Translations under genes and position numbers: made by a program
In this document: in pieces, positions 1 to 64,000 of the stretch
Layout of the letters: each line of letters opens with the position of its first letter
Numbering within the stretch: the first letter of the stretch is position 1
Assembly: GCA_004010535.1 (NCBI GenBank)
Contig: RQYE01000001.1
Location: forward strand, 62,001-126,000
Reading direction: 5' to 3'
Source of the DNA: Coriobacteriales bacterium OH1046
Lineage (GTDB): Bacteria; Actinomycetota; Coriobacteriia; Coriobacteriales; Atopobiaceae
DNA: 64,000 nucleotides
The notes under the pieces: generated by a model
What the model was told of the DNA's origin: nothing
The model's database searches: none
The model's input: the letters and a program-made list of their open reading frames with translations, nothing else

Positions 1-1000
1 AGAGGAAGGCGCCTGCGAAGAGCAGAGCGGAAGATGAGGGGAAGCGCCACATGACGAGCATGCCCATCGCACCGAAGGCGCATCCCAGCCCCGTGCCCAG
101 CTTTATCGAGCGATCGCAGACGGTTCCGAGGAAGAGCATGCCGAGCGTCTGACCCAGAAGGGCCATTGACGCCACGGTGCCCGTGAGCGCTGCAATCTGG
201 GGTGCGCTTCGGGCGAACGACTGCGTGTAGCTGGGAATGAACTGCATGATGGTATTCGCCGCCATGACGATGCCGTTGAAGGCGACAAGTTCCCAGAACG
301 ATGTGCAGCGTGCAGCCTCGGAAAGCGTCGCGCCCCCTCCGACGTCGCGTCGGGCGGGTCCCTCTTCCTCATCGGCACCCAAGGGCGCAAGGCCGAGGCT
401 GGCCGGATCGGGCTTCACGACGAGTGCGGCGAGCGGGACCGTGGCGATGAAGACGATGACTGCGACGAGGACGTATGCGCTTCTCCAGCCCTCGGGCGCC
501 GAGACGATGATCGAATTCAGGATGGGTGAGAACACGATGCCCGAGACGCCCATGAACGAGAACGAGAGGCCGGTGAAGAACGCAGTGCGCACCTCGAACC
601 AAGCGTTCACGAGTATGGGCACCACGAAGTACAGGTGGGGAATCGCCGAGACGCCCATGAGGGCGCCGCAGAGGTAGAACTGCCAGAGCCTGCTCGAGAG
701 GGACATCCCGAAGAACGAGGCGGCGAGCGCGGCCGAGCTGATCACGATCACGAAGCGGATATCGAAGCGGTCGACGAACCTTCCCATGATGGGGAGCGCC
801 ATGAGGATGGCGAGGTTGGAGATGGAGAAATATGCGGTGAACGATGCGGTGGGCACGCCGAGGTAGTCGGCGACCGGGGTGAAGAAGAGACCCGAGCAAC
901 CATAGAGGAGCCCGAGGGGGATGTTCGTGATGATGATGCAGCAGAGGACGATGATGTAGGCATAGTGCCGCCCAAGGCCCCGGTAGGATCGGCAACGCAT
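1..1000 (-). CDS. MFS transporter (3' end beyond window)
   Basis: Reading the minus strand from an ATG at 1000 gives an open frame with no stop down to base 1, so the 5' end is present and the C-terminus is missing. About 333 residues are visible. They form alternating hydrophobic helices with a major facilitator pattern, including the loop GRFVDRFDIR between early helices and a central acidic loop (GADEEEGP) between the two halves. A purine-rich RBS (agggag) lies about 8 bases before the ATG. The layout resembles oxalate/formate-antiporter-like MFS proteins, but the substrate cannot be read from sequence. The gene is divergent from the rimP operon. Confidence 0.85.
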   Translation of the reverse strand, partial: MRCRSYRGLGRHYAYIIVLCCIIITNIPLGLLYGCSGLFFTPVADYLGVPTASFTAYFSISNLAILMALPIMGRFVDRFDIRFVIVISSAALAASFFGMSLSSRLWQFYLCGALMGVSAIPHLYFVVPILVNAWFEVRTAFFTGLSFSFMGVSGIVFSPILNSIIVSAPEGWRSAYVLVAVIVFIATVPLAALVVKPDPASLGLAPLGADEEEGPARRDVGGGATLSEAARCTSFWELVAFNGIVMAANTIMQFIPSYTQSFARSAPQIAALTGTVASMALLGQTLGMLFLGTVCDRSIKLGTGLGCAFGAMGMLVMWRFPSSSALLFAGAFL

Positions 1001-1127
1001 CGGATAGGCTCCCTCGAAGACGCGATTACCTTTGTTAAGCTTGTGGATCTGCGGCTTCCTGCCGCTGGGCTTCAAGCATGGCCATGCTAGCACAAAATCG
1101 CAGAACTTATGTGGTCGTTCCGTGTTC

Positions 1128-1155
1128 TTGACCTGCGCAGATAAACTGCTATAGT
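1128..1155 (+). promoter_or_regulatory. Promoter of the rimP-nusA-infB operon
   Basis: TTGACC (1128-1133) and TATAGT (1150-1155) are separated by 16 bases, with a TGC extension directly before the -10 box. This is a good sigma-70 type promoter about 90 bases before rimP. Confidence 0.7.
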
Positions 1156-1184
1156 AGCTAACGTAATAGGTTTCGTCTCTTCGA

Positions 1185-1221
1185 GGGTTGTGGAGCGCAC
1201 GTCTGGCTCCGCGCCCTTTTT
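1185..1221 (+). terminator. Terminator-like hairpin in the rimP leader (possible attenuator)
   Basis: GGG(1185)...GGAGC(1192-1196) pairs with GCTCC(1206-1210)...CCC(1214-1216) and is followed by five T residues. It lies between the promoter and rimP, so it would stop or pause transcription before the operon. NusA is encoded downstream, so autogenous attenuation is conceivable, but that is inference. Confidence 0.4.
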
Positions 1222-1241
1222 GTATGGAAGGAGGGGAGGGC

Positions 1242-1742
1242 ATGGCAGAGGATATGCTCCGCGCGCGCCTCATCGCGGCGCTCGAGGAGAAAAGCGCGGA
1301 TCACGGCATCGACATCGTCGACGTCCAGATCGCAGGCGCTTTCAAGCTCCCCGTGCTCGACATCCGCATCGACCATGCGGACGAGGATATGCCTGCGATC
1401 ACGCTCGATGAGATCGCTGCCCAGAACGGCTGGATCGGGGCATGCATCGACGAGATGGACCCGTTTCCCGGCGCATACACTTTGGAAGTCTCGTCGCCCG
1501 GCATGGCAAGGCCGCTGCGCAAAGCGCGCGATTTCGAGCGCTTCGCCGGAAGCACCGTCGTCCTTCGTACGAACGGGTTCTCCGGCCGTCGCACGTACAC
1601 GGGTGCCCTGGAGGGGATCGAGGGCACGACCGTCTCGCTCGCCTGCGACGATGGGGCCTTCTCCTTCGACCTTGCAGATATCAAGAGCTGCACCATCAAA
1701 CCGGTCTACGACTTCTCCGCTGCATCCGATACGCGTGGATAG
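1242..1742 (+). CDS. rimP: Ribosome maturation factor RimP
   Basis: A 166-residue cytoplasmic protein that assists 30S subunit maturation. The N-terminal domain carries the family pattern around DIVDVQIAGAFKLPVLDIRI, and the central EVSSPGMARPL segment is the hallmark SPG(L)xRPL motif of RimP. A C-terminal SH3-like barrel follows. ATG 1242 is preferred over the in-frame ATG 1224 because a strong GGAGGGGAG RBS sits 5-13 bases before it. It is the first gene of the rimP-nusA-infB-rbfA operon, as in most bacteria. Confidence 0.95.
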   Translation: MAEDMLRARLIAALEEKSADHGIDIVDVQIAGAFKLPVLDIRIDHADEDMPAITLDEIAAQNGWIGACIDEMDPFPGAYTLEVSSPGMARPLRKARDFERFAGSTVVLRTNGFSGRRTYTGALEGIEGTTVSLACDDGAFSFDLADIKSCTIKPVYDFSAASDTRG

Positions 1743-1760
1743 GAAAGGAACACGATACCC

Positions 1761-3008
1761 ATGGCATCCGAAATGATCGAAGCCCTGACGCTGCTCTGCC
1801 AAGAGAAGCATATCGACGAGCTGGTCCTCCTCGACCGCCTCGAGCAGTCGCTCGCGAAGAGCTATGCGGACATCATGCACCTTGATTTCGGCGCACGCGT
1901 GACCATCTCCCGCGAGACGGGCAAGGTCTACGTCTACAAGCTGGTGCCCAAGGAGGAATCCTTCGACGAGGAGACCGGCGAGTACACCGAGTTCGACGAG
2001 GTGGACGTCACCCCCGCTGACACCAGCCGCATCGCCGCCCAGCACGCCAAGACCGAGATCAACAACCTCGTGCGCACCGCCGCCCGCGCCCAGATCTACG
2101 AGGAGTTCTCCGACCGCCTCGGCGATATGATCACCGGCACGGTGCTCCAGGTCACGCCCGAGTTCGCCATCGTCAAGATCCGCGAGGGCGTCGAGGCGGA
2201 GCTTCCCTACTTCGATCAGCGCCGCAATGCCGAGGAGCGCAACGAACGGCCTGCCGGCGAGCGCTATGCCCATAACCAGCGCATCAAGGCCATCATCATC
2301 GATGTCCGCGATCCCAACGGCACTTCCGCCCCCGTCCGCGGCGACCGCTCCCGCCCGCCCATCGTCATCAGCCGCACCAGCATCGAGCTCCTTGCCCGCC
2401 TCTTCGAGCAGGAGGTCCCCGAGATCTACGAGGGCAGCGTCGAGATCCATGCCATCGCGCGAGATCCCGGCGTGCGCTCCAAGGTCGCCGTCTCATCGCT
2501 CGATCCCCGCCTCGATCCCGTGGGCGCCTGCGTCGGCCCCAAGGGCAGCCGCGTGCGCGCCGTCGTGACGGAGCTGCGCGGCGAGCGCGTCGACGTCATC
2601 CTCTGGGATGAGGACCCCGGCAAGTTCGTGGCCAATGCCCTCTCCCCGGCGAAGGTCTCCCGCGTCGTGGTGGATTCCGAGACCGGTTACGCCACGGTCA
2701 TCGTGCCCGACGACCAGCTCTCGCTCGCCATCGGCAAGGAGGGCCAGAACGCCCGCCTCGCCGCGCGGCTCACCGGCCTCCATATCGACATCAAGAACGA
2801 GACGCTCGCCGCCGATGTGCTGCGCGAACTCCCGATCGTCGAGTTCGAGAAGGAGGAAGAGGGCGGGCATCGCTGCGAGTACGTAGGCGAGAACGGCATG
2901 CAGTGCCGCAATATGGCCCGCCCCGGCTCCAGGTTCTGCGGCCTCCACGAGGCCATGGCGGAATTCGCCGACGTCGCCGTATCCAATGACCCCGATTCCC
3001 TGATCTAG
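1761..3008 (+). CDS. nusA: Transcription termination/antitermination factor NusA with C-terminal zinc-type motif
   Basis: 415 residues. The order is an N-terminal RNA polymerase binding domain, an S1 domain (about 130-200), KH1 with GPKGSR at about 259, and KH2 with IGKEGQNARLA at about 324. After KH2 the protein has no acidic repeats. It ends in a short tail with a Cys-X9-Cys-X10-Cys-X2-His pattern (C372, C382, C393, H396), resembling the short bacterial Cys3His zinc motif of the GxxC...PGSRFCxxH type. No ylxR gene lies between nusA and infB, which is the usual arrangement, so the tail may be a lineage-specific addition. The gene starts 18 bases after rimP. Confidence 0.95.
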   Translation: MASEMIEALTLLCQEKHIDELVLLDRLEQSLAKSYADIMHLDFGARVTISRETGKVYVYKLVPKEESFDEETGEYTEFDEVDVTPADTSRIAAQHAKTEINNLVRTAARAQIYEEFSDRLGDMITGTVLQVTPEFAIVKIREGVEAELPYFDQRRNAEERNERPAGERYAHNQRIKAIIIDVRDPNGTSAPVRGDRSRPPIVISRTSIELLARLFEQEVPEIYEGSVEIHAIARDPGVRSKVAVSSLDPRLDPVGACVGPKGSRVRAVVTELRGERVDVILWDEDPGKFVANALSPAKVSRVVVDSETGYATVIVPDDQLSLAIGKEGQNARLAARLTGLHIDIKNETLAADVLRELPIVEFEKEEEGGHRCEYVGENGMQCRNMARPGSRFCGLHEAMAEFADVAVSNDPDSLI

Positions 3009-3053
3009 CTCGGCTAGGTTCAGTCAGACTCAGCTAGAGAAGGAGGTTTGCCC

Positions 3054-5699
3054 ATGGGCAAGACGCGAATCAGCGAGCTCGCAAAAGAATATGGCATGAC
3101 CGGCAAAGAGATGTTCGAGCATATCGTCTCGATGAAGATCCCCGCTAAATCGACCTCGTCCACCATCGAGGATGCCTATCTGCCCATCGTGCGCAAGAAG
3201 CTCGAGCCCATCCTCAAGGCCCGCGCCGCCGAGATCGAGGCGGCGCGCAAAGCCGAGGAGCAGGCTGCCGCCGAGCAGGCGCGCCTCGCTGCAGAGGCAG
3301 CTGAGAAGGAGCGTCTCGAGGCGGAAGCCCGCCGCGAGGCCGAGCGCGCCGCAGAAGAGGCGCGCCGTGTTGCCGAGGAGGCCCGTCGCGCGGCGGAGGA
3401 GGCCGCCCGCAAGGAAGCGGAGCGCATCGCCGCCGAGCAGGCGGAGAAGAACCGCGTGCGCGATACCGCCCCCAAGGCGAAGACATCCTATTCCAGCCTG
3501 CTCGACCAGATCGCCCAGCAGGAGGAGATGCTCAAGCGCCAGGCTGCCGAGGCCGCCAAGGAGAAGAAGCGGGAGGAGCCTGCGCCGCGCCCGCGCAGGG
3601 AGAAGGATGACGGCGCCTACCGCGAGCCCAGGCATGTCCCGCCGCAGCGCGACGTCGAGGCTCAGAAAGCCGCCCCGCCCTCGGAGGAGGGCCGCGGCCG
3701 CGGCAAGGGGCGCAAGAAGGACCGTCGCAGCGGAGAGGGCGGCGAGGACCGGTACAGCCGCATGGCACGGGAGGCGGAGGCCTACAACCGCAGCCGCGTC
3801 CTCGACGAGGCCCGCGAGGCGATCGAGGAGGCCACGCGCGAATCCACCGGCCGCCGCAAGCGCCGCAAGGAGCGCCGCGTGAAGCAGGCGGCCGAGGCGG
3901 CCGAGGAACGGCGTATCGAGGAGGCGCTTGCCAACGACCAGGACCTCTCCCAGCTCGACATCGTCCGCGTCCCCCAAGGCTCCAGCGTCAACGATCTCGC
4001 GGAACTCCTCGGCGTCCCCGCGAACGATATCATCAAGCGCCTGTTTCTGCTCGGCACGCCGCTCACCCTCACCGAGTCCATGTCGGACGATCTCATCGAG
4101 CTCGTCGCCGATGATCTCGAGCGCAACGTCAAGATCATGACCAAGGAGGAGGAGAACTCCTTCACCTTCTACGACGATCCCGCAGCCCTCAAGGACCGCT
4201 CGCCGGTCGTCACCGTCATGGGCCATGTCGACCATGGCAAGACGTCGCTTCTGGATGCCATCCGCCACACGGGCGTCGCGGCGGGCGAGGCCGGCGGCAT
4301 CACGCAGGCGATCGGCGCCTCGCAGGTCACGATCAACAACCGCACGATAACCTTCGTCGATACCCCGGGCCATGAGACCTTCACGGCCATGCGCGCCCGA
4401 GGCGCCAAGGTGACCGACATCGTCATCCTGGTCGTCGCTGCCGACGATGGCGTCATGCCCCAGACCATCGAGTCGATCAACCATGCGAAGGCAGCAGGAG
4501 TCCCCATCGTCGTGGCGGTCAACAAGATCGACAAGGACGGCGCCAATCCGGAGCGTGTCCGCCAGGAGCTCACCGAATACGGAATCATCCCCGAGGAATG
4601 GGGCGGGCAGAACATGTTCTGCAACATCTCCGCCAAGAAGGGGATCGGCATCGACGAGCTGCTCGAGACGGTCCTGCTCCAAGCAGACGTCCTCGAGCTC
4701 AAAGCCAATCCCGACACGTTCGCCTCCGGCTACGTCCTCGAGGCCAAGCTCGACCGCGGCCGCGGCTCGGTCGCAACGGTGCTCGTCAACCGCGGTACCC
4801 TGCATGTGGGAGATGCCCTCGTGGCGGGCATGTCGTTCGGCCGCGTCCGCGCCATGCTCGATTGGAGGGGTCGCCCGATCGGCGAGGCGGGTCCATCCGA
4901 TGCGGCCGAGATCCTGGGCCTCCAGAGCGTTCCCATGGCCGGAGACGAGTTCCGCGTGTTCCAAGACGAGCGCGATGCCCGCAGCTTGGCCGACGAGCGC
5001 GCGCTCAAGGCCCGCATCGAGGAACAGAACCGCATGAAGCACGTCACCCTCGAGAACCTGTTCGCCACGATGGAAGACGCCGAGGTCAAAGAACTCAACC
5101 TCATCATCAAGGCGGATGTCCAAGGTTCCATCGAGGCCCTGCGGGACTCGCTCGGGAAGATGGACCAATCCGAGGTGCGCATCAACGTCATCCATTCCGC
5201 CGTCGGTGCGATCTCCGAGACCGACGTCATCCTCGCCGACGCATCCAATGCCATCATCATCGGATTCGGCGTGCGCCCCGAGGCCAAAGCCAAGGCCGCT
5301 GCCGAGCGCGAAGGCGTCGAGATCCGCACCTACAGCATCATCTACAAGGCCATGGAGGATATCGAGGCGGCTCGCGTGGGCATGCTGAGCCCCACCGAGG
5401 TCGAGGTCCCGACGGGCACGGCCGAGGTCCGCGATACCTTCAAGGTGCCCAAGGTCGGCATCGCCGCAGGCTGCATGGTCGAGGAGGGCGAGCTCGGCCG
5501 CGACGACCGCGTCCGTCTCGTGCGCGATGGCATCGTCGTCTACGATGGCAGGATCGCCTCCCTCAGGCGCTTCAAGGACGATGTCAAGAGCGTGCGCGCC
5601 GGTTTCGAGTGCGGTGTCGGCCTCGAGAATTTCCAGGACATCCATCCTGGGGACATCATCGAGGGCTACCGCATCGACGAGGTCGCCCGTACCGAGTAG
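3054..5699 (+). CDS. infB: Translation initiation factor IF-2
   Basis: 881 residues from ATG 3054, which has an AGGAGG box 7 bases upstream. The in-frame TTG at 3048 is too close to that box. The N-terminus has an IF2N subdomain, then a long Ala/Glu/Arg-rich coiled linker (about 60-290) and a second IF2N domain (about 300-360). The GTPase domain begins with G1 GHVDHGKTS near residue 390, followed by DTPGHE and NKID. Domains II-IV complete the protein. It recruits fMet-tRNA to the 30S subunit. It sits between nusA and rbfA in the standard order. Confidence 0.97.
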
Positions 5700-5713
5700 G
5701 AGGGCTGCGGACC

Positions 5714-6124
5714 ATGAAACAGAATCAGAACTCGCGCCGCATCAATCAGATGGCGCGCGAGAAGCTGGGCAACATCCTGCTCTTCGAGCTGTCCGATCCC
5801 GAGCTCGAGCTCATCACGCTCACCGGCGTCGAGGTCTCCATCGACAAAAGCGTGTGCCGCGCGTACATCAGCTGCGACAAGGAGCGCTACGAGCGCGTGG
5901 GCGCCGCGCTCGAGCGCGCCAAGGGAAGGATCCGCTCCCTGCTCGGCCATTCGTTGGGATGGCGTGTGACGCCCGAGCTCTCCTTCCGCATCGATACGAC
6001 CGCCGATGAGGCCGAGACCATCGTACGTGCTCTCAAGGACGTGCCCCCCACCTTGGATATCCCCAAGGATGAGGAAGGATACCCCCTCGATCGGGCGCAG
6101 GGAGACGGGGGCGGGCGGCCATGA
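5714..6124 (+). CDS. rbfA: Ribosome-binding factor A
   Basis: 136 residues from ATG 5714. The KH-fold protein has the family N-terminus NSRRINQMAREKLGNIL and the SDPELELITLTGVEVS segment, followed by the strand VCRAYIS. It binds the 30S subunit during late maturation and cold adaptation. Its stop overlaps the next start by four bases (ATGA), showing translational coupling to the phosphoesterase gene. Confidence 0.93.
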   Translation: MKQNQNSRRINQMAREKLGNILLFELSDPELELITLTGVEVSIDKSVCRAYISCDKERYERVGAALERAKGRIRSLLGHSLGWRVTPELSFRIDTTADEAETIVRALKDVPPTLDIPKDEEGYPLDRAQGDGGGRP

Positions 6125-7143
6125 GCCTCGATATCGCCCGGCGTGCCGGGCAGGATCGCAGTTTCGCGGAGGTCGCCGTGCTGATCGAGCATGCGCATGA
6201 GATCGCCCTCTGCGCCCATACCGCTCCCGACGGCGATGCCCTGGGAAGCGCCCTCGGCCTCTCGAGGGCCATCTCGAAACGCTGGCCCGATAAGGTTGTC
6301 GTGAACCTTCTCGCAGATGACAAGGATATTCCCGCCATCTACCGGTTCCTGCCGGGTTCCGATGGCTTCGTGCGCGCGGCGGGTTATGCGGGCACGCCCG
6401 ATCTCTTCATCTGCGTTGACCTCTCCTTATCCGGCCGTTTGGCCGACGCCGAGCCGATCCGCCTCCGTGCCCGCCGCACGGCGGTCTTCGACCACCATCC
6501 CAGCACGGACGTGTTCTGGGATGCGGGCGTGGTGCGCTCGGATGCCGCCGCCGCAGGTATCATCGTGGAGGAATTCATCGAGTACCTCGGTATCGGGTTG
6601 GATGCCGAGATGGCCACGTGCCTGTTCTGCGCCATCATGACCGATACGGGCCGCTTCCAGTACCAGAATGCGGATGCCGAGTCATTCTGCGTGACGGCGA
6701 GGCTTGTCGAGGCGGGAGCCTCTCCCTCCGATGTGGCGCTTGCGGTCTACCAGAGCGACAGGCTGTCGTACCTCCACCTCGAGGCAAAGGTCATGGGGCG
6801 CATCTCCACCTTCGCGGATGGCAAGATCGCGTACAGCTACGCGACCCTCGCCGACATCGGCGATGCCGGCGTCGATGTGAACGAATGCGACGGCCTTGTC
6901 GATGTGGTCCGCCGCGTTGCCGGTGCGGAGATCGTGCTGTTCCTGAAGCAGATCTCGCCAACCCAGGTACGCGGCAACCTGCGGGCCAAGGTGGATTGGG
7001 ACATCTCCCGCATCGCGCACGAGATGGGCGGCGGCGGCCACAAGGCCGCCTCGGGCTTCACCTTCGATGGCGATATCGACGAAGCTCTTTCCGCTGCGTT
7101 GCCCAAGATCCGCGCGCTCTTAGATTCAGGGGAAACGGCGTAA
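6121..7143 (+). CDS. DHH/DHHA1 phosphoesterase (NrnA/RecJ-like)
   Basis: 340 residues. The DHH domain shows TAPDGDALGSALG (motif I), ICVDLS, DHHPSTD (the DHH motif) and a later TDTGRFQ segment. The DHHA1 domain ends with MGGGGHKAASGF, the GGGHxxAxG substrate-binding signature. Family members degrade nanoRNA oligonucleotides, dephosphorylate pAp or hydrolyse cyclic dinucleotide products. The position between rbfA and truB is typical for the NrnA branch. The start overlaps the rbfA stop. Confidence 0.9.
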   Translation: MSLDIARRAGQDRSFAEVAVLIEHAHEIALCAHTAPDGDALGSALGLSRAISKRWPDKVVVNLLADDKDIPAIYRFLPGSDGFVRAAGYAGTPDLFICVDLSLSGRLADAEPIRLRARRTAVFDHHPSTDVFWDAGVVRSDAAAAGIIVEEFIEYLGIGLDAEMATCLFCAIMTDTGRFQYQNADAESFCVTARLVEAGASPSDVALAVYQSDRLSYLHLEAKVMGRISTFADGKIAYSYATLADIGDAGVDVNECDGLVDVVRRVAGAEIVLFLKQISPTQVRGNLRAKVDWDISRIAHEMGGGGHKAASGFTFDGDIDEALSAALPKIRALLDSGETA

Positions 7144-7150
7144 GGTTGCA

Positions 7151-8092
7151 TTGAAGCGTATCTCGTGCGGACATAGCTTCCTTTTGGGAGTGGATAAGCC
7201 CGTGGGCCTTTCCAGCCACGGCGCGGTGGCTCAGGTACGGCGCTCCATAGGGGAGAGCAGGGTCGGCCATGCGGGCACGCTCGATCCTGCGGCTTCAGGC
7301 GTCCTTCTCATGGGGGTCGGCCAGGCGACGCGCCTGCTCGGCATCATCACGCTCGACGATAAGCGCTATCGCGCCCGTATCGCCTTCGGGTCGGAGACGG
7401 CCACGGACGATGCCGAGGGAGCTGTCATCCGCACGGCCCCCGTCGGCGACGAGCTCTTCGATGAGGGTTACGCACGTGCGGCGCTGGCAGCGCTCGAGGG
7501 TACGCACGAGCAGGTGCCGCCTGCCTTCTCGGCTATCTCGGTAGAGGGGACGAGGGCCTACGCGCTCGCCCGCAAGGGCGAGGAGCCCGAGCTCGCGCCC
7601 CGTCCCATCACGATCCACGGGGCCTCCCTCGCCTCGATCGGAATCTGCGCCGGCATCGTGACCTGGACCTGCGAGTTCCATGTCTCCAAGGGCACCTATA
7701 TCCGCTCGCTCGCCCGCGATCTGGGCAGGCGGCTCGGCAGCGCCGCATATCTCAGCGGCCTTGAGCGCACCGCCTCCGGCACCGTGGGGATCGATGATTG
7801 CATCGGCCTCGGGCAGCTCGATGAGGGCGGTCTCGAGCTGGCGCTCGCCCGCGCGCTCGACCCGCTCAGGGTGCTCCCGTATCCGCATAGGCCGCTCACC
7901 TCGGACGAGCACGCCGACGTTCTCAACGGCAGGCCCATCCGCCTGCGTGGATCCGAGCGTGCGTGCTTGGCCGGGGATGGCATCGTGTGCCTCGTGCGCG
8001 CGGGACGCCTTTGGGGGATCTGGGAGCGCAGGGGGTCCCATCTCGTCTCCCTGAGCACCTTCCCCCAGGGTATCGAGGGGGTGCGGCTGTGA
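7151..8092 (+). CDS. truB: tRNA pseudouridine(55) synthase TruB
   Basis: 313 residues from a TTG start at 7151, seven bases after the preceding stop. The catalytic segment GHAGTLDPAASGVL carries the nucleophilic Asp at about residue 45. DKPVGLSSHGAV and KGTYIRSLARDLG are the other conserved TruB motifs. It converts U55 to pseudouridine in the T-loop of tRNAs. The C-terminal part is a PUA-like tail. The stop overlaps the ribF start. Confidence 0.95.
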   Translation: MKRISCGHSFLLGVDKPVGLSSHGAVAQVRRSIGESRVGHAGTLDPAASGVLLMGVGQATRLLGIITLDDKRYRARIAFGSETATDDAEGAVIRTAPVGDELFDEGYARAALAALEGTHEQVPPAFSAISVEGTRAYALARKGEEPELAPRPITIHGASLASIGICAGIVTWTCEFHVSKGTYIRSLARDLGRRLGSAAYLSGLERTASGTVGIDDCIGLGQLDEGGLELALARALDPLRVLPYPHRPLTSDEHADVLNGRPIRLRGSERACLAGDGIVCLVRAGRLWGIWERRGSHLVSLSTFPQGIEGVRL

Positions 8093-9045
8093 TGGAGGAT
8101 GCCGCTTTCGCGCTGGAGGAGGCGCTGCTGCTCCATGCGGCGCTCCCTCCGGCGATCGTCGTCCCGGGAGCCACGCTCTATGCGCGGGAGGGCGTCGTCG
8201 TCGGTGCCGATAGGCCGTTCGCGTGCGCGATCGGCGCCTTCGACGGCCTGCATATCGGCCATCGCGCCCTTATCGATGCGGCGCGGAAGGAGGCGGATGC
8301 CCGTCGGCTTCCGCTCGCGGTCGTGACGTTCGTGCCCGATCCCTCGGAAGTGCTCTCCAAACGCAATCCCGAGCGTCTGAGCTGCGACGACGATCGTATC
8401 GTGGCGCTTTCCCTCGTCGATCCCGATCTCATCGTCGCCTTCGACTTCACCTGGGATTTCTCGCGCAACAGCTATGAGACCTTCACGCTCGACGTGCTGG
8501 GATCGATCGTGGGACTCGCCTCGATCCATGTGGGTGCGGACTTCACCTTCGGCGCCGATGGCGCAGGATCCCCCGCCGATATCGCCCGCCTCGGCGCGGC
8601 CTGCGGCTTCTCGGCCTTCGGCCATGAGCTCATCGAGAAGGACGGGGCATCGGTATCCTCCACGCGTATACGCGGCCTTATCAAGGCGGGGCGGCTGGCG
8701 GAGGCGCGGGAGCTGCTCGGGCGTCCCTACATGATGCGCGCCTCCGCGCAGATGGGACGGGAGGGCGCGACCCTCTCCTTCGATACGCGCTCGTGCATGC
8801 CGGAGACGGGGGCATATGCGTGCTTCATCGCCTCCGCAAATACGGCTCACGCGGCGGTGATCGATCTCGATGCTGCGGTATGCAGGGCTGGCGTGCGCAT
8901 GTGCAGGGCGGTGCCCGCAACACGGAGCTGCTCGGTCGTCTTCATGGCACCGGTCCCCGAATCGGATGATAGCCATCTGCGAATGTGGGTACAACAAGAG
9001 GCAGTCTGCTTAGATACCAGGAGGTGGGCGCGTGATCAGCGATGA
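8092..9045 (+). CDS. ribF: RibF-type FAD synthetase with degenerate riboflavin kinase domain
   Basis: 317 residues from ATG 8092; GTG 8089 is an alternative. The N-terminal nucleotidyltransferase domain is intact: GAFDGLHIGHRALI is the HIGH-like motif and SSTRIRGLIKAG the ISSTxIR motif of FMN adenylyltransferase. After LGRPY the usual kinase signature GFPTANL is not recognisable; the aligned stretch reads LSFDTRSCMPETGAYA. Its C-terminal residues also lack similarity to the kinase barrel. It probably makes FAD from FMN but may not phosphorylate riboflavin. Neighbours follow the common truB-ribF order, and its end overlaps dnaG by 14 bases. Confidence 0.85.
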   Translation: MEDAAFALEEALLLHAALPPAIVVPGATLYAREGVVVGADRPFACAIGAFDGLHIGHRALIDAARKEADARRLPLAVVTFVPDPSEVLSKRNPERLSCDDDRIVALSLVDPDLIVAFDFTWDFSRNSYETFTLDVLGSIVGLASIHVGADFTFGADGAGSPADIARLGAACGFSAFGHELIEKDGASVSSTRIRGLIKAGRLAEARELLGRPYMMRASAQMGREGATLSFDTRSCMPETGAYACFIASANTAHAAVIDLDAAVCRAGVRMCRAVPATRSCSVVFMAPVPESDDSHLRMWVQQEAVCLDTRRWARDQR

Positions 9046-10864
9046 CGATATCCAACGCGTCCGCCAGGCAACCAACATCGTCGACCTCGTCTCCGAAACC
9101 GTCGTGCTCAAGCAGCGCGGCCAGGAGTTCTGGGGCTGCTGCCCCTTCCATAACGAGAAGACGCCCTCGTTCCATGTGAACCCCGCCACCGGCCTCTGGC
9201 ATTGCTTCGGCGCATGCCAGGAGGGCGGCGATGCCATCTCGTATATCCGCAAGCGCGACAACCTCGAGTTCGCCGATGCGGTGCGCGCCTTGGCGGATAA
9301 GGCAGGCATCGAGATATCCGAAGATGCCGCGCGCGGGCCCCGGGGACCGAGGCGCAACCGCCTCATCGAGGCGCTCGTCGAGGCCGAGCGCTTCTACCAC
9401 GTCCAGCTGATGCGCGGCAAAAGCCACGGCGCCGCCTCCGCCCGCTCCTATCTCTCATCGCGCGGTTTCGGTTCCGAGATCTGCAGGCGCTGGTGCCTCG
9501 GCTATGCACCCGGTCGGGGTGCGCTCGTCGCGCATCTGCGCGGGAAGGGCTTCTCGGCAGCCGAGCTCCATGCCGCGAATCTGAGCGTGGACCGTTCCGG
9601 ACGCACCTCCGATCGTTTCTACGAGCGCGTGATGTTCCCCATCCACGATGAGCAGGGCAGGGCCATCGCCTTCGGCGGCCGCGTGCTGGGGAAGGGGGAG
9701 CCGAAATACCTCAACTCGAGTGAGACGCCCGTATTCCATAAATCGAAGAACCTCTACGCGCTCGACCGTGCCAAGGATCGGATCACGGCAACGGCGACGG
9801 CCATTCTGTGCGAAGGCTACACGGATGTCATCGCGCTGCACGAGGCAGGCTTCGCGAATGCCGTCGCAGCGCTCGGAACCGCGCTCACGCTCGACCACAT
9901 CCGCATGCTCTCGCGCTACCGTGTGCGCGAGATCATCTGCCTCTTCGATGGTGATGCCGCCGGCCAGCGTGCCGCCGAGCGCACGGTCCAATACATCGAC
10001 AAGACCGAGGCCGATTTGCGCTGCGTCGTCCTTCCCGATGGGCAGGATCCTGCCGAGTTCCTCGGCAGCCACAGTCCGTCCGAACTCCAAGCCCAGCTCG
10101 ATTCCGCACGGTCCCTTGTCGACTTCGTCATCGAGGCGCGTCTCGACAAGTACGACCTCTCGACGCCCGGCCGCCGCGTCAAGGCGCTCGACGATGTCGC
10201 CGAGGTGCTCGCCCCGCTCAAACGCTCGGTCCTCATCGACGAGCTTGCGACCAAGGTGGCCTATCGTCTGCCCGGCATCGAAGCTACCGCAGTCAAGACC
10301 GCCGTCCGCGATAAGGCCGTGCCGCGAGCTGCCGACGCGCTCCTGCGGGAGAAGCCCGACCGCATCCCTGCGGCGGACCCGGCACCGAGCTTCGATTCCC
10401 TCTCGGTTTCCGAGCGCCGCCAGCTCAAGCTCGAGCGCGAGGTGCTCTCGCTCGTCGCCCGCTATCCCGACGAGCTGCGCTCATCCGCGCCTCGGATGAC
10501 CTCGATCATCTGGGCTGATGCTCGCCACGAGGCGATGCTGTGGGCGATGCTCTCCACACCCGAGAAGACCGCTCCCAAGGATGCGGTGGCCGCAGCGCTC
10601 TCGGTTGAGCCGCAGGCGGCGCGGATCCTCTCGGCAGGGGAGGCGGTCTCATCGCCATCCGAGGCCGCGCAGCGCGCCGCCTCGCTGCTCGATGCACTCG
10701 AGCTCTCATCCGACAAGCGCAGGCTCAAGGAGGTGCGCGGAAAGCTCCATGGCAGCTCCGCACTAGGCGATGCGGAGCTCACGGCGCTCTTCGAGGAGGC
10801 GACGCGCCTGCAGAAACGCATCAACGAGCTCTCTGAGCTCATTTCGCGTGCGTCGATCCGGTGA
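9032..10864 (+). CDS. dnaG: DNA primase DnaG
   Basis: 610 residues from GTG 9032, with an AGGAGGTGG ribosome binding site just upstream. The N-terminal CHC2 zinc domain contains CPFHNEKTPSFHV and HCFGAC. The catalytic core holds YLNSSETPVFHKSKNLYAL, and the TOPRIM fold shows CEGYTDVIALHEAG and CLFDGDAAGQ. The C-terminal helical part would bind DnaB. It synthesises RNA primers at the replication fork. dnaG directly before rpoD is the classic macromolecular synthesis arrangement (rpsU is absent). Confidence 0.96.
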   Translation: MISDDDIQRVRQATNIVDLVSETVVLKQRGQEFWGCCPFHNEKTPSFHVNPATGLWHCFGACQEGGDAISYIRKRDNLEFADAVRALADKAGIEISEDAARGPRGPRRNRLIEALVEAERFYHVQLMRGKSHGAASARSYLSSRGFGSEICRRWCLGYAPGRGALVAHLRGKGFSAAELHAANLSVDRSGRTSDRFYERVMFPIHDEQGRAIAFGGRVLGKGEPKYLNSSETPVFHKSKNLYALDRAKDRITATATAILCEGYTDVIALHEAGFANAVAALGTALTLDHIRMLSRYRVREIICLFDGDAAGQRAAERTVQYIDKTEADLRCVVLPDGQDPAEFLGSHSPSELQAQLDSARSLVDFVIEARLDKYDLSTPGRRVKALDDVAEVLAPLKRSVLIDELATKVAYRLPGIEATAVKTAVRDKAVPRAADALLREKPDRIPAADPAPSFDSLSVSERRQLKLEREVLSLVARYPDELRSSAPRMTSIIWADARHEAMLWAMLSTPEKTAPKDAVAAALSVEPQAARILSAGEAVSSPSEAAQRAASLLDALELSSDKRRLKEVRGKLHGSSALGDAELTALFEEATRLQKRINELSELISRASIR

Positions 10865-10911
10865 TTATTGGGTAAGATAATAAGGTTTCACGAGCGAGAG
10901 AGGGATGCCTA

Positions 10912-12300
<1,389 letters not shown>

Positions 12301-12309
12301 AAAACAGCG

Positions 12310-12338
12310 TTGCAACCGGCGTGCATAAGACGTATACT
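12310..12338 (+). promoter_or_regulatory. Promoter of tRNA-Asn
   Basis: TTGCAA (12310-12315), a 17-base spacer, then TATACT (12333-12338). The tRNA 5' end follows 20 bases later, a normal distance for a stable RNA gene. Confidence 0.7.
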
Positions 12339-12357
12339 CTGTAACCGCACCGAAGAT

Positions 12358-12432
12358 TCCCCCGTGGCGCAGCGGTAGCGCGGCGGACTGTTAATCCGTG
12401 TGTCGCTGGTTCAAATCCAGCCGGGGGAGCCA
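12358..12432 (+). tRNA. tRNA-Asn (anticodon GTT)
   Basis: A 75-base cloverleaf. The acceptor stem TCCCCCG pairs with CGGGGGA over seven base pairs. The D-arm contains AGCGGTAGC, the anticodon arm CGGACTGTTAATCCG carries GTT, and the T-arm contains GGTTCAAATCC. The discriminator G and a genome-encoded CCA end at 12432. It is a single tRNA gene behind rpoD. Confidence 0.97.
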
Positions 12433-12441
12433 GAATCTCAG

Positions 12442-12472
12442 CAGGTCAGCCACGTATCGGCTGACCTGTTTC
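12442..12472 (+). terminator. Rho-independent terminator of tRNA-Asn
   Basis: Ten perfect base pairs, CAGGTCAGCC (12442-12451) with GGCTGACCTG (12459-12468), a 7-base loop and a short TTT tail. Confidence 0.75.
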
Positions 12473-12871
12473 CGTAAAGGGGCCATCCATTGGACACCGG
12501 ACGTTTCGGCCCGAGACGAGCGCATCGATCGCCGCGTGCAAAGAAGCGCGCGACGGCCCTTTCACGAACATCCTGGTCTGAATGCGGACATACCGCAGGT
12601 GTTCGCGAACATCCCGGGGATGATCGTGTTCCGATGGGGATGTTCGTGAGGGGACGCGGCGGGGATGCGCGTTTGGCCGGCGAGGCCTCTATCGACTGTA
12701 CAGCCACCAGAGGGCGTGCTGGGGAAACGTCGGATTGCTGTCTTCTCGGGAACGCGTCCTGGTACGTTTGCCCAGTAAGACGTGCGGTGACGGTACAGTT
12801 GCCAAAGGGTATGCTGGGAAAACGCTCCCCGAAGCCCCGCATGCACGCGCCTCCCAACCAGGTTCCGGAGC
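12473..12871. other. Gene-free stretch with nested inverted and degenerate direct repeats
   Basis: I see no convincing gene. TCACGAACATCC (12562-12573) is repeated inverted as GGATGTTCGTGA (12638-12649), with a third related copy around 12600-12615 (TGTTCGCGAACATCCC). Further on, a roughly 31-base unit occurs twice in direct orientation (12699-12729 and 12794-12824; core TACAG..CCA.AGGG..TGCTGGG.AAACG). A partial inverted copy lies at 12765-12775. This looks like worn intergenic mobile repeats between the tRNA and the SPASM remnant. Confidence 0.5.
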
Positions 12872-13156
12872 ATGTGCGGCATCTCCTGCATGCAGCTATG
12901 AATCATGGCCAACGGCGATATCGGCGCGTGCCTCGGCATTGAGCGCCGTCTCGAGACCATCCAGGGAAACATCCGCCACGAGCGCCTGCGCGCTGTGTGG
13001 GAGCATCGCTTCGAGCTGTTCAGGCGCGACCTCTCCGATTCCCGCACCGAATGCCGCGCATGCGAGCACGTGCGCTTCTGCCGTGGGGACGCCCACCACG
13101 GCTGGGACTACGACGCCATGCGCCCGACGGTATGCCTCAAGGGAACGCTGTTTTGA
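12872..13156 (+). pseudogene. C-terminal remnant of a radical SAM/SPASM-domain protein
   Basis: The reading frame gives MCGISCMQL, a TGA stop at 12899-12901, then IMANGDIGACLGIER and a cysteine-rich end CRACEHVRFC...PTVCLKGTLF. The spacing of cysteines after NGDI is that of a SPASM iron-sulphur domain, as found in RiPP-maturing and anaerobic sulfatase-maturing radical SAM enzymes. The catalytic radical SAM half (CxxxCxxC) is not present upstream. I therefore call it a decayed fragment. If TGA were read through, the fragment would still lack its catalytic half. Confidence 0.6.
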
Positions 13157-13642
13157 TCTGAGGGGCTGGGCCAGGCAGGCAAATTTGGTTCTGATCCACG
13201 ATTTGACCCGCTATGTTTCTCTCCCAAGATGAGAAGGAAAATGACTGACGGCAGGCCTTGGTTCACCAGATGAAATAGTCCAGGCGGATTATCAAGCAGG
13301 TGGGATGATCGGAAGGGAGGATCCGCCGAACTCGGCAAGAAGATGTCTGGTGGGACTGCCATCGTTTCCCTGTATATTCTGCCAAGTTCCCCTGAAATCG
13401 GGTTGAACACAAACGATTCGTATGGTCCGCACGCGGAAGCTCCACGTCCGTAAGGTGGATTCAGCCCACCGTTCCCTTGCGATGATTGCAGCAATGCCGG
13501 CAACGTCCGCAATCAGGTAACGCTGACGGAATGGCACTCCCTTGGAGCGGATGTGTTTCGACAACCCCGTGTTACCGGGGAAAGGGTGCTATGGTAGGAT
13601 ACTCCTGTATGTCCAAGGCCGCAGGCGGTCTTCTTTGGAGGG
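13157..13642. other. Stretch without recognisable gene
   Basis: About 485 bases that look lower in GC than the surroundings. Open frames on the minus strand do not resemble any family I know and their codon use is unlike the neighbours. A promoter for the exporter operon may lie near its end, but no clear -35/-10 pair is visible. Confidence 0.4.
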
Positions 13643-14491
13643 ATGTTGGAGCCTACAAGCACTGCAGACAGGTCAGGGGCTATCACGCGCACGACGACCT
13701 CCGGTAAGGACGCCTGGTATCCCGAGGGCAAACGGGATGGCTTCATCCTGCGCCAGCTCGTCACCAAGGACTTCAAGCTCAAGTATCGCAGGAGCGTGCT
13801 GGGCATCGCGTGGAGCGTCCTCAACCCGCTCATGATGATGATCATCATGGCTGCGGTCTTCACGCGCATGATGGGCCGCGCCGATGAGTCCATCCCCAAT
13901 TTCCCGCTCTACATCATCATCGGCAACACCGCGTTCAACCTCATGAGCGACGCCACATCCAAAGGCCTCATGTCCATCATCGACGCATCGCCGCTTCTGA
14001 AGAAGGTCAAGATCAACCGCTGGGTCTTCCCGGTCCAGAAGGTGCTCTTCTCGGTCGTGAACTATGCGTTCTCCCTCATCGCGGTCATCGCGGTCATGAT
14101 CTTCTTCCGGTTCGCGCCATCGGTCTACGCGCTCTACGTGATCCCGGGCCTCTTCTTCCTCGCGCTCTTCTGCATCGGGCTGTCGCTCTTCCTCTCGTGC
14201 GCGGCAGTCTTCTTCCGCGACGTCATCCATCTCTGGAGCGTCTTCCTCACGGCATGGACCTACGTCACGCCGCTCTTCTACTCCATCAAGATCCTGCCCG
14301 AGTGGATGCAGGCCCTCGAGATGTTCAACCCCATGTACCTGTACGTGACCTATCTCCGCGACGCGCTGCTCTTCCAGCAGGCGCCCAGCCTCGAGCTCAC
14401 CTTGGGCTGCGCGGCGTTCGCGTTCGGCATGCTCATCGTGGGCTACGTGGTTTTCCGCAGGCACGAGAGCAAGTTCATCCTCTACATCTAG
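13643..14491 (+). CDS. ABC-2 type polysaccharide/teichoic acid exporter, permease
   Basis: 282 residues from ATG 13643. The GGAGGG box abuts this codon, so TTG 13646 or a later start is possible. After an N-terminal cytoplasmic stretch (ILRQLVTKDFKLKYRRSVLGIAWSVL is the amphipathic entry, about 35-60) there are six predicted membrane helices, with the conserved FFRDVIHLW segment near residue 190. This matches TagG/Wzm/RfbA permeases. It is followed within 16 bases by its ATPase and then by a glycosyltransferase, so the unit exports a cell-wall glycan or teichoic acid. Confidence 0.88.
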   Translation: MLEPTSTADRSGAITRTTTSGKDAWYPEGKRDGFILRQLVTKDFKLKYRRSVLGIAWSVLNPLMMMIIMAAVFTRMMGRADESIPNFPLYIIIGNTAFNLMSDATSKGLMSIIDASPLLKKVKINRWVFPVQKVLFSVVNYAFSLIAVIAVMIFFRFAPSVYALYVIPGLFFLALFCIGLSLFLSCAAVFFRDVIHLWSVFLTAWTYVTPLFYSIKILPEWMQALEMFNPMYLYVTYLRDALLFQQAPSLELTLGCAAFAFGMLIVGYVVFRRHESKFILYI

Positions 14492-14506
14492 GATAGGGAG
14501 GTGCAT

Positions 14507-15262
14507 ATGGGCGAGAAGGACGGGCGCGAGGCGGTCATCGTCGCGGACGATGTCACGATGATCTTCAACATCGCTTCCGAGCGCTTCAACTCCCTCAAGG
14601 AGTACTTCATCGCCTTCATGAGGCACGAGTTGCGCTTCAAGGAGTTCCGAGCTCTCAAGAACATCTCCTTCGAGGTCAAGAGGGGGGAGGCGTTCGGCCT
14701 CGTGGGTACCAACGGCTCGGGCAAATCGACCATGCTCAAGATCATCGCCGGCGTGCTCGATGCCTCCGAGGGCAGCTGCACGGTCACCGGCACGATCGCC
14801 CCGCTCATCGAGCTCGGCGCCGGCTTCGACCCCGAGCTCACCGCGCGCGAGAACATCTATCTCAATGGAGCCCTGCTCGGATACCGCAAGGAGTTCATCG
14901 ACGAGCGCTTCGACGACATCGTCGACTTCGCCGAGCTCGCCGACTTCATGGACATGCCGCTCAAGAACTACTCCAGCGGCATGGTCGCGCGCATCGCCTT
15001 CGCCATCGCCACCATCACCGAGCCCGATATCCTCATCGTCGACGAGACGCTCTCGGTGGGCGACTTCCTCTTCCAGCAGAAATGCGAGCGGCGCATCAAC
15101 GAGCTCATCGCCTCCGAGAATGTGACCGTGCTGCTCGTGAGCCATTCCATCGAGCTCGTGGAGCGCATGTGCGATCGCGTCGCGTGGATCGAGAAGGGCG
15201 ATCTCAGGATGCTCGGCCCCTGCGCCGAGGTCTGCGAGGCCTACAAGCATTATCAGAACTAG
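14507..15262 (+). CDS. ABC-2 type polysaccharide/teichoic acid exporter, ATPase
   Basis: 251 residues from ATG 14507, with a GGGAGG box six bases upstream. Walker A GTNGSGKST is at about 67, the signature YSSGM at about 155, Walker B ILIVDETLSVGD at about 175 and the H-loop VSH at about 213. The GTIAPLIELGAGFDPELT segment is characteristic of TagH/Wzt-type ATPases. No extra C-terminal carbohydrate-binding domain is present, so substrate choice must lie with the permease or the partner enzymes. Confidence 0.92.
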   Translation: MGEKDGREAVIVADDVTMIFNIASERFNSLKEYFIAFMRHELRFKEFRALKNISFEVKRGEAFGLVGTNGSGKSTMLKIIAGVLDASEGSCTVTGTIAPLIELGAGFDPELTARENIYLNGALLGYRKEFIDERFDDIVDFAELADFMDMPLKNYSSGMVARIAFAIATITEPDILIVDETLSVGDFLFQQKCERRINELIASENVTVLLVSHSIELVERMCDRVAWIEKGDLRMLGPCAEVCEAYKHYQN

Positions 15263-15280
15263 CTTGCGAGGAGAGGCTGC

Positions 15281-17116
15281 ATGAGAGATTACACGCTGGC
15301 GCACCTGCTTCTGGTGCCTCCCGATTTCGCGCCCGATCATCCCGAGCTCCTCTATCGTTGCTCGCAGGGTACGCCTATCTGGAACGCCGCGAAGGGCGCG
15401 CTGGAGCTTGCCGGTCCCGTCGACTTCGCGACCTATCTGAACGGCCTCTCCATTGCCAAGTGGAGGCGCTATACCTGCGTGGACGTACCCTATCTCCATA
15501 TCGAGCTCGCGGGTGCCGGCGCGGATATCTACCTGAGCATGATTTACGAGGGCGATGCCATTGCCCGACGTTCCGAGCGGCCCATCGCAAGCGTTGGGCC
15601 GAGCGAAGCCGCCCAATCCTTCGATATCGTCCTCGATGTTCCTGCAGACTGCCTCATCGCAGGCGTCGAGATCTTCCCCAAAGGCGCGTGCGCTATCTTG
15701 CGCGCCTCGTACTTCTCCAAGGTCGCCGACGACGAGGTCCGGGATGTGAAGCTCCTCCTCTCAACGACGACCTTCAAGAAGGAGCACTACATCACCGAGA
15801 ATATCCGCAATGTGCGCGCGGCGCTGCTCGGCGGGCCCGATTCCATCGCCGGCCGATTCCAGATGCTCGTGGTCGACAATGGCCGCACGCTCGATGCCGA
15901 GGCGCTTTCGGGCGGTGGCGTCACCGTGATCGGCAACGACAACGTGGGCGGTGCCGGCGGCTTCGCGCGCGGCATGATCGAGGCCCTCGAGCGCGGGGCC
16001 ACGCATGTGCTGCTCATGGATGACGACGTGCGCATCCTGCCCGAATCGATCTTCCGCACGCTCGGCGTGCTGACGCTTCGCAACGATGCCTACGAGGGCG
16101 CCTTCCTGAACGGCGCCATGCTCAACATCGAGCGTCCCAACGTGCAGTTCGAGGACGTGGCTTTCGTCAAGATGGACGGTACCTACGACCGCGTCAAGCC
16201 CAACTTCTCGGTCGATACCGTTTCCGACCTTGCCAGGAACGAGTCGATCGATGTCGAGGTCAAGCGCGCCTACGGAGCGTGGTGGTACTCGTGCATCCCC
16301 ACCTCGGCCATCCGTGCCGCCGGCCTGCCGCTGCCGCTATTCGTGCGCTGCGACGATGTCGAGTTCGGCATGCGCACCATGCCCACCTACATGACGATGT
16401 CGGGTATCTGCGTCTGGCACGAGCAGTTCGCGGGCCGCGCGTCCGCCTCGGTCGACGGCTACCAGTACATCCGCAACTTCCTCATCATGAACGCTTCGGA
16501 TGATCTGCCTTTCGAGCGCGCATTCGTCGCGCGCTTCTCGCGTACCTTCAACATCTACCTGCGTTCGATGAACTACTGGTTCTGCGACCTCATGCTCCAG
16601 GGCTTTGAGGACTACATGAAGGGTCCCGATTTCCTGGCCAATGCAAGCGGCGAGCAGATCTTCATGGATAACCGCGCGCGCAACGAGCCCCTCGTGCCTG
16701 TGGCGGAGCTCGATCAGAGCATCATGGCCAAGATCAAACCCGACCTGCGCTACTTCGGCGAATTCCTCGAGCGCTCGATCCCACGCAAGCTCATCGAGCA
16801 GATCCCGCACGATCGGCATCTGCTTCCCGATCGGCTCCTCATCCATGAACCGGCGGCCATCTACTACTGCCGAGGTGCCTATCCTGCCCGCGCGACTGCG
16901 GCGCGCGATACCCTCGTCGCCCTCAACATGGATGCGACCAGGGGCAATATCCGCCGCCTCGACCGTATTCGCTGGCAGGACCTCAAGGATCGCTACCGCG
17001 CGCTCATGGCCGACCACCGCTCCCGTGGCCGTGCGGTCCGCGCTGCGTGGAAGTCCGCCCGGCCCCATCTCACGGGCCTGGGGTTCTGGAAGCGCTATCT
17101 CAAGCTGCAGCCTTAG
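15281..17116 (+). CDS. GlfT2-like family 2 glycosyltransferase
   Basis: 611 residues. A beta-sandwich-like N-terminal domain (about 1-165) precedes a GT-A domain. This domain has STTTFKKEHY, DNVGGAGGFARG and a metal-binding DDD at about 247, then CDDVEFGMR at about 357 and the WHEQF motif near 380. A helical C-terminal part completes the protein. This is the architecture of the mycobacterial galactofuranosyltransferase GlfT2. With the upstream ABC exporter, it likely polymerises or modifies a galactan-like or teichoic-type surface polymer on the cytoplasmic face of the membrane. Confidence 0.88.
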   Translation: MRDYTLAHLLLVPPDFAPDHPELLYRCSQGTPIWNAAKGALELAGPVDFATYLNGLSIAKWRRYTCVDVPYLHIELAGAGADIYLSMIYEGDAIARRSERPIASVGPSEAAQSFDIVLDVPADCLIAGVEIFPKGACAILRASYFSKVADDEVRDVKLLLSTTTFKKEHYITENIRNVRAALLGGPDSIAGRFQMLVVDNGRTLDAEALSGGGVTVIGNDNVGGAGGFARGMIEALERGATHVLLMDDDVRILPESIFRTLGVLTLRNDAYEGAFLNGAMLNIERPNVQFEDVAFVKMDGTYDRVKPNFSVDTVSDLARNESIDVEVKRAYGAWWYSCIPTSAIRAAGLPLPLFVRCDDVEFGMRTMPTYMTMSGICVWHEQFAGRASASVDGYQYIRNFLIMNASDDLPFERAFVARFSRTFNIYLRSMNYWFCDLMLQGFEDYMKGPDFLANASGEQIFMDNRARNEPLVPVAELDQSIMAKIKPDLRYFGEFLERSIPRKLIEQIPHDRHLLPDRLLIHEPAAIYYCRGAYPARATAARDTLVALNMDATRGNIRRLDRIRWQDLKDRYRALMADHRSRGRAVRAAWKSARPHLTGLGFWKRYLKLQP

Positions 17117-17149
17117 CGGCACACGCTGCGCCTCTCGCCGAGACCCTAT

Positions 17150-17262
17150 GGTACGGGAGGGGCCTGTTCCACCGGGATCCGGCACCGGAGGGCGCTGTTC
17201 CACGGAATAGGGCCTCCCGGCGGCTCGGATCGGCCGGAAGCCGGTGGACGAAGGCGTTTCGG
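17150..17262 (+). repeat. 113-bp inverted repeat, left copy
   Basis: This segment matches the reverse complement of 18403-18515 at 111 of 113 positions (two C/T differences). Internally it is itself an imperfect palindrome centred on TTCCAcGGAA, with outer arms CCACCGG/CCGGTGG, so it could form a long hairpin. It lies between the GT stop and the minus-strand nuclease-fold gene. Confidence 0.9.
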
Positions 17263-17291
17263 GGCCACGGACCTGCGCAGGCGATAGCTCG

Positions 17292-18251
17292 CTAGAAGAA
17301 CGGAACATGCATCGAGCAGACGAAGCGGAAGAGCCGCTCCCGCGCAACGGCCCCCGCTCCACGCGGTTTGCGGACCCTCGACCCGAGACACTTCCCGACA
17401 AGGCGCATCGCTTCGAACGAAAGCTCGCGATCGCTGAATTCCCCGTTGGTGATGGGAACGACCCGATAGCCACCATTCTCGAGGACCTTTCTCCGCGCAG
17501 AATCGCGCGCGATGTTCTCCCTACCCGCATGTGCTTCATCGGAATCGTATTCCACCCCCACCTTCTGCTTGCGAAAGAGCAAGTCGCATCGTCTATCGGA
17601 GCCTCCGACACCTATTGTGCGATTCATCTCTCCCATGGGCAGGCCGTACCCTCCAAGATGGTGGGGAAGCCATGCAAGCATGGCGAGATCCGTCTCGCGT
17701 GGGGATGCGGAGTTGTCGGCAACGAAATCGAGCAGTTCGAGGATACGTTTCGATCCCCGTATGCAGCCGAGCCGTCCGAGCTCCGACTTTAACATATCGA
17801 CGCTGGCCAAGGGCTTATGCCGGGTGCGGTAGTCCTCGACGCGATGTGTCGCGCACAGCTCGTAGAGGAAGCGGATGAGGCTGTAGTCGTCCATCGTACG
17901 CGACATGAGCACTGCGGTCAGCGCAATCGAGGCGACTCCCACTGCAGGTTTGACGGTCTCGATCGATGAGGGCGGCAGCGGCGTCGAGCAGACATGGGAG
18001 ATGATGCCGCGCGGATGTCTGCGCTCGCATTTCGATGGGACGATGGCATGCAGATCGCCGACGGATCGGTTGAATGAGGCCAGATCGAGTATGGTAAGGT
18101 CCTGTTCCGTGAGCGTCGGCACGATGGGATCGTTCGAGGAGCACGGTAGAAGCGACCGAGGGAAGCGGTCGTTGATGCGCAGCGCCGATATGTCGCAGAC
18201 GACGATCATGGTGTGGGCAGGATAGCAGCAATCGGTGTTGATAACACACAT
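17292..18251 (-). CDS. DUF559/VSR-fold endonuclease-like protein
   Basis: 319 residues from ATG 18251; MIVVCDISALR at ATG 18209 is an alternative start. The N-terminal half resembles the winged and linker part of AbiEi-like proteins. The C-terminal quarter has the restriction-endonuclease-like pattern LPMGEMNRTIGVGGSDRRCD, VGVEYDSDEAH and a final basic segment, as in DUF559/very-short-patch-repair type folds. The Asp and Glu in RRCDLLF and VGVEYD would be the metal site. Related proteins occur as scattered orphans in Coriobacteriia. The gene is antisense to its neighbours and framed by 113-bp inverted repeats. A DNA-cleaving or toxin-like role is inference. Confidence 0.7.
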   Translation of the reverse strand: MCVINTDCCYPAHTMIVVCDISALRINDRFPRSLLPCSSNDPIVPTLTEQDLTILDLASFNRSVGDLHAIVPSKCERRHPRGIISHVCSTPLPPSSIETVKPAVGVASIALTAVLMSRTMDDYSLIRFLYELCATHRVEDYRTRHKPLASVDMLKSELGRLGCIRGSKRILELLDFVADNSASPRETDLAMLAWLPHHLGGYGLPMGEMNRTIGVGGSDRRCDLLFRKQKVGVEYDSDEAHAGRENIARDSARRKVLENGGYRVVPITNGEFSDRELSFEAMRLVGKCLGSRVRKPRGAGAVARERLFRFVCSMHVPFF

Positions 18252-18402
18252 CAGCCTGCTCTTCTCCCGAACAGCTTGGCCGAAATCCGACGGATGCCTT
18301 TCAGCTTGCGAAAGATGCCGTGCCCAGGCCCCGCAATCCCTCCGTGTCGCCGAATGGCAAGGTTTCGAAAGCTCCCTTCTCCATGCCGAAAAGCCCCTGG
18401 TG

Positions 18403-18515
18403 CCGAAACGCCTTCGTCCACCGGCTTCCGGCCGATCCGAGCCGCCGGGAGGCCCTATTCCATGGAACAGCGCCCTCCGGTGCCGGATCCCGGTGGAACA
18501 GACCCCTCCCGTACC
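18403..18515 (-). repeat. 113-bp inverted repeat, right copy
   Basis: Reverse-complement partner of 17150-17262. Its centre reads TTCCATGGAA (perfect 10-bp palindrome), with GGAGG/CCTCC and CCACCGG/CCGGTGG arms outside. It lies upstream of the nuclease-fold gene and before the pyr promoter. No target-site duplication is evident outside the two copies. Confidence 0.9.
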
Positions 18516-18577
18516 ACGGCCCGCGATCAGCCGGGCATAATCTTGTGCGGTCCGCAGCTCCGCACACGAACGATATG

Positions 18578-18586
18578 TGGTATAGT
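18578..18586 (+). promoter_or_regulatory. Extended -10 promoter of the pyr operon
   Basis: TG-G-TATAGT (18578-18586) forms an extended -10 element about 130 bases before pyrR. No good -35 hexamer is seen at 16-18 bases, which is compatible with an extended -10 promoter. Confidence 0.5.
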
Positions 18587-18595
18587 TCCCCTTGA

Positions 18596-18700
18596 CCTTT
18601 AAGCGTGGTACTGCGATGCCCGCAAGGCAACATAGAGAGCCCCTGCTGCACTTCCTGCCGAGCGATAACACCGCATGCCATGCGCAGAGCGGTGTTTTTT
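18596..18700 (+). promoter_or_regulatory. pyr leader with probable PyrR-binding element and attenuator terminator
   Basis: The leader starts with CCTTTAA and a short stem-loop containing GTACTGCGATGCCC and AAGG, similar in order to known PyrR-binding loops. It ends in a strong intrinsic terminator: AACACCGC (18667-18674) pairs with GCGGTGTT (18689-18696), followed by TTTT. The terminator sits 18 bases before pyrR and would switch the operon off when PyrR is bound to UMP. The terminator is directly visible; the PyrR-binding assignment is inferred from position and partial match. Confidence 0.6.
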
Positions 18701-18717
18701 CGTGAGAAAGGAAGTGC

Positions 18718-19284
18718 ATGGACGGCTACAAGCTCAAAGCGACCATCATGGACGAATCTGCCATGAAACGTGCCGCGACCCGTATCGCCCACGAGATCCT
18801 CGAGAAGAACGAGGGCTCGGGGAACATCGCGCTCGTCGGCATCGTGACCAGGGGTGTTCCCCTCGCCAACCTCCTTGCGGGCGAGATCGAGAAGATCGAG
18901 GGGGCGAAGCCGCCGATAGGCACCCTCGACATCAGCTTCTACCGCGATGACTTCATGCGCAACATCGCGCCCGTGCTCCACGCCACCGACATCCCCTTCG
19001 ATATCGAGGGAAGAGACGTCATCCTCGTGGATGACGTGCTCTACACCGGACGCACCATCCGCGCCGCCCTCGATGCCCTCATGGACTACGGTCGCCCCAA
19101 GACGGTCCAGCTGGCAGTCATGATCGACCGGGGACACCGCGAGCTTCCCATCCGCGCAGACTATGTGGGCAAGAACGTGCCGTCCTCGCGCGACGAGGAC
19201 GTGCGCATGCAGATCATCCCGAACGACGACGCGAACGTCATCGAGATCTGGGAGAAGGTCCAAAACGAGGGGGGTGCGTGCTGA
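18718..19284 (+). CDS. pyrR: PyrR: pyrimidine operon attenuation regulator / uracil phosphoribosyltransferase
   Basis: 188 residues. The PRPP-binding loop [14 protein letters not shown] (about 100-113) and the N-terminal ITRGV-like segment [10 protein letters not shown] match PyrR. It binds UMP and the leader RNA to promote termination, and carries uracil phosphoribosyltransferase activity. It is first in the operon behind the attenuator at 18667-18700, as expected for autoregulation. Its stop directly abuts the pyrB start. Confidence 0.94.
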
Positions 19285-20223
19285 ATGCTCTCGGTCAAAC
19301 ACCTCATCGACACCTACAGCCTCACCGCAGATGACATCACGCAGATCCTCGACACCGCCAAGTCGTTCGCGGCGGTCAATAACGCCCGCGTCATCAAGAA
19401 GGTCCCCGCGCTGCGCGGACGCACCATCGTGAACCTGTTCCTCGAGCCCTCCACGCGCACCAAGAGCTCCTTCGAGCTCGCCGAGAAGCGCCTCTCCGCC
19501 GACTCCATCTCCATGGGCGGCTCGACCTCCTCGGTCGTGAAGGGCGAGAGCCTTGCCGATACCATCCAGACCATCGATGCCATGAACGTCGACATGTTCA
19601 TCTGCCGTGCCAAACTCGCGGGCACGCCCCAGAAGATCACCGAGAACACCGATGCCATCGTGATCAATGCGGGAGATGGCAAGCACCAGCATCCCACGCA
19701 GGCCATGCTCGACCTCTATACCATCCGCGAACACTTCGGCCATCTCGACGACCTCAAGGTGGCCATCGTGGGCGATCTCGCGCATTCCCGCGTCTGCGGC
19801 TCGCTGGCACCCGCCCTCAAGACCATGGGCGCCGACGTAACCCTCGTCGGCCCCCCGACCTTCCAAATCGACGACCCCGACTGGTTCGGTTGCCCGCAGT
19901 CCTCCAGCCTCGATGAGATCATCGAGGATATGGACGTCGTCTACATGCTGCGCGTCCAGCTCGAGCGCATGGAGGGCGCCGCCATCCCGAGCCGTCGCGA
20001 GTACAACCGCCTCTACGGCCTCGACATGGCCCGCGTCGACCGCATGAAGGAGCATGCCATCATCTGCCATCCCGGCCCCATGAACCGGGGCATGGAGATC
20101 AACGCCGATGTGGCCGACTGCGCGCGCTCGCGCATCCTCGATCAGGTCAACGCCGGCGTGCTCACGCGTATGGCCGAGATGTACCTGCTGCTGGGAGGAG
20201 AGAGCAATGCCGTATCTGATTAA
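19285..20223 (+). CDS. pyrB: Aspartate carbamoyltransferase catalytic subunit
   Basis: 312 residues. Carbamoyl phosphate contacts are in PSTRTKSSFE (about 53-62) and HPTQAMLD (about 135), with HPGPMNRG near the end. It makes carbamoyl-aspartate, the second step of UMP synthesis. No regulatory pyrI gene is present, so it belongs to the unregulated trimer class. ATG follows the pyrR stop without a gap, and its end overlaps pyrC by 17 bases. Confidence 0.96.
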   Translation: MLSVKHLIDTYSLTADDITQILDTAKSFAAVNNARVIKKVPALRGRTIVNLFLEPSTRTKSSFELAEKRLSADSISMGGSTSSVVKGESLADTIQTIDAMNVDMFICRAKLAGTPQKITENTDAIVINAGDGKHQHPTQAMLDLYTIREHFGHLDDLKVAIVGDLAHSRVCGSLAPALKTMGADVTLVGPPTFQIDDPDWFGCPQSSSLDEIIEDMDVVYMLRVQLERMEGAAIPSRREYNRLYGLDMARVDRMKEHAIICHPGPMNRGMEINADVADCARSRILDQVNAGVLTRMAEMYLLLGGESNAVSD

Positions 20224-21499
20224 GGGAGCCCACGTCGTCGACCCGCAGCGTGGGCTCGACGAGACCCTCGACGTCCTGATCGAGGGCGCTACGATCGCCC
20301 AGGTCGCGGCCAAGATCGAGGTGCCCGCCGACGCCACCGTCATCGATGGCGCCGGCAAGTACCTGCTTCCCGGCCTCGTCGATATGCACGTCCATTTCCG
20401 CGATCCCGGCTTCGAGTACAAGGAGACTATCGCGACCGGTTCGCGCGCGGCAGCCCATGGCGGCTTCACCGATGTCGCGACCATGCCCAACACCGACCCG
20501 GTGACCGATACGGGTGCCGAGGTCCGCTACCAGATCGATCACGGCCGTTCCGCCGGGCTCGTCCATATCCGTCCCATCGGAGCGCTCACCCGCGGCGAGA
20601 AGGGCGAGGCCCTCTCCGAGATCGGCGATATGGTCATGGAGGGTGCCTGCGCCTTCTCCGATGACGGCCACGGCGTGCAGAGCGCGGGCATGATGCGCAC
20701 CTGCATGGCCTATGTCTCCCAGTTCGACAAGGTCGCCATCGCGCACTGCGAGGTCGAGTCCCTCACCGCCAACGGCACGATCAACGAGGGCCGCGCCTCC
20801 ACGCGCCTCGGCATGTTCGGCTGGCCTGCCTTGGGCGAGGAGCTCGAGATCATGCGCGATATCGAGCTCTGCAAGCTCACCGGGTGCGCCCTGCACATCG
20901 CCCATATCTCCACCGAGCGCGGCCTCGGGCTGGTGAAGGCTGCCAAGGCTGCGGGCCTGCCCGTGACCTGCGAGGCCACCCCCCACCACCTCTTCCTCGA
21001 TGAGGACGACATCACCGATGCCTACAACACCAACCTCAAGATGAACCCGCCGCTACGGCTTCCCTCCGACGCCGCCGCCCTGCGCCGGGGCATCATCGAC
21101 GGCACCATCGATTGCCTCGTCACCGATCATGCTCCCCATGCCATCCACGAGAAGGACTGCGAGTGGGAGATCGCCTTCTTCGGCACCATCGGCCTCGAGA
21201 CCGCGCTTCCCCTCATGCTCACCAAGCTCGTGCGTACGGGCGAGATGTCTTGGAGCCGCCTCGCCGAGGTCATGGCCGTGAACCCGCGCAAGGTGCTGCG
21301 CCTTGCGCCCGTCACCATCGCCGCCGGCTCCGCAGCCGACCTCACGCTCGTCGATCCCGAGAAGGCTGTCGAGGTTACCGAGGATTGGTTCCAGGGCAAA
21401 TCCAAGAACTCGGCCTTCTTGGGCGAGACCCTGGCCGGTGCCGCCACCGACGTCTTCGTCGACGGCAAGCGCACCCTCATCGATGGCGTGGTGGCATGA
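20207..21499 (+). CDS. pyrC: Dihydroorotase
   Basis: 430 residues from ATG 20207, with a GGGAGGAGAG box upstream. This is the long amidohydrolase-type dihydroorotase. It shows DMHVHFRDPG (zinc ligands, about 60), HCEVES, HISTERG and the catalytic DHAPH near residue 307. It cyclises carbamoyl-aspartate to dihydroorotate. The four-base ATGA overlap with pyrK indicates coupling. Confidence 0.95.
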   Translation: MPYLIKGAHVVDPQRGLDETLDVLIEGATIAQVAAKIEVPADATVIDGAGKYLLPGLVDMHVHFRDPGFEYKETIATGSRAAAHGGFTDVATMPNTDPVTDTGAEVRYQIDHGRSAGLVHIRPIGALTRGEKGEALSEIGDMVMEGACAFSDDGHGVQSAGMMRTCMAYVSQFDKVAIAHCEVESLTANGTINEGRASTRLGMFGWPALGEELEIMRDIELCKLTGCALHIAHISTERGLGLVKAAKAAGLPVTCEATPHHLFLDEDDITDAYNTNLKMNPPLRLPSDAAALRRGIIDGTIDCLVTDHAPHAIHEKDCEWEIAFFGTIGLETALPLMLTKLVRTGEMSWSRLAEVMAVNPRKVLRLAPVTIAAGSAADLTLVDPEKAVEVTEDWFQGKSKNSAFLGETLAGAATDVFVDGKRTLIDGVVA

Positions 21500-22320
21500 G
21501 CCCCCGGGCTCCAGCCGGTCCGCGCGGAACCGTTGGGCTCCACGAGTTCATCGTCATGGCGAACGAGGAGGTTGCCAGGGATGCGTACCGCCTCGAGATC
21601 TCGAGCAGCGTATCGCAGGGACTCGAGGCCGGCCAGTTCATCAACGTTGCCGTCCCGGGCGATGCGTCCCATATACTGCGCATCCCCCTGTCGTTCTCGC
21701 GCACCGACCCTGCGAATGCGTGCGTCGAGCTCTTCTATGCGATCGTGGGGGAGGGCACCCGCAGGCTCTCCGCGATGCGCGCGGGCGCTGTCTCCACGGC
21801 CGTGGGGCCCTGCGGCAAGGGTTGGAGACTTCCCGATGAGCCCGCCGCCCGCTGCCTGCTCGTCGCAGGGGGCATCGGGCTGCCGCCCATCTTCGCAGCA
21901 GCCGAGATGCTCGCCCGCGCAGGCGTGCGCTTCGATGCGATCGTGGGTGCCCAGACCGAGGCCAAGCTGGTATTCCCGCTCATCCATGATCTCGAGCGCC
22001 TCGTTGCCGATGATTGCCGCGTCGTGGTTGCAACCGACGATGGGAGCAGCGGTTCCAAGGGCTTCACCACCACGGTGATGGAGCGGCTCGTATCCGAGCA
22101 TGCATACGGCTGCGTCTATACCTGCGGTCCCGAGATCATGATGCGCGGCATCGCAGCCATCGCGGCACGCGGGCGGATTGCCTGCCAAGCTTCGCTGGAA
22201 CGCATGATGGGCTGCGGTTTCGGGGCCTGCGGGGGTTGCAACGTGCCGCTCATATCGGGCGGCTACGCCTCATGCTGCATGGACGGCCCCGTCTTCGATG
22301 CAAAGGCGGTGGCATGGTGA
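21496..22320 (+). CDS. pyrK: Dihydroorotate dehydrogenase B, electron transfer subunit PyrK
   Basis: 274 residues. A ferredoxin-reductase-like fold carries an FAD site (RIPLSFSR), a nucleotide site (GGIGLPPIF) and, near the C-terminus, a [2Fe-2S] cluster motif CGFGACGGC...SCCMDGPVF. With PyrD it forms the NAD-linked class 1B enzyme that oxidises dihydroorotate to orotate, which suits an anaerobe. It overlaps both neighbours by a few bases. Confidence 0.94.
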   Translation: MSPRAPAGPRGTVGLHEFIVMANEEVARDAYRLEISSSVSQGLEAGQFINVAVPGDASHILRIPLSFSRTDPANACVELFYAIVGEGTRRLSAMRAGAVSTAVGPCGKGWRLPDEPAARCLLVAGGIGLPPIFAAAEMLARAGVRFDAIVGAQTEAKLVFPLIHDLERLVADDCRVVVATDDGSSGSKGFTTTVMERLVSEHAYGCVYTCGPEIMMRGIAAIAARGRIACQASLERMMGCGFGACGGCNVPLISGGYASCCMDGPVFDAKAVAW

Positions 22321-23240
22321 GCGGCGTGGGCATGGCCGTCGATCTCGGCGGCGTCAAAATGAGGAACCCCATCAACACGGCGTCGGGCACCTTCGGCTTC
22401 GGCTGGCAGCTCGAGGGCTTCTACGACGTGTCGACGCTTGGCGCCATCACTGCAAAGGGCACCTCCGCAGAGCCGTGGCCCGGCAACCCCGCACCGCGCC
22501 TGTGCGAGGTCTCTTCGGGCATCATGAACACCATCGGGCTCGCCAACCCCGGTGTCGCGGGGGTCATCGAGAAGAGCGGCGCCTACCTCGCCGAGCTCGA
22601 GCGGCGCGGATGCCGTGTCATCATGCAGGCGGTGGGCCACACGATCGAGGAGTATCGCTCGGCCGTCCGTCTCATCGAAGAGCTCGCCCCCTTCGTCTCG
22701 GGTATCGAGCTCAATATCAGCTGCCCCAACATCGCGCGCGGCGGCAAGCTCGTGGGCGGTACTCCCGAGGATGCCGCCGAGGTCGTGCGTGCCGTGCGCC
22801 CGCTCGTCTCCCGTCCGCTGCTCGTGAAGATGGCACCCGTGCGCGTCCCCGAGATCGCGAGGGCCTGCGAGGGTGCGGGGGCCGATGCGCTCTCGCTCAT
22901 CAACACGATCAACGCGATGTCAATCGACGTCCGTACCCGGAGGAGCCGCCTCTCCAAACCCACGGGGGGGCTCTCGGGCCCTGCCATCCACCCGATCGCC
23001 GTGCGCATGGTGTGGGAGGCCGCGCAGGCCGTGAGCATCCCCATCAACGGCATAGGGGGGATCTCGAGCGGTGCCGATGCGGCCGAGATGATCCTCGCCG
23101 GGGCGACGGCCGTCACGGTGGGCACGCAGAACCTCCCCGATCCCACCGCAGCTCCGCGCATCCTCGGGGAACTTGAGGCATGGGCATCCGAGCAGGGAGT
23201 ATCCGGCATCAACGAACTGGTAGGTGCATTCGAATGCTGA
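22314..23240 (+). CDS. pyrD: Dihydroorotate dehydrogenase B, catalytic subunit
   Basis: 308 residues from ATG 22314; GTG 22317 is an alternative. This is an FMN TIM-barrel protein. NTASGTFGFG near the N-terminus and ELNISCPN (with the catalytic Cys used by class 1 enzymes) are visible. GIGGISSGADAAEMILAGA is the FMN phosphate site. It pairs with PyrK encoded immediately upstream. Confidence 0.95.
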   Translation: MVSGVGMAVDLGGVKMRNPINTASGTFGFGWQLEGFYDVSTLGAITAKGTSAEPWPGNPAPRLCEVSSGIMNTIGLANPGVAGVIEKSGAYLAELERRGCRVIMQAVGHTIEEYRSAVRLIEELAPFVSGIELNISCPNIARGGKLVGGTPEDAAEVVRAVRPLVSRPLLVKMAPVRVPEIARACEGAGADALSLINTINAMSIDVRTRRSRLSKPTGGLSGPAIHPIAVRMVWEAAQAVSIPINGIGGISSGADAAEMILAGATAVTVGTQNLPDPTAAPRILGELEAWASEQGVSGINELVGAFEC

Positions 23241-23959
23241 GCGAGTCCCAAGCACGCGACGCCGTCATCGTCGCGCTCGACTGCGATCGCGAACGGGCCC
23301 TCGAATTGGCGGGCCTGCTCGAAGGGAAGGCGCGTTGGGTGAAGGTGGGCATGACGCTCTTCTACCGCTACGGGCCCTCGATCGTCGACGAGATGCGCGC
23401 CCATGGCCTGCGCGTCTTCCTCGACCTCAAGGTACACGACATCCCCTTCCAGGTGAAAGGCGCCGTGTGCTCCGCAGCCCTGACGGGGGCGGATATCATC
23501 TCGATCCACGGCCTGGGTTCATCGGCCATGATCGCCGCCGCACGCGAGGGGGCGGATGAGGCGGCGGAGACCACCGGCCGCGACAGGATCCGCCTCGTCG
23601 CGATCTCGATCCTCACATCGATGGACCCCGCATCGCTCGCGGAGGTGGGCATCGGCGGTAGCGTCGAGGATGAGGTCTCCCGCCTCGCCTCGCTGTCGTG
23701 CGCCGCAGGTGCCGATGGCGTCGTCTGCTCGCCTCGGGAAGCCGCCGGTTTACGCGCCCTTCTCGGCCCGGATGCCCTCATCGTCACGCCGGGCATCCGC
23801 CCCGCCGGATCCGACGCGGGCGATCAAGTGCGCATCTCGTCGCCTTCCGCTGCCATAGCCGCAGGATCATCCAAGTTGGTTATCGGCAGGCCCATAACCC
23901 ACGCGAGCGATCCCCGGGTAGCCCTTGATGCCATCCATCATGAACTTTTGAGTGCGTAA
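23234..23959 (+). CDS. pyrF: Orotidine 5'-phosphate decarboxylase
   Basis: 241 residues from ATG 23234. The catalytic charge network is in FLDLKVHDIP (Asp-Lys-x-x-Asp). The phosphate-binding end reads TPGIRP and later GRPITHASDP. It makes UMP and is the last pyr gene. A carAB pair and pyrE are not in the window. About 150 bases without a gene separate it from mihF. Confidence 0.94.
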   Translation: MLSESQARDAVIVALDCDRERALELAGLLEGKARWVKVGMTLFYRYGPSIVDEMRAHGLRVFLDLKVHDIPFQVKGAVCSAALTGADIISIHGLGSSAMIAAAREGADEAAETTGRDRIRLVAISILTSMDPASLAEVGIGGSVEDEVSRLASLSCAAGADGVVCSPREAAGLRALLGPDALIVTPGIRPAGSDAGDQVRISSPSAAIAAGSSKLVIGRPITHASDPRVALDAIHHELLSA

Positions 23960-24110
23960 GATGTGTTAATGGCGCTCAGAAACGAAGTTTTGCGAGAAAA
24001 CACTTGTAAATGTGCTGCTCGAATGGCAAACTTACTCAAGTTGCGTTGCCCGCAGGCATAGCATGCCCGCCATGCTGTAATGCATAGATTGATCGATGTT
24101 TGGAGGAACA

Positions 24111-24419
24111 ATGGCTCTACCTATCCTTTCCGATGACCAGCGCAAGGCCGCACTCGAGAAGGCTGCCGTGGCCCGTCACGCCCGTGCCCAGCTTCGCGAG
24201 GATATCAAATCCGGTGCAGCCACCGTCGAGAGCGTTCTCGCCTCCGACGATCCCATCGCCCAGCGCCTGAAGGTCTCCGCCCTCATCGAGTCCCTACCCG
24301 GATACGGCAAGGCCAAAGCAGCGAAGATCATGGGCGAGCTCGGCATCTCCGATACCCGCCGCGTCAAGGGTCTCGGCGCTCGCCAGCGCGAGCAGCTCCT
24401 CGCAGTCCTTACCAAGTAG
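24111..24419 (+). CDS. mihF: Integration host factor, actinobacterial type (mIHF)
   Basis: 102 residues from ATG 24111, with a GGAGG box. The protein is helical with an H2TH-like DNA-binding core (IESLPGYGKAKAAKIMGELGI). It ends RVKGLGARQREQLL, the standard mIHF ending. It is a nucleoid protein unrelated to proteobacterial IHF and is a marker of Actinobacteria. The single-base overlap with gmk (TAGTG) is typical of this gene pair. Confidence 0.95.
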   Translation: MALPILSDDQRKAALEKAAVARHARAQLREDIKSGAATVESVLASDDPIAQRLKVSALIESLPGYGKAKAAKIMGELGISDTRRVKGLGARQREQLLAVLTK

Positions 24420-25018
24420 TGGGTCGTTCTGCTCGAGTTTTCGTAGTTTCCGGACCGTCAGGCGTAGGCAAGGGGACGCTCGTCGTGCGTTTGCGCGAGA
24501 AGCGTCCGAGCCTGGGCTTGACGGTCTCCGCTACCACGCGCATGCCCCGTACGGGGGAGGTGGAAGGGGAATCCTACTACTTCATCTCCGAGGAGGAGTT
24601 TTCCGCCAAGGTCGAGGCGGGGGAGTTCCTCGAGTGGGCTTGTGTGCACGGGTATCGTTACGGTACCCTCAAATCCGAGGTCGAACGCAATCTCGCCCAA
24701 GGCCGCTCGCTCGTCCTCGAGATCGACGTGCAGGGCGGGCTCAACGTGAGGAATGCGTTCGAGGGCGTCGTGCTCATCTTCATCGCTCCTCCTTCCACCG
24801 AGGAGCTCGTGCAGCGTTTGCATGAGCGTGGGACCGAGGATGACGGATCCATCTCCATCCGCTTGGACACCGCCGAACGGGAGATGGAGCTGATGGATTC
24901 CTACGATGCCACGATTGTCAATGACGACCTCGAACGGGCGCTTTCCGAGCTGGACGCTTTGATCGAGAGTTATGAGATGGATGGAGGTCCAATCCACGAT
25001 GTCGGTGACGAAACCTGA
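24419..25018 (+). CDS. gmk: Guanylate kinase
   Basis: 199 residues from GTG 24419. The P-loop GPSGVGKGTL, TTRMPRTGEVEGESYYF (GMP binding) and LEIDVQGGLNV are intact. It phosphorylates GMP to GDP. It lies between mihF and rpoZ, a conserved actinobacterial order. Confidence 0.96.
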   Translation: MGRSARVFVVSGPSGVGKGTLVVRLREKRPSLGLTVSATTRMPRTGEVEGESYYFISEEEFSAKVEAGEFLEWACVHGYRYGTLKSEVERNLAQGRSLVLEIDVQGGLNVRNAFEGVVLIFIAPPSTEELVQRLHERGTEDDGSISIRLDTAEREMELMDSYDATIVNDDLERALSELDALIESYEMDGGPIHDVGDET

Positions 25019-25283
25019 GATCGATGATCTTCTAGAGCAGACCGAGCACAATCCGTTCCTGCTCTGCGCCCTCGCTTCAAAGCGTGCGTGCGATATCAAC
25101 AACATGATCCGCGGCCAGCATCATCGCGTGACGGCTATCCAAGATTTCGATGACATCACCACGATCATCTCCGGCAAGGATACCGTGTCCATTGCCATGG
25201 AAGAGATCGAGTCGGGTACGCTGAGCTTCGTGAAAGAGGATTTCGACAACGACCTCAAGGCTCAGAATATCGGCATCGCCTAG
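24999..25283 (+). CDS. rpoZ: RNA polymerase omega subunit
   Basis: 94 residues from ATG 24999, with a GGAGG box 11 bases upstream; ATG 24972 is a weaker start. The omega hallmark is NPFLLCALASKRACDINNMI. The C-terminal tail SFVKEDFDNDLK is lineage-specific. It overlaps gmk by 20 bases. Omega assists assembly of RNA polymerase and mediates ppGpp effects in some bacteria. Confidence 0.93.
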   Translation: MSVTKPEIDDLLEQTEHNPFLLCALASKRACDINNMIRGQHHRVTAIQDFDDITTIISGKDTVSIAMEEIESGTLSFVKEDFDNDLKAQNIGIA

Positions 25284-25300
25284 GTTGGTTCGCCTCTACT

Positions 25301-26560
25301 ATGGGCGACCGTCTGTGCTTGGTGCACTATCACGAGATAGGTCTTAAGGGTAAGAACCGCTCGACCTTCGAGAACCAGCTCGTGCGCAATCTCAACCGCG
25401 CGATGAGGGGGACGGGGGTTTCCCGTATCGCACGTATCTCAGGTTACATCGTCGTCGAGACCGAGGATGGCCGTGCAACATCAGAGCTCGCCTGCTCCAT
25501 CGCCAAGGTTCCCGGTGTGGCGCGCGTCTCGCTTGCCTATCGATGCAATCTCGATGCGGATGAGTACTGCCGTGCCGCAGTCGACGTGATGCGCGCGGCG
25601 GGCGATTTCTACACCTTCAAGGTGCATGCCCGACGTTCCTCCACCGCCTATCCCATCCACACCCTCGAGATGAATCGGATTGTCGGCTCCGCGCTGTGCG
25701 AGGCGTTCCCCGAGAAGAAGGTCGAGATGCACCATCCCGACCTGCAGGTCGTGGTCCATGCCGTGCAGGGGAATGCCTATGTATACGCAGGCGGCATACG
25801 CGGTGTGGGCGGCCTCCCCGTGGGGACCGCAGGCAAGGTCGTGACCTTGCTCTCGAGCGGCTTCGACTCGCCCGTCGCCACATGGATGGTGGGCCGCCGT
25901 GGCGCGACCTGCATCCCCGTTCACTTCTCGGGGCGTCCCATGACCGCCGATACCAGCGAATACCTTGCTCAGGATATCTGCTGCGCCCTTGCCCCCGCAG
26001 GATGCATCGGCAGGCTCTACGTGGTGCCTTTCGGCGAGCAGCAGCGCGAGATAGCCTTGGCGGTTCCGCAGGAGCTGCGCGTGATCATGTATCGTCGCGT
26101 GATGCTATCCGTGGCGGAGCGCCTTGCCGCCATCGAGGGCGCGAAGGCGATCGTGACCGGAGAGTCCCTGGGTCAGGTCGCATCCCAGACGCTCGATAAT
26201 ATCGCTGCCGTGGATGAGGCCGTGGGCCTTCCCATCCTCCGCCCGCTTATCGGCTCCGATAAGATGGAGATCATGGCGCGGGCCGAGCAGATCGGTACCG
26301 CCGAGATCTCCTCGCAGAGCGCGCCCGATTGCTGCACGCTTTTCATGCCCAAGCGTCCGGAGACCCATGCGCGCCTCTCGTCCGTCCTCGAGGCGGAAGC
26401 GCTCTTCGATAAGGCCGCCATGGTCGACGACCTGCTCAGGCTCATGGAGTACCGCGATTTCGACTGTTGCCCGAGCTACCATCCGCCCAAGGGCCTGCGC
26501 TCGCGCCATACCGAGCTTTTGCCGGCGGAGTATCGACCAAAGCTCGGGAATCATTCTTGA
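25301..26560 (+). CDS. thiI: tRNA 4-thiouridine synthetase ThiI
   Basis: 419 residues. An N-terminal ferredoxin-like and THUMP region (up to about 170) precedes the PP-loop ATP pyrophosphatase domain with SSGFDSPVATW. The active-site region has CCTLF near residue 348. There is no C-terminal rhodanese domain, as in the shorter Gram-positive form. It thiolates U8 of tRNA and in some species supplies sulphur for thiamine. Confidence 0.92.
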   Translation: MGDRLCLVHYHEIGLKGKNRSTFENQLVRNLNRAMRGTGVSRIARISGYIVVETEDGRATSELACSIAKVPGVARVSLAYRCNLDADEYCRAAVDVMRAAGDFYTFKVHARRSSTAYPIHTLEMNRIVGSALCEAFPEKKVEMHHPDLQVVVHAVQGNAYVYAGGIRGVGGLPVGTAGKVVTLLSSGFDSPVATWMVGRRGATCIPVHFSGRPMTADTSEYLAQDICCALAPAGCIGRLYVVPFGEQQREIALAVPQELRVIMYRRVMLSVAERLAAIEGAKAIVTGESLGQVASQTLDNIAAVDEAVGLPILRPLIGSDKMEIMARAEQIGTAEISSQSAPDCCTLFMPKRPETHARLSSVLEAEALFDKAAMVDDLLRLMEYRDFDCCPSYHPPKGLRSRHTELLPAEYRPKLGNHS

Positions 26561-26704
26561 AACAGCAGCTGATCGCCGCGTCTGAGACGGGCATGCAAAC
26601 CATCTGATGACGAGCCGACAGCGTGCGGACGGCGTCCGCGAGATTGCCGTGCGTCTTCAACAGTGCCTTCCCCCATGATGGAGATGACAGGAGGGAGGCT
26701 CCCC

Positions 26705-27355
26705 GTGGCCCAGCAGACCCGCGAGTACGCTCACAGACGCGCCGGTTTCCGTGCGCGCAAGGCAGTTGCCCTAGGTGGAATCATCGCGATCGTAACACTC
26801 GGCATGGTCGGCGCGTTCGGCATGGACACAAGCGGGCTATGCGTCTCGCGAGCAGCCGATCCCGCTGCAGGGGAGTCGGAAGAGGCTCTGCAGCGGCAGA
26901 ATCCGGATCCCGGGGAGCCCCTCCTGCTGCAGGAGGTCGTGATCCATATCGACGGGGCGGTCGCCTGTCCGGGGGTCTACAGCCTCTCCGGCACAGCTGT
27001 CCGGGTCTGCGATGCCGTCGAGGCGGCGGGAGGGCTCACGCCCGACGCCGACACATCCCCGGTCAATCTGGCCCAGCCTGTAGGCGATGGGATGAAGATA
27101 CATATTCCCATCGCGGGAGAGCAGGCGATCAGCTCGGATGCCGGGGGAGGCGGTATTTCCGCAACCCCCGTCAACCTCAACAGCGCGGGTGTCCAAGAGC
27201 TGATGGAGCTGCCCGGCGTGGGCGAGCAGACCGCGCGGGCCATCTGCGCCAGCAGGGATGAGCTCGGCCCGTTCTCCAGCGTCGATGATCTCATGCGGGT
27301 GAGCGGCATAGGGGAGAAGAAGCTCGATAAGATCCGTCCCTATGTCTGCATCTGA
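26705..27355 (+). CDS. comEA: ComEA family DNA-binding competence protein
   Basis: 216 residues from GTG 26705, chosen because a GGAGGGAGG box sits six bases before it; earlier ATGs lack one. An N-terminal membrane anchor (about 20-40) is followed by an SLBB domain (VHIDGAVACPGVYSL) and two helix-hairpin-helix motifs (NLNSAGVQELMELPGVGEQTA). It would bind incoming DNA at the cell surface. The frame overlaps comEC by 14 bases. Confidence 0.9.
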   Translation: MAQQTREYAHRRAGFRARKAVALGGIIAIVTLGMVGAFGMDTSGLCVSRAADPAAGESEEALQRQNPDPGEPLLLQEVVIHIDGAVACPGVYSLSGTAVRVCDAVEAAGGLTPDADTSPVNLAQPVGDGMKIHIPIAGEQAISSDAGGGGISATPVNLNSAGVQELMELPGVGEQTARAICASRDELGPFSSVDDLMRVSGIGEKKLDKIRPYVCI

Positions 27356-29705
27356 CGAGCCGAGGCGTCCCGCCAGGCCCTCGATCCCCCCGGCGATGTG
27401 GGCGCTCCTCGTGGTCATCCTGGCGGAGCAGATCGTCCTGCGGTGCTCGTTCGGGCTCGATCCATGCGTCGGGATCGCAGCCGCTATCCTGATGATCGCC
27501 GCGGCATTCGGATGCATCCTGGCGATCCGGGGATACGCGGAGCAGGCACGCTTCGCCGTTCTTCTCGCCGTATGCGCTGGCGTGGGCGTATCCGCAGCGG
27601 GTTTGGGCGTCGAGACGGGCCGATCGGCGGCGGCATCCCTTTCCGAGACCCCCATCTCGTCGTGGTCGTTCTACGTGACAGGCGACGCGCGGCTGCAGAA
27701 CGGGCGCTTCCGCATGCGCGCGCAGGCGCGTAAGGACGGCGCGGCATCCACAGACGTCTGGCTCTACTGCGGCGAGCGCCTCTACCTTGGGATGACGGTC
27801 GAGGGTGTCGGGCGCCTGCAGGATCTGGGCGATGGCCCCTGGGCGGCGGTATCACGTGCGCAGGGCGTCAATGCCGCCGTCTCCCTCCTGGATGTGAGGC
27901 TACGCTCGCGCAGGACCGGGCCGCTCGGATGCCTCGACGATATGAGGCTCAGGCTCATCGAGGCCCTCTCCCCGAGTTCGAGCATCGCGCGCGCGTTCTT
28001 GGCAGCCTGCACGGTGGGCGACAGGACAGGTTTCGATGCCTTGGAGGTCGACGGGGTCTTGAGACGCTGCGGCATATCCCATCTGATAGCCGTCTCGGGA
28101 ACGCATCTTGCGCTGGTCGCAGGCGCCTGCTCGTCGTTGCTCGAGCGTCTGCGTCTGGGCATATGCCCGCGTATCGTCCTGCTTGTCTGCGCTACCGCCG
28201 TATTCGTGCTGCTCTGCGGCGCTCCATCATCCGCTGTGAGGGCATGGCTCATGCTTCTCCTCCATGCGGCATCCCGGCTTGCAGGCAGAAGGAACCATGG
28301 CGTCTCATCCCTGTGCGCGGCTGCGCTCGCCATGGCGCTCCTGGATCCGGGTATTACCGGGCAGCTCGCCTATCAGCTCTCGATCGCAGCGGTACTCGGC
28401 ATCTATATCGTGAACCCCTATATGCGCTACATCCTGGATACGCTCTGCGCGCGCAAAAACTTCCATGCAGGGCCTCTGGCACCCATCGCGCGGCGGCTGC
28501 ACGCACTCGAGCGGGGTGCGCGCGATCTGCTCGCCTTGAGCCTGACGGCGCAGGCGGTGACGCTTCCCATAACGTCCGGGGCGTTTTCGGAGCTCTCGAT
28601 CATCGCACCGTTCGCGAACCTGATCGCCGCTCCGCCGATAGCCCTGCTCACGGTGCTGGGGCTCGCCTCGTGCGCGCTGCTGCCCGCGCCTGCCGCGCAG
28701 AGGCTCCTCCTTGCCGCGGCCGAACCGATCGCCCAGCTGCTCATGGCGTTGCTCTCGGCCCTCGCGCGCCCCTGGTGGGCGGCCCTGCCCGTCTTCGGCT
28801 TCGTGCGCCCTGCGAGCATCGCCGTCCTCGTGCTCTTCCTCGCCCTTGCCTGGGCCTCGCCCGAGCTCAAACGCGGGCATATCGCCTCTCCGCTCTGCTG
28901 CCTGATCGCCTTTGCGGGGATCTGGTATGCGGGCAATCGTTACTTCGCCCCCGCGCGCATTTGCGTGCTCGACGTGGGGCAGGGCGACGCGATCCTCATC
29001 CAGGAGGGGCCCCATGCGGTCCTCGTGGACGCCGGGCCGGAAGGCGCCCTCGTGGAGGCGTTGCTGCGCAATGCCGTCTTCCATCTGGATGCGACCATCC
29101 TCTCGCATTTTCACGACGATCATTACGGGGGGATCGCCGATGTGGTGGGGGCCATCCCCTGCGACGCGATCCTCGTTGCGGCTGGTTCGGGGCCATCTGC
29201 CCCCGGCGGGCTCGTGGCGGCCGCCCAAGGTCTCGGCGCCCACCCTTTCGGAGAGCTCTCGTACCTCGATGAGGTCCGATTCGGTCATTTCCTGCTCACG
29301 GTTGTCGCCCCGACTGAGGAGGTGGATGGCTTGGAGAACGAGGACTCGATGTTCTTGCTGCTCTCCTACGATGACGGGGAAAGGAGCATGAGCGCGCTTC
29401 TCACGGGCGACGGGGAGAGCGGGGAGCTGGCGGATGTCCTCGAGCGCACGGATATGGCAGGCGTCGACATCCTCAAGGTCGGCCATCATGGATCGGAGGG
29501 GAGCATCACAGCGGAGCAGGCCGAGCGGCTCGGCCCCCTCTACGCGCTTGCGAGCGCGGGGGAAGACAACCCATTCGGGCATCCCGCCGATCGCTGCGTG
29601 GGCATCCTCGTGGATTCGGGCGCCCTGTTTTCATGCACGAAGGACGCTGGGGATATCGAGATGGTTCCCACAGCCGAAGGCGCGCGGCCGAATCGGTGCA
29701 GATAG
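27342..29705 (+). CDS. comEC: ComEC/Rec2 DNA uptake channel with metallo-beta-lactamase domain
   Basis: 787 residues. The order is N-terminal membrane helices, an OB-like soluble part (DUF4131, about 80-200), a competence domain with many helices including HLIAVSGTHLAL, and a C-terminal beta-lactamase fold with LDVGQGDAIL and HFHDDHYGG. This is the full-length three-domain ComEC. With ComEA it forms a DNA uptake pair. No pilus genes are in the window, so competence cannot be concluded. Confidence 0.93.
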   Translation: MSASDEPRRPARPSIPPAMWALLVVILAEQIVLRCSFGLDPCVGIAAAILMIAAAFGCILAIRGYAEQARFAVLLAVCAGVGVSAAGLGVETGRSAAASLSETPISSWSFYVTGDARLQNGRFRMRAQARKDGAASTDVWLYCGERLYLGMTVEGVGRLQDLGDGPWAAVSRAQGVNAAVSLLDVRLRSRRTGPLGCLDDMRLRLIEALSPSSSIARAFLAACTVGDRTGFDALEVDGVLRRCGISHLIAVSGTHLALVAGACSSLLERLRLGICPRIVLLVCATAVFVLLCGAPSSAVRAWLMLLLHAASRLAGRRNHGVSSLCAAALAMALLDPGITGQLAYQLSIAAVLGIYIVNPYMRYILDTLCARKNFHAGPLAPIARRLHALERGARDLLALSLTAQAVTLPITSGAFSELSIIAPFANLIAAPPIALLTVLGLASCALLPAPAAQRLLLAAAEPIAQLLMALLSALARPWWAALPVFGFVRPASIAVLVLFLALAWASPELKRGHIASPLCCLIAFAGIWYAGNRYFAPARICVLDVGQGDAILIQEGPHAVLVDAGPEGALVEALLRNAVFHLDATILSHFHDDHYGGIADVVGAIPCDAILVAAGSGPSAPGGLVAAAQGLGAHPFGELSYLDEVRFGHFLLTVVAPTEEVDGLENEDSMFLLLSYDDGERSMSALLTGDGESGELADVLERTDMAGVDILKVGHHGSEGSITAEQAERLGPLYALASAGEDNPFGHPADRCVGILVDSGALFSCTKDAGDIEMVPTAEGARPNRCR

Positions 29706-29760
29706 CGTACAATCAAGGGTACGCATCCGCACGGCATGAGCGATCCGGGAGGTTGTGAGC

Positions 29761-30753
29761 GTGGCGAAGCAGGAGCTCCTGAGGGGCTATCTCATCGTGG
29801 GCACCGACGAGCTCAAGCGCAGGGCCACCTTGACGCGCCTCAGATCCCGCCTCGACGCCGGCCTCGAGGCGTTCAACCTCGACGAGCGCAGCGCCGCTGC
29901 CGACCTCGACGCAGGCGAGCTCTTGGCGTCGCTCTATACGGCCCCGGTGGGGCCTTTGCGGCTCGTCATCGTGCATGCGGCGGATAAGCTTTCCAAAGAG
30001 GCCTCGGAGGCCCTCATAGGCTATCTCGGGAAACCGAATCCCTCCTGCACGCTCGCGCTCGTCGCCGACAGGCTCGCCAAGAACATGCGCCTCTACAAAG
30101 CCGTGGCCGCACTCGGCAAGCAGGCGGTCATCGATTGCTCTCCCATCGAGGCGCGCGATCTGCCGGGCCACGTCAAGAAGCTCGCCCAAGCCCATGGCAT
30201 CGCCATCGATGTCCCCGCCGCCCAGGAGCTCATCGCGCGCGTGGGCGATACGACCACCATGCTCGATACCCAGATCGCCGCCCTTGCCGGGTTTTGCAGG
30301 GATTCCGGTACCATCCGCAAAGCGGATGTCGAGGAGCACATCGCACGTACGGCGGAGGTCAAGCCATGGCCGTTTCTGGATGCGCTCTCGTCTCGCGATG
30401 CCTCCGGCGCCTTGGCGCAGTATCGTCTCCTGGGCGGGGACCAAGCCATCCGCATCCTCTCGCTTCTAGCCGCCCGAATCCGGGAGCTCATCTGCGCCCG
30501 GTCGATGGAGGAGCGCGAAACGGCCTCGCTGCTCGCCCGGGAGCTGGGAAAGGCCGACTGGCAGGTGCGCAGCCATCCCAGATGGGCGCGCGCCTTCAAG
30601 GCGGGGGAGCTGGAACGGGCCCTGCGCGCCTGCGCGTCAAGCGACGCAGCCCTCAAGCGGGGCGGGAATGCCGATCAGGTCATGATCGATCTGATCCTCT
30701 CGATCTGCGATCGGCGTTCCGTCGGCTCGCAGGCGATTTCCGAGGGCATCTGA
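29761..30753 (+). CDS. holA: DNA polymerase III subunit delta
   Basis: 330 residues from GTG 29761, with a GGGAGG box eight bases upstream; GTG 29755 is too close. Start LLRGYLIVGTDELKRRATLTRL is the delta N-terminal domain. The middle has LVIVHAADKLSKEA, and the C-terminal helical domain contains LALVADRLAKN and SLLAARIREL. It loads the sliding clamp. comEC-holA adjacency is common. Confidence 0.9.
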   Translation: MAKQELLRGYLIVGTDELKRRATLTRLRSRLDAGLEAFNLDERSAAADLDAGELLASLYTAPVGPLRLVIVHAADKLSKEASEALIGYLGKPNPSCTLALVADRLAKNMRLYKAVAALGKQAVIDCSPIEARDLPGHVKKLAQAHGIAIDVPAAQELIARVGDTTTMLDTQIAALAGFCRDSGTIRKADVEEHIARTAEVKPWPFLDALSSRDASGALAQYRLLGGDQAIRILSLLAARIRELICARSMEERETASLLARELGKADWQVRSHPRWARAFKAGELERALRACASSDAALKRGGNADQVMIDLILSICDRRSVGSQAISEGI

Positions 30754-30796
30754 AGGCCGGCCGATCGAAGCGCGGAGGGGAACGGGAGAGCGGAAC

Positions 30797-31252
30797 ATGG
30801 CCAACGCGAAAGGCGCATCGAGCGGAAAGCCCCTCGACACGAGGCATATGCAGGAGAGGTTGAAAGGGGATCGCTTTCCGCAGGATGGGGAAGAGTTCCT
30901 AGATGACGATGTCCGATCGTTCTTCGATACGCTGCTCGATGAGACCGGCCAGAGGAAGAGCGAGATCATCCGCAAGGCGAACCTCCCCCGCGCGTACGGT
31001 TACCAGCTCATGGATGGACGGAGGCGGGGAAAGCGCGATTACTATCTCCTGATCGCGCTGGCCATGTCGTTGGATCTCACGATGACGCAGCGGATGCTGT
31101 CGGTCACGCAATGCGGCGCCCTGCACCCTCTCATCAAGCGCGATGCCGCCGTGATCTTCGCCATCAATCACCGGTACGACACCTTCAAAGCCTTCGAACT
31201 CATGTGCTCCCTCGGATTGCCCCCCTTGGATGACGGTGCGGACAACGGGTAG
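30797..31252 (+). CDS. XRE-like helix-turn-helix protein of the kinase/GT island
   Basis: 151 residues. The first 40 residues are polar. Residues about 45-105 show a lambda-repressor-like HTH pattern (GQRKSEIIRKANLPRAYGYQ, then DYYLLIALAMSLDLTMTQRM). The C-terminal part (LHPLIKRDAAVIFAINHRY) is helical. It ends eight bases before the first GTATGCTC palindrome and 134 bases before the lipoprotein gene. It is therefore a candidate regulator of the island, though no experiment links it. It could equally be a kinase-associated adaptor, since similar small proteins accompany kinases. Confidence 0.65.
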   Translation: MANAKGASSGKPLDTRHMQERLKGDRFPQDGEEFLDDDVRSFFDTLLDETGQRKSEIIRKANLPRAYGYQLMDGRRRGKRDYYLLIALAMSLDLTMTQRMLSVTQCGALHPLIKRDAAVIFAINHRYDTFKAFELMCSLGLPPLDDGADNG

Positions 31253-31260
31253 CGCAGTTT

Positions 31261-31277
31261 GTATGCTCCGAGCATAC
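31261..31277 (+). promoter_or_regulatory. Palindromic operator, copy A
   Basis: GTATGCTC-C-GAGCATAC, a perfect 17-bp palindrome. A possible -10 box TATGGT (31294-31299) starts 25 bases from the centre, five fewer than in the other copies. Gene 31386 follows. Confidence 0.7.
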
Positions 31278-31385
31278 CATGCCCTTCTTCTCGTATGGTA
31301 CCGTTCAACCGGACAGGCGGGGGGCAGCTTATGCGGGGATGGGAAGTCGGGGGAGAAGAGATCCGAGAGCCACACGGAGGTTGGG

Positions 31386-32666
31386 ATGACTGAACGGACA
31401 GATCCGGCACGGGCCATGCTCTCCCTGCTCATCATCCTTGCGCTGCTGTTCTCAGGCTGCGGCCGGAACGGGGCGATCGCCCCGTCGGCCGAGGAGCTAT
31501 CCGAGCTTTCGCCGGCAGCGGGCTTCCTTGCTGCAAAGGCGGAGGAAAGCGGGGGCTTCATAGCCGGTGCCGATCAAGGGGAGCGGGCTTCCGATTACGC
31601 CTATCTGTACGACAATGCGGTGGCTGCCATCGCGCTATCGTATGCGGGGGCGCAGCAGCATGCGGAGATGATCGCGGATGCGATCGTCTTCGCCCAAGCG
31701 CATGATCGCGCTTTCCAAGACGGGAGGCTTCGGAACGCCTATATCAGCGGCGATCCCAGAAGCGATTCCGGGCACTCCATCGCAGCCGGCAGGGTGACGG
31801 TGAGCCTGCCGGGTTTCTGGAAGGACGGGCGTTGGCAGGAGGATTCCTACACCGTCTCCACCTCCACGGGGAACATGGCTTGGACGATGCTGGCGCTGTG
31901 CGCGGTTGCGGAGCATGCATCGGATGGGAAGCGGGCGGAGTACCTCGAGGCGGCCCAGCTCGCAGCAGATTTCGTCCTCACCCTGGAGTCCGAGAGCGGC
32001 GGGTTCACCGCGGGCTACGAGGGCTGGGATGACGCGCAGGCCAAAGCCACCTATAAATCCACGGAGCACAACATCGACCTCTACTGCGCGTTCTCCGTCC
32101 TTGCGGATGCCGTTGCGGAGAGCGACCCGGCACAGGCCGCACTATACGACGATGCGGCGGAGCATGCCAAGGAATTCGTCCTCTCCATGTATGACGGGGA
32201 TCTTCACTGCTTCTATACGGGGACGGTATCGGATGGGGAGACGGTCAGCGATGGCGTCATCCCCTTGGATGCGAACACGCTCGCCATCCTCGCCCTCGGG
32301 AACGAGATGGGCGATGCGTACGATACGGTCTCCTTCATCGAGAAGCGTATGGCCGTGGGTGCAGGTTTCGATTTCAGCGCCGGCGATCTTGATGGCATCT
32401 GGAACGAGGGAACGGTGCAGATGGCGATCTGCTACGGCATAGTGGGAAGCGCCGGGAAGCGCGAGGCCGTCCTAGCGTATCTGGAGACGCAGGTTGCCGA
32501 GGACGGCAGCATTCCCGCTGCCGATAGGGATGGCGTCTCGACCGGCTTCGTCATCGTCGGGTCCGATGTGCTCTGGGAATACAACAACACGCAGAGCGTC
32601 AGCGCAACGGGCTGGCTCGCCTTCGCGCAGATGGGCAGGAATCCGTTCGAGCGGGTTTCGGGGTAG
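31386..32666 (+). CDS. Lipoprotein with (alpha/alpha)6-barrel glycosidase-like fold
   Basis: 426 residues from ATG 31386, GGAGG five bases upstream. The signal peptide ends in the lipobox LLFSGC, so it is a lipid-anchored exported protein. The mature part is a series of helical repeats: TSTGNMAWTMLALCAVAEH, EAAQLAADFVLTLES, STEHNIDLYCAFSVL, DANTLAILAL and SATGWLAFAQM. Such alternating motifs are typical of (alpha/alpha)6 toroids like GH8, GH9 or GH88-like enzymes. No specific family is certain. The next gene is a processive GT2, so it may trim or process that polymer outside the cell, as BcsZ does for cellulose (inference). Confidence 0.75.
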   Translation: MTERTDPARAMLSLLIILALLFSGCGRNGAIAPSAEELSELSPAAGFLAAKAEESGGFIAGADQGERASDYAYLYDNAVAAIALSYAGAQQHAEMIADAIVFAQAHDRAFQDGRLRNAYISGDPRSDSGHSIAAGRVTVSLPGFWKDGRWQEDSYTVSTSTGNMAWTMLALCAVAEHASDGKRAEYLEAAQLAADFVLTLESESGGFTAGYEGWDDAQAKATYKSTEHNIDLYCAFSVLADAVAESDPAQAALYDDAAEHAKEFVLSMYDGDLHCFYTGTVSDGETVSDGVIPLDANTLAILALGNEMGDAYDTVSFIEKRMAVGAGFDFSAGDLDGIWNEGTVQMAICYGIVGSAGKREAVLAYLETQVAEDGSIPAADRDGVSTGFVIVGSDVLWEYNNTQSVSATGWLAFAQMGRNPFERVSG

Positions 32667-32669
32667 GAA

Positions 32670-35600
32670 ATGATCGCGCGGGGAATACGTGCGCGGCAGA
32701 AGCGGAGGATCCCCGAAGCGCTGGGGAACCGGGTGTGCGGCGTCTGGCCCTATGTCCTCGCGCTCATCCTCGATGCCTTCGTGCACATCACGCTCTTCTT
32801 TGCCTACGGGGCGAGCCCGCAGATCCTCTTCCGCCTGCTCTTCTCGTCCATCTTCTTCGTCTACCCCCTGTATTATGTGGCGGACACCCTGTGGTCGCTC
32901 CGGCCGTCCGTCTACGGCATCCTATCGGGGAAGATCCCGATCAACCGGAAATACTACATGAATACGGTGCGGAAAGAGGTACTCCGGGGGGCGCTCCTGC
33001 CCGTCACGGTCAGCGTGCCCGTCTACCTGGAGGGCAACGAGGTCATCTTCAGGACGCTGCGGGAAAGCCTTGCGGCGGTCAAGCGCTACCGCGAGGTCAG
33101 CGGCAAGGATGCGAACGTGGTCGTATCGGATGACGGGCTGGCACCGCTCCTCGAGGGCAGGTGCACCGGGGAGCAGGCCGAACGTCTGGTCCGGATGTTG
33201 AAGAGGGATGCCTCTGCGTTGACGCGGCAGGAGAGGAAGGCGGCGGAGCGCATCCTGTTCTACCGGGAGCACGGGATCTCCTTCGTCGCCCGTCCGCAGG
33301 CAGGGCGCGCGGGGCTGTTCAAAAAGGGCTCCAATCTGAACCATACCCTGCGGCTCGGCAATGCGGTTTCCGGCGGAGCCCCGTTGGACAGCCTCCTGCG
33401 GGAGGACGGCCCCTTCGCGGGCGCATACGCGGAGGGGGATATCACCACCCATGAGATCATCCTGCTCCTCGATAAGGACTCGGGGGTGAAGGAGAAGATC
33501 ATCGAGGCCGTCATCCCGGAGTTCGCGACCGATGGGAAGCTCGCCTATGTGCAATGCGCCACCAACGCGGGCAACCTGCATGAGAACTACTATGCCTATG
33601 CCATCGGCCACCAGATCAACAATCTGTTCCATAACATCTGGCCGTGCAAAGCTCTGCAGGGCTTTTTCGTGCCGCTCGTCGGCCACAATGTATTCCTCCG
33701 CAAAAGCCATCTGGAGAAGAGCGGGCTTTGGTCGGAGAACCGGGTCTCCGAGGATTACGATAAGGCCCTCTGCTTCTACAGCATGGGCTATCACGGAAAA
33801 TATGCCCAGCTGAAGGGATTGGAATTTACCGAATACGCCAGCAGGACCTTCACCGAGGAAACCGGAAAGCAGCGCCGATACGCCTACGGCCTGTTCGAGA
33901 TGATCTTCGATGGGACCGTTGCGCCGGGCAAGATGCGCGGGTGCGACTCCTTCTTCATGGTGTTGTACTTCTTCTCCGTGGTCAACCAGGTGCTGCTGCT
34001 TCCCACCGTGCTTTTCGAGTGCTATTTCGGGAATATCCACCTTCTATGGGCGGGCTTCCTCATCTGCATGCTCTGCTTCATCATCCTTCCCCTCCTGAGA
34101 GGTTTCGCGGTGAGCCACCATCTTTCCGGTGAGGATGCGGGGAAGCTACCCTATACGCTCATCATCGCCATCTCATTCGTGGGGCACTCCTTCTCCTTCC
34201 TTGCGGGGGCGTGCCGGTATCTGGCGAACAAGCTGAGGGAGGATAGGACGCCCTTTCCCTCCACCAACGTTGATCAGCTGGGATACAGCTTCGCGGAGGG
34301 CATGGGGCTCCTCCTCCGCTATATTCGGAGGAACCCCCCGTTCCTTGCGATCGCCTTCCTCTGTCTCGACCGGGGTATCTTCCTGCTCACGCGAAGGGGT
34401 CTCGAGCCGGTGACGGCGTTCACCTACGGCTATATCCTGTTCTGTGCCGTGTTCGTCCCCGTCTTGCTGACGCCGCAGCTCTTCTCTGGTTTTAGGAGGA
34501 CATCTGCGATGGTGGGAAACGAGGAGGGGGGAGGCTTGGGACGAAGGAGAGGAACAGGTCGGGAGGGCACGCTGGTGCCGTCCCGCCCAGACGGCGGAGG
34601 AGGGATCCCCGTGCCCCTCATCATAGATGAGGAAGAGGCTGCCGGTCCGGCAGGCAGCGATGTGGAGCGTTTCCTAGCTGATTACCGGGATACGCTCCAA
34701 GCCTCGCTTCCGGAGGAGGATATGCCGGAGGAGCTGCTGTCGGCCTATGCCTTCGAAAGCTGTCTCAGAAAGGATTCGGATGGCAGGAAGGAGCTGTACC
34801 TGCTCCGCCGGAAAACGGATGGTGCAAGGGTGCTGCTCCGCATCACGAAGGATTATCCCGAGGAGGATGCCCTCGAGGAGGCGGAGCTGCTCCGGAGGCT
34901 CGACCATCCGGGCATCCCGAAGGCATATGCCTCCTACGAGCAGGGTGGGAAGCGCTACCTTATCAGGGAATACATCGAGGGCCGAACCCTGTACGAGATC
35001 GTGTCCACAGGCGGGACCCTCGGTGCACGGGATATCCTCGGTATCGCGTTGAAGCTCGCGGATATCCTGATCTACCTGCATGCGCAGATACCGCCGGTCA
35101 TCCATCGCGATATCAAGCCGCAGAATATCATCGTGGGGAGGGATGGGAGCATCCACCTCATCGATTTCGGCATCGCCCGAGTCCATAAGGAGGCGCGTCG
35201 TCAGGATACCTCCGTGATCCTGACGCTGGACTATGCCTCGCCGGAGCAGTACGGCTTCGAGCAGACGACGCCCCTGTCCGACATCTACTCCTTCGGCGTG
35301 GTTCTGTTGTTCCTGGCCACCGGGCATACGGCCCGCTCCGGCTTGGAAGCTCAGATCGTGAACAACCGTCTCAGGAACCTGATCGAGCAGTGCATCGTCT
35401 TCAGCCCGAAGGCGCGCATCCGAAGCGCGGAGGAGATCCGCGCGTACCTCCTGCATGGCTCGGGCCAGCATGCGCCGGAGCGGAAGCGGGGATTCGCGGT
35501 GGCGGGCGGGCTGCTTGCCGTCGCCGTCTGCCTGTCCGCGCTCTCGTACGGCCTGGGGTTCGCCATGGAGCGGGATGCCGCTGAGAAGCGCGGCTATGGA

Positions 35601-36506
35601 CAGGGCTATGAGGTGGGCTATACGGACGGCTACGATGCCGCACCCGTCTTCTATCGGGGCGATGCGGCCATCGCCGAAGGGGGCACCGATTTCGGGAATA
35701 TGACCGCTCCCTCAGGCTCGTTCGCGGCTTCGGGCGAGGGATCCATCTTCTATATCCAGGACGGGGATATCCGGCGCATGTCCGCAAACGGCACGGATCC
35801 GGAGCTTCTGGTACGAGATGGGCGTGCACGATCGTTGAGCTGCTATAACGGTTGGCTGTACTACTCCTCCGGCGACCGGGTCGTGCAGACCAACATCTAC
35901 ACCCTCGAGACCGATGTGCTGTACGGGCTTCCCGGCGAGCTCTATGTCGTAGGAGGGCGCTTCTATATCTGTGCGGAGGATGGGCTGTACCGGTTCGATG
36001 CGGGAACCGGGGAAACGACCGCTTTGGGCGATCTTGTCGGATGCGAAGCCCTGCAGATGGAAGGCGATAATCTGTATTTTATCGGCGGCGATGGCGGCCT
36101 GTATCGCAGCACCGTGTCCGGGGGGGATACGGCAAAGCTCGCAGGGGGGAGCTGCCTCAGCGCCTGCCTCGTGGGCAACGACCTGTTCTGCTCCATCGAT
36201 GGCGACGGCAGGGGAGAGCTGATCAGGATAAGCGGCGATACCGGCGAGACGACGGTGCTTTTGGAAGTGCGGGCGTCGATGCTCGCCGCCGCAGGCGGCG
36301 GTATCTGCTTTCTCGACGCATCGGATGGGACGATCTACCGGTGCTCCCTCGATGGCCGTATCCGCGAGCGGATATCCGGAAACCGCGCACGGGACTTCAA
36401 TATCGCGGGGAACTGGGTCTTCTATCACAATGAGGAAGACGCCGGCAGGCTATGGTGCGTCCGGCTCGATGGGGCGAACGACCATCCGGTGACGTCTGGG
36501 GGGTGA
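32670..36506 (+). CDS. Fusion of membrane GT2 glycosyltransferase, Ser/Thr protein kinase and DUF5050-like propeller
   Basis: 1278 residues with three parts. The GT2 part (about 1-600) has membrane helices at both ends and the processive-synthase motifs VSDDG, LLDKDSG (DxD), SEDYDKA and QRRYAYG. A Gly/Arg-rich linker follows. The kinase domain (about 680-930) has HRDIKPQN at about 812, DFG at about 833 and SPEQYG. The ATP-binding Lys position appears to be Arg (VLLR, about 724), and no glycine-rich loop is evident. A membrane helix (about 945-965) and a GYxxGY repeat lead to a six- to seven-bladed DUF5050-like sensor part (about 1010-1278) that would be outside the cell. It probably makes a surface polysaccharide under a receptor-kinase-like control. 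The start is four bases after the lipoprotein stop. Confidence 0.88.
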   Translation: MIARGIRARQKRRIPEALGNRVCGVWPYVLALILDAFVHITLFFAYGASPQILFRLLFSSIFFVYPLYYVADTLWSLRPSVYGILSGKIPINRKYYMNTVRKEVLRGALLPVTVSVPVYLEGNEVIFRTLRESLAAVKRYREVSGKDANVVVSDDGLAPLLEGRCTGEQAERLVRMLKRDASALTRQERKAAERILFYREHGISFVARPQAGRAGLFKKGSNLNHTLRLGNAVSGGAPLDSLLREDGPFAGAYAEGDITTHEIILLLDKDSGVKEKIIEAVIPEFATDGKLAYVQCATNAGNLHENYYAYAIGHQINNLFHNIWPCKALQGFFVPLVGHNVFLRKSHLEKSGLWSENRVSEDYDKALCFYSMGYHGKYAQLKGLEFTEYASRTFTEETGKQRRYAYGLFEMIFDGTVAPGKMRGCDSFFMVLYFFSVVNQVLLLPTVLFECYFGNIHLLWAGFLICMLCFIILPLLRGFAVSHHLSGEDAGKLPYTLIIAISFVGHSFSFLAGACRYLANKLREDRTPFPSTNVDQLGYSFAEGMGLLLRYIRRNPPFLAIAFLCLDRGIFLLTRRGLEPVTAFTYGYILFCAVFVPVLLTPQLFSGFRRTSAMVGNEEGGGLGRRRGTGREGTLVPSRPDGGGGIPVPLIIDEEEAAGPAGSDVERFLADYRDTLQASLPEEDMPEELLSAYAFESCLRKDSDGRKELYLLRRKTDGARVLLRITKDYPEEDALEEAELLRRLDHPGIPKAYASYEQGGKRYLIREYIEGRTLYEIVSTGGTLGARDILGIALKLADILIYLHAQIPPVIHRDIKPQNIIVGRDGSIHLIDFGIARVHKEARRQDTSVILTLDYASPEQYGFEQTTPLSDIYSFGVVLLFLATGHTARSGLEAQIVNNRLRNLIEQCIVFSPKARIRSAEEIRAYLLHGSGQHAPERKRGFAVAGGLLAVAVCLSALSYGLGFAMERDAAEKRGYGQGYEVGYTDGYDAAPVFYRGDAAIAEGGTDFGNMTAPSGSFAASGEGSIFYIQDGDIRRMSANGTDPELLVRDGRARSLSCYNGWLYYSSGDRVVQTNIYTLETDVLYGLPGELYVVGGRFYICAEDGLYRFDAGTGETTALGDLVGCEALQMEGDNLYFIGGDGGLYRSTVSGGDTAKLAGGSCLSACLVGNDLFCSIDGDGRGELIRISGDTGETTVLLEVRASMLAAAGGGICFLDASDGTIYRCSLDGRIRERISGNRARDFNIAGNWVFYHNEEDAGRLWCVRLDGANDHPVTSGG

Positions 36507-38035
36507 TGTCCGTGCAGGGAAAGCCGAGGTTCAAGTGGGGGGAGAGGGCGGAGCGCCCCATATCCGAGATCGTAGGCGATGATGGGGTCCTGCGCTCCAA
36601 CGATATCCTCCCTATCGTCGAGCAGCTGTGCCGTCTGCTTGGGAACCGGGATTCGGAGGATGCTGGTGGGCGGCGGGTATGCATCCATCCGGACACCGTC
36701 ATGGTGAGCGTGGACGGGGATGTCCGGCTGGAGGATCGGAGCCTCCCTCTCTCCGTCATGGATGCCTATCTTCCGCCTGAGCTGGGTCCGGCTGGTCTGG
36801 TCGCGCCTGCCGCGTGGGTATACGCGGTGGGCATGCTCATGCTGTACATGGCTACGGGGCAGGAACGGAAGGCAGAGGAGGATGCCGTTATAAGCAACCG
36901 CCCCCTTCTCGCGCTGATCGAGCGTTGCACGGCCTTCGATCCGGAGGAGCGCTTCCGGGATATCGAAGATCTGCTGGAGGCCATCCGACACGAGAAGAGG
37001 GCATGGAGGAAGGCGCTCTTTGCATCTCTTGCAACGGCCGGGACCTTCCTGATCGCGGGTTCCCTCTTCTTCTTGTGGCAGGAGGGGGCATCGCGCGGCA
37101 GTGCGGTTGGAGAGGCGGATGCCTTCGGATCGGGTTATGCCGATGGCTACGAGCAGGGCTTCTCCGATGCTCCGGGAATCGGCCTCTCCGGAGCGCCTTT
37201 CGACCCTCGGAACGGGAATCTCTCGGGGAACATGGCCGCAGAGGGTGGCGCGATTGCAGCTTGGAGCGGGGACGATGTGTTCTTCCTGCTGGACGGAAGC
37301 ATCCTCCGGATGGACCCCTATACAGCCGAGGCGCAGGTCCTTGCGTCGGATGCCGGGGCCTACGGCCTGCACTATCATGACGGCTGGCTCTATTGCTGCA
37401 CGGGTGAGGAGATCGTCCGCGTCGATCCCGCAACAGCGGAGAAGGAGGTCTTCTGCGACTCTCGCGGAGGACAACTCTACATATTCGATGACGGCTTCTA
37501 TCTCTATGACAGCGTCGGCACCGGATACCTCTACCGGATCGATCCCGGCACACGGGCGATGACGCAGCTCAACGGGGCGATGGAATACCGCTGCCTGAAC
37601 GTCGTGGATGGCAGGCTCTATTATATCGACCCCAACAGGGGCGGCAGCATCTTCAGCTGCGATCTCGACGGCGGGAATGCAGGCCTTATCAGCAGCGGTT
37701 CCTATGAGAGCTTCTGCGTCTACCGTGACAGGATCTACGCTGCCACCGGAGACGGGCTTATCCGCATGGACCTGAACGGGGGTAGCCCGGAGATGCTGTC
37801 GGTGCTGCCCGCGTATTCCCCCAACGCATCGGACGGCGGCATCTTCTATATCTCCGGAGGCGGCAGGACGCTGGAGTGGATGTCCTTGGACGGCAGAACA
37901 CGCTATACTGTCGTGCCCACCCGCACCGATTCCTTCAACGTCGCCGGCCAGTGGATCTTCTACCGCAACGGGGATGATGGCGGTGCGCTGTGGCGTGTCC
38001 GCATAAGCGGCGCGGATAACGCACGGATCTCATGA
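36506..38035 (+). CDS. Membrane pseudokinase with DUF5050-like extracellular domain
   Basis: 509 residues from ATG 36506, overlapping the previous stop by one base. The N-terminal 165 residues look like a kinase C-lobe. HPDTVMVSVDGDVRLED aligns with the HRDxKPxN...DFG region but lacks the catalytic Asp and DFG. DAYLPPEL matches the APE region, WVYAVGMLMLYMATG the following helix, and DPEERFRDIEDLLEAI the end of a kinase domain. A membrane helix (about 170-190) and a GYADGYEQGF repeat follow, then a DUF5050-like propeller resembling that of the fusion kinase. It is likely a regulatory partner or receptor subunit rather than an enzyme. Confidence 0.75.
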   Translation: MSVQGKPRFKWGERAERPISEIVGDDGVLRSNDILPIVEQLCRLLGNRDSEDAGGRRVCIHPDTVMVSVDGDVRLEDRSLPLSVMDAYLPPELGPAGLVAPAAWVYAVGMLMLYMATGQERKAEEDAVISNRPLLALIERCTAFDPEERFRDIEDLLEAIRHEKRAWRKALFASLATAGTFLIAGSLFFLWQEGASRGSAVGEADAFGSGYADGYEQGFSDAPGIGLSGAPFDPRNGNLSGNMAAEGGAIAAWSGDDVFFLLDGSILRMDPYTAEAQVLASDAGAYGLHYHDGWLYCCTGEEIVRVDPATAEKEVFCDSRGGQLYIFDDGFYLYDSVGTGYLYRIDPGTRAMTQLNGAMEYRCLNVVDGRLYYIDPNRGGSIFSCDLDGGNAGLISSGSYESFCVYRDRIYAATGDGLIRMDLNGGSPEMLSVLPAYSPNASDGGIFYISGGGRTLEWMSLDGRTRYTVVPTRTDSFNVAGQWIFYRNGDDGGALWRVRISGADNARIS

Positions 38036-38138
38036 ATACCGTGCCGGGATCGACGGGCCGTCGCCGGGAGCCTCCCGGATCCGCATGAGGAGGCAGGCCG
38101 AGCTCGGGCTCGCTGTCCGTCCCGACCCCTCAGAGATA

Positions 38139-38192
38139 GGCGCGGTTTGTATGCGCGGAGCATACAAACCGCGCCTCCTTTCATCCTATGCT
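38139..38192 (+). promoter_or_regulatory. Palindromic activator-type promoter, copy B
   Basis: 16-bp perfect arms (38139-38154 and 38160-38175, inner part GTATGC..GCATAC) form a very strong dyad. TATGCT (38187-38192) starts 30 bases from its centre (38157). There is no -35 box. The sequence after the -10 box, GTG...AGGATC, is shared with copies C and D. Gene 38231 follows. Confidence 0.75.
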
Positions 38193-38230
38193 GTGACTAG
38201 GATCGCAAAAGATGAAAGGAGATTGAGGCA

Positions 38231-38839
38231 ATGCGCAAGCTCATCGATCTTATCGGCAGGATCATCCCGGTCTTTATCGGGTGGCTCATCTGGAGGAAGA
38301 CGGGCAACATCATTTTCGGTGCGATCGTCGCCACGGTTATGGAGGCGCTTGCGGCACCGTTGCTGAAGGAACTCGGGCTCCTGCTCGTCAAGAAGCAGGA
38401 TATCCAGGCGCTCGATCCCTTTCCCGCCGAGCAGGGCAAGGGTCTGCGTATTTTCATCGCGCGGAACAGGAACAGCGTCCTGTCGCCGGAGGATATCGTG
38501 GCCGAGATGCGGGGGAGGCTTTCGGATAACGGGGAATTCAGGCATCTGTATCAGACGGTGGTGGCGGAGCATCTTCCGATCCAGCGCTGCCTGTGGAATT
38601 TCGATACCAGCGATGACGGCACGCTAGCCAAGGCGCTCCGGCAATGGAGGACGATGGGGGATGTCTCGCTGACGGCTGGCGATATGAAGGATGGCTATTT
38701 CCATGAGAAGCAGGCGGAAAACGGCGAATACGCCGCGCTGTTCTGCTTCTCGCAGGATATCCCGATAACCCCGCTTCCGGAGGAAGGGCAGGCGCTGTCT
38801 GGGGAAGCGCACGATGCGCGCAATCAAGACCCCAGCTGA
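38231..38839 (+). CDS. Hypothetical membrane-anchored protein
   Basis: 202 residues with an AAAGGAGA box upstream. One or two N-terminal hydrophobic helices (IGRIIPVFIGWLIW, IIFGAIVATVMEALAAPLL) are followed by a soluble domain with LVKKQDIQALDPFPAEQ and a C-terminal acidic tail. I do not recognise the family. It is the first gene behind promoter copy B. Confidence 0.7.
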   Translation: MRKLIDLIGRIIPVFIGWLIWRKTGNIIFGAIVATVMEALAAPLLKELGLLLVKKQDIQALDPFPAEQGKGLRIFIARNRNSVLSPEDIVAEMRGRLSDNGEFRHLYQTVVAEHLPIQRCLWNFDTSDDGTLAKALRQWRTMGDVSLTAGDMKDGYFHEKQAENGEYAALFCFSQDIPITPLPEEGQALSGEAHDARNQDPS

Positions 38840-38997
38840 GGACATCCTCGGCCATGCGCTGGCTGCAGGCAGGCGTTTCCCGATCAACGCAGCTTGCCGG
38901 CATCGAGGGATGGATGTGAGCCCGACCGCGAGCGCCGCCGCGTCCAAGGTGGCGCGGCGGGGGTTTCCGTAGCAGTGGCGGGCGGCGGGACCCTTTT
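38840..38997. other. Flank of the invertible segment, no gene
   Basis: Its last 60 bases (TCCAAGG..GGCGCG..CGGGG) match the same-orientation flank at about 44060-44106. Confidence 0.45.
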
Positions 38998-39149
38998 TGC
39001 CACGGAGGGCACTTATTCCGCAGGATTCGGGTGCGGTTCGCCCATCGGGGCCATACACGATCTCCGCCGAGCTGGGCAAACGCGGGCCAAGTTCCCGCCC
39101 GATGGCGGTTCGGCACCGAAAAAGCGCGGAATACGTGCTCTTTGTGGCA
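38998..39149 (+). repeat. Invertible-looking segment, copy 1 (26-bp inverted repeats, 100-bp core)
   Basis: Left arm 38998-39023 (starts TGCCACGGAGGGCACTTATT) and right arm 39124-39149 match as inverted repeats at 20 of 26 positions. The 100-bp core (39024-39123) is about 80% identical to the reverse complement of the core at 44133-44232. The outer flanks of both copies match in the same orientation. The segment lies about 105 bases upstream of promoter copy C. Confidence 0.8.
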
Positions 39150-39254
39150 GATTCGGGAGGTTTCCCTGCCAGCGCATGCCGCCTCTGCTTGAAGCTGCCC
39201 GCAGCGCCCAGTCCGTGCGCCTCCATACCCTTGGTTTAGGGAGAAGCTTCGCAT

Positions 39255-39298
39255 GTATGCTCAGAGCATACAAGCTGCGGGATCTTTCAGCTTATGCT
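39255..39298 (+). promoter_or_regulatory. Palindromic activator-type promoter, copy C
   Basis: GTATGCTC-A-GAGCATAC (39255-39271, centre 39263) and TATGCT (39293-39298), 30 bases from the centre. The sequence after the -10 box contains GTGGCTAGGATC. The gene at 39386 follows. Confidence 0.8.
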
Positions 39299-39385
39299 GT
39301 GGCTAGGATCGCGGGAGACAGGAGAAGGGGTCTCGGGCGATCGCCTGGGACGCGAGGGATGCGTGCAGCAGAAGGGTGAGACGCG

Positions 39386-39687
39386 ATGAAACCGACGACA
39401 AGGGCATTCCCGATCACCCTCATGATGGTAGTCTGCCTCTCCTCGTTTCCAGGATGTGCGGAGAAGATCGAAGCCGTCGAGGGGATCATCGCCGTATCCG
39501 GCACGATCGGCAAACCTGCGCAGGGCGAGCTCGTATCCGTGCCTGTTGATGCGCCTCGCTCCCCTCCGGCGACAGCGGGATCAGCGCGTCTATCGATACG
39601 GGCGAGGACGTGCCCTGTTCTGGCGAGTATACCGCCCGCTTCTACATCGATGGCCGCCTTGTGAACGAGACGACGGGAAGCACGTAG
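39386..39687 (+). pseudogene. Small lipoprotein gene with probable frameshift
   Basis: From ATG 39386 the frame gives a signal peptide with lipobox SSFPGC and KIEAVEGIIAVSGTIGKPAQ, then turns into low-quality sequence and stops at 39664. From 39565 another frame continues with SGDSGISASIDTGEDVPCSG and EYTARFYIDGRLVNETTGST up to TAG at 39685-39687, which reads like a real extracellular domain end. One missing base near the CTCCCCTCC run (39559-39567) would reconcile both. It may be a true lesion or a sequencing error. Confidence 0.6.
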
Positions 39688-39729
39688 GGGAGAAGCCGCA
39701 GAAGATCTGCGGCGGAAACGGGGGCAGCT

Positions 39730-40518
39730 ATGGATGGTGCTCTACGCACAGTGGTTTTCCAAATCCAGGGCAGGAGGCCGGATCAGGCGGAGCTCGGGAG
39801 GCTGTCGAGCCTGCCGTACGGAAGGACCTTGCCGGGTGGAGCGGAGGTCAAGGAGGCGGTCAAGTGGTTCCTCATCGGGACGATCGCCGGCGTTGCCATG
39901 TTCTTGTTCGGACGCTGGGTAATAGAGAGGTTTGCCGGCCCCGGTGTGCTGTTCTTCGGATACGGCGCAGCGTATCTCGCGGCGCCCGCCTCTGTGATCT
40001 TCGGCTTCTCCAGCCTCGGCAAGCTGCTGCGCTCGGCACAGAAGACCAAACCCGCCGATGCGTTCCGTTGGGCGTGGATGGTGTCGATTCTGGGAGATGA
40101 TGAGGTTGGGGAGCGCTTCGGCAAGCTGCCGTATGCCGTGTCCACGATGCGACGGCTCCTTCCAAAGGATATGGCGTATGACGAATCGGCCTTTGGACGC
40201 TACGTCGATGCCCTTCGTTTTTCGATGGCCGCAGCCGCCGATGAATCCGCCTCCGCGCCGAGGGAAGGCGGCTGGAGCGAATCCGGCCCGGATAAGACGT
40301 GCGCGATCACCCGTGACGAGGAGCTGCTTCCCAGTCTGCGGGAGCTGTCGGCGGTCATCACCTATACGGACCGGTTGTCGCGCACAGATGACAGGAACCG
40401 GTCGGAAAGCATGACGGCAGCGAAGCTGGAGCTCCATATCACGCAATGCTACATCCGATCTGGGAAGTACTGGTTCCCATACGACCATATGCCGGCGTAT
40501 CGGAGGGCGGGGCAATGA
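39730..40518 (+). CDS. Hypothetical protein with two membrane helices
   Basis: 262 residues. A polar N-terminus is followed by two hydrophobic helices (KWFLIGTIAGVAMFLFG; VLFFGYGAAYLAAPASVIFG) and a large soluble part with DAFRWAWMVSILGDDEVGE and TAAKLELHITQCYIRSGKYW. I do not recognise the family. It lies in the same transcription unit as the disrupted lipoprotein gene (promoter copy C). Confidence 0.7.
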   Translation: MDGALRTVVFQIQGRRPDQAELGRLSSLPYGRTLPGGAEVKEAVKWFLIGTIAGVAMFLFGRWVIERFAGPGVLFFGYGAAYLAAPASVIFGFSSLGKLLRSAQKTKPADAFRWAWMVSILGDDEVGERFGKLPYAVSTMRRLLPKDMAYDESAFGRYVDALRFSMAAAADESASAPREGGWSESGPDKTCAITRDEELLPSLRELSAVITYTDRLSRTDDRNRSESMTAAKLELHITQCYIRSGKYWFPYDHMPAYRRAGQ

Positions 40519-40624
40519 CTCCGTGCGGGTTCCGTTGCGGGCGATTCCCCGCCAACGGTCCCCCAACCATCATCGTCTCTCATGTAGTGCTGGGCATTCG
40601 AAGCTGAAGGAGGATGAGGTAGAC

Positions 40625-41185
40625 ATGGTATCGCGCACAAGGGAGGATCGTTGTGGGAAGAGGACGCTTTCCCTGCTGGCGGTTCTGGCCACGGCGCTGC
40701 TCTTCATTCTGGCAGGCTGCGGGGTGAAAGGGGAGGGCGCGGATGTGGACTGGCTCTCCTATCGTCTGACCATAGCCGAGCTGAGGGAGATGGAGCACAC
40801 GGAGAGTTTCCAGGATGTCGTCTTTTCCTCAGGTAGCGGAACCCTTCTGATCGGGCCGCTGAGCGGGAGGGAGGTGTTCTCCGATTCCTTCAGCACCCAG
40901 CTTGCCTCGCCACCTTCCGGGAGCAGGTATGTCGTAGCCCGGCTGCTGAGCGCTGGGGAAGGGATCAGCGAAGAGGATATTACAGAGCAAACTGTGGGGA
41001 CAGTCCATCTCAGGGCTTCCTCGGGGGATCGTTTCGAGCCGCTCCTTTACATCATATGGGGTATCGAGTTCGATTCCACTTCTGGTTTATCCACGAACGA
41101 GGAGCAGGAGGGTTTCTGCCTTCTGTTCGCCGTGCCTGAAGACATCGCCTTGCAGGAGCTGGGCGTAGAGGTATCCGACGGCTAA
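40625..41185 (+). CDS. Hypothetical lipoprotein
   Basis: 186 residues from ATG 40625 with an AGGAGG box. An N-terminal signal has lipobox LFILAGC. The mature part has a DUF-like beta-rich pattern (FQDVVFSSGSGTLLIGPLSG; YVVARLLSAGE). No known family is recognised. It is probably co-transcribed with the preceding gene; promoter copy D lies 150 bases after it. Confidence 0.72.
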   Translation: MVSRTREDRCGKRTLSLLAVLATALLFILAGCGVKGEGADVDWLSYRLTIAELREMEHTESFQDVVFSSGSGTLLIGPLSGREVFSDSFSTQLASPPSGSRYVVARLLSAGEGISEEDITEQTVGTVHLRASSGDRFEPLLYIIWGIEFDSTSGLSTNEEQEGFCLLFAVPEDIALQELGVEVSDG

Positions 41186-41338
41186 CCGGTCGGGAGGCGC
41201 GAGCGGTTTATCGGACTTCGGGAATCGCGCATCGGGCATTCCGATCTCTGCCCATCGAAGATGCATGCGGAGGCGGCGGAGCGGATTCTCGGGCCCGCCG
41301 CCTTTCGCTATTCCCGGTCTCGCAAAAAACTCCGGCTT

Positions 41339-41382
41339 GTATGCTCCGCGCATACAAGCTGCGCTTCCTTTCATCTTATGCT
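41339..41382 (+). promoter_or_regulatory. Palindromic activator-type promoter, copy D
   Basis: GTATGCtCCGcGCATAC (41339-41355, centre 41347), extended to GCTTGTATGC/GCATACAAGC arms. TATGCT (41377-41382) starts 30 bases from the centre. GTGGGTGAGGATC follows. It serves the gene at 41469. Confidence 0.8.
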
Positions 41383-41468
41383 GTGGGTGAGGATCACGGC
41401 CCGATGCGGAACGTACGGGAGGGCTCGTGCGGTGGGGTGTCGGGCTTTCTCATCGATAGGAGGAAACC

Positions 41469-42251
41469 ATGATCAAGGCGTATAAGGAGTACTGGAAGGG
41501 ATACATCGACTTCACGGGCAGGACGAGCGTCGGAGGCTACTGGTGGGCGGTGCTGGCGCACTTCCTCGTGACCCTCCCCCTTTCCTTCCTTGTGGGCCTG
41601 GTGGGCGGCTTGAGCAACAATCAACATGTTGTCGTTTCCTTCCTGACCGCCTTTTGGCTGATCTGCTTGCCGCCCTCCTTGGCCATCGCCGTGCGGCGGC
41701 TGCGCGATGCGGGCCGATCCTGGGCGAATCTGTTCTGGGCATTTCTGCCGATCGCAGGTGCCATCGTGCTCATCGTGATGCTCTGCAGGCCGACAAGTTC
41801 CGAAACCTCCTACCGGGCGATCGACCAAGGGGCGGTGAACGGCGTGCCCACCTACCAAGCCTACCCACCGCAGCAGGCCGCATTGCCCGCAGACGGTGGA
41901 CAGGCGGCACAGGCATATGCCCCGGCGGCTGCACGCGCCGTGTCGGCGGAACGACCCGCGCATCTCCCCGGAGCCTTCCGCAAGCTCTCCTTCCGCTCTC
42001 TGAAGCTCTACGCGGGCTCCGGCGTCTGCGATGTGTGCAACAAGCCTTTGTCCGGGCAGAGCGCATATATCGTGCCCAATCCCGTCTTCTACGGTTCGCC
42101 GGAATGGCGCGAGCATTTCCGGCGGGTGAGTGGCGCGATGTTCGCCCGTATGGGTGCCGATGTCGATCGGCAGATCGAGATGATGCAGAGGCGCGATTCC
42201 TCGGCGGGCAGCGCCGTCTGCACGGACTGCATCCACATGTTCGCGGAGTAA
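41469..42251 (+). CDS. DUF805 membrane protein with C-terminal zinc-ribbon-like domain
   Basis: 260 residues with an AGGAGG box. The N-terminal half is a DUF805 domain: YWKGYIDFTGRTSVGGYWW, then two or three helices and RLRDAGRSWANLF. A Pro/Ala linker leads to a C-terminal domain with CDVCNKPLSG and CTDC, which could bind zinc. DUF805 alone is common; the fusion with a Cys4 region is less so. Function unknown. Confidence 0.78.
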   Translation: MIKAYKEYWKGYIDFTGRTSVGGYWWAVLAHFLVTLPLSFLVGLVGGLSNNQHVVVSFLTAFWLICLPPSLAIAVRRLRDAGRSWANLFWAFLPIAGAIVLIVMLCRPTSSETSYRAIDQGAVNGVPTYQAYPPQQAALPADGGQAAQAYAPAAARAVSAERPAHLPGAFRKLSFRSLKLYAGSGVCDVCNKPLSGQSAYIVPNPVFYGSPEWREHFRRVSGAMFARMGADVDRQIEMMQRRDSSAGSAVCTDCIHMFAE

Positions 42252-42304
42252 CGCGGGACAGGAGCCGAACGTGCCGCGCGCTAAGCTTAGAAGGAGGAGA
42301 TCTC

Positions 42305-43687
42305 ATGGATGACAATCGCTCAAGCTCGCCGGTGGGAATGCTGGGACCCCAGCGCATTCCTGCGGCGATCCTGCTGTTGTGGGGTAATCTGTTCGGCTTT
42401 GTATCCGTCGCTTACGGAGGGGCGCTCCCATACATGGATGTGTTCTGGTGGCTGTCGCTCTTCATCCGACTCTCCCTCGTGATCCTGCTCTTCATCGGGA
42501 GGAAGAGCGTGGGGATCCTGATCCCGGTTGCGCTTTATCCGCTGCTGTTTGTCGTTGAGCTATTTGCTGACTTCAGTATCGAGAGTCTGCTGTACACCGC
42601 GATCTGGGCCGTCCTATGCCTGATCGCCATGGCCTCCGTGATCCCGGAGCTCGGGCTCAAAAAACCTTTGCTCAAAGGTCTTGCGTACCTGCCCGCCGGG
42701 CTGAATCTGGCGGTGGGCGCGCTCTTCTTCATCTCTGATCTGGCAAGCGAATGGTTTACTCCTGCGGACGTCCTTTATGGCATGAATTACGTGATCTGGC
42801 CGCTGAGTCTCCTGTTTTTGGCGAAGGCTCTGGTGGAGACCTCCTCCGAGGGTGCCTCCCTGCCCATCCAGACCGGCGGCTCGGTCTACCGAACCTATTC
42901 CCAGCCGGTCTTCAGCCAGCAGCCGGTTTCGGCTCCCGCTCCCGTTCCTGCCGCCGCTGTCCAGAGAACGGCTCCGGGCATCCTTTTGGTCCGCTTCAGC
43001 ATCGACCGGCTGAACGAGTTGAGCGGCCCTTATGGCTTCCAATCCGGGAGGCTGATCGGTCGGGCCGTCCCCGCGTCGCTTCTGGAGGGGATGGTCGTGA
43101 GCGATGGCGATTCAGCGGCGACGCTTGCCGGGCGCGAGTATGTTTGCATCGTCGCCATCGCGTCTGGCGATAGCTCCATCCTGAAAGAGAAGATAGAACC
43201 GCTGATCTTGGCAAGCGGGGAGATCCGGGCTTGCGGCGCTATTCCGCTCACGCAGCTCGTCGGCAGCACAAGCGAGCCTCTGGTGATGGATGGCGTCATA
43301 CGGAACGGCGCGATCGAAGGCCCCGGCGGATGGTGCGCGAACGGCCTGGCGAGCGTGTGGAAGGAGGCCGCAGCGCAGCAGCAGCGTCCTGCTCCCGCAG
43401 CCGATAAGCCGCAGCAGGCCGCCCCCGCCCCTGCCGCCCCTGCGGTCGATAAGAAGGAGATCTACCTCCAGAAGAGCGTGGAGCGCCTGCTCGCGCTGTA
43501 CCGGCAGGTTCCGGGCGGCTTCCCGCGGGACGAGGCGGTCGACGTCCGGGCCATCGGGATGCTGCTCGACGAGGCGGGCGGCATGGACCTGATGCGGCAA
43601 GCGCATGGTCTCTTCGCGCGGCAGAACCCCGGCATGGCGCGGAACCTCGAGAGCGTGTGGGACGGTATCGGGAACTGGATGGGGTGA
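42305..43687 (+). CDS. Hypothetical multi-pass membrane protein
   Basis: 460 residues from ATG 42305, with an AAGGAGGAG box. About five N-terminal hydrophobic helices (up to about 180), then a Pro/Ala/Gln-rich linker, a beta-rich cytoplasmic domain (GILLVRFSIDRLNELSG) and a second linker. The C-terminal domain is helical (YLQKSVERLLALYRQVPGG). No family is recognised. It follows the DUF805 gene by 50 bases and likely shares its promoter. Confidence 0.75.
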   Translation: MDDNRSSSPVGMLGPQRIPAAILLLWGNLFGFVSVAYGGALPYMDVFWWLSLFIRLSLVILLFIGRKSVGILIPVALYPLLFVVELFADFSIESLLYTAIWAVLCLIAMASVIPELGLKKPLLKGLAYLPAGLNLAVGALFFISDLASEWFTPADVLYGMNYVIWPLSLLFLAKALVETSSEGASLPIQTGGSVYRTYSQPVFSQQPVSAPAPVPAAAVQRTAPGILLVRFSIDRLNELSGPYGFQSGRLIGRAVPASLLEGMVVSDGDSAATLAGREYVCIVAIASGDSSILKEKIEPLILASGEIRACGAIPLTQLVGSTSEPLVMDGVIRNGAIEGPGGWCANGLASVWKEAAAQQQRPAPAADKPQQAAPAPAAPAVDKKEIYLQKSVERLLALYRQVPGGFPRDEAVDVRAIGMLLDEAGGMDLMRQAHGLFARQNPGMARNLESVWDGIGNWMG

Positions 43688-43757
43688 TCGCAGATATGCC
43701 CTGGAGGAGGATCGCGATGATGGGCGGCCACTGCAGCGCATTGCGGGAGGTTGGGGC

Positions 43758-43985
43758 ATGAAGCGCCATATCGTCAAGGACGTCATCATCGCGTCTCCGC
43801 CCCTCACGCTGTTCTTCTCCTATGCCTTGCCAGCGCGGGGGTTGTTACTCGCAAGCAAGGCTACGTACAATATGCTGCCAGCTTCCCTGTTCAACCTCAT
43901 CAGTCGTGATCAATGGGGCGTACGGCGCGATGCTCCGGGTGTCGCTCGTGAGCTTTATCAAGGCCAGGAGAAGGAAGTCGGCTAG
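43758..43985 (+). CDS. Small hypothetical protein, possibly frameshifted
   Basis: 75 residues from ATG 43758, with a GGGAGG box seven bases upstream. It has one hydrophobic stretch (ASPPLTLFFSYALPARGLLLAS). Near the end another frame gives INGAYGAMLRVSLVSFIKAR, which looks more like a natural membrane-protein tail, so a frameshift around 43905 is possible. Confidence 0.4.
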   Translation: MKRHIVKDVIIASPPLTLFFSYALPARGLLLASKATYNMLPASLFNLISRDQWGVRRDAPGVARELYQGQEKEVG

Positions 43986-44106
43986 TTGAGGTGTTGAGAT
44001 GCGAAGCACGCGATTATGTGCGGCTTTCTTTATCAAGCCTGTCCAGCAGGCGTCGCCCTATCCAAGGCGGCGCGACGGGGCTTATGGCACGCGATCGGGC
44101 TCTTTC

Positions 44107-44258
44107 TGCCACGAAGGGCACTTATTCCGCAGCTTTTTGGTGGCAAAGCGCCATGGGGCGGAGACTTGACTCGCGTTTGCCCAGCTCAACGGAGGCTGCG
44201 TATGGCCCCGATGGACGAATCGCACCCGAATCCTGCGGAATAAGTGCCCTTCGTGGCA
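44107..44258 (+). repeat. Invertible-looking segment, copy 2 (perfect 26-bp inverted repeats)
   Basis: Arms 44107-44132 and 44233-44258 are perfect 26-bp inverted repeats (outer ends TGCCACGAAGGG and CCCTTCGTGGCA). The core is exactly 100 bp, as in copy 1, but in the opposite orientation. The flanks on both sides match those of copy 1 in the same orientation, and promoter copy E follows about 90 bases later. Confidence 0.85.
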
Positions 44259-44350
44259 GATCCGGGCAATTTCCGTGACAGCGTATGCTGTCCTCTGCTT
44301 GAAACCGATCCGCCGCGCCCAGCCCCGGCCCTCCAAGAAACCCCGCGTTT

Positions 44351-44394
44351 GTATGCTCCGAGCATACAAGCTGCGGAATCTTTCGGCCTATGCT
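44351..44394 (+). promoter_or_regulatory. Palindromic activator-type promoter, copy E
   Basis: GTATGCTC-C-GAGCATAC (44351-44367, centre 44359) identical to copy A. TATGCT (44389-44394) starts 30 bases from the centre. The gene at 44438 follows. Confidence 0.8.
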
Positions 44395-44437
44395 GTGCAC
44401 GAGGTGTTTTCGCAGAGCGTGCAGAAAGGGGATCGTC

Positions 44438-44947
44438 ATGATGGATACGGTTGCGACATTGAAGGGGCTGAGATGCCCGCAATGCGGCTCGGAGGACTTG
44501 GACGTGAATGGAAAGGCCGGGAGCATGGGCAAGGAGATCGCCGGCGTCTTTCTCGGCGGCGCGATCGCCAATTTGGCGGTAAGCAACAGCGCTTCCAAGA
44601 ACGTAGAGACCGTTCCGCTCACTTATACCTGCAAGAACTGCAAGCACAAATTCCAGTCGTTCCCGCTTGCGGCGCAGCAGGAGGACATCCTCGCCACCCC
44701 CTGCACCATCAGCTTCACCCGCGTCTCCAGTTTCGTGGGGGCCTTGGTGGCGCAGGTCGTCTACCTGAACGGGGTCAACTGCGGGGCCGTGAAGAACGGG
44801 AACACGATCACCCTGCAGACCAGCAATCGCTGGAACACCATGTTCGTCACGGATCAGTACGGGGTGGCCTTCAAGAGCGTCTACCGCTTCGAGGCGGTCC
44901 CGGGTGGCACCGTAGCCGTGAGGTTCAAGCGGAAGTTCGTGGAGTGA
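44438..44947 (+). CDS. Zinc-ribbon protein of unknown function
   Basis: 169 residues from ATG 44438; ATG 44441 is equally possible. CPQCGSEDLDV and CKNCKHKF form two zinc knuckles around a Gly/Ala-rich stretch (KEIAGVFLGGAIANLAVS). The C-terminal half is a small beta-rich domain (TISFTRVSSFVGALVAQVVY; YRFEAVPGGTVAVRFKRKF). It may be an adaptor or a stress-type protein; the family is not recognised. First gene behind promoter copy E. Confidence 0.72.
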   Translation: MMDTVATLKGLRCPQCGSEDLDVNGKAGSMGKEIAGVFLGGAIANLAVSNSASKNVETVPLTYTCKNCKHKFQSFPLAAQQEDILATPCTISFTRVSSFVGALVAQVVYLNGVNCGAVKNGNTITLQTSNRWNTMFVTDQYGVAFKSVYRFEAVPGGTVAVRFKRKFVE

Positions 44948-45044
44948 GGGGGAGGGGTCCCGCCCGCCGCCCGCCCAGCGGTGCAGGTGGCGGGACGCTT
45001 GGAACAGGGCAACGAAGAAACATAAAAGCAAGGAGGAGTGTATC

Positions 45045-45632
45045 GTGGACAAGGACAAGTGCATCAAATGCGGAGAAAAAGACGCCTTGAAAGGCTATTC
45101 TTTTCTGACTGTGAATGTGAATTCCAGCTCCATCACCTCCGGACGGACTACCACGACTACCACCACTGAGTCCCTTACCGGGATGGCCTCCTGTGCCGTC
45201 TGCAGCGACTGCATCCGCAAGAAGCGGATCAGCTATGCCATCGTCTGCGGGGTCGGTGCACTGATCGGCGTCTTCGTCGCGGTGATCCTCTTCGGGGGTT
45301 TCTTCATCGGAAGTAGCTACTATAATGATCACTTCCCAGGGGTCGTGCTCTTCGCGCTAGCAGCAGGCGCAGTGGCCGCAATCATCGCCTTGATTGTGAC
45401 GCTGCAGAAGGAGGACCCCTTCGTCGCAGCCATGCTCAAAAAAGCGGCGGACAAGAAGAGGGATTCCAGCGCCGCACACCTGAATTACGTGCCCACGGAT
45501 TCGTCACTCTATGTGGACAAGAAGACCGACACCCTGGAATTGGCTGTCTTCACGCGTAAGACCGGGCTGAGGACCGCCTTGGCTGCCACCCTCTTCGTCA
45601 TCGTCTTGGCCGGGGTCAGCGACGCAAAGTAG
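45045..45632 (+). CDS. Zinc-ribbon membrane protein
   Basis: 195 residues from GTG 45045 with an AGGAGGAG box. CIKCGEKDALKGY and CAVCSDCIRKK bracket a Thr-rich loop and give a Cys4 zinc site. Two hydrophobic helices (YAIVCGVGALIGVFVAVILFGG; VVLFALAAGAVAAIIALIVTL shortened here) and a cytoplasmic tail follow, with a last hydrophobic stretch near the C-terminus. It is probably the second gene of the copy E unit and resembles its neighbour in having a zinc site. Confidence 0.72.
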   Translation: MDKDKCIKCGEKDALKGYSFLTVNVNSSSITSGRTTTTTTTESLTGMASCAVCSDCIRKKRISYAIVCGVGALIGVFVAVILFGGFFIGSSYYNDHFPGVVLFALAAGAVAAIIALIVTLQKEDPFVAAMLKKAADKKRDSSAAHLNYVPTDSSLYVDKKTDTLELAVFTRKTGLRTALAATLFVIVLAGVSDAK

Positions 45633-45804
45633 CCGGAAGCTCCCCTCCGAGCCTGCTGAATCGGCCATTTACGCCAACGCTTTCATGTCTTGGGAAGATC
45701 TATTAGCCCAGAGTGTTTGGCGGCTGTCGGATCTGTGCAAGCAGAAACCGGGGTCGTTTTCATTCGTGACAAGCGATCTGCCCCACCGTCACATCGAGCA
45801 GGTC

Positions 45805-46110
45805 TCACGAGAACGGACGATGCTGGATGTTGTTGTTCCCGTCGATATCGAAGGCGCGGGCGAAATTACCACCCATGATGTCGGCGATCTCTTGGTGGAC
45901 ATCGAGATCGTCGGCGACCAAGCGCTGTTTCTGGATCTCCATCTCGAATTTGTAGAAGGGGTAGTCGCAGCCCATGAAGGTCTTGTCAAGACAAGCGGTT
46001 ACGGCCCTCTTCACCGCATTGTAGGAGCAGATGGAGGTGTCGAGATAGATATTGCGCACACGATGGGCGACATCGACCGCATATTTGGTGGACATGACCT
46101 CGCCCATGTG
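45805..46110 (-). pseudogene. C-terminal fragment of an amidohydrolase-2 family protein
   Basis: The minus-strand frame reads GHMGEVMSTKYAVDVAHR, NIYLDTSICSYNAVKRAV, FMGCDYPFY and IMGGNFARAFDIDG. These are the last strands of an amidohydrolase-2 (TIM-barrel) protein, with the (F)GxDyPf and N-terminal-cap motifs in order. The N-terminal half is missing and the frame is fused to the start of another gene at about 46110. Confidence 0.65.
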
Positions 46111-46111
46111 C

Positions 46112-46174
46112 CCCCTCGAAGGTCGTTCCCTCGAGAATCGCTGTGAGAAGCCCGAACTTCATCATGATCTGCAT
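46112..46174 (-). pseudogene. N-terminal stub of a sugar phosphate isomerase/epimerase
   Basis: ATG 46174 (or 46165) with an AAAGGA box starts MQIMMKFGLLTAILEGTTFEG, the typical first strand of a TIM-barrel sugar isomerase/epimerase. It then runs out of family-like sequence at the junction with the amidohydrolase fragment. A deletion joining two neighbouring genes explains both remnants. Confidence 0.5.
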
Positions 46175-46272
46175 CCTTTCCCTTCGAAAACAACCAGTAC
46201 ATGAACATATGCCACACTGCTCCCACGCCAGTCGGAGAGGAAGCGATCTGGAGTGACCGAGAGGCCGGAGCG

Positions 46273-46836
46273 TCAGGACATCTTTTCCAAACGCCTGTCA
46301 TCCCAGAGAATGAACGAGGCGATGGCTGAGACGACGATGGTAACCGCTATGGCAATTGCCATGCCGACGATAGTGTCCTCATAAATGGGGAGGGCAAGTA
46401 TGGTCGAGTAGCCCATGACGTATGCCTTGACCCTCAGGATGCTGGCGACGATTCCCCCGACGGTACCGCCGATCATGACTGCGTACAGAGGCGTCTTGTA
46501 GGGCAGGTCGAGGCCGAAGATGGCGGGCTCGCTCACACCGGCGACGATGCCGCCGACACCGGTGGAATAGCATGTCGACTTCAGCTCCACGTTCTTCGTC
46601 TTGAGGGCGATGACGAGGGCTGAGGCTCCCTCCGCCATGTTGTGGAGCGTCAGAGCGGGGCGGAATAGACCGTCGTAACCGGGATCCTCCATGGTCTGCG
46701 ACATGAGCGGCAGGAAGGCGGAGCCGAGGCCGGTGAGGACGAGGAAGGGCAGCGTGGCAGCGATAAGGGGAAGCGTGATGAACCCTATATACGTGCTCGT
46801 TGTCCTCTTCGTCCGCTTCCCTAGGGGAGAGGACAA
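46273..46836 (-). pseudogene. C-terminal fragment of a PTS EIIC (beta-glucoside-type)
   Basis: 188 codons with YIGFITLPLIAATLPFLVL, TLHNMAEGASALVIALKTKN, GIVAGVSEPAIFGLDLPY and KAYVMGYSTILALP. These are the last membrane segments of a sugar-specific EIIC. The EIIB domain and first half of EIIC are absent. It belonged to the same former operon as the two remnants downstream on the minus strand. Confidence 0.75.
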
Positions 46837-46882
46837 TATTTATCATCGGATTCATGGGATGGAGGAGGATATGACAAGAGAC

Positions 46883-46910
46883 GTGACAAGGGGACAGGTC
46901 ACTTGTCACG
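46883..46910. repeat. GTGACA palindromic repeat, left of the membrane XRE gene
   Basis: GTGACAAG, a 10-base centre (gggacaggtc) and ACTTGTCACG make a 28-bp near-palindrome. A related inverted copy follows the gene at 47548-47605. Confidence 0.7.
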
Positions 46911-47025
46911 CGGATCATAATGGGACGTCTCATGTCTCATGCGGGCGAACAGGACATTTGCTCGCTTTGCGTCCTGTTCTTCCAGATAGGTCCGGACTAC
47001 TCTGTATCCGAAAGGAGGTGCGCCG

Positions 47026-47535
47026 ATGGATCAGAGAAAGATCGGCGCTTTCCTGAAGGAGCTCCGCAAGGAAAAGGATGTCACCCAGGAGCAGCTTGCC
47101 GAGGTGATGCGCGTATCCCGGAGGACGGTCTCGCGATGGGAGACGGGAAGCAATATGCCGGACCTCGCCGTCCTCATCGATATGGCCGATTACTACGGGG
47201 TCGACGTCAGGGAGCTGCTCGATGGAGAGAGGAAAGGCGAGCATGCGGACACCGAAACCAAGGAAACCGTCTTGAAAGTCGCCGATTACAGCACTGAGGA
47301 GAAGCTGAGGATCACGAAACAGCTGCACAGGCTCTTCGTCGCCGGGCTGTGTTTCTCCGCGTTCTACCTCCTTGCACTGTTCCTCGAACCGGAGAACCCA
47401 TCCGCGCTGTCCGATTTCACGCAGGGAATGTGCCTGGGCGTCTCTTTCGGGATGGTCGTCGTCGGCGTTATCATGACGAGCAGGTATGCTCAGAGGATAC
47501 GCGCTTTCAAGATGGGGCTTTTGCGGAGGGGCTGA
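47026..47535 (+). CDS. XRE family regulator with two membrane helices
   Basis: 169 residues with an AAAGGAGGTG box. The N-terminal HTH (IGAFLKELRKEKDVTQEQLA, then RRTVSRWETGSNMPDL and the domain end VDVRELLDGE) is a standard XRE/Cro fold. A linker is followed by two hydrophobic helices (LFVAGLCFSAFYLLALFL; MCLGVSFGMVVVGVIMTS). Membrane-bound XRE regulators of this type often work with phage-like or transport loci. The gene is framed by the GTGACA repeats and its target is unknown. Confidence 0.88.
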   Translation: MDQRKIGAFLKELRKEKDVTQEQLAEVMRVSRRTVSRWETGSNMPDLAVLIDMADYYGVDVRELLDGERKGEHADTETKETVLKVADYSTEEKLRITKQLHRLFVAGLCFSAFYLLALFLEPENPSALSDFTQGMCLGVSFGMVVVGVIMTSRYAQRIRAFKMGLLRRG

Positions 47536-47547
47536 GCGATACCGGGA

Positions 47548-47605
47548 CGTGACAAGCGACCTTGCCCCCTTGTCACGCGCGTGACAAGCTACCTGTCCCC
47601 TGTCA
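47548..47605. repeat. GTGACA palindromic repeat, right of the membrane XRE gene
   Basis: Two consecutive dyads, CGTGACAAG...CTTGTCAC (47548-47576) and GCGCGTGACAAG...CCCCTGTCA (47577-47605). The first is similar to the inverted form of 46883-46910. It could also act as a bidirectional terminator. Confidence 0.7.
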
Positions 47606-47618
47606 TGTCCTTGCCACG

Positions 47619-48191
47619 TCATACGGCCTGCCTCCGCTCCGCCGCCCATTCGCTGCGGAGCAGGCTGTACATGCAGGTGTCGACGATGCCCCGATTGCTC
47701 CAATCCGCTTTCCTCAGCGTCCCCTCGTAGCTCATCCCGCATTTCCTCATCACAGCGCCGGAGTATTGATTGGCAGGATCGTGCTGGGACTCGATCCTGT
47801 TGACGTGGACCTCGTTGAAGAAGAAGGGGATGATGGTGCCGAGCGCTTCGCTCGTGATGCCGAGATGCCACCATGCGCTGCCGATGCAGTAGCCGACATG
47901 GACCATATCCGTCCGCTCATCCTGCGCTACAACGGAAATGGTGCCGATCGGTTCGTGCAGCTCTCTCAGCTCGATCGCCCATTGGTAGAACGAGGCATCG
48001 GAGTAGGAAAGGATCCATTGGCCGATCACGTTTCGGGCATCGTCGATGCTCTGATAGGTCTGCCATCTCAGATATCTCGTGACCTGCTCGTCGCATAACC
48101 AGTTGCGGAACGCGGGTGCGATATCATCTGCGGTGAACGGCCGAAGAATCAGCCGCTCCGTCTCGATCCTCATCGTTCCCTTATGGTCCAT
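47619..48191 (-). CDS. GNAT family N-acetyltransferase (RimJ/RimL-like)
   Basis: 190 residues from ATG 48191; ATG 48173 (MRIETERL) is the start most family members would use. TERLILRPFTADD, the WHLGITSEAL region with acetyl-CoA contacts and NQYSGAVMRKCGMSYEG are typical of RimJ/L-type acetyltransferases. The substrate is unknown. It is followed by two minus-strand genes of unrelated families, as in an accessory cluster. Confidence 0.88.
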   Translation of the reverse strand: MDHKGTMRIETERLILRPFTADDIAPAFRNWLCDEQVTRYLRWQTYQSIDDARNVIGQWILSYSDASFYQWAIELRELHEPIGTISVVAQDERTDMVHVGYCIGSAWWHLGITSEALGTIIPFFFNEVHVNRIESQHDPANQYSGAVMRKCGMSYEGTLRKADWSNRGIVDTCMYSLLRSEWAAERRQAV

Positions 48192-48229
48192 GATCGTCCT
48201 CGCAGTTCCAGCATCCGGTTCGATATCCG

Positions 48230-48904
48230 CTATCGTTTCAAGAGCTTGAGCTGCTCTTTCTGTTCTCGCGTGATCCGGAAACTCTCCCGTGCTTTCTGTA
48301 TCGTCTTATTATGCGTCCAGATCTCAAGCCGGCCATGCTCCAGATACGGCAAAGCATCGCCCCATCGCTTCGTGAGGGCTGTTGCGAAAAACCAGGCGAC
48401 CATCATGTTGACGTAGTATTCATCTGAGCGAACCGAAGCAGGGATCTCAAGATACTCGGGCCTGAAATCATCATCGAGAAAATGGGACATCAGCATTTCC
48501 AGACCGAATCTGCAGGTGTAGGTATGATCGGATGCAGACCATGCTTTAATCTTTTCAATGAGCCGATTCCTATTGCTCTTGAATGCTTTGGGTGACATGA
48601 TATCGCACACGGCCCAGTTATCCACATACGGCAGGAACAGCTCCACCTCGGATATACACGTCTCGTAGTCTTTGATCTCGGAAACGAGCAGCCCATGCAG
48701 CATATCCTCGTCGTAGTATTCATGGGGCACTTGTCTGAGGAAACCGCTATAGTCGACCTGCTTCGCAAGGGCTTTGGCCAGCTTCCGCGCTTCGGGCACG
48801 CGGACTCCGATGAACCGTTCCGGAGCGATGCCGGGTACGAGCCTTGATTGGAAGGAAGCGTATTCCTTATCCTGCATGTCGAATAACATTTGGAGAATAT
48901 CCAT
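48230..48904 (-). CDS. DNA alkylation repair (AlkD-like) HEAT-repeat protein
   Basis: 224 residues from ATG 48904; GTG 48910 is possible. It consists of HEAT-like helical repeats with RVPEARKLAKALAKQV, DEDMLHGLLVSEIK, YVDNWAVCDIMSPKAF and FATALTKRWGDALPYL. The Asp in VDNWAVCD is the site used by AlkD for glycosylase chemistry. It would remove alkylated bases such as 7-methylguanine or 3-methyladenine; the enzymatic role is inferred from the family. Confidence 0.9.
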   Translation of the reverse strand: MDILQMLFDMQDKEYASFQSRLVPGIAPERFIGVRVPEARKLAKALAKQVDYSGFLRQVPHEYYDEDMLHGLLVSEIKDYETCISEVELFLPYVDNWAVCDIMSPKAFKSNRNRLIEKIKAWSASDHTYTCRFGLEMLMSHFLDDDFRPEYLEIPASVRSDEYYVNMMVAWFFATALTKRWGDALPYLEHGRLEIWTHNKTIQKARESFRITREQKEQLKLLKR

Positions 48905-48930
48905 GAGCACCCCATCGTTATACTTTCAAT

Positions 48931-49302
48931 TCACCGGATCGGCCTGCCGATATTCATCGTGCGTCTCCATTCGGGAGCCGCCCCATCATCAGACCAGTAC
49001 TCGTCCATCTCGGCAATCAGGCCATTATCGATTCTGCAAAAGCTGACTACATGGAAAGACGTGCTCCCATCTCTTGGGAAAACCCTCACTGCCGTTATAA
49101 CGGTAGTGCCCGTCTCCTCGATACGTTCGATTTCCCCATCCCACTGTCCAGGATACGCGCAGTTTGCCCGAACATACTCCGATACGGTAAACAGCTTGTT
49201 ACTGCAATGCCAGCGGATACGGGCATCCTTGCAAAAATAATTCGGCAGCCCTTCCTCATTTTTGCCGAGTACATCCCTCCAAAAAGCACCTGTATCTATC
49301 AT
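48931..49302 (-). CDS. Nuclear transport factor 2 / SnoaL-like protein
   Basis: 123 residues. The first helix FWRDVLGKNEEGLPNYFCKDARIRWH and the middle IERIEETGTTVITAV show the alpha+beta cone pattern. The end DEYWSDDGAAPEWR is typical of SnoaL-like folds. Often a small-molecule isomerase or immunity-type protein; here function unknown. Confidence 0.8.
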   Translation of the reverse strand: MIDTGAFWRDVLGKNEEGLPNYFCKDARIRWHCSNKLFTVSEYVRANCAYPGQWDGEIERIEETGTTVITAVRVFPRDGSTSFHVVSFCRIDNGLIAEMDEYWSDDGAAPEWRRTMNIGRPIR

Positions 49303-49478
49303 GCAGCATCCTCCGCGAGGTCTCGGCTCCCCAGCGGCGGTCGTTGGGGAGCAAGAAGACGATAGCAGTTATCCGACTACGATATCCAGTGAACTTAATA
49401 TGTGCGGAATGCGCCATGGCGCGTATGCCCTGTGAGGCAAGGGCGCGGATCCGCCTCGTCCCCTCGTTGCGCATGAGA

Positions 49479-49506
49479 AAAGGCCCGAGCAGCACCTCGG
49501 GCCTTT
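49479..49506 (-). terminator. Rho-independent terminator of rpsT
   Basis: AAAGGCCCGAG pairs with CTCGGGCCTTT over 11 bases with a 6-base loop. On the minus strand it lies about 29 bases after the rpsT stop and is followed by T residues. It works in the other direction as well. Confidence 0.85.
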
Positions 49507-49534
49507 CAACGCGCATGGAAAATGTGGGGTATGG

Positions 49535-49798
49535 CTACTGAAGCGTGTTCGCAAGCTTGGCCACGCCGCTCTTGCGCTGTGCGGCCTGGTTCTTGTGGAT
49601 GATGCCTTTGGAAGCGGCCTTGTCGAGCAGGCGTCCTGCCTTGCTGGCGGCAAGCTGAGCGGCGTCCTTGTCGCCAGCCTCGACGGCGGAGCGGACCGCC
49701 TTGACAGCGGTTTTGAGCTCGCTCTTGACGGCCTTGTTGCGCATGCGGGCCTTCTCGGCGGTCAGGATGCGCTTCTTCTGAGACTTGATGTTTGCCAC
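49535..49798 (-). CDS. rpsT: 30S ribosomal protein S20
   Basis: 87 residues from GTG 49798, with an AAGGA box 6-7 bases before it; the in-frame ATG at 49822 is less likely. [20 protein letters not shown] and the basic helices with [21 protein letters not shown] are S20 hallmarks. It binds 16S rRNA early in assembly. Monocistronic with its own promoter and terminator, divergent to lepA. Confidence 0.95.
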
Positions 49799-49869
49799 GT
49801 GCGTTCCTTTCGAGTCTTTCAAATATCCGAGGCCTCTAACGTTTGAGACACGGCGAGGTCAACTGCATG

Positions 49870-49878
49870 ATTGTAGCA
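49870..49878 (-). promoter_or_regulatory. Extended -10 promoter of rpsT
   Basis: Minus-strand TGC-TACAAT (49878-49870) about 72 bases before the GTG. No good -35 hexamer is seen. Confidence 0.5.
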
Positions 49879-49898
49879 CGTGTTCGATGAAAAAACGC

Positions 49899-49904
49899 TA
49901 TCAT
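49899..49904 (+). promoter_or_regulatory. -10 box of lepA (leaderless start)
   Basis: TATCAT at 49899-49904 places the likely transcription start at the ATG (49912) itself. There is no RBS. Confidence 0.45.
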
Positions 49905-49911
49905 CTTCTGT

Positions 49912-51722
<1,811 letters not shown>

Positions 51723-51723
<1 letters not shown>

Positions 51724-52691
51724 TGCGCTTTACCGAGCGACTCTCATCTAAAACGATCTTTCTCGCGCCGATGGCGGGCGTGACCGATGCCGCCTATCGG
51801 ATGGTTGCGCGCAGCCACGGAGCCGACCTTGCGTATACCGAGATGGTCTCCGTGGCGGGCATCCATTACCGGAGCGAGAAGACCTGGGAGCTCGTGATGC
51901 CCCATGCGGACGAACCCGATATCGCCGTCCAGCTGTTCGGGTCATCGCCCGATCAGTTCGAGGAGGCCGCAGCCCAGGTTGCAGAGCGGGTAGGGGAGAA
52001 GCTCGCCTGCATCGACATCAACATGGCATGTCCGGTTCCTAAGGTTATACGTAAGGGTGAGGGATCTGCCCTGATGGACGATCCCGTCCGCGCTGCGCAG
52101 ATCGTGCGGGCAGTACGGCGAGGTGTTGGCGACACGGTCGACGTGACGGTCAAGATCCGTCGCGGCCATACGGCCAAACACGAGCTCGCGCCTGCGTTTG
52201 CGCAGGTCATAGAGGATGCCGGTGCAGCCGCTATCGCCGTGCACGGACGTTTTGCGAGCCAACTCTATCGAGGCGCGGCAGACTGGTCGTGCGTGGAACG
52301 CGTCGCAGATGCCGTGGATATCCCCGTGATCGGATCAGGCGACCTGCTCGATGCCGCCACGGTGGCCCGCGTCCTCACCGAGGGTCGTGTCCCGGCTGTG
52401 ATGGTCGCGCGGGGGAGCTATGGCAACCCGTGGATATTCGAGGATGCCAAGGCGCTGCTCGGAGGCCGAGCCGCGACCGAGCATGACGCTGGGGAGCGGC
52501 TCGATGTGCTCGAGGAGCATATCGAGCTCCTCGTGGCCACGGGTGCCCATCTCGCTCGTGCGCGGAGCCTCTTCGGCTGGTACATGAGGGGGCTGCCGCA
52601 TGCCGCCGAGCTCAGGGCACGCGGCATGGCCTGCACCACGCTCGAGGACTACCTCTCGCTCATCGCAAACGCCAGGCAGCGATTCTCATGA
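51723..52691 (+). CDS. dusB: tRNA-dihydrouridine synthase (DusB family)
   Basis: 322 residues. FMN barrel with APMAGVTDAAYR, the catalytic Cys in NMACPVPKV, KIRRGH and HGRFASQLYRG. The C-terminal helical domain reads SLFGWYMRGLPHA. It reduces uridine in the D-loop of tRNA. Starts in the lepA stop codon and overlaps hemW by four bases. Confidence 0.93.
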
Positions 52692-53878
52692 GCGCTCATG
52701 CCCTCTACCTGCACGTCCCCTTCTGCAAGAGCAAATGCCCCTACTGCGATTTCGTCTCGTTCGCAACGCGACGGGATGATCCGCTCATGGAGGCCTATAT
52801 CAACTCACTCGCGTTTCAGATCGGCGAGGCTGCGGAAGCGGGGCTGCTCGAAGCTCCGGCGACCGCCTACATCGGCGGCGGGACCCCTTCGTATGCGGGA
52901 GAGAGCATCGTCGGGCTTGCCAGTCGGACGGCTTCCTTGGGGTCTCTTTCCGAGCTCACGCTCGAAGCGAATCCCGAATCCCTGACGTTCGACTTGAGCA
53001 TGATGCTTAGGGAATCCGGCGTTTCGCGGCTGTCCATCGGGGTGCAGAGCCTCGATGATGCCGAGCTGTCGGCCTTGGGCCGCGCTCACGATGCGAAGAC
53101 GGCCCGCCAGGCTTTGAATCGCGCTGTCGAACTGGGCTTCGACGTCTCCGCCGACCTCATGTGCGCTATCCCTCTCCAGACGTCCTCGAGCTGGCTGGAC
53201 ACTCTGGAGGGCGTGCTCGCGACGGGTGTTTCCCACGTGAGCGTCTATCCGCTCATGATAGAGGAGGGGACTGCCTTCGCACGCGCGGTCGAGGCGGGCG
53301 AGCAGGTTGCGCCCGATGATGGCGACGAGGCCCTGCGCATGGAGGAGGCCGAGGCGGTGCTCTCGTCGTATGGTTTTGCACGCTACGAGGTCGCGAGCTA
53401 TGCCAAGGAGGGGCACAACTGCCTCCATAACCGGGCCTATTGGACGGGCATCTCCTACCTGGGCTTGGGGACGGGGGCGGCGAGCATGTTCGGCCGCGAG
53501 GATTTCCCGGCTCTTGCATGCGCGTTCCCGCAACTTGGCATGCCGCCTGCGGATGCGGCGCGGATACGCCTTTCCTGCACGACCGACCGTACCTATCTGG
53601 CAGCCCATCCGGCCCTTTCCGAGCAGAGCTTCGAGGTGGAGTACTTGAGTCTGAGAGAATCGCTCGCCGAGGATCTCATGCTGGGAACCCGCATGTCCTG
53701 CGGTATCTCGCCGACGCTCGTCTCCCGGGCACGGGATGTCATGGGGGCGCAGCTCGACGACTGCCTCTCCGGCCTCATCGCCGACGGCTACCTCGTGGAA
53801 TCGCTCGCACCCACCCGCAGGGGCTGGCTTCTGGGCAACGAGCTCTACGGCAGACTTTGGGAGCTTTCCTCGGGCTGA
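52688..53878 (+). CDS. hemW: HemW radical SAM protein (heme chaperone)
   Basis: 396 residues. HVPFCKSKCPYCDF holds the radical SAM motif CxxxCxxC plus the extra Cys/Phe typical of the CPO-III subgroup. YIGGGTPS, TLEANPES and SIGVQSLDDAELS follow. HemW proteins transfer heme rather than oxidise coproporphyrinogen; the family name is used here with that caution. Last gene of the lepA-dusB-hemW unit. Confidence 0.92.
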   Translation: MSAHALYLHVPFCKSKCPYCDFVSFATRRDDPLMEAYINSLAFQIGEAAEAGLLEAPATAYIGGGTPSYAGESIVGLASRTASLGSLSELTLEANPESLTFDLSMMLRESGVSRLSIGVQSLDDAELSALGRAHDAKTARQALNRAVELGFDVSADLMCAIPLQTSSSWLDTLEGVLATGVSHVSVYPLMIEEGTAFARAVEAGEQVAPDDGDEALRMEEAEAVLSSYGFARYEVASYAKEGHNCLHNRAYWTGISYLGLGTGAASMFGREDFPALACAFPQLGMPPADAARIRLSCTTDRTYLAAHPALSEQSFEVEYLSLRESLAEDLMLGTRMSCGISPTLVSRARDVMGAQLDDCLSGLIADGYLVESLAPTRRGWLLGNELYGRLWELSSG

Positions 53879-53948
53879 GAGAAGGGCGCGACCAAGGTGG
53901 ACGCCCCCCATCTTCCGTGTGGATACTCAGCGCTCGCGGGATGGCCTG

Positions 53949-54036
53949 CCCCGTAAGCCGGGCGGGTTACGGGGCGTATCTCTCTTTTCGCGGCTCGGAC
54001 GTTTGTTAAGCGTCTCACCGCATTGGATATGCGGTG
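53949..54036. terminator. Hairpins between convergent hemW and asnA
   Basis: CCCCGTAA (53949-53956) pairs with TTACGGGG (53967-53974), and CACCGCAT (54016-54023) with ATGCGGTG (54029-54036). Neither has a long T tract, so termination is likely but of unknown direction. Confidence 0.45.
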
Positions 54037-54063
54037 GTAGGACGCAGCGTTGCCCGCGCACGC

Positions 54064-55074
54064 CTAGAGCAGCGCGATGCCGTGTGCAGCGCAGCTCTCG
54101 AGCACCTCGTGCGGCCACAGCGAGCTCTGCACCTCGCCGATATGGGCCTTGCGCAGGAAGAGCATGCAAAGACGCGACTGGCCGATACCGCCGCCGATGG
54201 TCTGGGGGAGCTCCCCGGCAAGGATGGATCTCTGGAAGGCAAGCTCTGCGCGCTCCACGCAGCCGGCCTTCTCGAGCTGCTTTGCGAGCGCCTCCGCATC
54301 CACGCGGATGCCCATCGAAGTGAGCTCGAGCGCGCAGTCGAGCACGGGATAGTGCACGATGATGTCGCAGTTCAGCGACCAATCGTCATAGTCGGGCGCC
54401 CGTCCGTCATGGCGCTCGCCGTTCGAGAGGACTCCGCCGATCTTGGTGAGGCACACCGCGCCCTTCTCGCGGACGATGGCGAGCTCGCGCTCCTTGGGGC
54501 CGAGATCGGGGTAGCGGTCGAGCAGCTCTTGGGTACTGATGGTATAGATCTTCTCGGGAAGGATCGGCTCGACGTAGGAATAGCACTGGTCCATGTATCC
54601 CTCGGTCTTGCGGATGACCTCGTAGATCCGCTCGGCATGGCTGATAAGCGTGGCAAGGGTGCGGTCTTCGGGTGCGATGACCTTCTCCCAGTCCCACTGG
54701 TCCACGAAGATGGAATGGAGGTTGTCGGTCTCCTCGTCGCGGCGGATGGCGTTCATGTCGGTGTAGAGGCCCTCGCCGATCGCGAATTCATAACGCCCGA
54801 GCGCGTAGCGCTTCCATTTGGCGAGCGACTGGACGACCTCGCCTTCGCGTCCGCCGAGCGCGGGGATGTCGAAGGAGACGGGGCGCTCGATCCCGTTCAG
54901 GTTGTCGTTCAGGCCCGATGCGGGATCGACGAACAGCGGCGCCGAGACGCGCAGGAGGTTCAGGCGCTCTGCCAGGCGGAGCTGGAAGAAGTCCTTGATC
55001 CGCTTGATGGCGATCTGGGTCTCGTGCAGGCTGAGCTCGGAGCTATACGGCTGGGGCAGGATCAGTGATTCCAC
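54064..55074 (-). CDS. asnA: Aspartate-ammonia ligase AsnA
   Basis: 336 residues from GTG 55074, with a GAGGTG box five bases before it. VESLILPQPYSSELSLHETQ is the expected beginning of the family. FVDPASGLNDNLNGIERPV and SIFVDQWDWEKVI are substrate contacts, and GGGIGQSRLCMLFL motif 3 of the class II tRNA-synthetase-like fold. It makes asparagine from aspartate and ammonia. Monocistronic, convergent with hemW. Confidence 0.95.
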   Translation of the reverse strand: MESLILPQPYSSELSLHETQIAIKRIKDFFQLRLAERLNLLRVSAPLFVDPASGLNDNLNGIERPVSFDIPALGGREGEVVQSLAKWKRYALGRYEFAIGEGLYTDMNAIRRDEETDNLHSIFVDQWDWEKVIAPEDRTLATLISHAERIYEVIRKTEGYMDQCYSYVEPILPEKIYTISTQELLDRYPDLGPKERELAIVREKGAVCLTKIGGVLSNGERHDGRAPDYDDWSLNCDIIVHYPVLDCALELTSMGIRVDAEALAKQLEKAGCVERAELAFQRSILAGELPQTIGGGIGQSRLCMLFLRKAHIGEVQSSLWPHEVLESCAAHGIALL

Positions 55075-55175
55075 AGGACACCTCGCATCAAGGATTCGTC
55101 TTTGAAAGTATGGCGAAGCGGTGTCCGCATCGCCTACCATGGTATTCACAATTAACATGCTCATTACACTCATCT

Positions 55176-55206
55176 TTGAAACAGATGGCGAGCTTGTGGA
55201 TATAAT
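55176..55206 (+). promoter_or_regulatory. Promoter of the dnaJ pair
   Basis: TTGAAA (55176-55181) and TATAAT (55201-55206) with a 19-base spacer, 39 bases before the first dnaJ. No HAIR or CIRCE element is visible. Confidence 0.5.
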
Positions 55207-55244
55207 CCATTACGTTGGATCACGTCTGCCCGGGAGTTTCCTGC

Positions 55245-56348
55245 ATGCCTTCTATGAACGACAAGGACTATTACGCGATCCTCGGCGTGCCGGCCGATGC
55301 CACCGCCGATGATATCCGCAAGAGCTTCCAGAAGCTCGCCCGCACCTATCACCCCGACATCAACAAGGATCCCGGCGCCGAGGAGAAGTTCAAGGAGATC
55401 TCCGAGGCGTACGCGGTGCTCTCGGATGCCGATAAGCGCAGGCGCTACGATGCCATGCGCGCGGGCATCCCCTTCGGGGGAGGCTATGGCTCGGCGGGCG
55501 GGTATGGGAGCACGCGCGGCCGGGGGAGATCCGATCCCTTCGCGGGCATGCCGTTCGACATGTGGGATTTCCCCTTCGGGACCGCAAGCAGGCGCAGTTC
55601 GTCCCGCTCGCGTGCCTACAACCCCCATGCGGGTTCCGATGTGGCCTTCGATCTCGAGCTCGATGCCGAGAAGGCCAAGAACGGCACCAAGCGCGGCGTC
55701 ACCTTCCAGCGCTATGTGGCCTGCGAGCATTGCCACGGCACGGGCTCGGTCCGCTCCGAGCACGCCGAGACCTGCCCCACCTGCGGCGGGCGCGGCCGCA
55801 TGTCGATCGACATGTCGGGCATCTTCGGCATCGGCGTCTTCGAGGTGGAGTGCCCCGAGTGCGAGGGCTCCGGCAAGGTCGTCGCCGATCCCTGCGAGGT
55901 CTGCGGCGGCTCGGGCCGTATCCTCACTGCCGACGAGGTCGTCGTGGACGTGCCCGCGCACAGCCACGATGGCGACGAGATCCGCGTCAAGGGCATGGGC
56001 AATGCGGGTACCAACGGCTCCGAGGCGGGCGATCTCGTCTGCCGCGTGGGCGTGAGGGCCGAACGCCTGTCGCCCTATCAGGCCCGCGGTTTCGAGATGG
56101 TCGGCTTCGTGCTCCCGTTCATCCTCGTATCGGTTCTCGCGGGCTCAACCTATCAGGTCGGTTTCTTCACCATCGTGATCGGCCTCTACGGCCTCTTCAA
56201 TGCCTTCCGCGATGGCATCCTCCATGATTTCGGCTGGTGGCGCAATGCCGTGCGCGCCCTTGCGCGGGGAGCGTCGAGCGGTCTTGTATTCGCGGCGTTC
56301 ATGTTCATGTTGTTCACCTGTAGCTTCGGCTACGGGCTGCGTCGATAA
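55245..56348 (+). CDS. Membrane-anchored DnaJ-like co-chaperone
   Basis: 367 residues from ATG 55245, with a GGGAG box eight bases upstream; ATG 55254 is possible. J-domain (DYYAILGVPADATADDIRKS, HPD), a Gly-rich linker, and a zinc domain with four CxxCxGxG-type repeats. The C-terminal substrate domain is cut short (about 60 residues after the last zinc repeat). It is replaced by membrane helices (VGFVLPFILVSVLAG; LVFAAFMFMLFTCS), unlike canonical DnaJ. The next gene is a normal DnaJ. Confidence 0.88.
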   Translation: MPSMNDKDYYAILGVPADATADDIRKSFQKLARTYHPDINKDPGAEEKFKEISEAYAVLSDADKRRRYDAMRAGIPFGGGYGSAGGYGSTRGRGRSDPFAGMPFDMWDFPFGTASRRSSSRSRAYNPHAGSDVAFDLELDAEKAKNGTKRGVTFQRYVACEHCHGTGSVRSEHAETCPTCGGRGRMSIDMSGIFGIGVFEVECPECEGSGKVVADPCEVCGGSGRILTADEVVVDVPAHSHDGDEIRVKGMGNAGTNGSEAGDLVCRVGVRAERLSPYQARGFEMVGFVLPFILVSVLAGSTYQVGFFTIVIGLYGLFNAFRDGILHDFGWWRNAVRALARGASSGLVFAAFMFMLFTCSFGYGLRR

Positions 56349-56366
56349 GCGGGCAGGTGGTTTTCG

Positions 56367-57536
56367 TTGGAGCCGAAGCGCGATTATTACGAGGTTCTGG
56401 GCGTTGCGCGCGACGCCGATCAGAAGACGGTCAAGCGGGCGTTCCTGAGGCTCGCACGCACCCTGCATCCCGATGTCAACGATGCACCCGATGCCGAGGA
56501 GAGGTTCAAGGAGGTCAACGAAGCTTACTCGGTCCTCTCCGATGAGCGCAAGCGCTCGAACTACGATCGCTACGGCAATCCCGATGGTCCTGCGGGTTTC
56601 GGTGGCGATTACGCCGACATGTCCGATTTCTTCGGCGGGGGCTTCGGCATCAACGATATCTTCGACAGCTTCTTCGGCGGCATGGGTTCGTCTCGCGCGG
56701 GATCGAGCGTGCGTACCCGTGGTCGCGATATGGGCATCCGCCTCTCCATCACGCTCGAGGAGGCCGCCTCCGGCTGCTCGAAGACCATCTCCTACGATCG
56801 CCTGGCCCCGTGCGACGATTGCGGCGGCAGCGGTGTCGCCGAGGGGGGCTCTGTCCGCACCTGCGAACGTTGCCACGGCACGGGCCGTGTCGTCGAGGTC
56901 CAGCGCACCATCTTCGGGCAGATGCAGAGCCAGACCACCTGCCCCGTCTGCCATGGGGCCGGCCACACGGTCGACCATCCCTGCGAGACCTGCGGCGGTT
57001 CGGGCCGGGCTCCCGAGAAGGAGACCGTCGAGCTGCGCATCCCCGCAGGCGTGCGCACGGGTCAGACCGTCAGCGTGACGGGTATGGGCGAGGCCGGCGT
57101 CCGCGGGGACGGCGCGGGTGATCTCGTCGCGAGCATCGAGGTGGTCCCCCATGAGCGCTTCGAGCGTCAGGGCGACAACCTTATCTGCACCGTTTCGATC
57201 GATGCGCTCGAGGCGATCGTCGGGACGTGCGCGAGCGTCGCGGGCATCATGGACGGCGAGGATGTCGCTGTGGACATCTCGCCTGGCACGCAGTTCGGCG
57301 AGCGCATCATCTGCCACGGGCATGGCATGCCGAACGTCTCCACGGGCCTGCGCGGCGATCTCATCGCCCTTATCCAGATCATCACGCCGACCGATCTCGG
57401 GGGTAGCGATCTCGCCGAGATCGAGCGCATCGTCGCGGCGCACGCCCTCTCGAAGATCCATGTAGAAGGGTCGGGCTCCGCGAGGAAATCCCCCCGTTCC
57501 GCAAAGAAGGGCAGGCCGAGGAAAAAGCGCCCCTGA
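56367..57536 (+). CDS. dnaJ: Chaperone protein DnaJ
   Basis: 389 residues from TTG 56367, with an AGGTGG box seven bases before it. J-domain with HPD, a Gly/Phe-rich part (about 70-105), four zinc repeats and two beta-barrel C-terminal domains. It ends with a basic, Lys/Arg-rich tail. It activates DnaK and delivers substrates. Neither dnaK nor grpE is in the window; this pair is probably a second set. Confidence 0.93.
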   Translation: MEPKRDYYEVLGVARDADQKTVKRAFLRLARTLHPDVNDAPDAEERFKEVNEAYSVLSDERKRSNYDRYGNPDGPAGFGGDYADMSDFFGGGFGINDIFDSFFGGMGSSRAGSSVRTRGRDMGIRLSITLEEAASGCSKTISYDRLAPCDDCGGSGVAEGGSVRTCERCHGTGRVVEVQRTIFGQMQSQTTCPVCHGAGHTVDHPCETCGGSGRAPEKETVELRIPAGVRTGQTVSVTGMGEAGVRGDGAGDLVASIEVVPHERFERQGDNLICTVSIDALEAIVGTCASVAGIMDGEDVAVDISPGTQFGERIICHGHGMPNVSTGLRGDLIALIQIITPTDLGGSDLAEIERIVAAHALSKIHVEGSGSARKSPRSAKKGRPRKKRP

Positions 57537-57681
57537 TCATCTGCCGTGCCGGTGGGGCAAGCCCTTTTCGTGAAAGGCGGATAAGCGGCCCGCATTCCCG
57601 CCGCCTTGCCGTGGGGGATGGCTATGCTTAAGAGAAGGGCGCGGGATTGGGATCGGGATTTGAAAGCCGAGGTTGACTGAG

Positions 57682-58506
57682 ATGCGGGGTACGAGACGAG
57701 CGCTGCTCCCGGCCGTTTTTCTCGCCATTTTCTGCATCCCTGCGTTCGCCACGGGATGCGCGGGTGAACCGGCGCGGGAGTACGGGGTGTTCCTCGGCAT
57801 CGGCGCGGATCGGGCGGATAGATTGGACGATTACCGCCTGGTCGTGATCGAGCCCTCGGAGTTTTCGGCGGCGCAGGTCGCGGAGTTGCATAGTGCCGGA
57901 ACGACGGTGTACGGCTATCTCAACATCGGCGCCCTTGAGGAATACCGCCCGTATCATGGCCGCTTTCAGGATCTCGCTCTCGACGTCTACGAGGATTGGC
58001 CTGACGAGCGGTGGGTCGATGTGAGTTCTTCCCCGTATCAGAGCTTTATCGTTGATGAGCTGGGAAGGCGGTATGCCGGCATGGGGCTCGACGGCCTCTT
58101 TCTAGACAACGCCGATGTCTACCACCTGTATCCGACGGAGGATATATTCCAGGGGCTCTGCGCGATTCTGCAAGGGCTGAGAACCTATGGCATCCCGCTC
58201 ATCATAAACGGCGGCGATTCCTTCGTCGTACGCTGCATGGAAGAGGGCACCGCCCTGTCCCTGTTCGACGGGATCAATCAGGAGGCGGTATTCACCAGCA
58301 TCGACTTTGAGAACGGGACCTGCGGACGGCAGACGGAAGAGGCATCGGCTTATTATCGGGCATACCTTGCCCGCGCGAAGGACTATGGATTATCCGTCTA
58401 TCTCCTGGAATACGGGGCGGATGGGGAGCTCTCGAAGGAAATCGACGCCTATTGCCTGGAAAACGGCTTTCTCTGGTACGATGCGGCGGGATGGGAGTTG
58501 CGATAG
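57682..58506 (+). CDS. GH114-like lipoprotein (endo-alpha-1,4-polygalactosaminidase family)
   Basis: 274 residues from ATG 57682. The signal ends in ATGC (lipobox). The TIM-barrel-like domain shows DYRLVVIEPSEFSAAQV, VYGYLNIGALEEYRPY, GLDGLFLDNADVY and the end VYLLEYGADGELSK. This pattern fits the TM1410/GH114 group. The Asp pair in DGLFLDNAD is the presumed catalytic site. It may cleave galactosamine-containing surface polymers. Its stop lies 16 bases inside mtaB. Confidence 0.85.
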   Translation: MRGTRRALLPAVFLAIFCIPAFATGCAGEPAREYGVFLGIGADRADRLDDYRLVVIEPSEFSAAQVAELHSAGTTVYGYLNIGALEEYRPYHGRFQDLALDVYEDWPDERWVDVSSSPYQSFIVDELGRRYAGMGLDGLFLDNADVYHLYPTEDIFQGLCAILQGLRTYGIPLIINGGDSFVVRCMEEGTALSLFDGINQEAVFTSIDFENGTCGRQTEEASAYYRAYLARAKDYGLSVYLLEYGADGELSKEIDAYCLENGFLWYDAAGWELR

Positions 58507-59777
58507 ATACTCGATATGAGGCGGGAAAGAACCGATCGCCCCGCTTCTCCCTGATCAACTTAGGATGCCGTGTCAATCGCGTCGAATGCGATCTCATGGC
58601 CCGCGAGCTCGAGGACGCCGGTTTCACGATCGGACCCCAGACGCTTGCCGATGTCGTGATCGTCAACACCTGCGCCGTGACGGGCGAGGCCGAGGCGAAG
58701 ACCCGGAAAGCGATCCGCAGGGCGGCGCGGATGCCGCAGCATCCGCTGGTCATAGCAACCGGCTGCGCAGCCAGCCTCTTCGCCGATTCCCTTGCGGGCC
58801 TTGCGCCGAACGTGCACATCGTGGCATCGAAGGACGAGGTCGCACGCTCTGCGATGGCCGCGCTCGGCGGACCGTGCGCGGGTGCTTCGCTCCCATCGCG
58901 CAGCGCCCCCACGCCCACCGGCAGGACGCGCCCCGGCATCAAGGTGCAGGATGGCTGCGACCTGCGCTGCAGCTACTGCATCGTCTGGAGGGCCCGCGGC
59001 GCTTCCGCCTCGGTGCCCCTCGAGCAGGTTGTCGCGCAGGTCGAGGGCGCCGTGGCCGACAATGCCCGCGAGGTGGTGCTGACCGGTATCAACCTGGGCT
59101 GCTACGAGCATGAGGGCAGGCGCCTGCCCGACCTGCTCGAGGCCCTTCTCGAGCGCACCTGCGTGGGGCGCTTGAGGCTCTCGTCCATCGAGCCGCAAGA
59201 CGTCGATGGGCGCCTCGTCGAGCTCATGGCTGCATCCCGAGGCCGCATCGCCCCCTACCTCCACGTGTGCCTCCAGTCGGGCTCCGATTCGGTGCTCCGG
59301 CGCATGGCGCGCGTCTACACATCGGATGAGTTCGCGAGCCGTATCGAGCATGCATACGCCGCCATCGACCATCTCGCCGTCGAGACGGACCTCATCGTGG
59401 CGTTTCCCGGCGAGACGGACGCGGAGTTCGAGGAGTCGCGCGCCTTCTGCGAGCGCATGCGCTTCTCGCACATCCATACCTTCCGCTACTCCAAGCGCCC
59501 CGGTACGCGCGCAGCGGAGATGCCCGGTCAGATTCCTCCTGCGATAAGCGCCGAGCGCAGCGGGATCATCCGCTTGCTCAGTGATCGGATGCGTCGCGAC
59601 CGGGCACGCTCCCTCGTGGGGGCACGCGATCTCGTGGTCACCCAGGCTGCGGGGAAGGGCGTCACGGGGGGCCTCTTCGCGTGCACGCTCGACCGGCCGG
59701 TCGAATCCGGCGTCCTCGTCCCTGTGCGCATCGCCCGTGCGGCAGAAGATGCGACGCTCGGTGCCGTTGTGCTCTAA
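58491..59777 (+). CDS. mtaB: tRNA (t6A37) methylthiotransferase MtaB
   Basis: 428 residues from ATG 58491, overlapping the previous stop. The N-terminal UPF0004 domain has three cysteines (LGCRVN, NTCAVTG, TGCAAS). The radical SAM cluster motif is CDLRCSYC at about residue 158. A TRAM-like C-terminus ends the protein. It adds methylthio to t6A37 of tRNA. Confidence 0.92.
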   Translation: MGVAIDTRYEAGKNRSPRFSLINLGCRVNRVECDLMARELEDAGFTIGPQTLADVVIVNTCAVTGEAEAKTRKAIRRAARMPQHPLVIATGCAASLFADSLAGLAPNVHIVASKDEVARSAMAALGGPCAGASLPSRSAPTPTGRTRPGIKVQDGCDLRCSYCIVWRARGASASVPLEQVVAQVEGAVADNAREVVLTGINLGCYEHEGRRLPDLLEALLERTCVGRLRLSSIEPQDVDGRLVELMAASRGRIAPYLHVCLQSGSDSVLRRMARVYTSDEFASRIEHAYAAIDHLAVETDLIVAFPGETDAEFEESRAFCERMRFSHIHTFRYSKRPGTRAAEMPGQIPPAISAERSGIIRLLSDRMRRDRARSLVGARDLVVTQAAGKGVTGGLFACTLDRPVESGVLVPVRIARAAEDATLGAVVL

Positions 59778-59850
59778 GTTATCTGCAGCTCGCGGTATCA
59801 TGGTCCCATACGCGGCGCATGGCGCATCAGATCGCTTCATTTGGAGGAGC

Positions 59851-60819
59851 ATGGAGCCAACTCATATTCGCCTCACGATTCCCGATTCGGTCGATCCGAC
59901 CCGTCTCATGGGTCCTGCCGACTGCCTGCTCCGCCGTATCGAGCGCGCATTCGACGCCATGGTCGTCGTCCGCGGCAACACCATCTCGGTCTCGGGCTCC
60001 ATCGAGGTCGCCGAGCAGGTGAGCACGGTCTTCTCCCGCCTCATCCGCCTGGTCGAGCTCGGCGAGACGCCTGCGGCGGATGACGTCGATATCGTCATCG
60101 AGCAGGTCAAGCAAGGGGGCACTGCGCACGAGATGCTCTCCGACGATGTGCTGCTCACCTATCGGGGCCGCACCATCCGTCCCAAGACCGCAGGCCAGAA
60201 GCGCTACATCGATTCCATCCGCGCAAACACCATCACCTTCGGCGTCGGCCCCGCCGGCACGGGCAAGACCTACCTTGCCATGGCGTGCGCCGTCGCCGCC
60301 CTCAAACGCCGCGAGGTCGGTCGCATCGTGCTCTGCCGTCCCGTGGTCGAGGCGGGGGAATCGCTCGGCTTCCTCCCCGGCACCCTCCAAGAGAAGCTCG
60401 ATCCCTACGTGCGCCCGCTCTACGACGCCCTTTTCGATATGACCGATAGGGAGAAGGGCAATGCCCTCATCGAGCAGGGCATCATCGAGATCGCGCCGCT
60501 CGCCTTCATGCGCGGCCGCACCTTGAACGATGCGTTCGTCATCCTCGATGAGGCCCAGAACACCACGCCCGACCAGATGAAGATGTTCCTCACGCGCCTT
60601 GGGTTCTCGTCCAAGTTCGTGGTCACGGGGGACGCCTCGCAGCGCGATCTGCTCGGTCAGAGCGGTCTCGACCGGGCGCGCGAGGTGCTCGGCGGCGTCG
60701 AGGGCATCAGATTCATCGATTTCGATCGCAACGATATCGTGCGCCATTCGCTGGTCGCACGAATCGTGGACGCCTTCGCCCGCAGCGAGGGAGGTGGGGG
60801 CGGTGCCGCTCACGATTGA
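59851..60819 (+). CDS. phoH: PhoH-like ATPase
   Basis: 322 residues from ATG 59851, with a GGAGGAG box. Walker A GPAGTGKTYLA and Walker B VILDEAQNTT are intact, and VVTGDASQRDL follows. The N-terminal domain is KH-like (LRRIERAFDAMVVVRGNTISVSG shortened). It often couples to the neighbouring YbeY endoribonuclease, and the genes overlap by 17 bases here. Confidence 0.93.
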   Translation: MEPTHIRLTIPDSVDPTRLMGPADCLLRRIERAFDAMVVVRGNTISVSGSIEVAEQVSTVFSRLIRLVELGETPAADDVDIVIEQVKQGGTAHEMLSDDVLLTYRGRTIRPKTAGQKRYIDSIRANTITFGVGPAGTGKTYLAMACAVAALKRREVGRIVLCRPVVEAGESLGFLPGTLQEKLDPYVRPLYDALFDMTDREKGNALIEQGIIEIAPLAFMRGRTLNDAFVILDEAQNTTPDQMKMFLTRLGFSSKFVVTGDASQRDLLGQSGLDRAREVLGGVEGIRFIDFDRNDIVRHSLVARIVDAFARSEGGGGGAAHD

Positions 60820-61315
60820 TTGGCGCTTGGACGAAGCTGCGGACGCTCCGATAAGCCAAGCCGAGATGCAATCCATCTTGGAGACCGCCCTTGCGCACGA
60901 GGGGGTCGGCCGCCCCTGCTTCGTCTCGGTCTCGATCGCGACCGATGAGGAGATGCGCTCCCTGAACGCCACGTGGCGCGGCATCGATGCGCCCACCGAT
61001 GTGGTCTCGCTCGAGTGCGAGCGTCCCGATGACCCCGATCTTGCTGCGGACGAGCCATGCGCGCTCGGCGACATCGTCCTCGCGCCCGCTTATATCGAGC
61101 GCCAATCGACCGGCTTCGGCACCACGCCCTCCGACGAGTTCCGCATCATGCTCGTGCACGGTGTGCTCCACCTTCTGGGCTACGACCATCTCGACGACGA
61201 CGAGGCCGAGCTCATGGAGTCTGCCGAGAACGGGATCCTCGCGCTGATCGGGACCGACGCCCCAGCGCTCGCCGTGGAGTTCACCCGCCACGATGGGGAT
61301 GGTGATGGCGCATGA
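60803..61315 (+). CDS. ybeY: Endoribonuclease YbeY
   Basis: 170 residues from GTG 60803 with a GAGGGAGGTGG box; the ATG-free start matches gene context. The zinc motif HGVLHLLGYDH near the C-terminus is the YbeY signature, with DVVSLE upstream. It processes the 3' end of 16S rRNA and takes part in ribosome quality control. It overlaps dgkA by four bases. Confidence 0.94.
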   Translation: MPLTIDWRLDEAADAPISQAEMQSILETALAHEGVGRPCFVSVSIATDEEMRSLNATWRGIDAPTDVVSLECERPDDPDLAADEPCALGDIVLAPAYIERQSTGFGTTPSDEFRIMLVHGVLHLLGYDHLDDDEAELMESAENGILALIGTDAPALAVEFTRHDGDGDGA

Positions 61316-61686
61316 TTCCCGGCAAGGGCCCGCGCCATCCGACTCTCAGGAAAGCGTTCCACTACGCGCGCCATGGGTTGAGGAGCGCATTCGAGACCGA
61401 GCGCAACATCAAGATCATCACGGCCATCGGCGTCCTGGCGATCATCGCGAGCCTCATCATCGGGCTCGATCTGATCGAGTGGGCCATCGTGCTGCTCTGC
61501 TGCGGTGCCGTTGTGGCGGCGGAGCTTTTGAACACCGCTGTCGAGACGGTGGTCGACCTCGTCTCGCCCGAGTTCCATCCGCTTGCGGGCAAGGCGAAGG
61601 ATATCGCCGCCGCGGCCGTTTGGATCATATCGCTCTGCTCCGCAGCGGCGGGGCTCTGCATCTATATCAACGCCCTGCTCGACTAG
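61312..61686 (+). CDS. dgkA: Diacylglycerol/undecaprenol kinase
   Basis: 124 residues with three membrane helices. The active-site segment AAELLNTAVETVVDLV and the following HPLAGKAKDIAAAAV carry the conserved Glu, Asn and Lys residues of DgkA. It recycles diacylglycerol or undecaprenol in the membrane. Confidence 0.92.
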   Translation: MIPGKGPRHPTLRKAFHYARHGLRSAFETERNIKIITAIGVLAIIASLIIGLDLIEWAIVLLCCGAVVAAELLNTAVETVVDLVSPEFHPLAGKAKDIAAAAVWIISLCSAAAGLCIYINALLD

Positions 61687-61695
61687 AGGGGACCC

Positions 61696-62625
61696 GTGGG
61701 AAAGGCCGTGCGCATGCAAGGGAGCACCGTAGCATTCAGGAGCGGTTTCTGCGCTCTCGTGGGAAGGCCCAACGCGGGCAAATCCACCTTGGTCAATGCG
61801 TGCGTCGGCGGAAAGATCGCCATCACGAGTCCCGTCGCCCAGACCACGCGCAGAAGGTTGCGCGCCGTCGTGAACGCCGAGGGGGGGCAGATCGTCATCG
61901 TCGACACCCCGGGGCTCCATAAGCCCAAGGATACGCTCGGCAAGGAGCTCAACAAGACCGCCCTCGGCGAGCTGGCCGATGCCGATGTCGTGGCCTATCT
62001 CGTCGACGCCACGGCTCCGGCCGGAACGGGGGATGCCTGGGTGGCGCGCCATGTGGAGGGCTCCGATGCTCCCTACAAGCTCCTCGTGATCACGAAGGCC
62101 GACCTCGTCTCTCAGGATGAGGCTGCAGTCCAGCTTGAGAAAGCGCGCGGGCTGGCGCGCTTCGACGATGCGCTCGTCATCTCGGCGAAGGAGGGCTTCA
62201 ACGTCGACCTCTTCCTCAGGCTCATCCTCGACCACCTTCCCGAAGGACCCCGATGGTTTCCCGATGATATGGGCAGCGATGCGAGCGACGAGGATATCGT
62301 CGCCGATCTCGTCCGCGAGAAGCTGCTGCTGCGCCTGCGTCAGGAAGTGCCCCATTCCATCGCCGTCACCTGCGACGAGATCGATTACGCCGACGATGGC
62401 CATGCCTCCATCGCGGCCACGGTCATCGTCGAGCGCGCGGGGCAGAAGGGCATCGTGGTCGGCTCCGGGGGATCGATGATCAAGAGCGTGGGCATCGAGG
62501 CGCGCAGGGATATCGAGCGCATGCTCGGCTGCAAGGTGTATCTCGACCTCAACGTCAAGGTCGCCCCCCTGTGGCGGCGCGACGCCCGCGCGATCCGCCG
62601 CCTCGGATACAGCTCCGAGGATTGA
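61696..62625 (+). CDS. era: GTPase Era
   Basis: 309 residues from GTG 61696; ATG 61714 is an alternative. G1 GRPNAGKST, G3 DTPGLHKP and G4 TKAD mark the GTPase. The KH domain has GSGGSMIKSVGIEARRDIE. It binds the 3' end of 16S rRNA. It lies between dgkA and recO in the common order. Confidence 0.95.
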   Translation: MGKAVRMQGSTVAFRSGFCALVGRPNAGKSTLVNACVGGKIAITSPVAQTTRRRLRAVVNAEGGQIVIVDTPGLHKPKDTLGKELNKTALGELADADVVAYLVDATAPAGTGDAWVARHVEGSDAPYKLLVITKADLVSQDEAAVQLEKARGLARFDDALVISAKEGFNVDLFLRLILDHLPEGPRWFPDDMGSDASDEDIVADLVREKLLLRLRQEVPHSIAVTCDEIDYADDGHASIAATVIVERAGQKGIVVGSGGSMIKSVGIEARRDIERMLGCKVYLDLNVKVAPLWRRDARAIRRLGYSSED

Positions 62626-62627
62626 CG

Positions 62628-63377
62628 ATGGGTTCCCGCAAGAGCTTCAGGACCAAGGCCATCGTCCTCGATAGGACCGTGTTGGGGGAGCATGACCTCA
62701 TCCTCACGTTGCTCGCCCAGACGGGCGAGCAGCTGAGAGCCATCGCGAAGGGCGTGCGCAAAGCCCGGAGCAAGCTCTCTGCCCGTTGCGACTTCTTCTG
62801 CGAATCGGACTTCCTCGTCTACGAGGGAAAGAAGCTCGATATCATCTCGGATGCCGCATCCATAGACCCCCATCGCGGCCTCGTCGCCTCGCCCGAGAAG
62901 ATCTCCGCCGCCGCAGCGCTCTGCGAGCTCGCCGCCTTGACGTCGTTCGAGGAGAGCGCGGACCCCTTCCTCTATCCCATCCTCTCGCGTGCGCTCAAAG
63001 CGCTCGAGCAGGCTTGCGACCGGGAGCACCTCGATCTTGTCGTCGCGGCATATGCGTTCAAGGTGCTCGCCCATGGCGGCTGGAGGCCCGAGCTGGGGGA
63101 GTGCACGGTCTGCGGAGATGGGGATCCGCTCTTCATCTCCATCGGCGCCGGGGGCCTGGTCTGCGGAAGCTGCGCCCCGACCCTTCCCGATGCGGAAGCC
63201 GTCTCGCCCACGCAGATCGCATGGCTGAGATCGTGCATCGCCCTGACGTTCGACGAGCTCCTCTCCGCCGGCATCGATCCCGGGATGGCGCTCTTCCTGC
63301 TCGGGATGGCGCACGGATGGGCTGCGGCGCGGCTCTCGGTTCGCCTGAAAGCATTGGAGTTCTCACTGCGCCTCTGA
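62628..63377 (+). CDS. recO: DNA repair protein RecO
   Basis: 249 residues. An N-terminal OB fold (FRTKAIVLDRTVLGEHDLIL; KGVRKARSKLSARCDFF) is followed by a helical part. A Cys4 zinc finger (CTVCGDGDP, CGSC) lies near residue 160-180. It loads RecA with RecR. Starts two bases after era. Confidence 0.93.
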   Translation: MGSRKSFRTKAIVLDRTVLGEHDLILTLLAQTGEQLRAIAKGVRKARSKLSARCDFFCESDFLVYEGKKLDIISDAASIDPHRGLVASPEKISAAAALCELAALTSFEESADPFLYPILSRALKALEQACDREHLDLVVAAYAFKVLAHGGWRPELGECTVCGDGDPLFISIGAGGLVCGSCAPTLPDAEAVSPTQIAWLRSCIALTFDELLSAGIDPGMALFLLGMAHGWAAARLSVRLKALEFSLRL

Positions 63378-63383
63378 TAGAAT
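63354..63383 (+). promoter_or_regulatory. Promoter of the secreted lectin-like gene
   Basis: TTGGAG (63354-63359), an 18-base spacer and TAGAAT (63378-63383), overlapping the recO end and 57 bases before ATG 63441. Confidence 0.55.
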
Positions 63384-63440
63384 GAACCGATTGCGAATCA
63401 CGCGGCAGGCGGCTCATGCGCCGATTGCGAGGTGTGTCGT

Positions 63441-64000
63441 ATGAAACGGATGCTCATTGCCTTCTTCGCGGCGGCGGTGCTGCTGTTCCCCATGCCTGCG
63501 CTGGCAGATGACGCGGTCCCGACCGATCCGCCGGGCATTCCCGCCGCCGGGGAGCTGCCCTCGGAGAGCCCGTCCGATGCTCCCGTACCCGACAGCCCAT
63601 CATCGTCGGACACAGGGGAGGAGCAGTCCCCCCACGTAGGCGAGGGACCGGATACCGGCGGGCGTCCCTCGGCGCCGCCTCCTGCGGCGGAGTCCTCGGA
63701 AGAGGGCTCTCCGGTCGAGGAGGCCCTCATGCCGGATGGAGCCGATCCGTCCGATGGCGCCGACATCCCGGCAGATGAGGTTCCTGGCGGGGAGATGCGG
63801 GAGCCTGGGAGTCTTCCCGACGGCTCCGATCCTGTTCCCGATCGCATCGTCCCCGACGGCACCTATGTGATCCGCTCCCAGAATGCCGAGCGGCAGGTCC
63901 TCGATGTGACCGGGTGCTCCTCGGAGGATGGTGCCAATGCCGAGATCTGGTCATCGAACGGCGGTGCGAACCAGAAATGGGACGTCACGCGTCGGGAGGA
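63441..64000 (+). CDS. Secreted protein with ricin-type lectin domain (3' end beyond window)
   Basis: A Sec signal (MKRMLIAFFAAAVLLFPMPALADD) is followed by about 110 residues rich in Pro, Ser, Asp and Glu, a likely wall-spanning stalk. A domain then starts with DGTYVIRSQNAERQVLDVTG and contains EIWSSNGGANQKWDV. The QxW pattern marks a ricin B-type beta-trefoil. In Coriobacteriia such domains occur in surface-adhesin-like or hydrolase proteins; what follows is outside the window. Confidence 0.8.
   Translation, partial: MKRMLIAFFAAAVLLFPMPALADDAVPTDPPGIPAAGELPSESPSDAPVPDSPSSSDTGEEQSPHVGEGPDTGGRPSAPPPAAESSEEGSPVEEALMPDGADPSDGADIPADEVPGGEMREPGSLPDGSDPVPDRIVPDGTYVIRSQNAERQVLDVTGCSSEDGANAEIWSSNGGANQKWDVTRRE

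Follow-up and report, generated by a model that had tools for sequence, protein, structure and literature searches.

A single reading frame in Coriobacteriales bacterium OH1046 raises the question of what is made, and under whose control, by a protein in which a glycosyltransferase of family GT2, a Ser/Thr kinase and a propeller are joined on one chain. The frame is located in a stretch of 64,000 nucleotides (GCA_004010535.1, contig RQYE01000001.1, positions 62,001 to 126,000 of the forward strand), which is called the window here. The most likely answer, and a moderately probable one, is a signal-gated membrane polysaccharide synthase under cis control by a receptor-type kinase. The fusion and its parts have the following positions in the window:

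32670–36506, plus strand: fusion of GT2 synthase, linker, Ser/Thr kinase, transmembrane (TM) helix and DUF5050 propeller, 1278 aa
32670–34490, plus strand: GT2 part, residues 1–607, BcsA-like fold by motifs, profile and model
34491–34649, plus strand: variable linker, residues 608–660, dN/dS about 1.1 against the congener (see below), always in frame
34650–35474, plus strand: kinase module, residues 661–935, with HRDIKPQN, DFG and SPEQ and no glycine-rich loop
35490–35546, plus strand: transmembrane helix, residues 941–959
35700–36503, plus strand: propeller sensor (DUF5050), residues 1011–1278, profile match to 3s25

The frame was open from ATG to TGA over 1278 codons with no internal stop, running through all three parts as the earlier note had claimed. 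The domain search proposed there returned Glyco_trans_2_3 (residues 263–472, E 3e-21), Pkinase (residues 731–908, E 8e-32) and DUF5050 (residues 1098–1276, E 5e-22) from Pfam in the expected order; in NCBIfam, only remote kinase models were matched, far below their cut-offs. The same full-length frame was present in a congener (G001, JAKPQM010000060.1) at 79% identity to the window protein. A single scan across 84,980 species genomes, which used exact peptide patterns and so gives lower bounds, located the GT2 part at 25 loci. Uninterrupted GT2-kinase-propeller frames (1261–1296 aa, same domain order) were found at 17 of them, so the count of this architecture, also proposed in the earlier note, stands at 18 genomes with the window's own included. 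One fused frame reached its contig end, two fusions were broken by frame faults (L056, L060), and at five loci (L052, L055, L057, L059, L062) the operon encoded the GT2 but no kinase. Another broken fusion (G146) was found via the genome search.

The approximately 20 fusion carriers were gut, rumen and digester bacteria. Apart from the host and the congener, whose record is labelled Actinomycetota, all named fused loci were labelled Bacillota, with GC contents of 26 to 65%. The actinobacterial cluster PknA-FhaA-PP2C-RodA/PbpA-PknB is present in the host, and a search of 140 genomes of its family detected the GT2 in three. An actinobacterial host next to Bacillota carriers, together with this rarity in the family, points to horizontal movement of the whole package. 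Phage or plasmid origin was rejected: viral contigs yielded no relative, and plasmids had generic kinases only. An anti-phage system was rejected as well, the PADLOC matches being generic kinase models.

The kinase module carried HRDIKPQN (residues 812–819), DFG (residues 832–834) and SPEQ. When 20 fusions were compared, HRD, KPQN, DFG, SPEQ, the alpha-C Glu and the activation segment were invariant or nearly so, and the Hanks-type features HRDxKxxN, DFG, activation segment and alpha-C Glu were all present. The glycine-rich loop (GxGxxG) was absent, and the position of the VAIK lysine (R724 in the window) was Arg in 14 of the 20. The HRDIKPQN and DFG motifs named in the earlier note were thus recovered, in a domain that has an atypical N-lobe; the C-lobe motifs support the name kinase, and catalysis may be weak or lost given the Arg and the missing loop. 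These N-lobe changes favour a reading in which the domain is a nucleotide- or partner-binding allosteric module that, with its pseudokinase paralog, passes the propeller signal to the synthase by conformation only, and the adjoining paralog has already lost N-lobe, HRD and DFG. The near-invariance of HRD, KPQN, DFG, the alpha-C Glu and the activation segment argues against it, as does a Lys at the VAIK position in the remaining six fusions. Moreover, the beta1-beta2 region has an invariant lysine, K707, that might, speculatively, contact ATP in the manner of the lysine in WNK kinases. On balance the conformational reading appears rather unlikely, and a signalling kinase in cis is preferred. 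In the tree, the closest kinases that are not part of a fusion were LRR-bearing receptor kinases; in four Clostridiaceae loci, these are encoded some 2 kb downstream.

The propeller profile matched PDB 3s25, a 7-bladed propeller (E 1e-12). The order of kinase, TM helix and propeller is that of PknD, with the propeller presumably outside the cell. This layout and the BcsA-like fold of the GT2 part support what the earlier note had suggested, a receptor-type kinase in cis with a polysaccharide synthase.

The fusion belongs to an operon of conserved order, HTH, lipoprotein, fusion and pseudokinase-TM-propeller paralog, and its partners in the window are:

30797–31252, plus strand: HTH-type protein, 151 aa, predicted operon activator
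31386–32666, plus strand: lipoprotein with lipobox LFSGC and an (alpha/alpha)6-barrel fold of glycosidase/epimerase type
36506–38035, plus strand: paralog with degenerate kinase C-lobe, TM helix and DUF5050, its start overlapping the fusion stop

Of 22 fused loci, 21 had the HTH gene; all five kinase-less loci lacked it. The only fused locus where it was missing (L060) also lacked the lipoprotein and the GT2 N-terminus. Pfam, NCBIfam and PDB searches with the HTH protein gave no match, and members of the same HTH family adjoin Ser/Thr kinases in most sampled genomes of the order. The lipoprotein gene ends 3 bp upstream of the fusion and accompanies both fused and unfused GT2s. For the window lipoprotein, no Pfam family was reached at the curated cut-off and nothing useful was found by direct PDB sequence search. 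Its model (pLDDT 81) was an (alpha/alpha)6 barrel that matched GH15-type enzymes at Z about 30 (dextran dextrinase 30.8, MmpH 30.0) and epimerases at Z about 28; other (alpha/alpha)-barrel glycosidases match in fold too. The paralog, which lacks N-lobe, HRD and DFG, is joined to the fusion by TGATG, a one-base overlap of stop and start, and is conserved in fused loci. Kinase-less GT2 homologs had neither the HTH gene nor the pseudokinase. In the GT2 tree, the unfused L057 and L062 branched outside the fused group, while the unfused L055 and L059 lay in an unresolved fork with fused members. The simplest history would be a merger of two cassettes, HTH-kinase and lipoprotein-GT2, in which the GT2 became fused to the kinase.

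A repeat search, rather than a generic promoter scan, uncovered a palindrome with five exact copies of its core in the window:

31260–31278, no strand assigned: palindrome TGTATGCTCCGAGCATACC, candidate operator of the operon promoter, 8 bp past the HTH stop, with TACCGT at +20 bp
38148–38166, no strand assigned: second copy, past the pseudokinase gene, upstream of the gene at 38231, TATGCT 20 bp downstream
39254–39272, no strand assigned: third copy, TATGCT 20 bp downstream
41338–41356, no strand assigned: fourth copy, upstream of the DUF805 gene at 41469, TATGCT 20 bp downstream
44350–44368, no strand assigned: fifth copy, upstream of the gene at 44390, TATGCT 20 bp downstream

The generic promoter and terminator scan of the window gave no more hits than shuffles did. 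Shuffled windows held 0.19 palindrome matches on average even when two mismatches were allowed, and of the seven sites in the whole genome with no more than one mismatch, six belonged to this cluster. With the consensus TGT[A/C]TGC-N5-GCA[T/G]ACA and at least 13 of 14 positions required for a strong site, 45 strong sites were counted at the fused loci, none with the reversed pattern as a control and none at the five kinase-less loci. A TAnnnT box was located exactly 20 bp downstream in 40 of the 45 sites and at any other offset in at most nine. This spacing would put the centre of the palindrome at about −42 relative to a start site, where class II activators bind, and palindrome and −10 box together form an activator-type promoter. 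The half-sites vary symmetrically (A/C paired with T/G), as expected of a DNA-binding dimer. Sites precede the lipoprotein gene, follow the pseudokinase gene and precede neighbour genes of differing content. Genomes G000 and G001 also share a remote site before a conserved proline-rich protein (426–438 aa), with TATACT at +20. Because HTH gene and palindrome co-occur, the HTH protein is probably the one that binds it.

The same co-occurrence bears on a second alternative, by which the kinase acts mainly in trans, phosphorylating the HTH activator and so switching its regulon, and the fusion merely places kinase and synthase together or lets the state of the synthase be sensed. HTH, kinase and palindrome were gained and lost together, and the finding of this HTH family beside Ser/Thr kinases in most sampled genomes of the order also favours it. 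Separate genes would suffice for it, but the fusion to the GT2 C-terminus has been kept in 18 genomes, so the alternative is regarded as unlikely and cis control of the synthase is retained as the preferred reading.

Motifs of the GT2 part were DD (residues 154–155), DKD (268–270), SED (360–362) and KQRRYAYG (400–407). D154/D155, D268xD270, E361D362 and K400-Q401-x-R403-Y404 were conserved in the homologs, which with the Glyco_trans_2_3 match places the part in this family. The first three motifs were as the earlier note had read them; the fourth departs from the canonical QxxRW and is (K)QxRYxYG, with (K)QxRY in all homologs and Q401, R403 and Y404 invariant. A gating-loop-like FPST (529–532), in which F529 and T532 are invariant across GT2 homologs, is located at the site of the FxVTxK gating loop of cellulose synthases (PMC5567048), and the two residues may have a gating role by analogy.

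A PDB search with the single GT2 sequence found no useful solved relative, and a profile of 24 homologs matched bacterial BcsA (E 1e-4). BcsA was also the best structural match of the AlphaFold model (mean pLDDT 78; Foldseek E 3e-16; VIA-align Z 20–23 over 416–470 residues, rmsd 4.1–4.7), and other GT2 synthases (hyaluronan, plant cellulose) scored Z 16–18. The similarity extends over the whole length, with model residues 15–607 aligned to residues 62–579 of Rhodobacter sphaeroides BcsA. The PilZ domain of that protein begins at about residue 580, so the kinase occupies the place of PilZ. No PilZ domain was found in the Pfam scan of the fusion, and the kinase follows the GT2 instead. The host genome encodes one GGDEF protein, hence c-di-GMP input is possible. 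The GT2 part has five C-terminal hydrophobic segments, of which the helix 493–522 was taken as an interface helix. By analogy with BcsA, the two N-terminal and the other four C-terminal segments are predicted to span the membrane, which would make the kinase cytosolic and the propeller extracellular.

That the GT2 part is processive, as the earlier note had it, is suggested by this fold; the canonical QxxRW is absent. The (K)QxRY of all homologs, and the lack of a BcsB-like partner among the neighbours scanned, would also suit a non-processive glycosyltransferase that is regulated by the kinase and decorates some other polymer or a lipid. The match to BcsA, however, includes the TM region and the gating-loop-like FxxT, and the operon partner has a glycosidase-type fold; such an enzyme is considered improbable, and a BcsA-like synthase is preferred.

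The linker (residues 608–660) had 38% identity to the congener, and dN/dS against the congener was 0.20 for the GT2, 0.14 for the kinase and 0.34 for the propeller, all under selection. The linker differed in length and sequence among fusions, with indels in frame in every copy. A weakly constrained tether of this kind fits a real fusion, and a missed stop would not last in 18 assemblies. A sequencing or assembly error joining two separate genes, which the earlier note had named as a threat to its reading, was rejected as almost inconceivable: frame breaks occur in some MAG copies (L029, L052, L056, L060, L062), but 17 independent homologs, in independent assemblies, stay in frame across 34440–34680.

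In the preferred reading of a gated synthase, the GT2 part would make a polymer and probably extrude it, as BcsA does, and the receptor-type Ser/Thr kinase would stand in for the PilZ regulatory domain of BcsA. Outside the cell, the DUF5050 propeller would sense an envelope signal, possibly the polymer itself, upon which the kinase would act in cis to make the attached synthase more or less active, and would probably also signal to the HTH protein. The pseudokinase-propeller paralog from the same operon may be a partner or a decoy, the glycosidase-fold lipoprotein may trim or edit the product outside, and the HTH activator would drive the operon and nearby genes from the palindrome-bearing promoters. 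The existence of GT2 homologs without a kinase (L055, L057, L059) speaks against this explanation. A more far-reaching version is put forward tentatively: a closed loop in one protein, in which the propeller reads the polymer or its trimming and the cis kinase replaces c-di-GMP and PilZ and sets the HTH regulon, the package having spread between phyla.

The individual parts are all of known types, but their combination is not. The fusion resembles BcsA in its GT2 membrane synthase fold, in the DD, DxD and ED motifs and the gating-loop-like FxxT, in a C-terminal regulatory domain that is cytosolic and immediately follows the last TM pair, and in an operon partner of glycosidase-type fold. It differs from BcsA in having KQxRY, two N-terminal TM segments only and no BcsB in sight, and from both BcsA and BgsA, the latter a PilZ-less variant beside PilZ-bearing BcsA, in having kinase, TM helix and propeller in place of PilZ or C-BgsA; identity is at most about 15–17%. 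C-terminal domains regulate BcsA and BgsA (PMC11470070, PMC5567048), and RiGT2 loses activity when its PilZ is missing (PMC10374906). PknD of Mycobacterium tuberculosis is the precedent for a receptor Ser/Thr kinase (PMC2877116) with a single TM helix and an extracellular beta-propeller, to which the fusion adds a synthase, a DUF5050 propeller, an atypical N-lobe and a pseudokinase paralog in the operon. In Bacillus subtilis, too, a membrane kinase module (EpsA/EpsB) and a glycosyltransferase (EpsE) share an operon, and the kinase EpsB controls the co-encoded EpsE and polysaccharide output (PMC4262085); these are a BY-type tyrosine kinase and separate proteins, whereas the fusion has a Hanks-type kinase in cis. 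The main texts of two surveys of prokaryotic kinase architectures contain no glycosyltransferase fusion (PMC1262709, PMC2877116). In agreement with the earlier note, which knew of no characterised protein of this order, no description of a kinase-GT2 fusion was found in the open literature, a coverage outside which most subscription journals fall.

With the fusion kept intact, its partner genes constant and a promoter signal dedicated to it, the locus looks like a real, little-studied control of a surface sugar polymer. The regulators of processive synthases with the BcsA fold are, to our knowledge, either c-di-GMP, acting via tails that are PilZ or PilZ-like, or separate kinases. A receptor kinase placed where PilZ would be could add a third mode of gating to GT2 synthases. 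As sensor, kinase and synthase are on one chain, the coupling of kinase to synthase would be testable in one purified protein, and the promoter code (palindrome, 20 bp, −10 box) offers a handle on when these anaerobes make polymer. The pairing of HTH protein and Ser/Thr kinase in most genomes sampled from the order represents a little-explored signalling module.

The palindrome TGT[A/C]TGC-N5-GCA[T/G]ACA, a candidate operator, was found together with a -10 box (TAnnnT), at a fixed distance of 20 bp, at the following sites:

window 31260
window 38148
window 39254
window 41338
window 44350
G000:C13:101628, remote site in the host genome
G001:C25:143089, remote site in the congener

The palindrome with the -10 box at this constant spacing marks a small regulon, and its remote member is a proline-rich transmembrane protein of 426–438 aa (L088:2335-3615).

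Palindrome promoters are shared by the genes downstream of the operon (window 38231-45632; DUF805, small membrane proteins). The gene content of this region varies from genome to genome, and in Bacillota the matching places are occupied by zinc-ribbon membrane, TPR or SLH proteins. An imperfect inverted repeat of 154 nt was also observed here, its arms (window 38998-39151 and 44105-44258) being 84% complementary and 4953 nt apart.

Four MAG versions of this locus (L029, L052, L060, and L062) have an interrupted GT2 frame; possible causes are misassembly, decay, and on/off switching. An unfused GT2 that is only distantly related (39–40% identity; L030:11488-13731, genome G172) adjoins genes for RNA pseudouridine synthase, SPase II, and tRNA synthetase, and also has the FxxT positions (F529 and T532 of the fusion).

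A receptor kinase of the same subfamily as in the fusion carried leucine-rich repeats in place of the propeller (L041:15240-16973). Its gene lies ~2 kb downstream of the operon, and such genes take the equivalent place in L042, L046, and L064. In the host PknA-FhaA-PP2C-PknB cluster, RodA and PbpA form a single 947-aa ORF (L086:8537-11380). Common in the host's order is a cassette of two genes, one from the HTH family and the other for an atypical Ser/Thr kinase (L085/L087 in G000:C19; L006-L019; L067-L084); some of these cassettes are arranged HTH-kinase-HTH.

Follow-up and report, generated by a model that had tools for sequence, protein, structure and literature searches.

Two segments in the genome of Coriobacteriales bacterium OH1046, whose cores match each other only in opposite orientation, were found to be members of a previously undescribed family of dispersed palindromic repeats and not a special pair. 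Judging from the sequences, their cores most likely flip through copying errors at a hairpin rather than by a purposeful genetic switch. The two copies, named win38 (38976..39172) and win44 (44085..44280), are probably solo copies of long imperfect palindromes of the MITE/Correia/REPIN-like kind, whose cores flip by replication template switching and which were copied along in a block duplication. A common 200-bp architecture of fixed length, opposite cores at two orthologous loci, homogenisation of the arms within copies and a nested inversion were all observed in this family. Positions refer to the window, which is the whole 64-kb stretch of DNA that was analysed (C1:62001-126000 of genome G000, 2.38 Mb in 19 contigs).

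Two copies of the repeat in the window

The segments 38998-39151 and 44105-44258 form an inverted match of 154 nt that is 84% complementary. The sequences outside the cores match directly, with 78% identity on the left (38976-39033 and 44085-44142) and 73% on the right (39098-39179 and 44207-44288), while the cores are 80% identical when inverted and 44% when direct (over 80 nt). This is the arrangement that the original prediction had described. Perfect inverted arms around a 100-bp core, placed by it at 44107/44233, were also confirmed and reach 28 bp (44105-44132 and 44233-44260), and 44105-44260 is the sole inverted repeat of its class within the window. The distance from GCACTTATTCCGC to its inverted partner is exactly 130 bp in win38 and win44 alike. 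The unit, earlier given as 152 bp, was observed to be about 200 bp with outer arms of the TGGCA...TGCCA type, and is itself a quasi-palindrome. The features are as follows.

44085..44280, + strand: palindromic repeat win44, located upstream of promoter E with the core in F orientation; one of the nine full copies that several searches gave for G000
44085..44104, + strand: win44 outer arm, A type (TGGCACGCGATCGGG...), from the alignment of copies
44105..44132, + strand: win44 left inner arm (TCTGCCACGAAGGGCACTTATTCCGCAG), perfect inverted partner of 44233-44260
44133..44232, + strand: win44 asymmetric core, 100 bp, apex CGTTTGCCCAGCTC; matches 38996-39151 only when inverted
44233..44260, - strand: win44 right inner arm, perfect inverted partner of 44105-44132
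44261..44280, + strand: win44 outer arm, B type (TCCGGGCAATTTCCGTGACA), from the alignment of copies
38976..39172, - strand: palindromic repeat win38, located upstream of promoter C; relative to its own flanks the core is in R orientation, from alignments; core deleted at the sister-species locus
38996..39151, - strand: win38 inner part, 156 bp (inner arms and core), aligned without gaps to 17 other copies
38931..38975, + strand: win38 left flank, block-duplication remnant, 74% identical to its homologue 44039-44083 (over 45 bp, z 8.2)
39174..39243, + strand: win38 right flank, homologous to 44283-44348 and also common to copies L013 and L037
39253..39273, + strand: operator-like inverted repeat of promoter C, 21 bp, from a repeat search of the window
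44349..44369, + strand: operator-like inverted repeat of promoter E, 21 bp (TTGTATGCTCCGAGCATACAA), from the same search

The operator-like inverted repeat TTGTATGCTCCGAGCATACAA has five copies in the window (31259-31279, 38147-38167, 39253-39273, 41337-41357 and 44349-44369) where none is expected by chance, and four of the five fall in the gene cluster around win38 and win44.

Non-homologous flanks had been named as an observation that would refute the inversion reading, and the flanks were found to be homologous on both sides (z = 8.2 on the left and 9.8 on the right, against shuffles). The right-hand flank is also present at L013 (z = 7.3) and L037 (z = 5.1), which are without a regulon promoter; taken alone it is therefore no argument for block duplication, whereas the left flank is one. 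Since this shared sequence lies beyond the outer arm, the unit may exceed the palindrome. The proposed history of a block duplication followed by inversion of one core, the block having contained the element beforehand, is thus supported by the left flank and by two orthologous pairs with opposite cores, the right flank having lost its value as proof of the duplication and serving as weaker evidence. If a transposable palindrome had inserted independently at win38 and win44, once in each orientation, this would suit a dispersed family whose palindromic ends permit either. We consider it extremely improbable, as both flanks of the window copies are homologous, the right flank beyond the outer arm is common to L013 and L037, and elements with opposite cores occupy the same orthologous sites in the sister species.

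Copies, size and distribution of the family

The view that no mobile element was involved is not supported, as both segments belong to a dispersed repeat family. Nine full copies were aligned in G000 by DNA search, gapped pattern, flank comparison and covariance model together, and weaker covariance-model matches occur at C1:501818 and C19:42167. Copies number 8-9 in the sister species (G001), where eight were aligned, and further ones are present in the congeners G003, G002 and G004. Across the taxonomic family, the covariance model matched palindromes that are built alike but have unrelated arm sequences; they occur in 24 of 140 genomes and 7 of 35 genera, a count that includes many weak matches. 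A tyrosine recombinase gene at G000:C15:54479-55045, about 1 kb from copy L014, adjoins a partial tRNA-like sequence and is perhaps part of an integrative element.

The unit is an imperfect palindrome of 200 bp with a fixed inner part of 156 bp. Eighteen copies from three species fill 156 alignment columns with zero indels, and some copies in G003 and G004 are 166 bp by their covariance-model coordinates. In each aligned copy an asymmetric core is enclosed by inner arms around GGGCACTTATTCCGCA and, outside these, by outer arms whose bounds are TGGCA/TGCCA. Copies that were examined are mostly intergenic, one of them located just downstream of tmRNA in two species. The family is short, non-coding and dispersed with inverted terminal repeats, which are among the properties of a MITE. 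A six-frame check of 19 aligned copies found stops in every frame, five of the frames having them in 7-17 copies; the sixth stays open in 15 of the 19, all of them related copies.

A joined-flank search for empty sites returned no clean one and no target duplication, only decayed or rearranged sites. As an example, the element is absent from a diverged context at G003:C32 and an apparent remnant of it is present at G004:C3. It is for this reason that we infer the mobility of the palindromes rather than observe it. The viral contigs, plasmids and phages searched gave no match to the repeat.

Core orientation at orthologous loci

Seven loci assigned by flank BLAST were compared between species. 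Six have homologous flanks on both sides (80-97%), and for L042/L045 only the left flank was matched. The core has the same orientation at five loci (win44/L043, L011/L040, L013/L037, L015/L060 and L042/L045), with L011/L040 identical at 100%. At the remaining two it is inverted: L016 and L041 are 74% identical inverted versus 48% in the same orientation, and the corresponding values for C13:59k and L039 are 71% and 41%. The comparison with related genomes that had been proposed as a check therefore revealed opposite orientations at two of seven loci that species have in common. Core inversion is real and recurrent, between species and between paralogues, and the family contains segments enclosed by inverted repeats and seen both ways, as in an inverton, between paralogues and, between species, at these two loci. 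We noticed that L011 and L040 have 97% identical flanks as well as an identical core, where other element loci of both species are about 79-92% identical; perhaps this is due to recent exchange.

Each window copy has a counterpart at the syntenic position in G001. That of win44 is L043, which has the same orientation. At the counterpart of win38 the core is deleted with the arms left, which is the usual instability of palindromes, and the orientation of the shoulder is unchanged. The opposite orientation of win38 and win44 thus appears to be older than the separation of the species, and this is an argument against frequent switching; the five kept orientations alone would not exclude it.

Arm homogenisation and a nested inversion

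A set of 18 informative positions served to score polarity along every copy. L038 has R polarity in both shoulders and F at its apex, the break falling at a CATCGG dyad, and therefore the inversion occurred at this short dyad and not at the 26-bp arms. About 330 bp from L038, at L032:747-925 in the sister species, there is a second strong palindrome with 50-bp arms and a 79-nt loop; its arms are unrelated and the apex motif is absent.

The arms of a copy resemble each other more than they resemble those of other copies. Identity of the outer arms is 0.74 within a copy versus 0.56-0.57 between copies, and that of the inner arms 0.97 versus 0.87. The clearest case is the L011/L040 locus, where the core is identical at 104/104 positions and the left outer arm at 23/24 but the right outer arm at 12/24. 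The two outer arms match at 12/24 positions in G000 and at 20/24 in G001; the right outer arm in G001 became a near-copy of its own left arm.

Differences between arm pairs are whole Watson-Crick replacements with hardly any G-U intermediates, as predicted by template copying and not by selection on an RNA hairpin. A structured non-coding RNA whose hairpin is kept by selection would account for the strong fold (z-score about -7 on each strand), the fixed length and the many two-sided changes that preserve pairing. This explanation is very unlikely, because G-U pairs in the arms are no commoner than A-C mismatches, which points to copying at the DNA level, both strands fold equally well, and an Rfam search of the region gave no family at gathering score.

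Template switching as the proposed mechanism

Nearly the whole unit folds back on itself, which would make it possible for a replication fork to change template from one arm to the other. If the change stays within one strand, one arm would be copied onto the other and the two homogenised; if the fork moves to the sister or opposite strand and then returns, the segment between the arms used would be inverted. Since fold-back arms permit such strand switches, a core may flip occasionally over evolutionary time without a dedicated recombinase. The copies win38 and win44 would have been carried along in the duplication of a promoter-containing block, and one of their cores would have flipped before the sister species separated.

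Template switching between inverted repeats gives arm homogenisation together with spacer inversion (PMC8604942), and both are present here as they are in the mutation of quasipalindromes, a pattern that speaks against a dedicated site-specific switch. The length of the inversions is the weak point of this reading, because the spacer inversions reported in yeast are a few bp long (PMC8604942) whereas those inverted here span 50-100 bp. Core inversion could alternatively arise by RecA-type recombination between arms of 26-60 bp. Furthermore, the lack of indels in 18 copies is beyond what template switching alone accounts for.

In a dedicated phase switch, a site-specific recombinase would act at the 26-bp arms to flip the 100-bp core and toggle the downstream regulon promoters. 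Such a device would be in keeping with the strong inverted arms, the exactly fixed core length, and cores that face opposite ways between paralogues and at some orthologous loci. It would also fit the operator/promoter that, as had been predicted, lies downstream of both window copies, at a distance of 90-100 bp. However, the window-copy orientations are apparently conserved in the sister species (win44/L043 and the shoulder of the win38 orthologue), L038 is inverted at a different, shorter dyad, and most family copies are located away from operator-bearing promoters, including the one near tmRNA. No sigma-70-like promoter was found in scans of 38900-39400 and 44000-44460, the core included. 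A search for Phage_integrase (PF00589) and Resolvase (PF00239) gave no match inside the window, and three PF00589 matches and one PF00239 match elsewhere in G000. We therefore regard a dedicated switch as quite unlikely, and phase variation by the win38 and win44 cores, the function originally suggested for them, is not supported.

Association with a VSR/EDxHD-like protein

Some palindromes found by the covariance model are paired around the gene for a protein of 350-390 aa, here called X, which has relatives in 42 of 60 related genomes. The X profile matches 3r3p, deposited as a mobile intron protein, with an E value of 3.8e-5; we take 3r3p to be the EDxHD enzyme I-Bth0305I. Weak matches to DUF559 and to REase_MTES_1575 were each obtained for 5 of 23 members. 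Residues D236, E249, Y250 and D265 are invariant in the X family, with H256 and R268 near-invariant. By this conservation and the profile match, X is homologous to the catalytic domain of VSR/EDxHD-like nucleases, with its conserved acidic and His residues, and is a putative nuclease. Protein X had no match in PADLOC, in NCBIfam or, as a single sequence, in Pfam. A copy of the X gene at G000:C14:84730-85626 matches with an internal TAG and is possibly a pseudogene.

Thirty X loci, which are best matches and not a random sample, were fetched, and 13 of them have an inverted repeat (50-140 nt spacer) within about 140 bp of the ORF end or overlapping it, several scoring near threshold and without the apex motif. 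The same scan found only the 44105 element in the 64-kb window and one weak match in ten control loci. L015 and L060, two members of the window family from G000 and G001, have X within 50 bp. Palindromes border VSR/EDxHD-like genes on both sides at L135, L138, L139, L141, L142, L147 and L155, and their arms were observed to be shared within a locus and unrelated between loci. Where present, the apex of approximately CGTTTGCGCAGGT is common to different genera, unlike the arms; a looser 7-mer version of it is expected in 16% of shuffled loops. In addition, L133 (G105:C2:19100-21839) contains a hipBA-type toxin-antitoxin pair (HTH_3, HipA_C) between two 300-nt direct repeats (97%), which include a palindrome of the same kind as the family.

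It is possible, though doubtful, that a new type of mobile module is made up of the VSR/EDxHD-like proteins together with the palindromes, in which a nuclease gene is bordered by palindromes with variable arms and a conserved apex of about CGTTTGCGCAGGT is recognised. Solo palindromes would then be non-autonomous offspring, with core flipping as a by-product.

A nuclease of this kind might also initiate ectopic gene conversion, in which another copy serves as template to mend a broken core, in either orientation through the palindromic arms. This stays a competing explanation, as some cores are closer to a copy elsewhere than to their own orthologue. The L043 core is 89% like L042 and 72% like its own orthologue win44, which suggests exchange between copies, and orthologous cores diverge more than their flanks. 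The linkage of relatives of the element to the nuclease-like genes and the conservation across genera of the apex motif but not of the arms would also fit. Against it, L011 and L040 have an identical core and only one outer arm altered, towards its own other arm, the nested inversion of L038 requires no donor, and no clear alternative core donor was found for L016 (best 78%) or C13:59k (best 75%). Conversion is therefore an unlikely source of the inversions, and template switching is preferred.

Comparison with known repeats

The palindromic repeat family is new, but its general kind is known from CREE, REPIN and ERIC; its link to a nuclease-like family is unusual. The CREE/NEMIS repeats of Neisseria are likewise MITE-like and intergenic with a similar size and inverted ends, and inversion of the element has been reported for CREE in N. 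gonorrhoeae (Elbeyioglu et al. 2017, as cited in PMC10969869). CREEs differ by description: in the literature they carry an IHF site and promoters, where no promoter-like site was found here. Their copy number is above 100 and here about 10, and the arm sequences of the present family are entirely different between distant relatives.

The REPIN/RAYT system shares solo palindromic units dispersed between genes and related palindromes beside a nuclease-type gene (PMC3116915). The linked gene here is VSR/EDxHD-like and not a Y1 (HuH) transposase, and the unit is 200 bp where REPs are 20-40 bp. The whole of G000 has a single Y1_Tnp match; the palindrome-linked family matches a VSR-like nuclease instead. 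ERIC and other imperfect-palindrome repeats are also intergenic and of about 127-200 bp but belong to a different lineage, and the present family adds the linkage to a nuclease-like gene and the orthologous core inversion.

For readers of genomes these copies are a warning that opposite cores between inverted repeats need not imply phase variation. With inversions at two nested dyads, arm copying and core deletion seen at orthologous loci, the family preserves a natural history of events resembling template switching in one bacterial lineage. It also ties dispersed palindromes to an abundant and almost unannotated nuclease-like protein family, and this tie makes the origin of such repeats testable.
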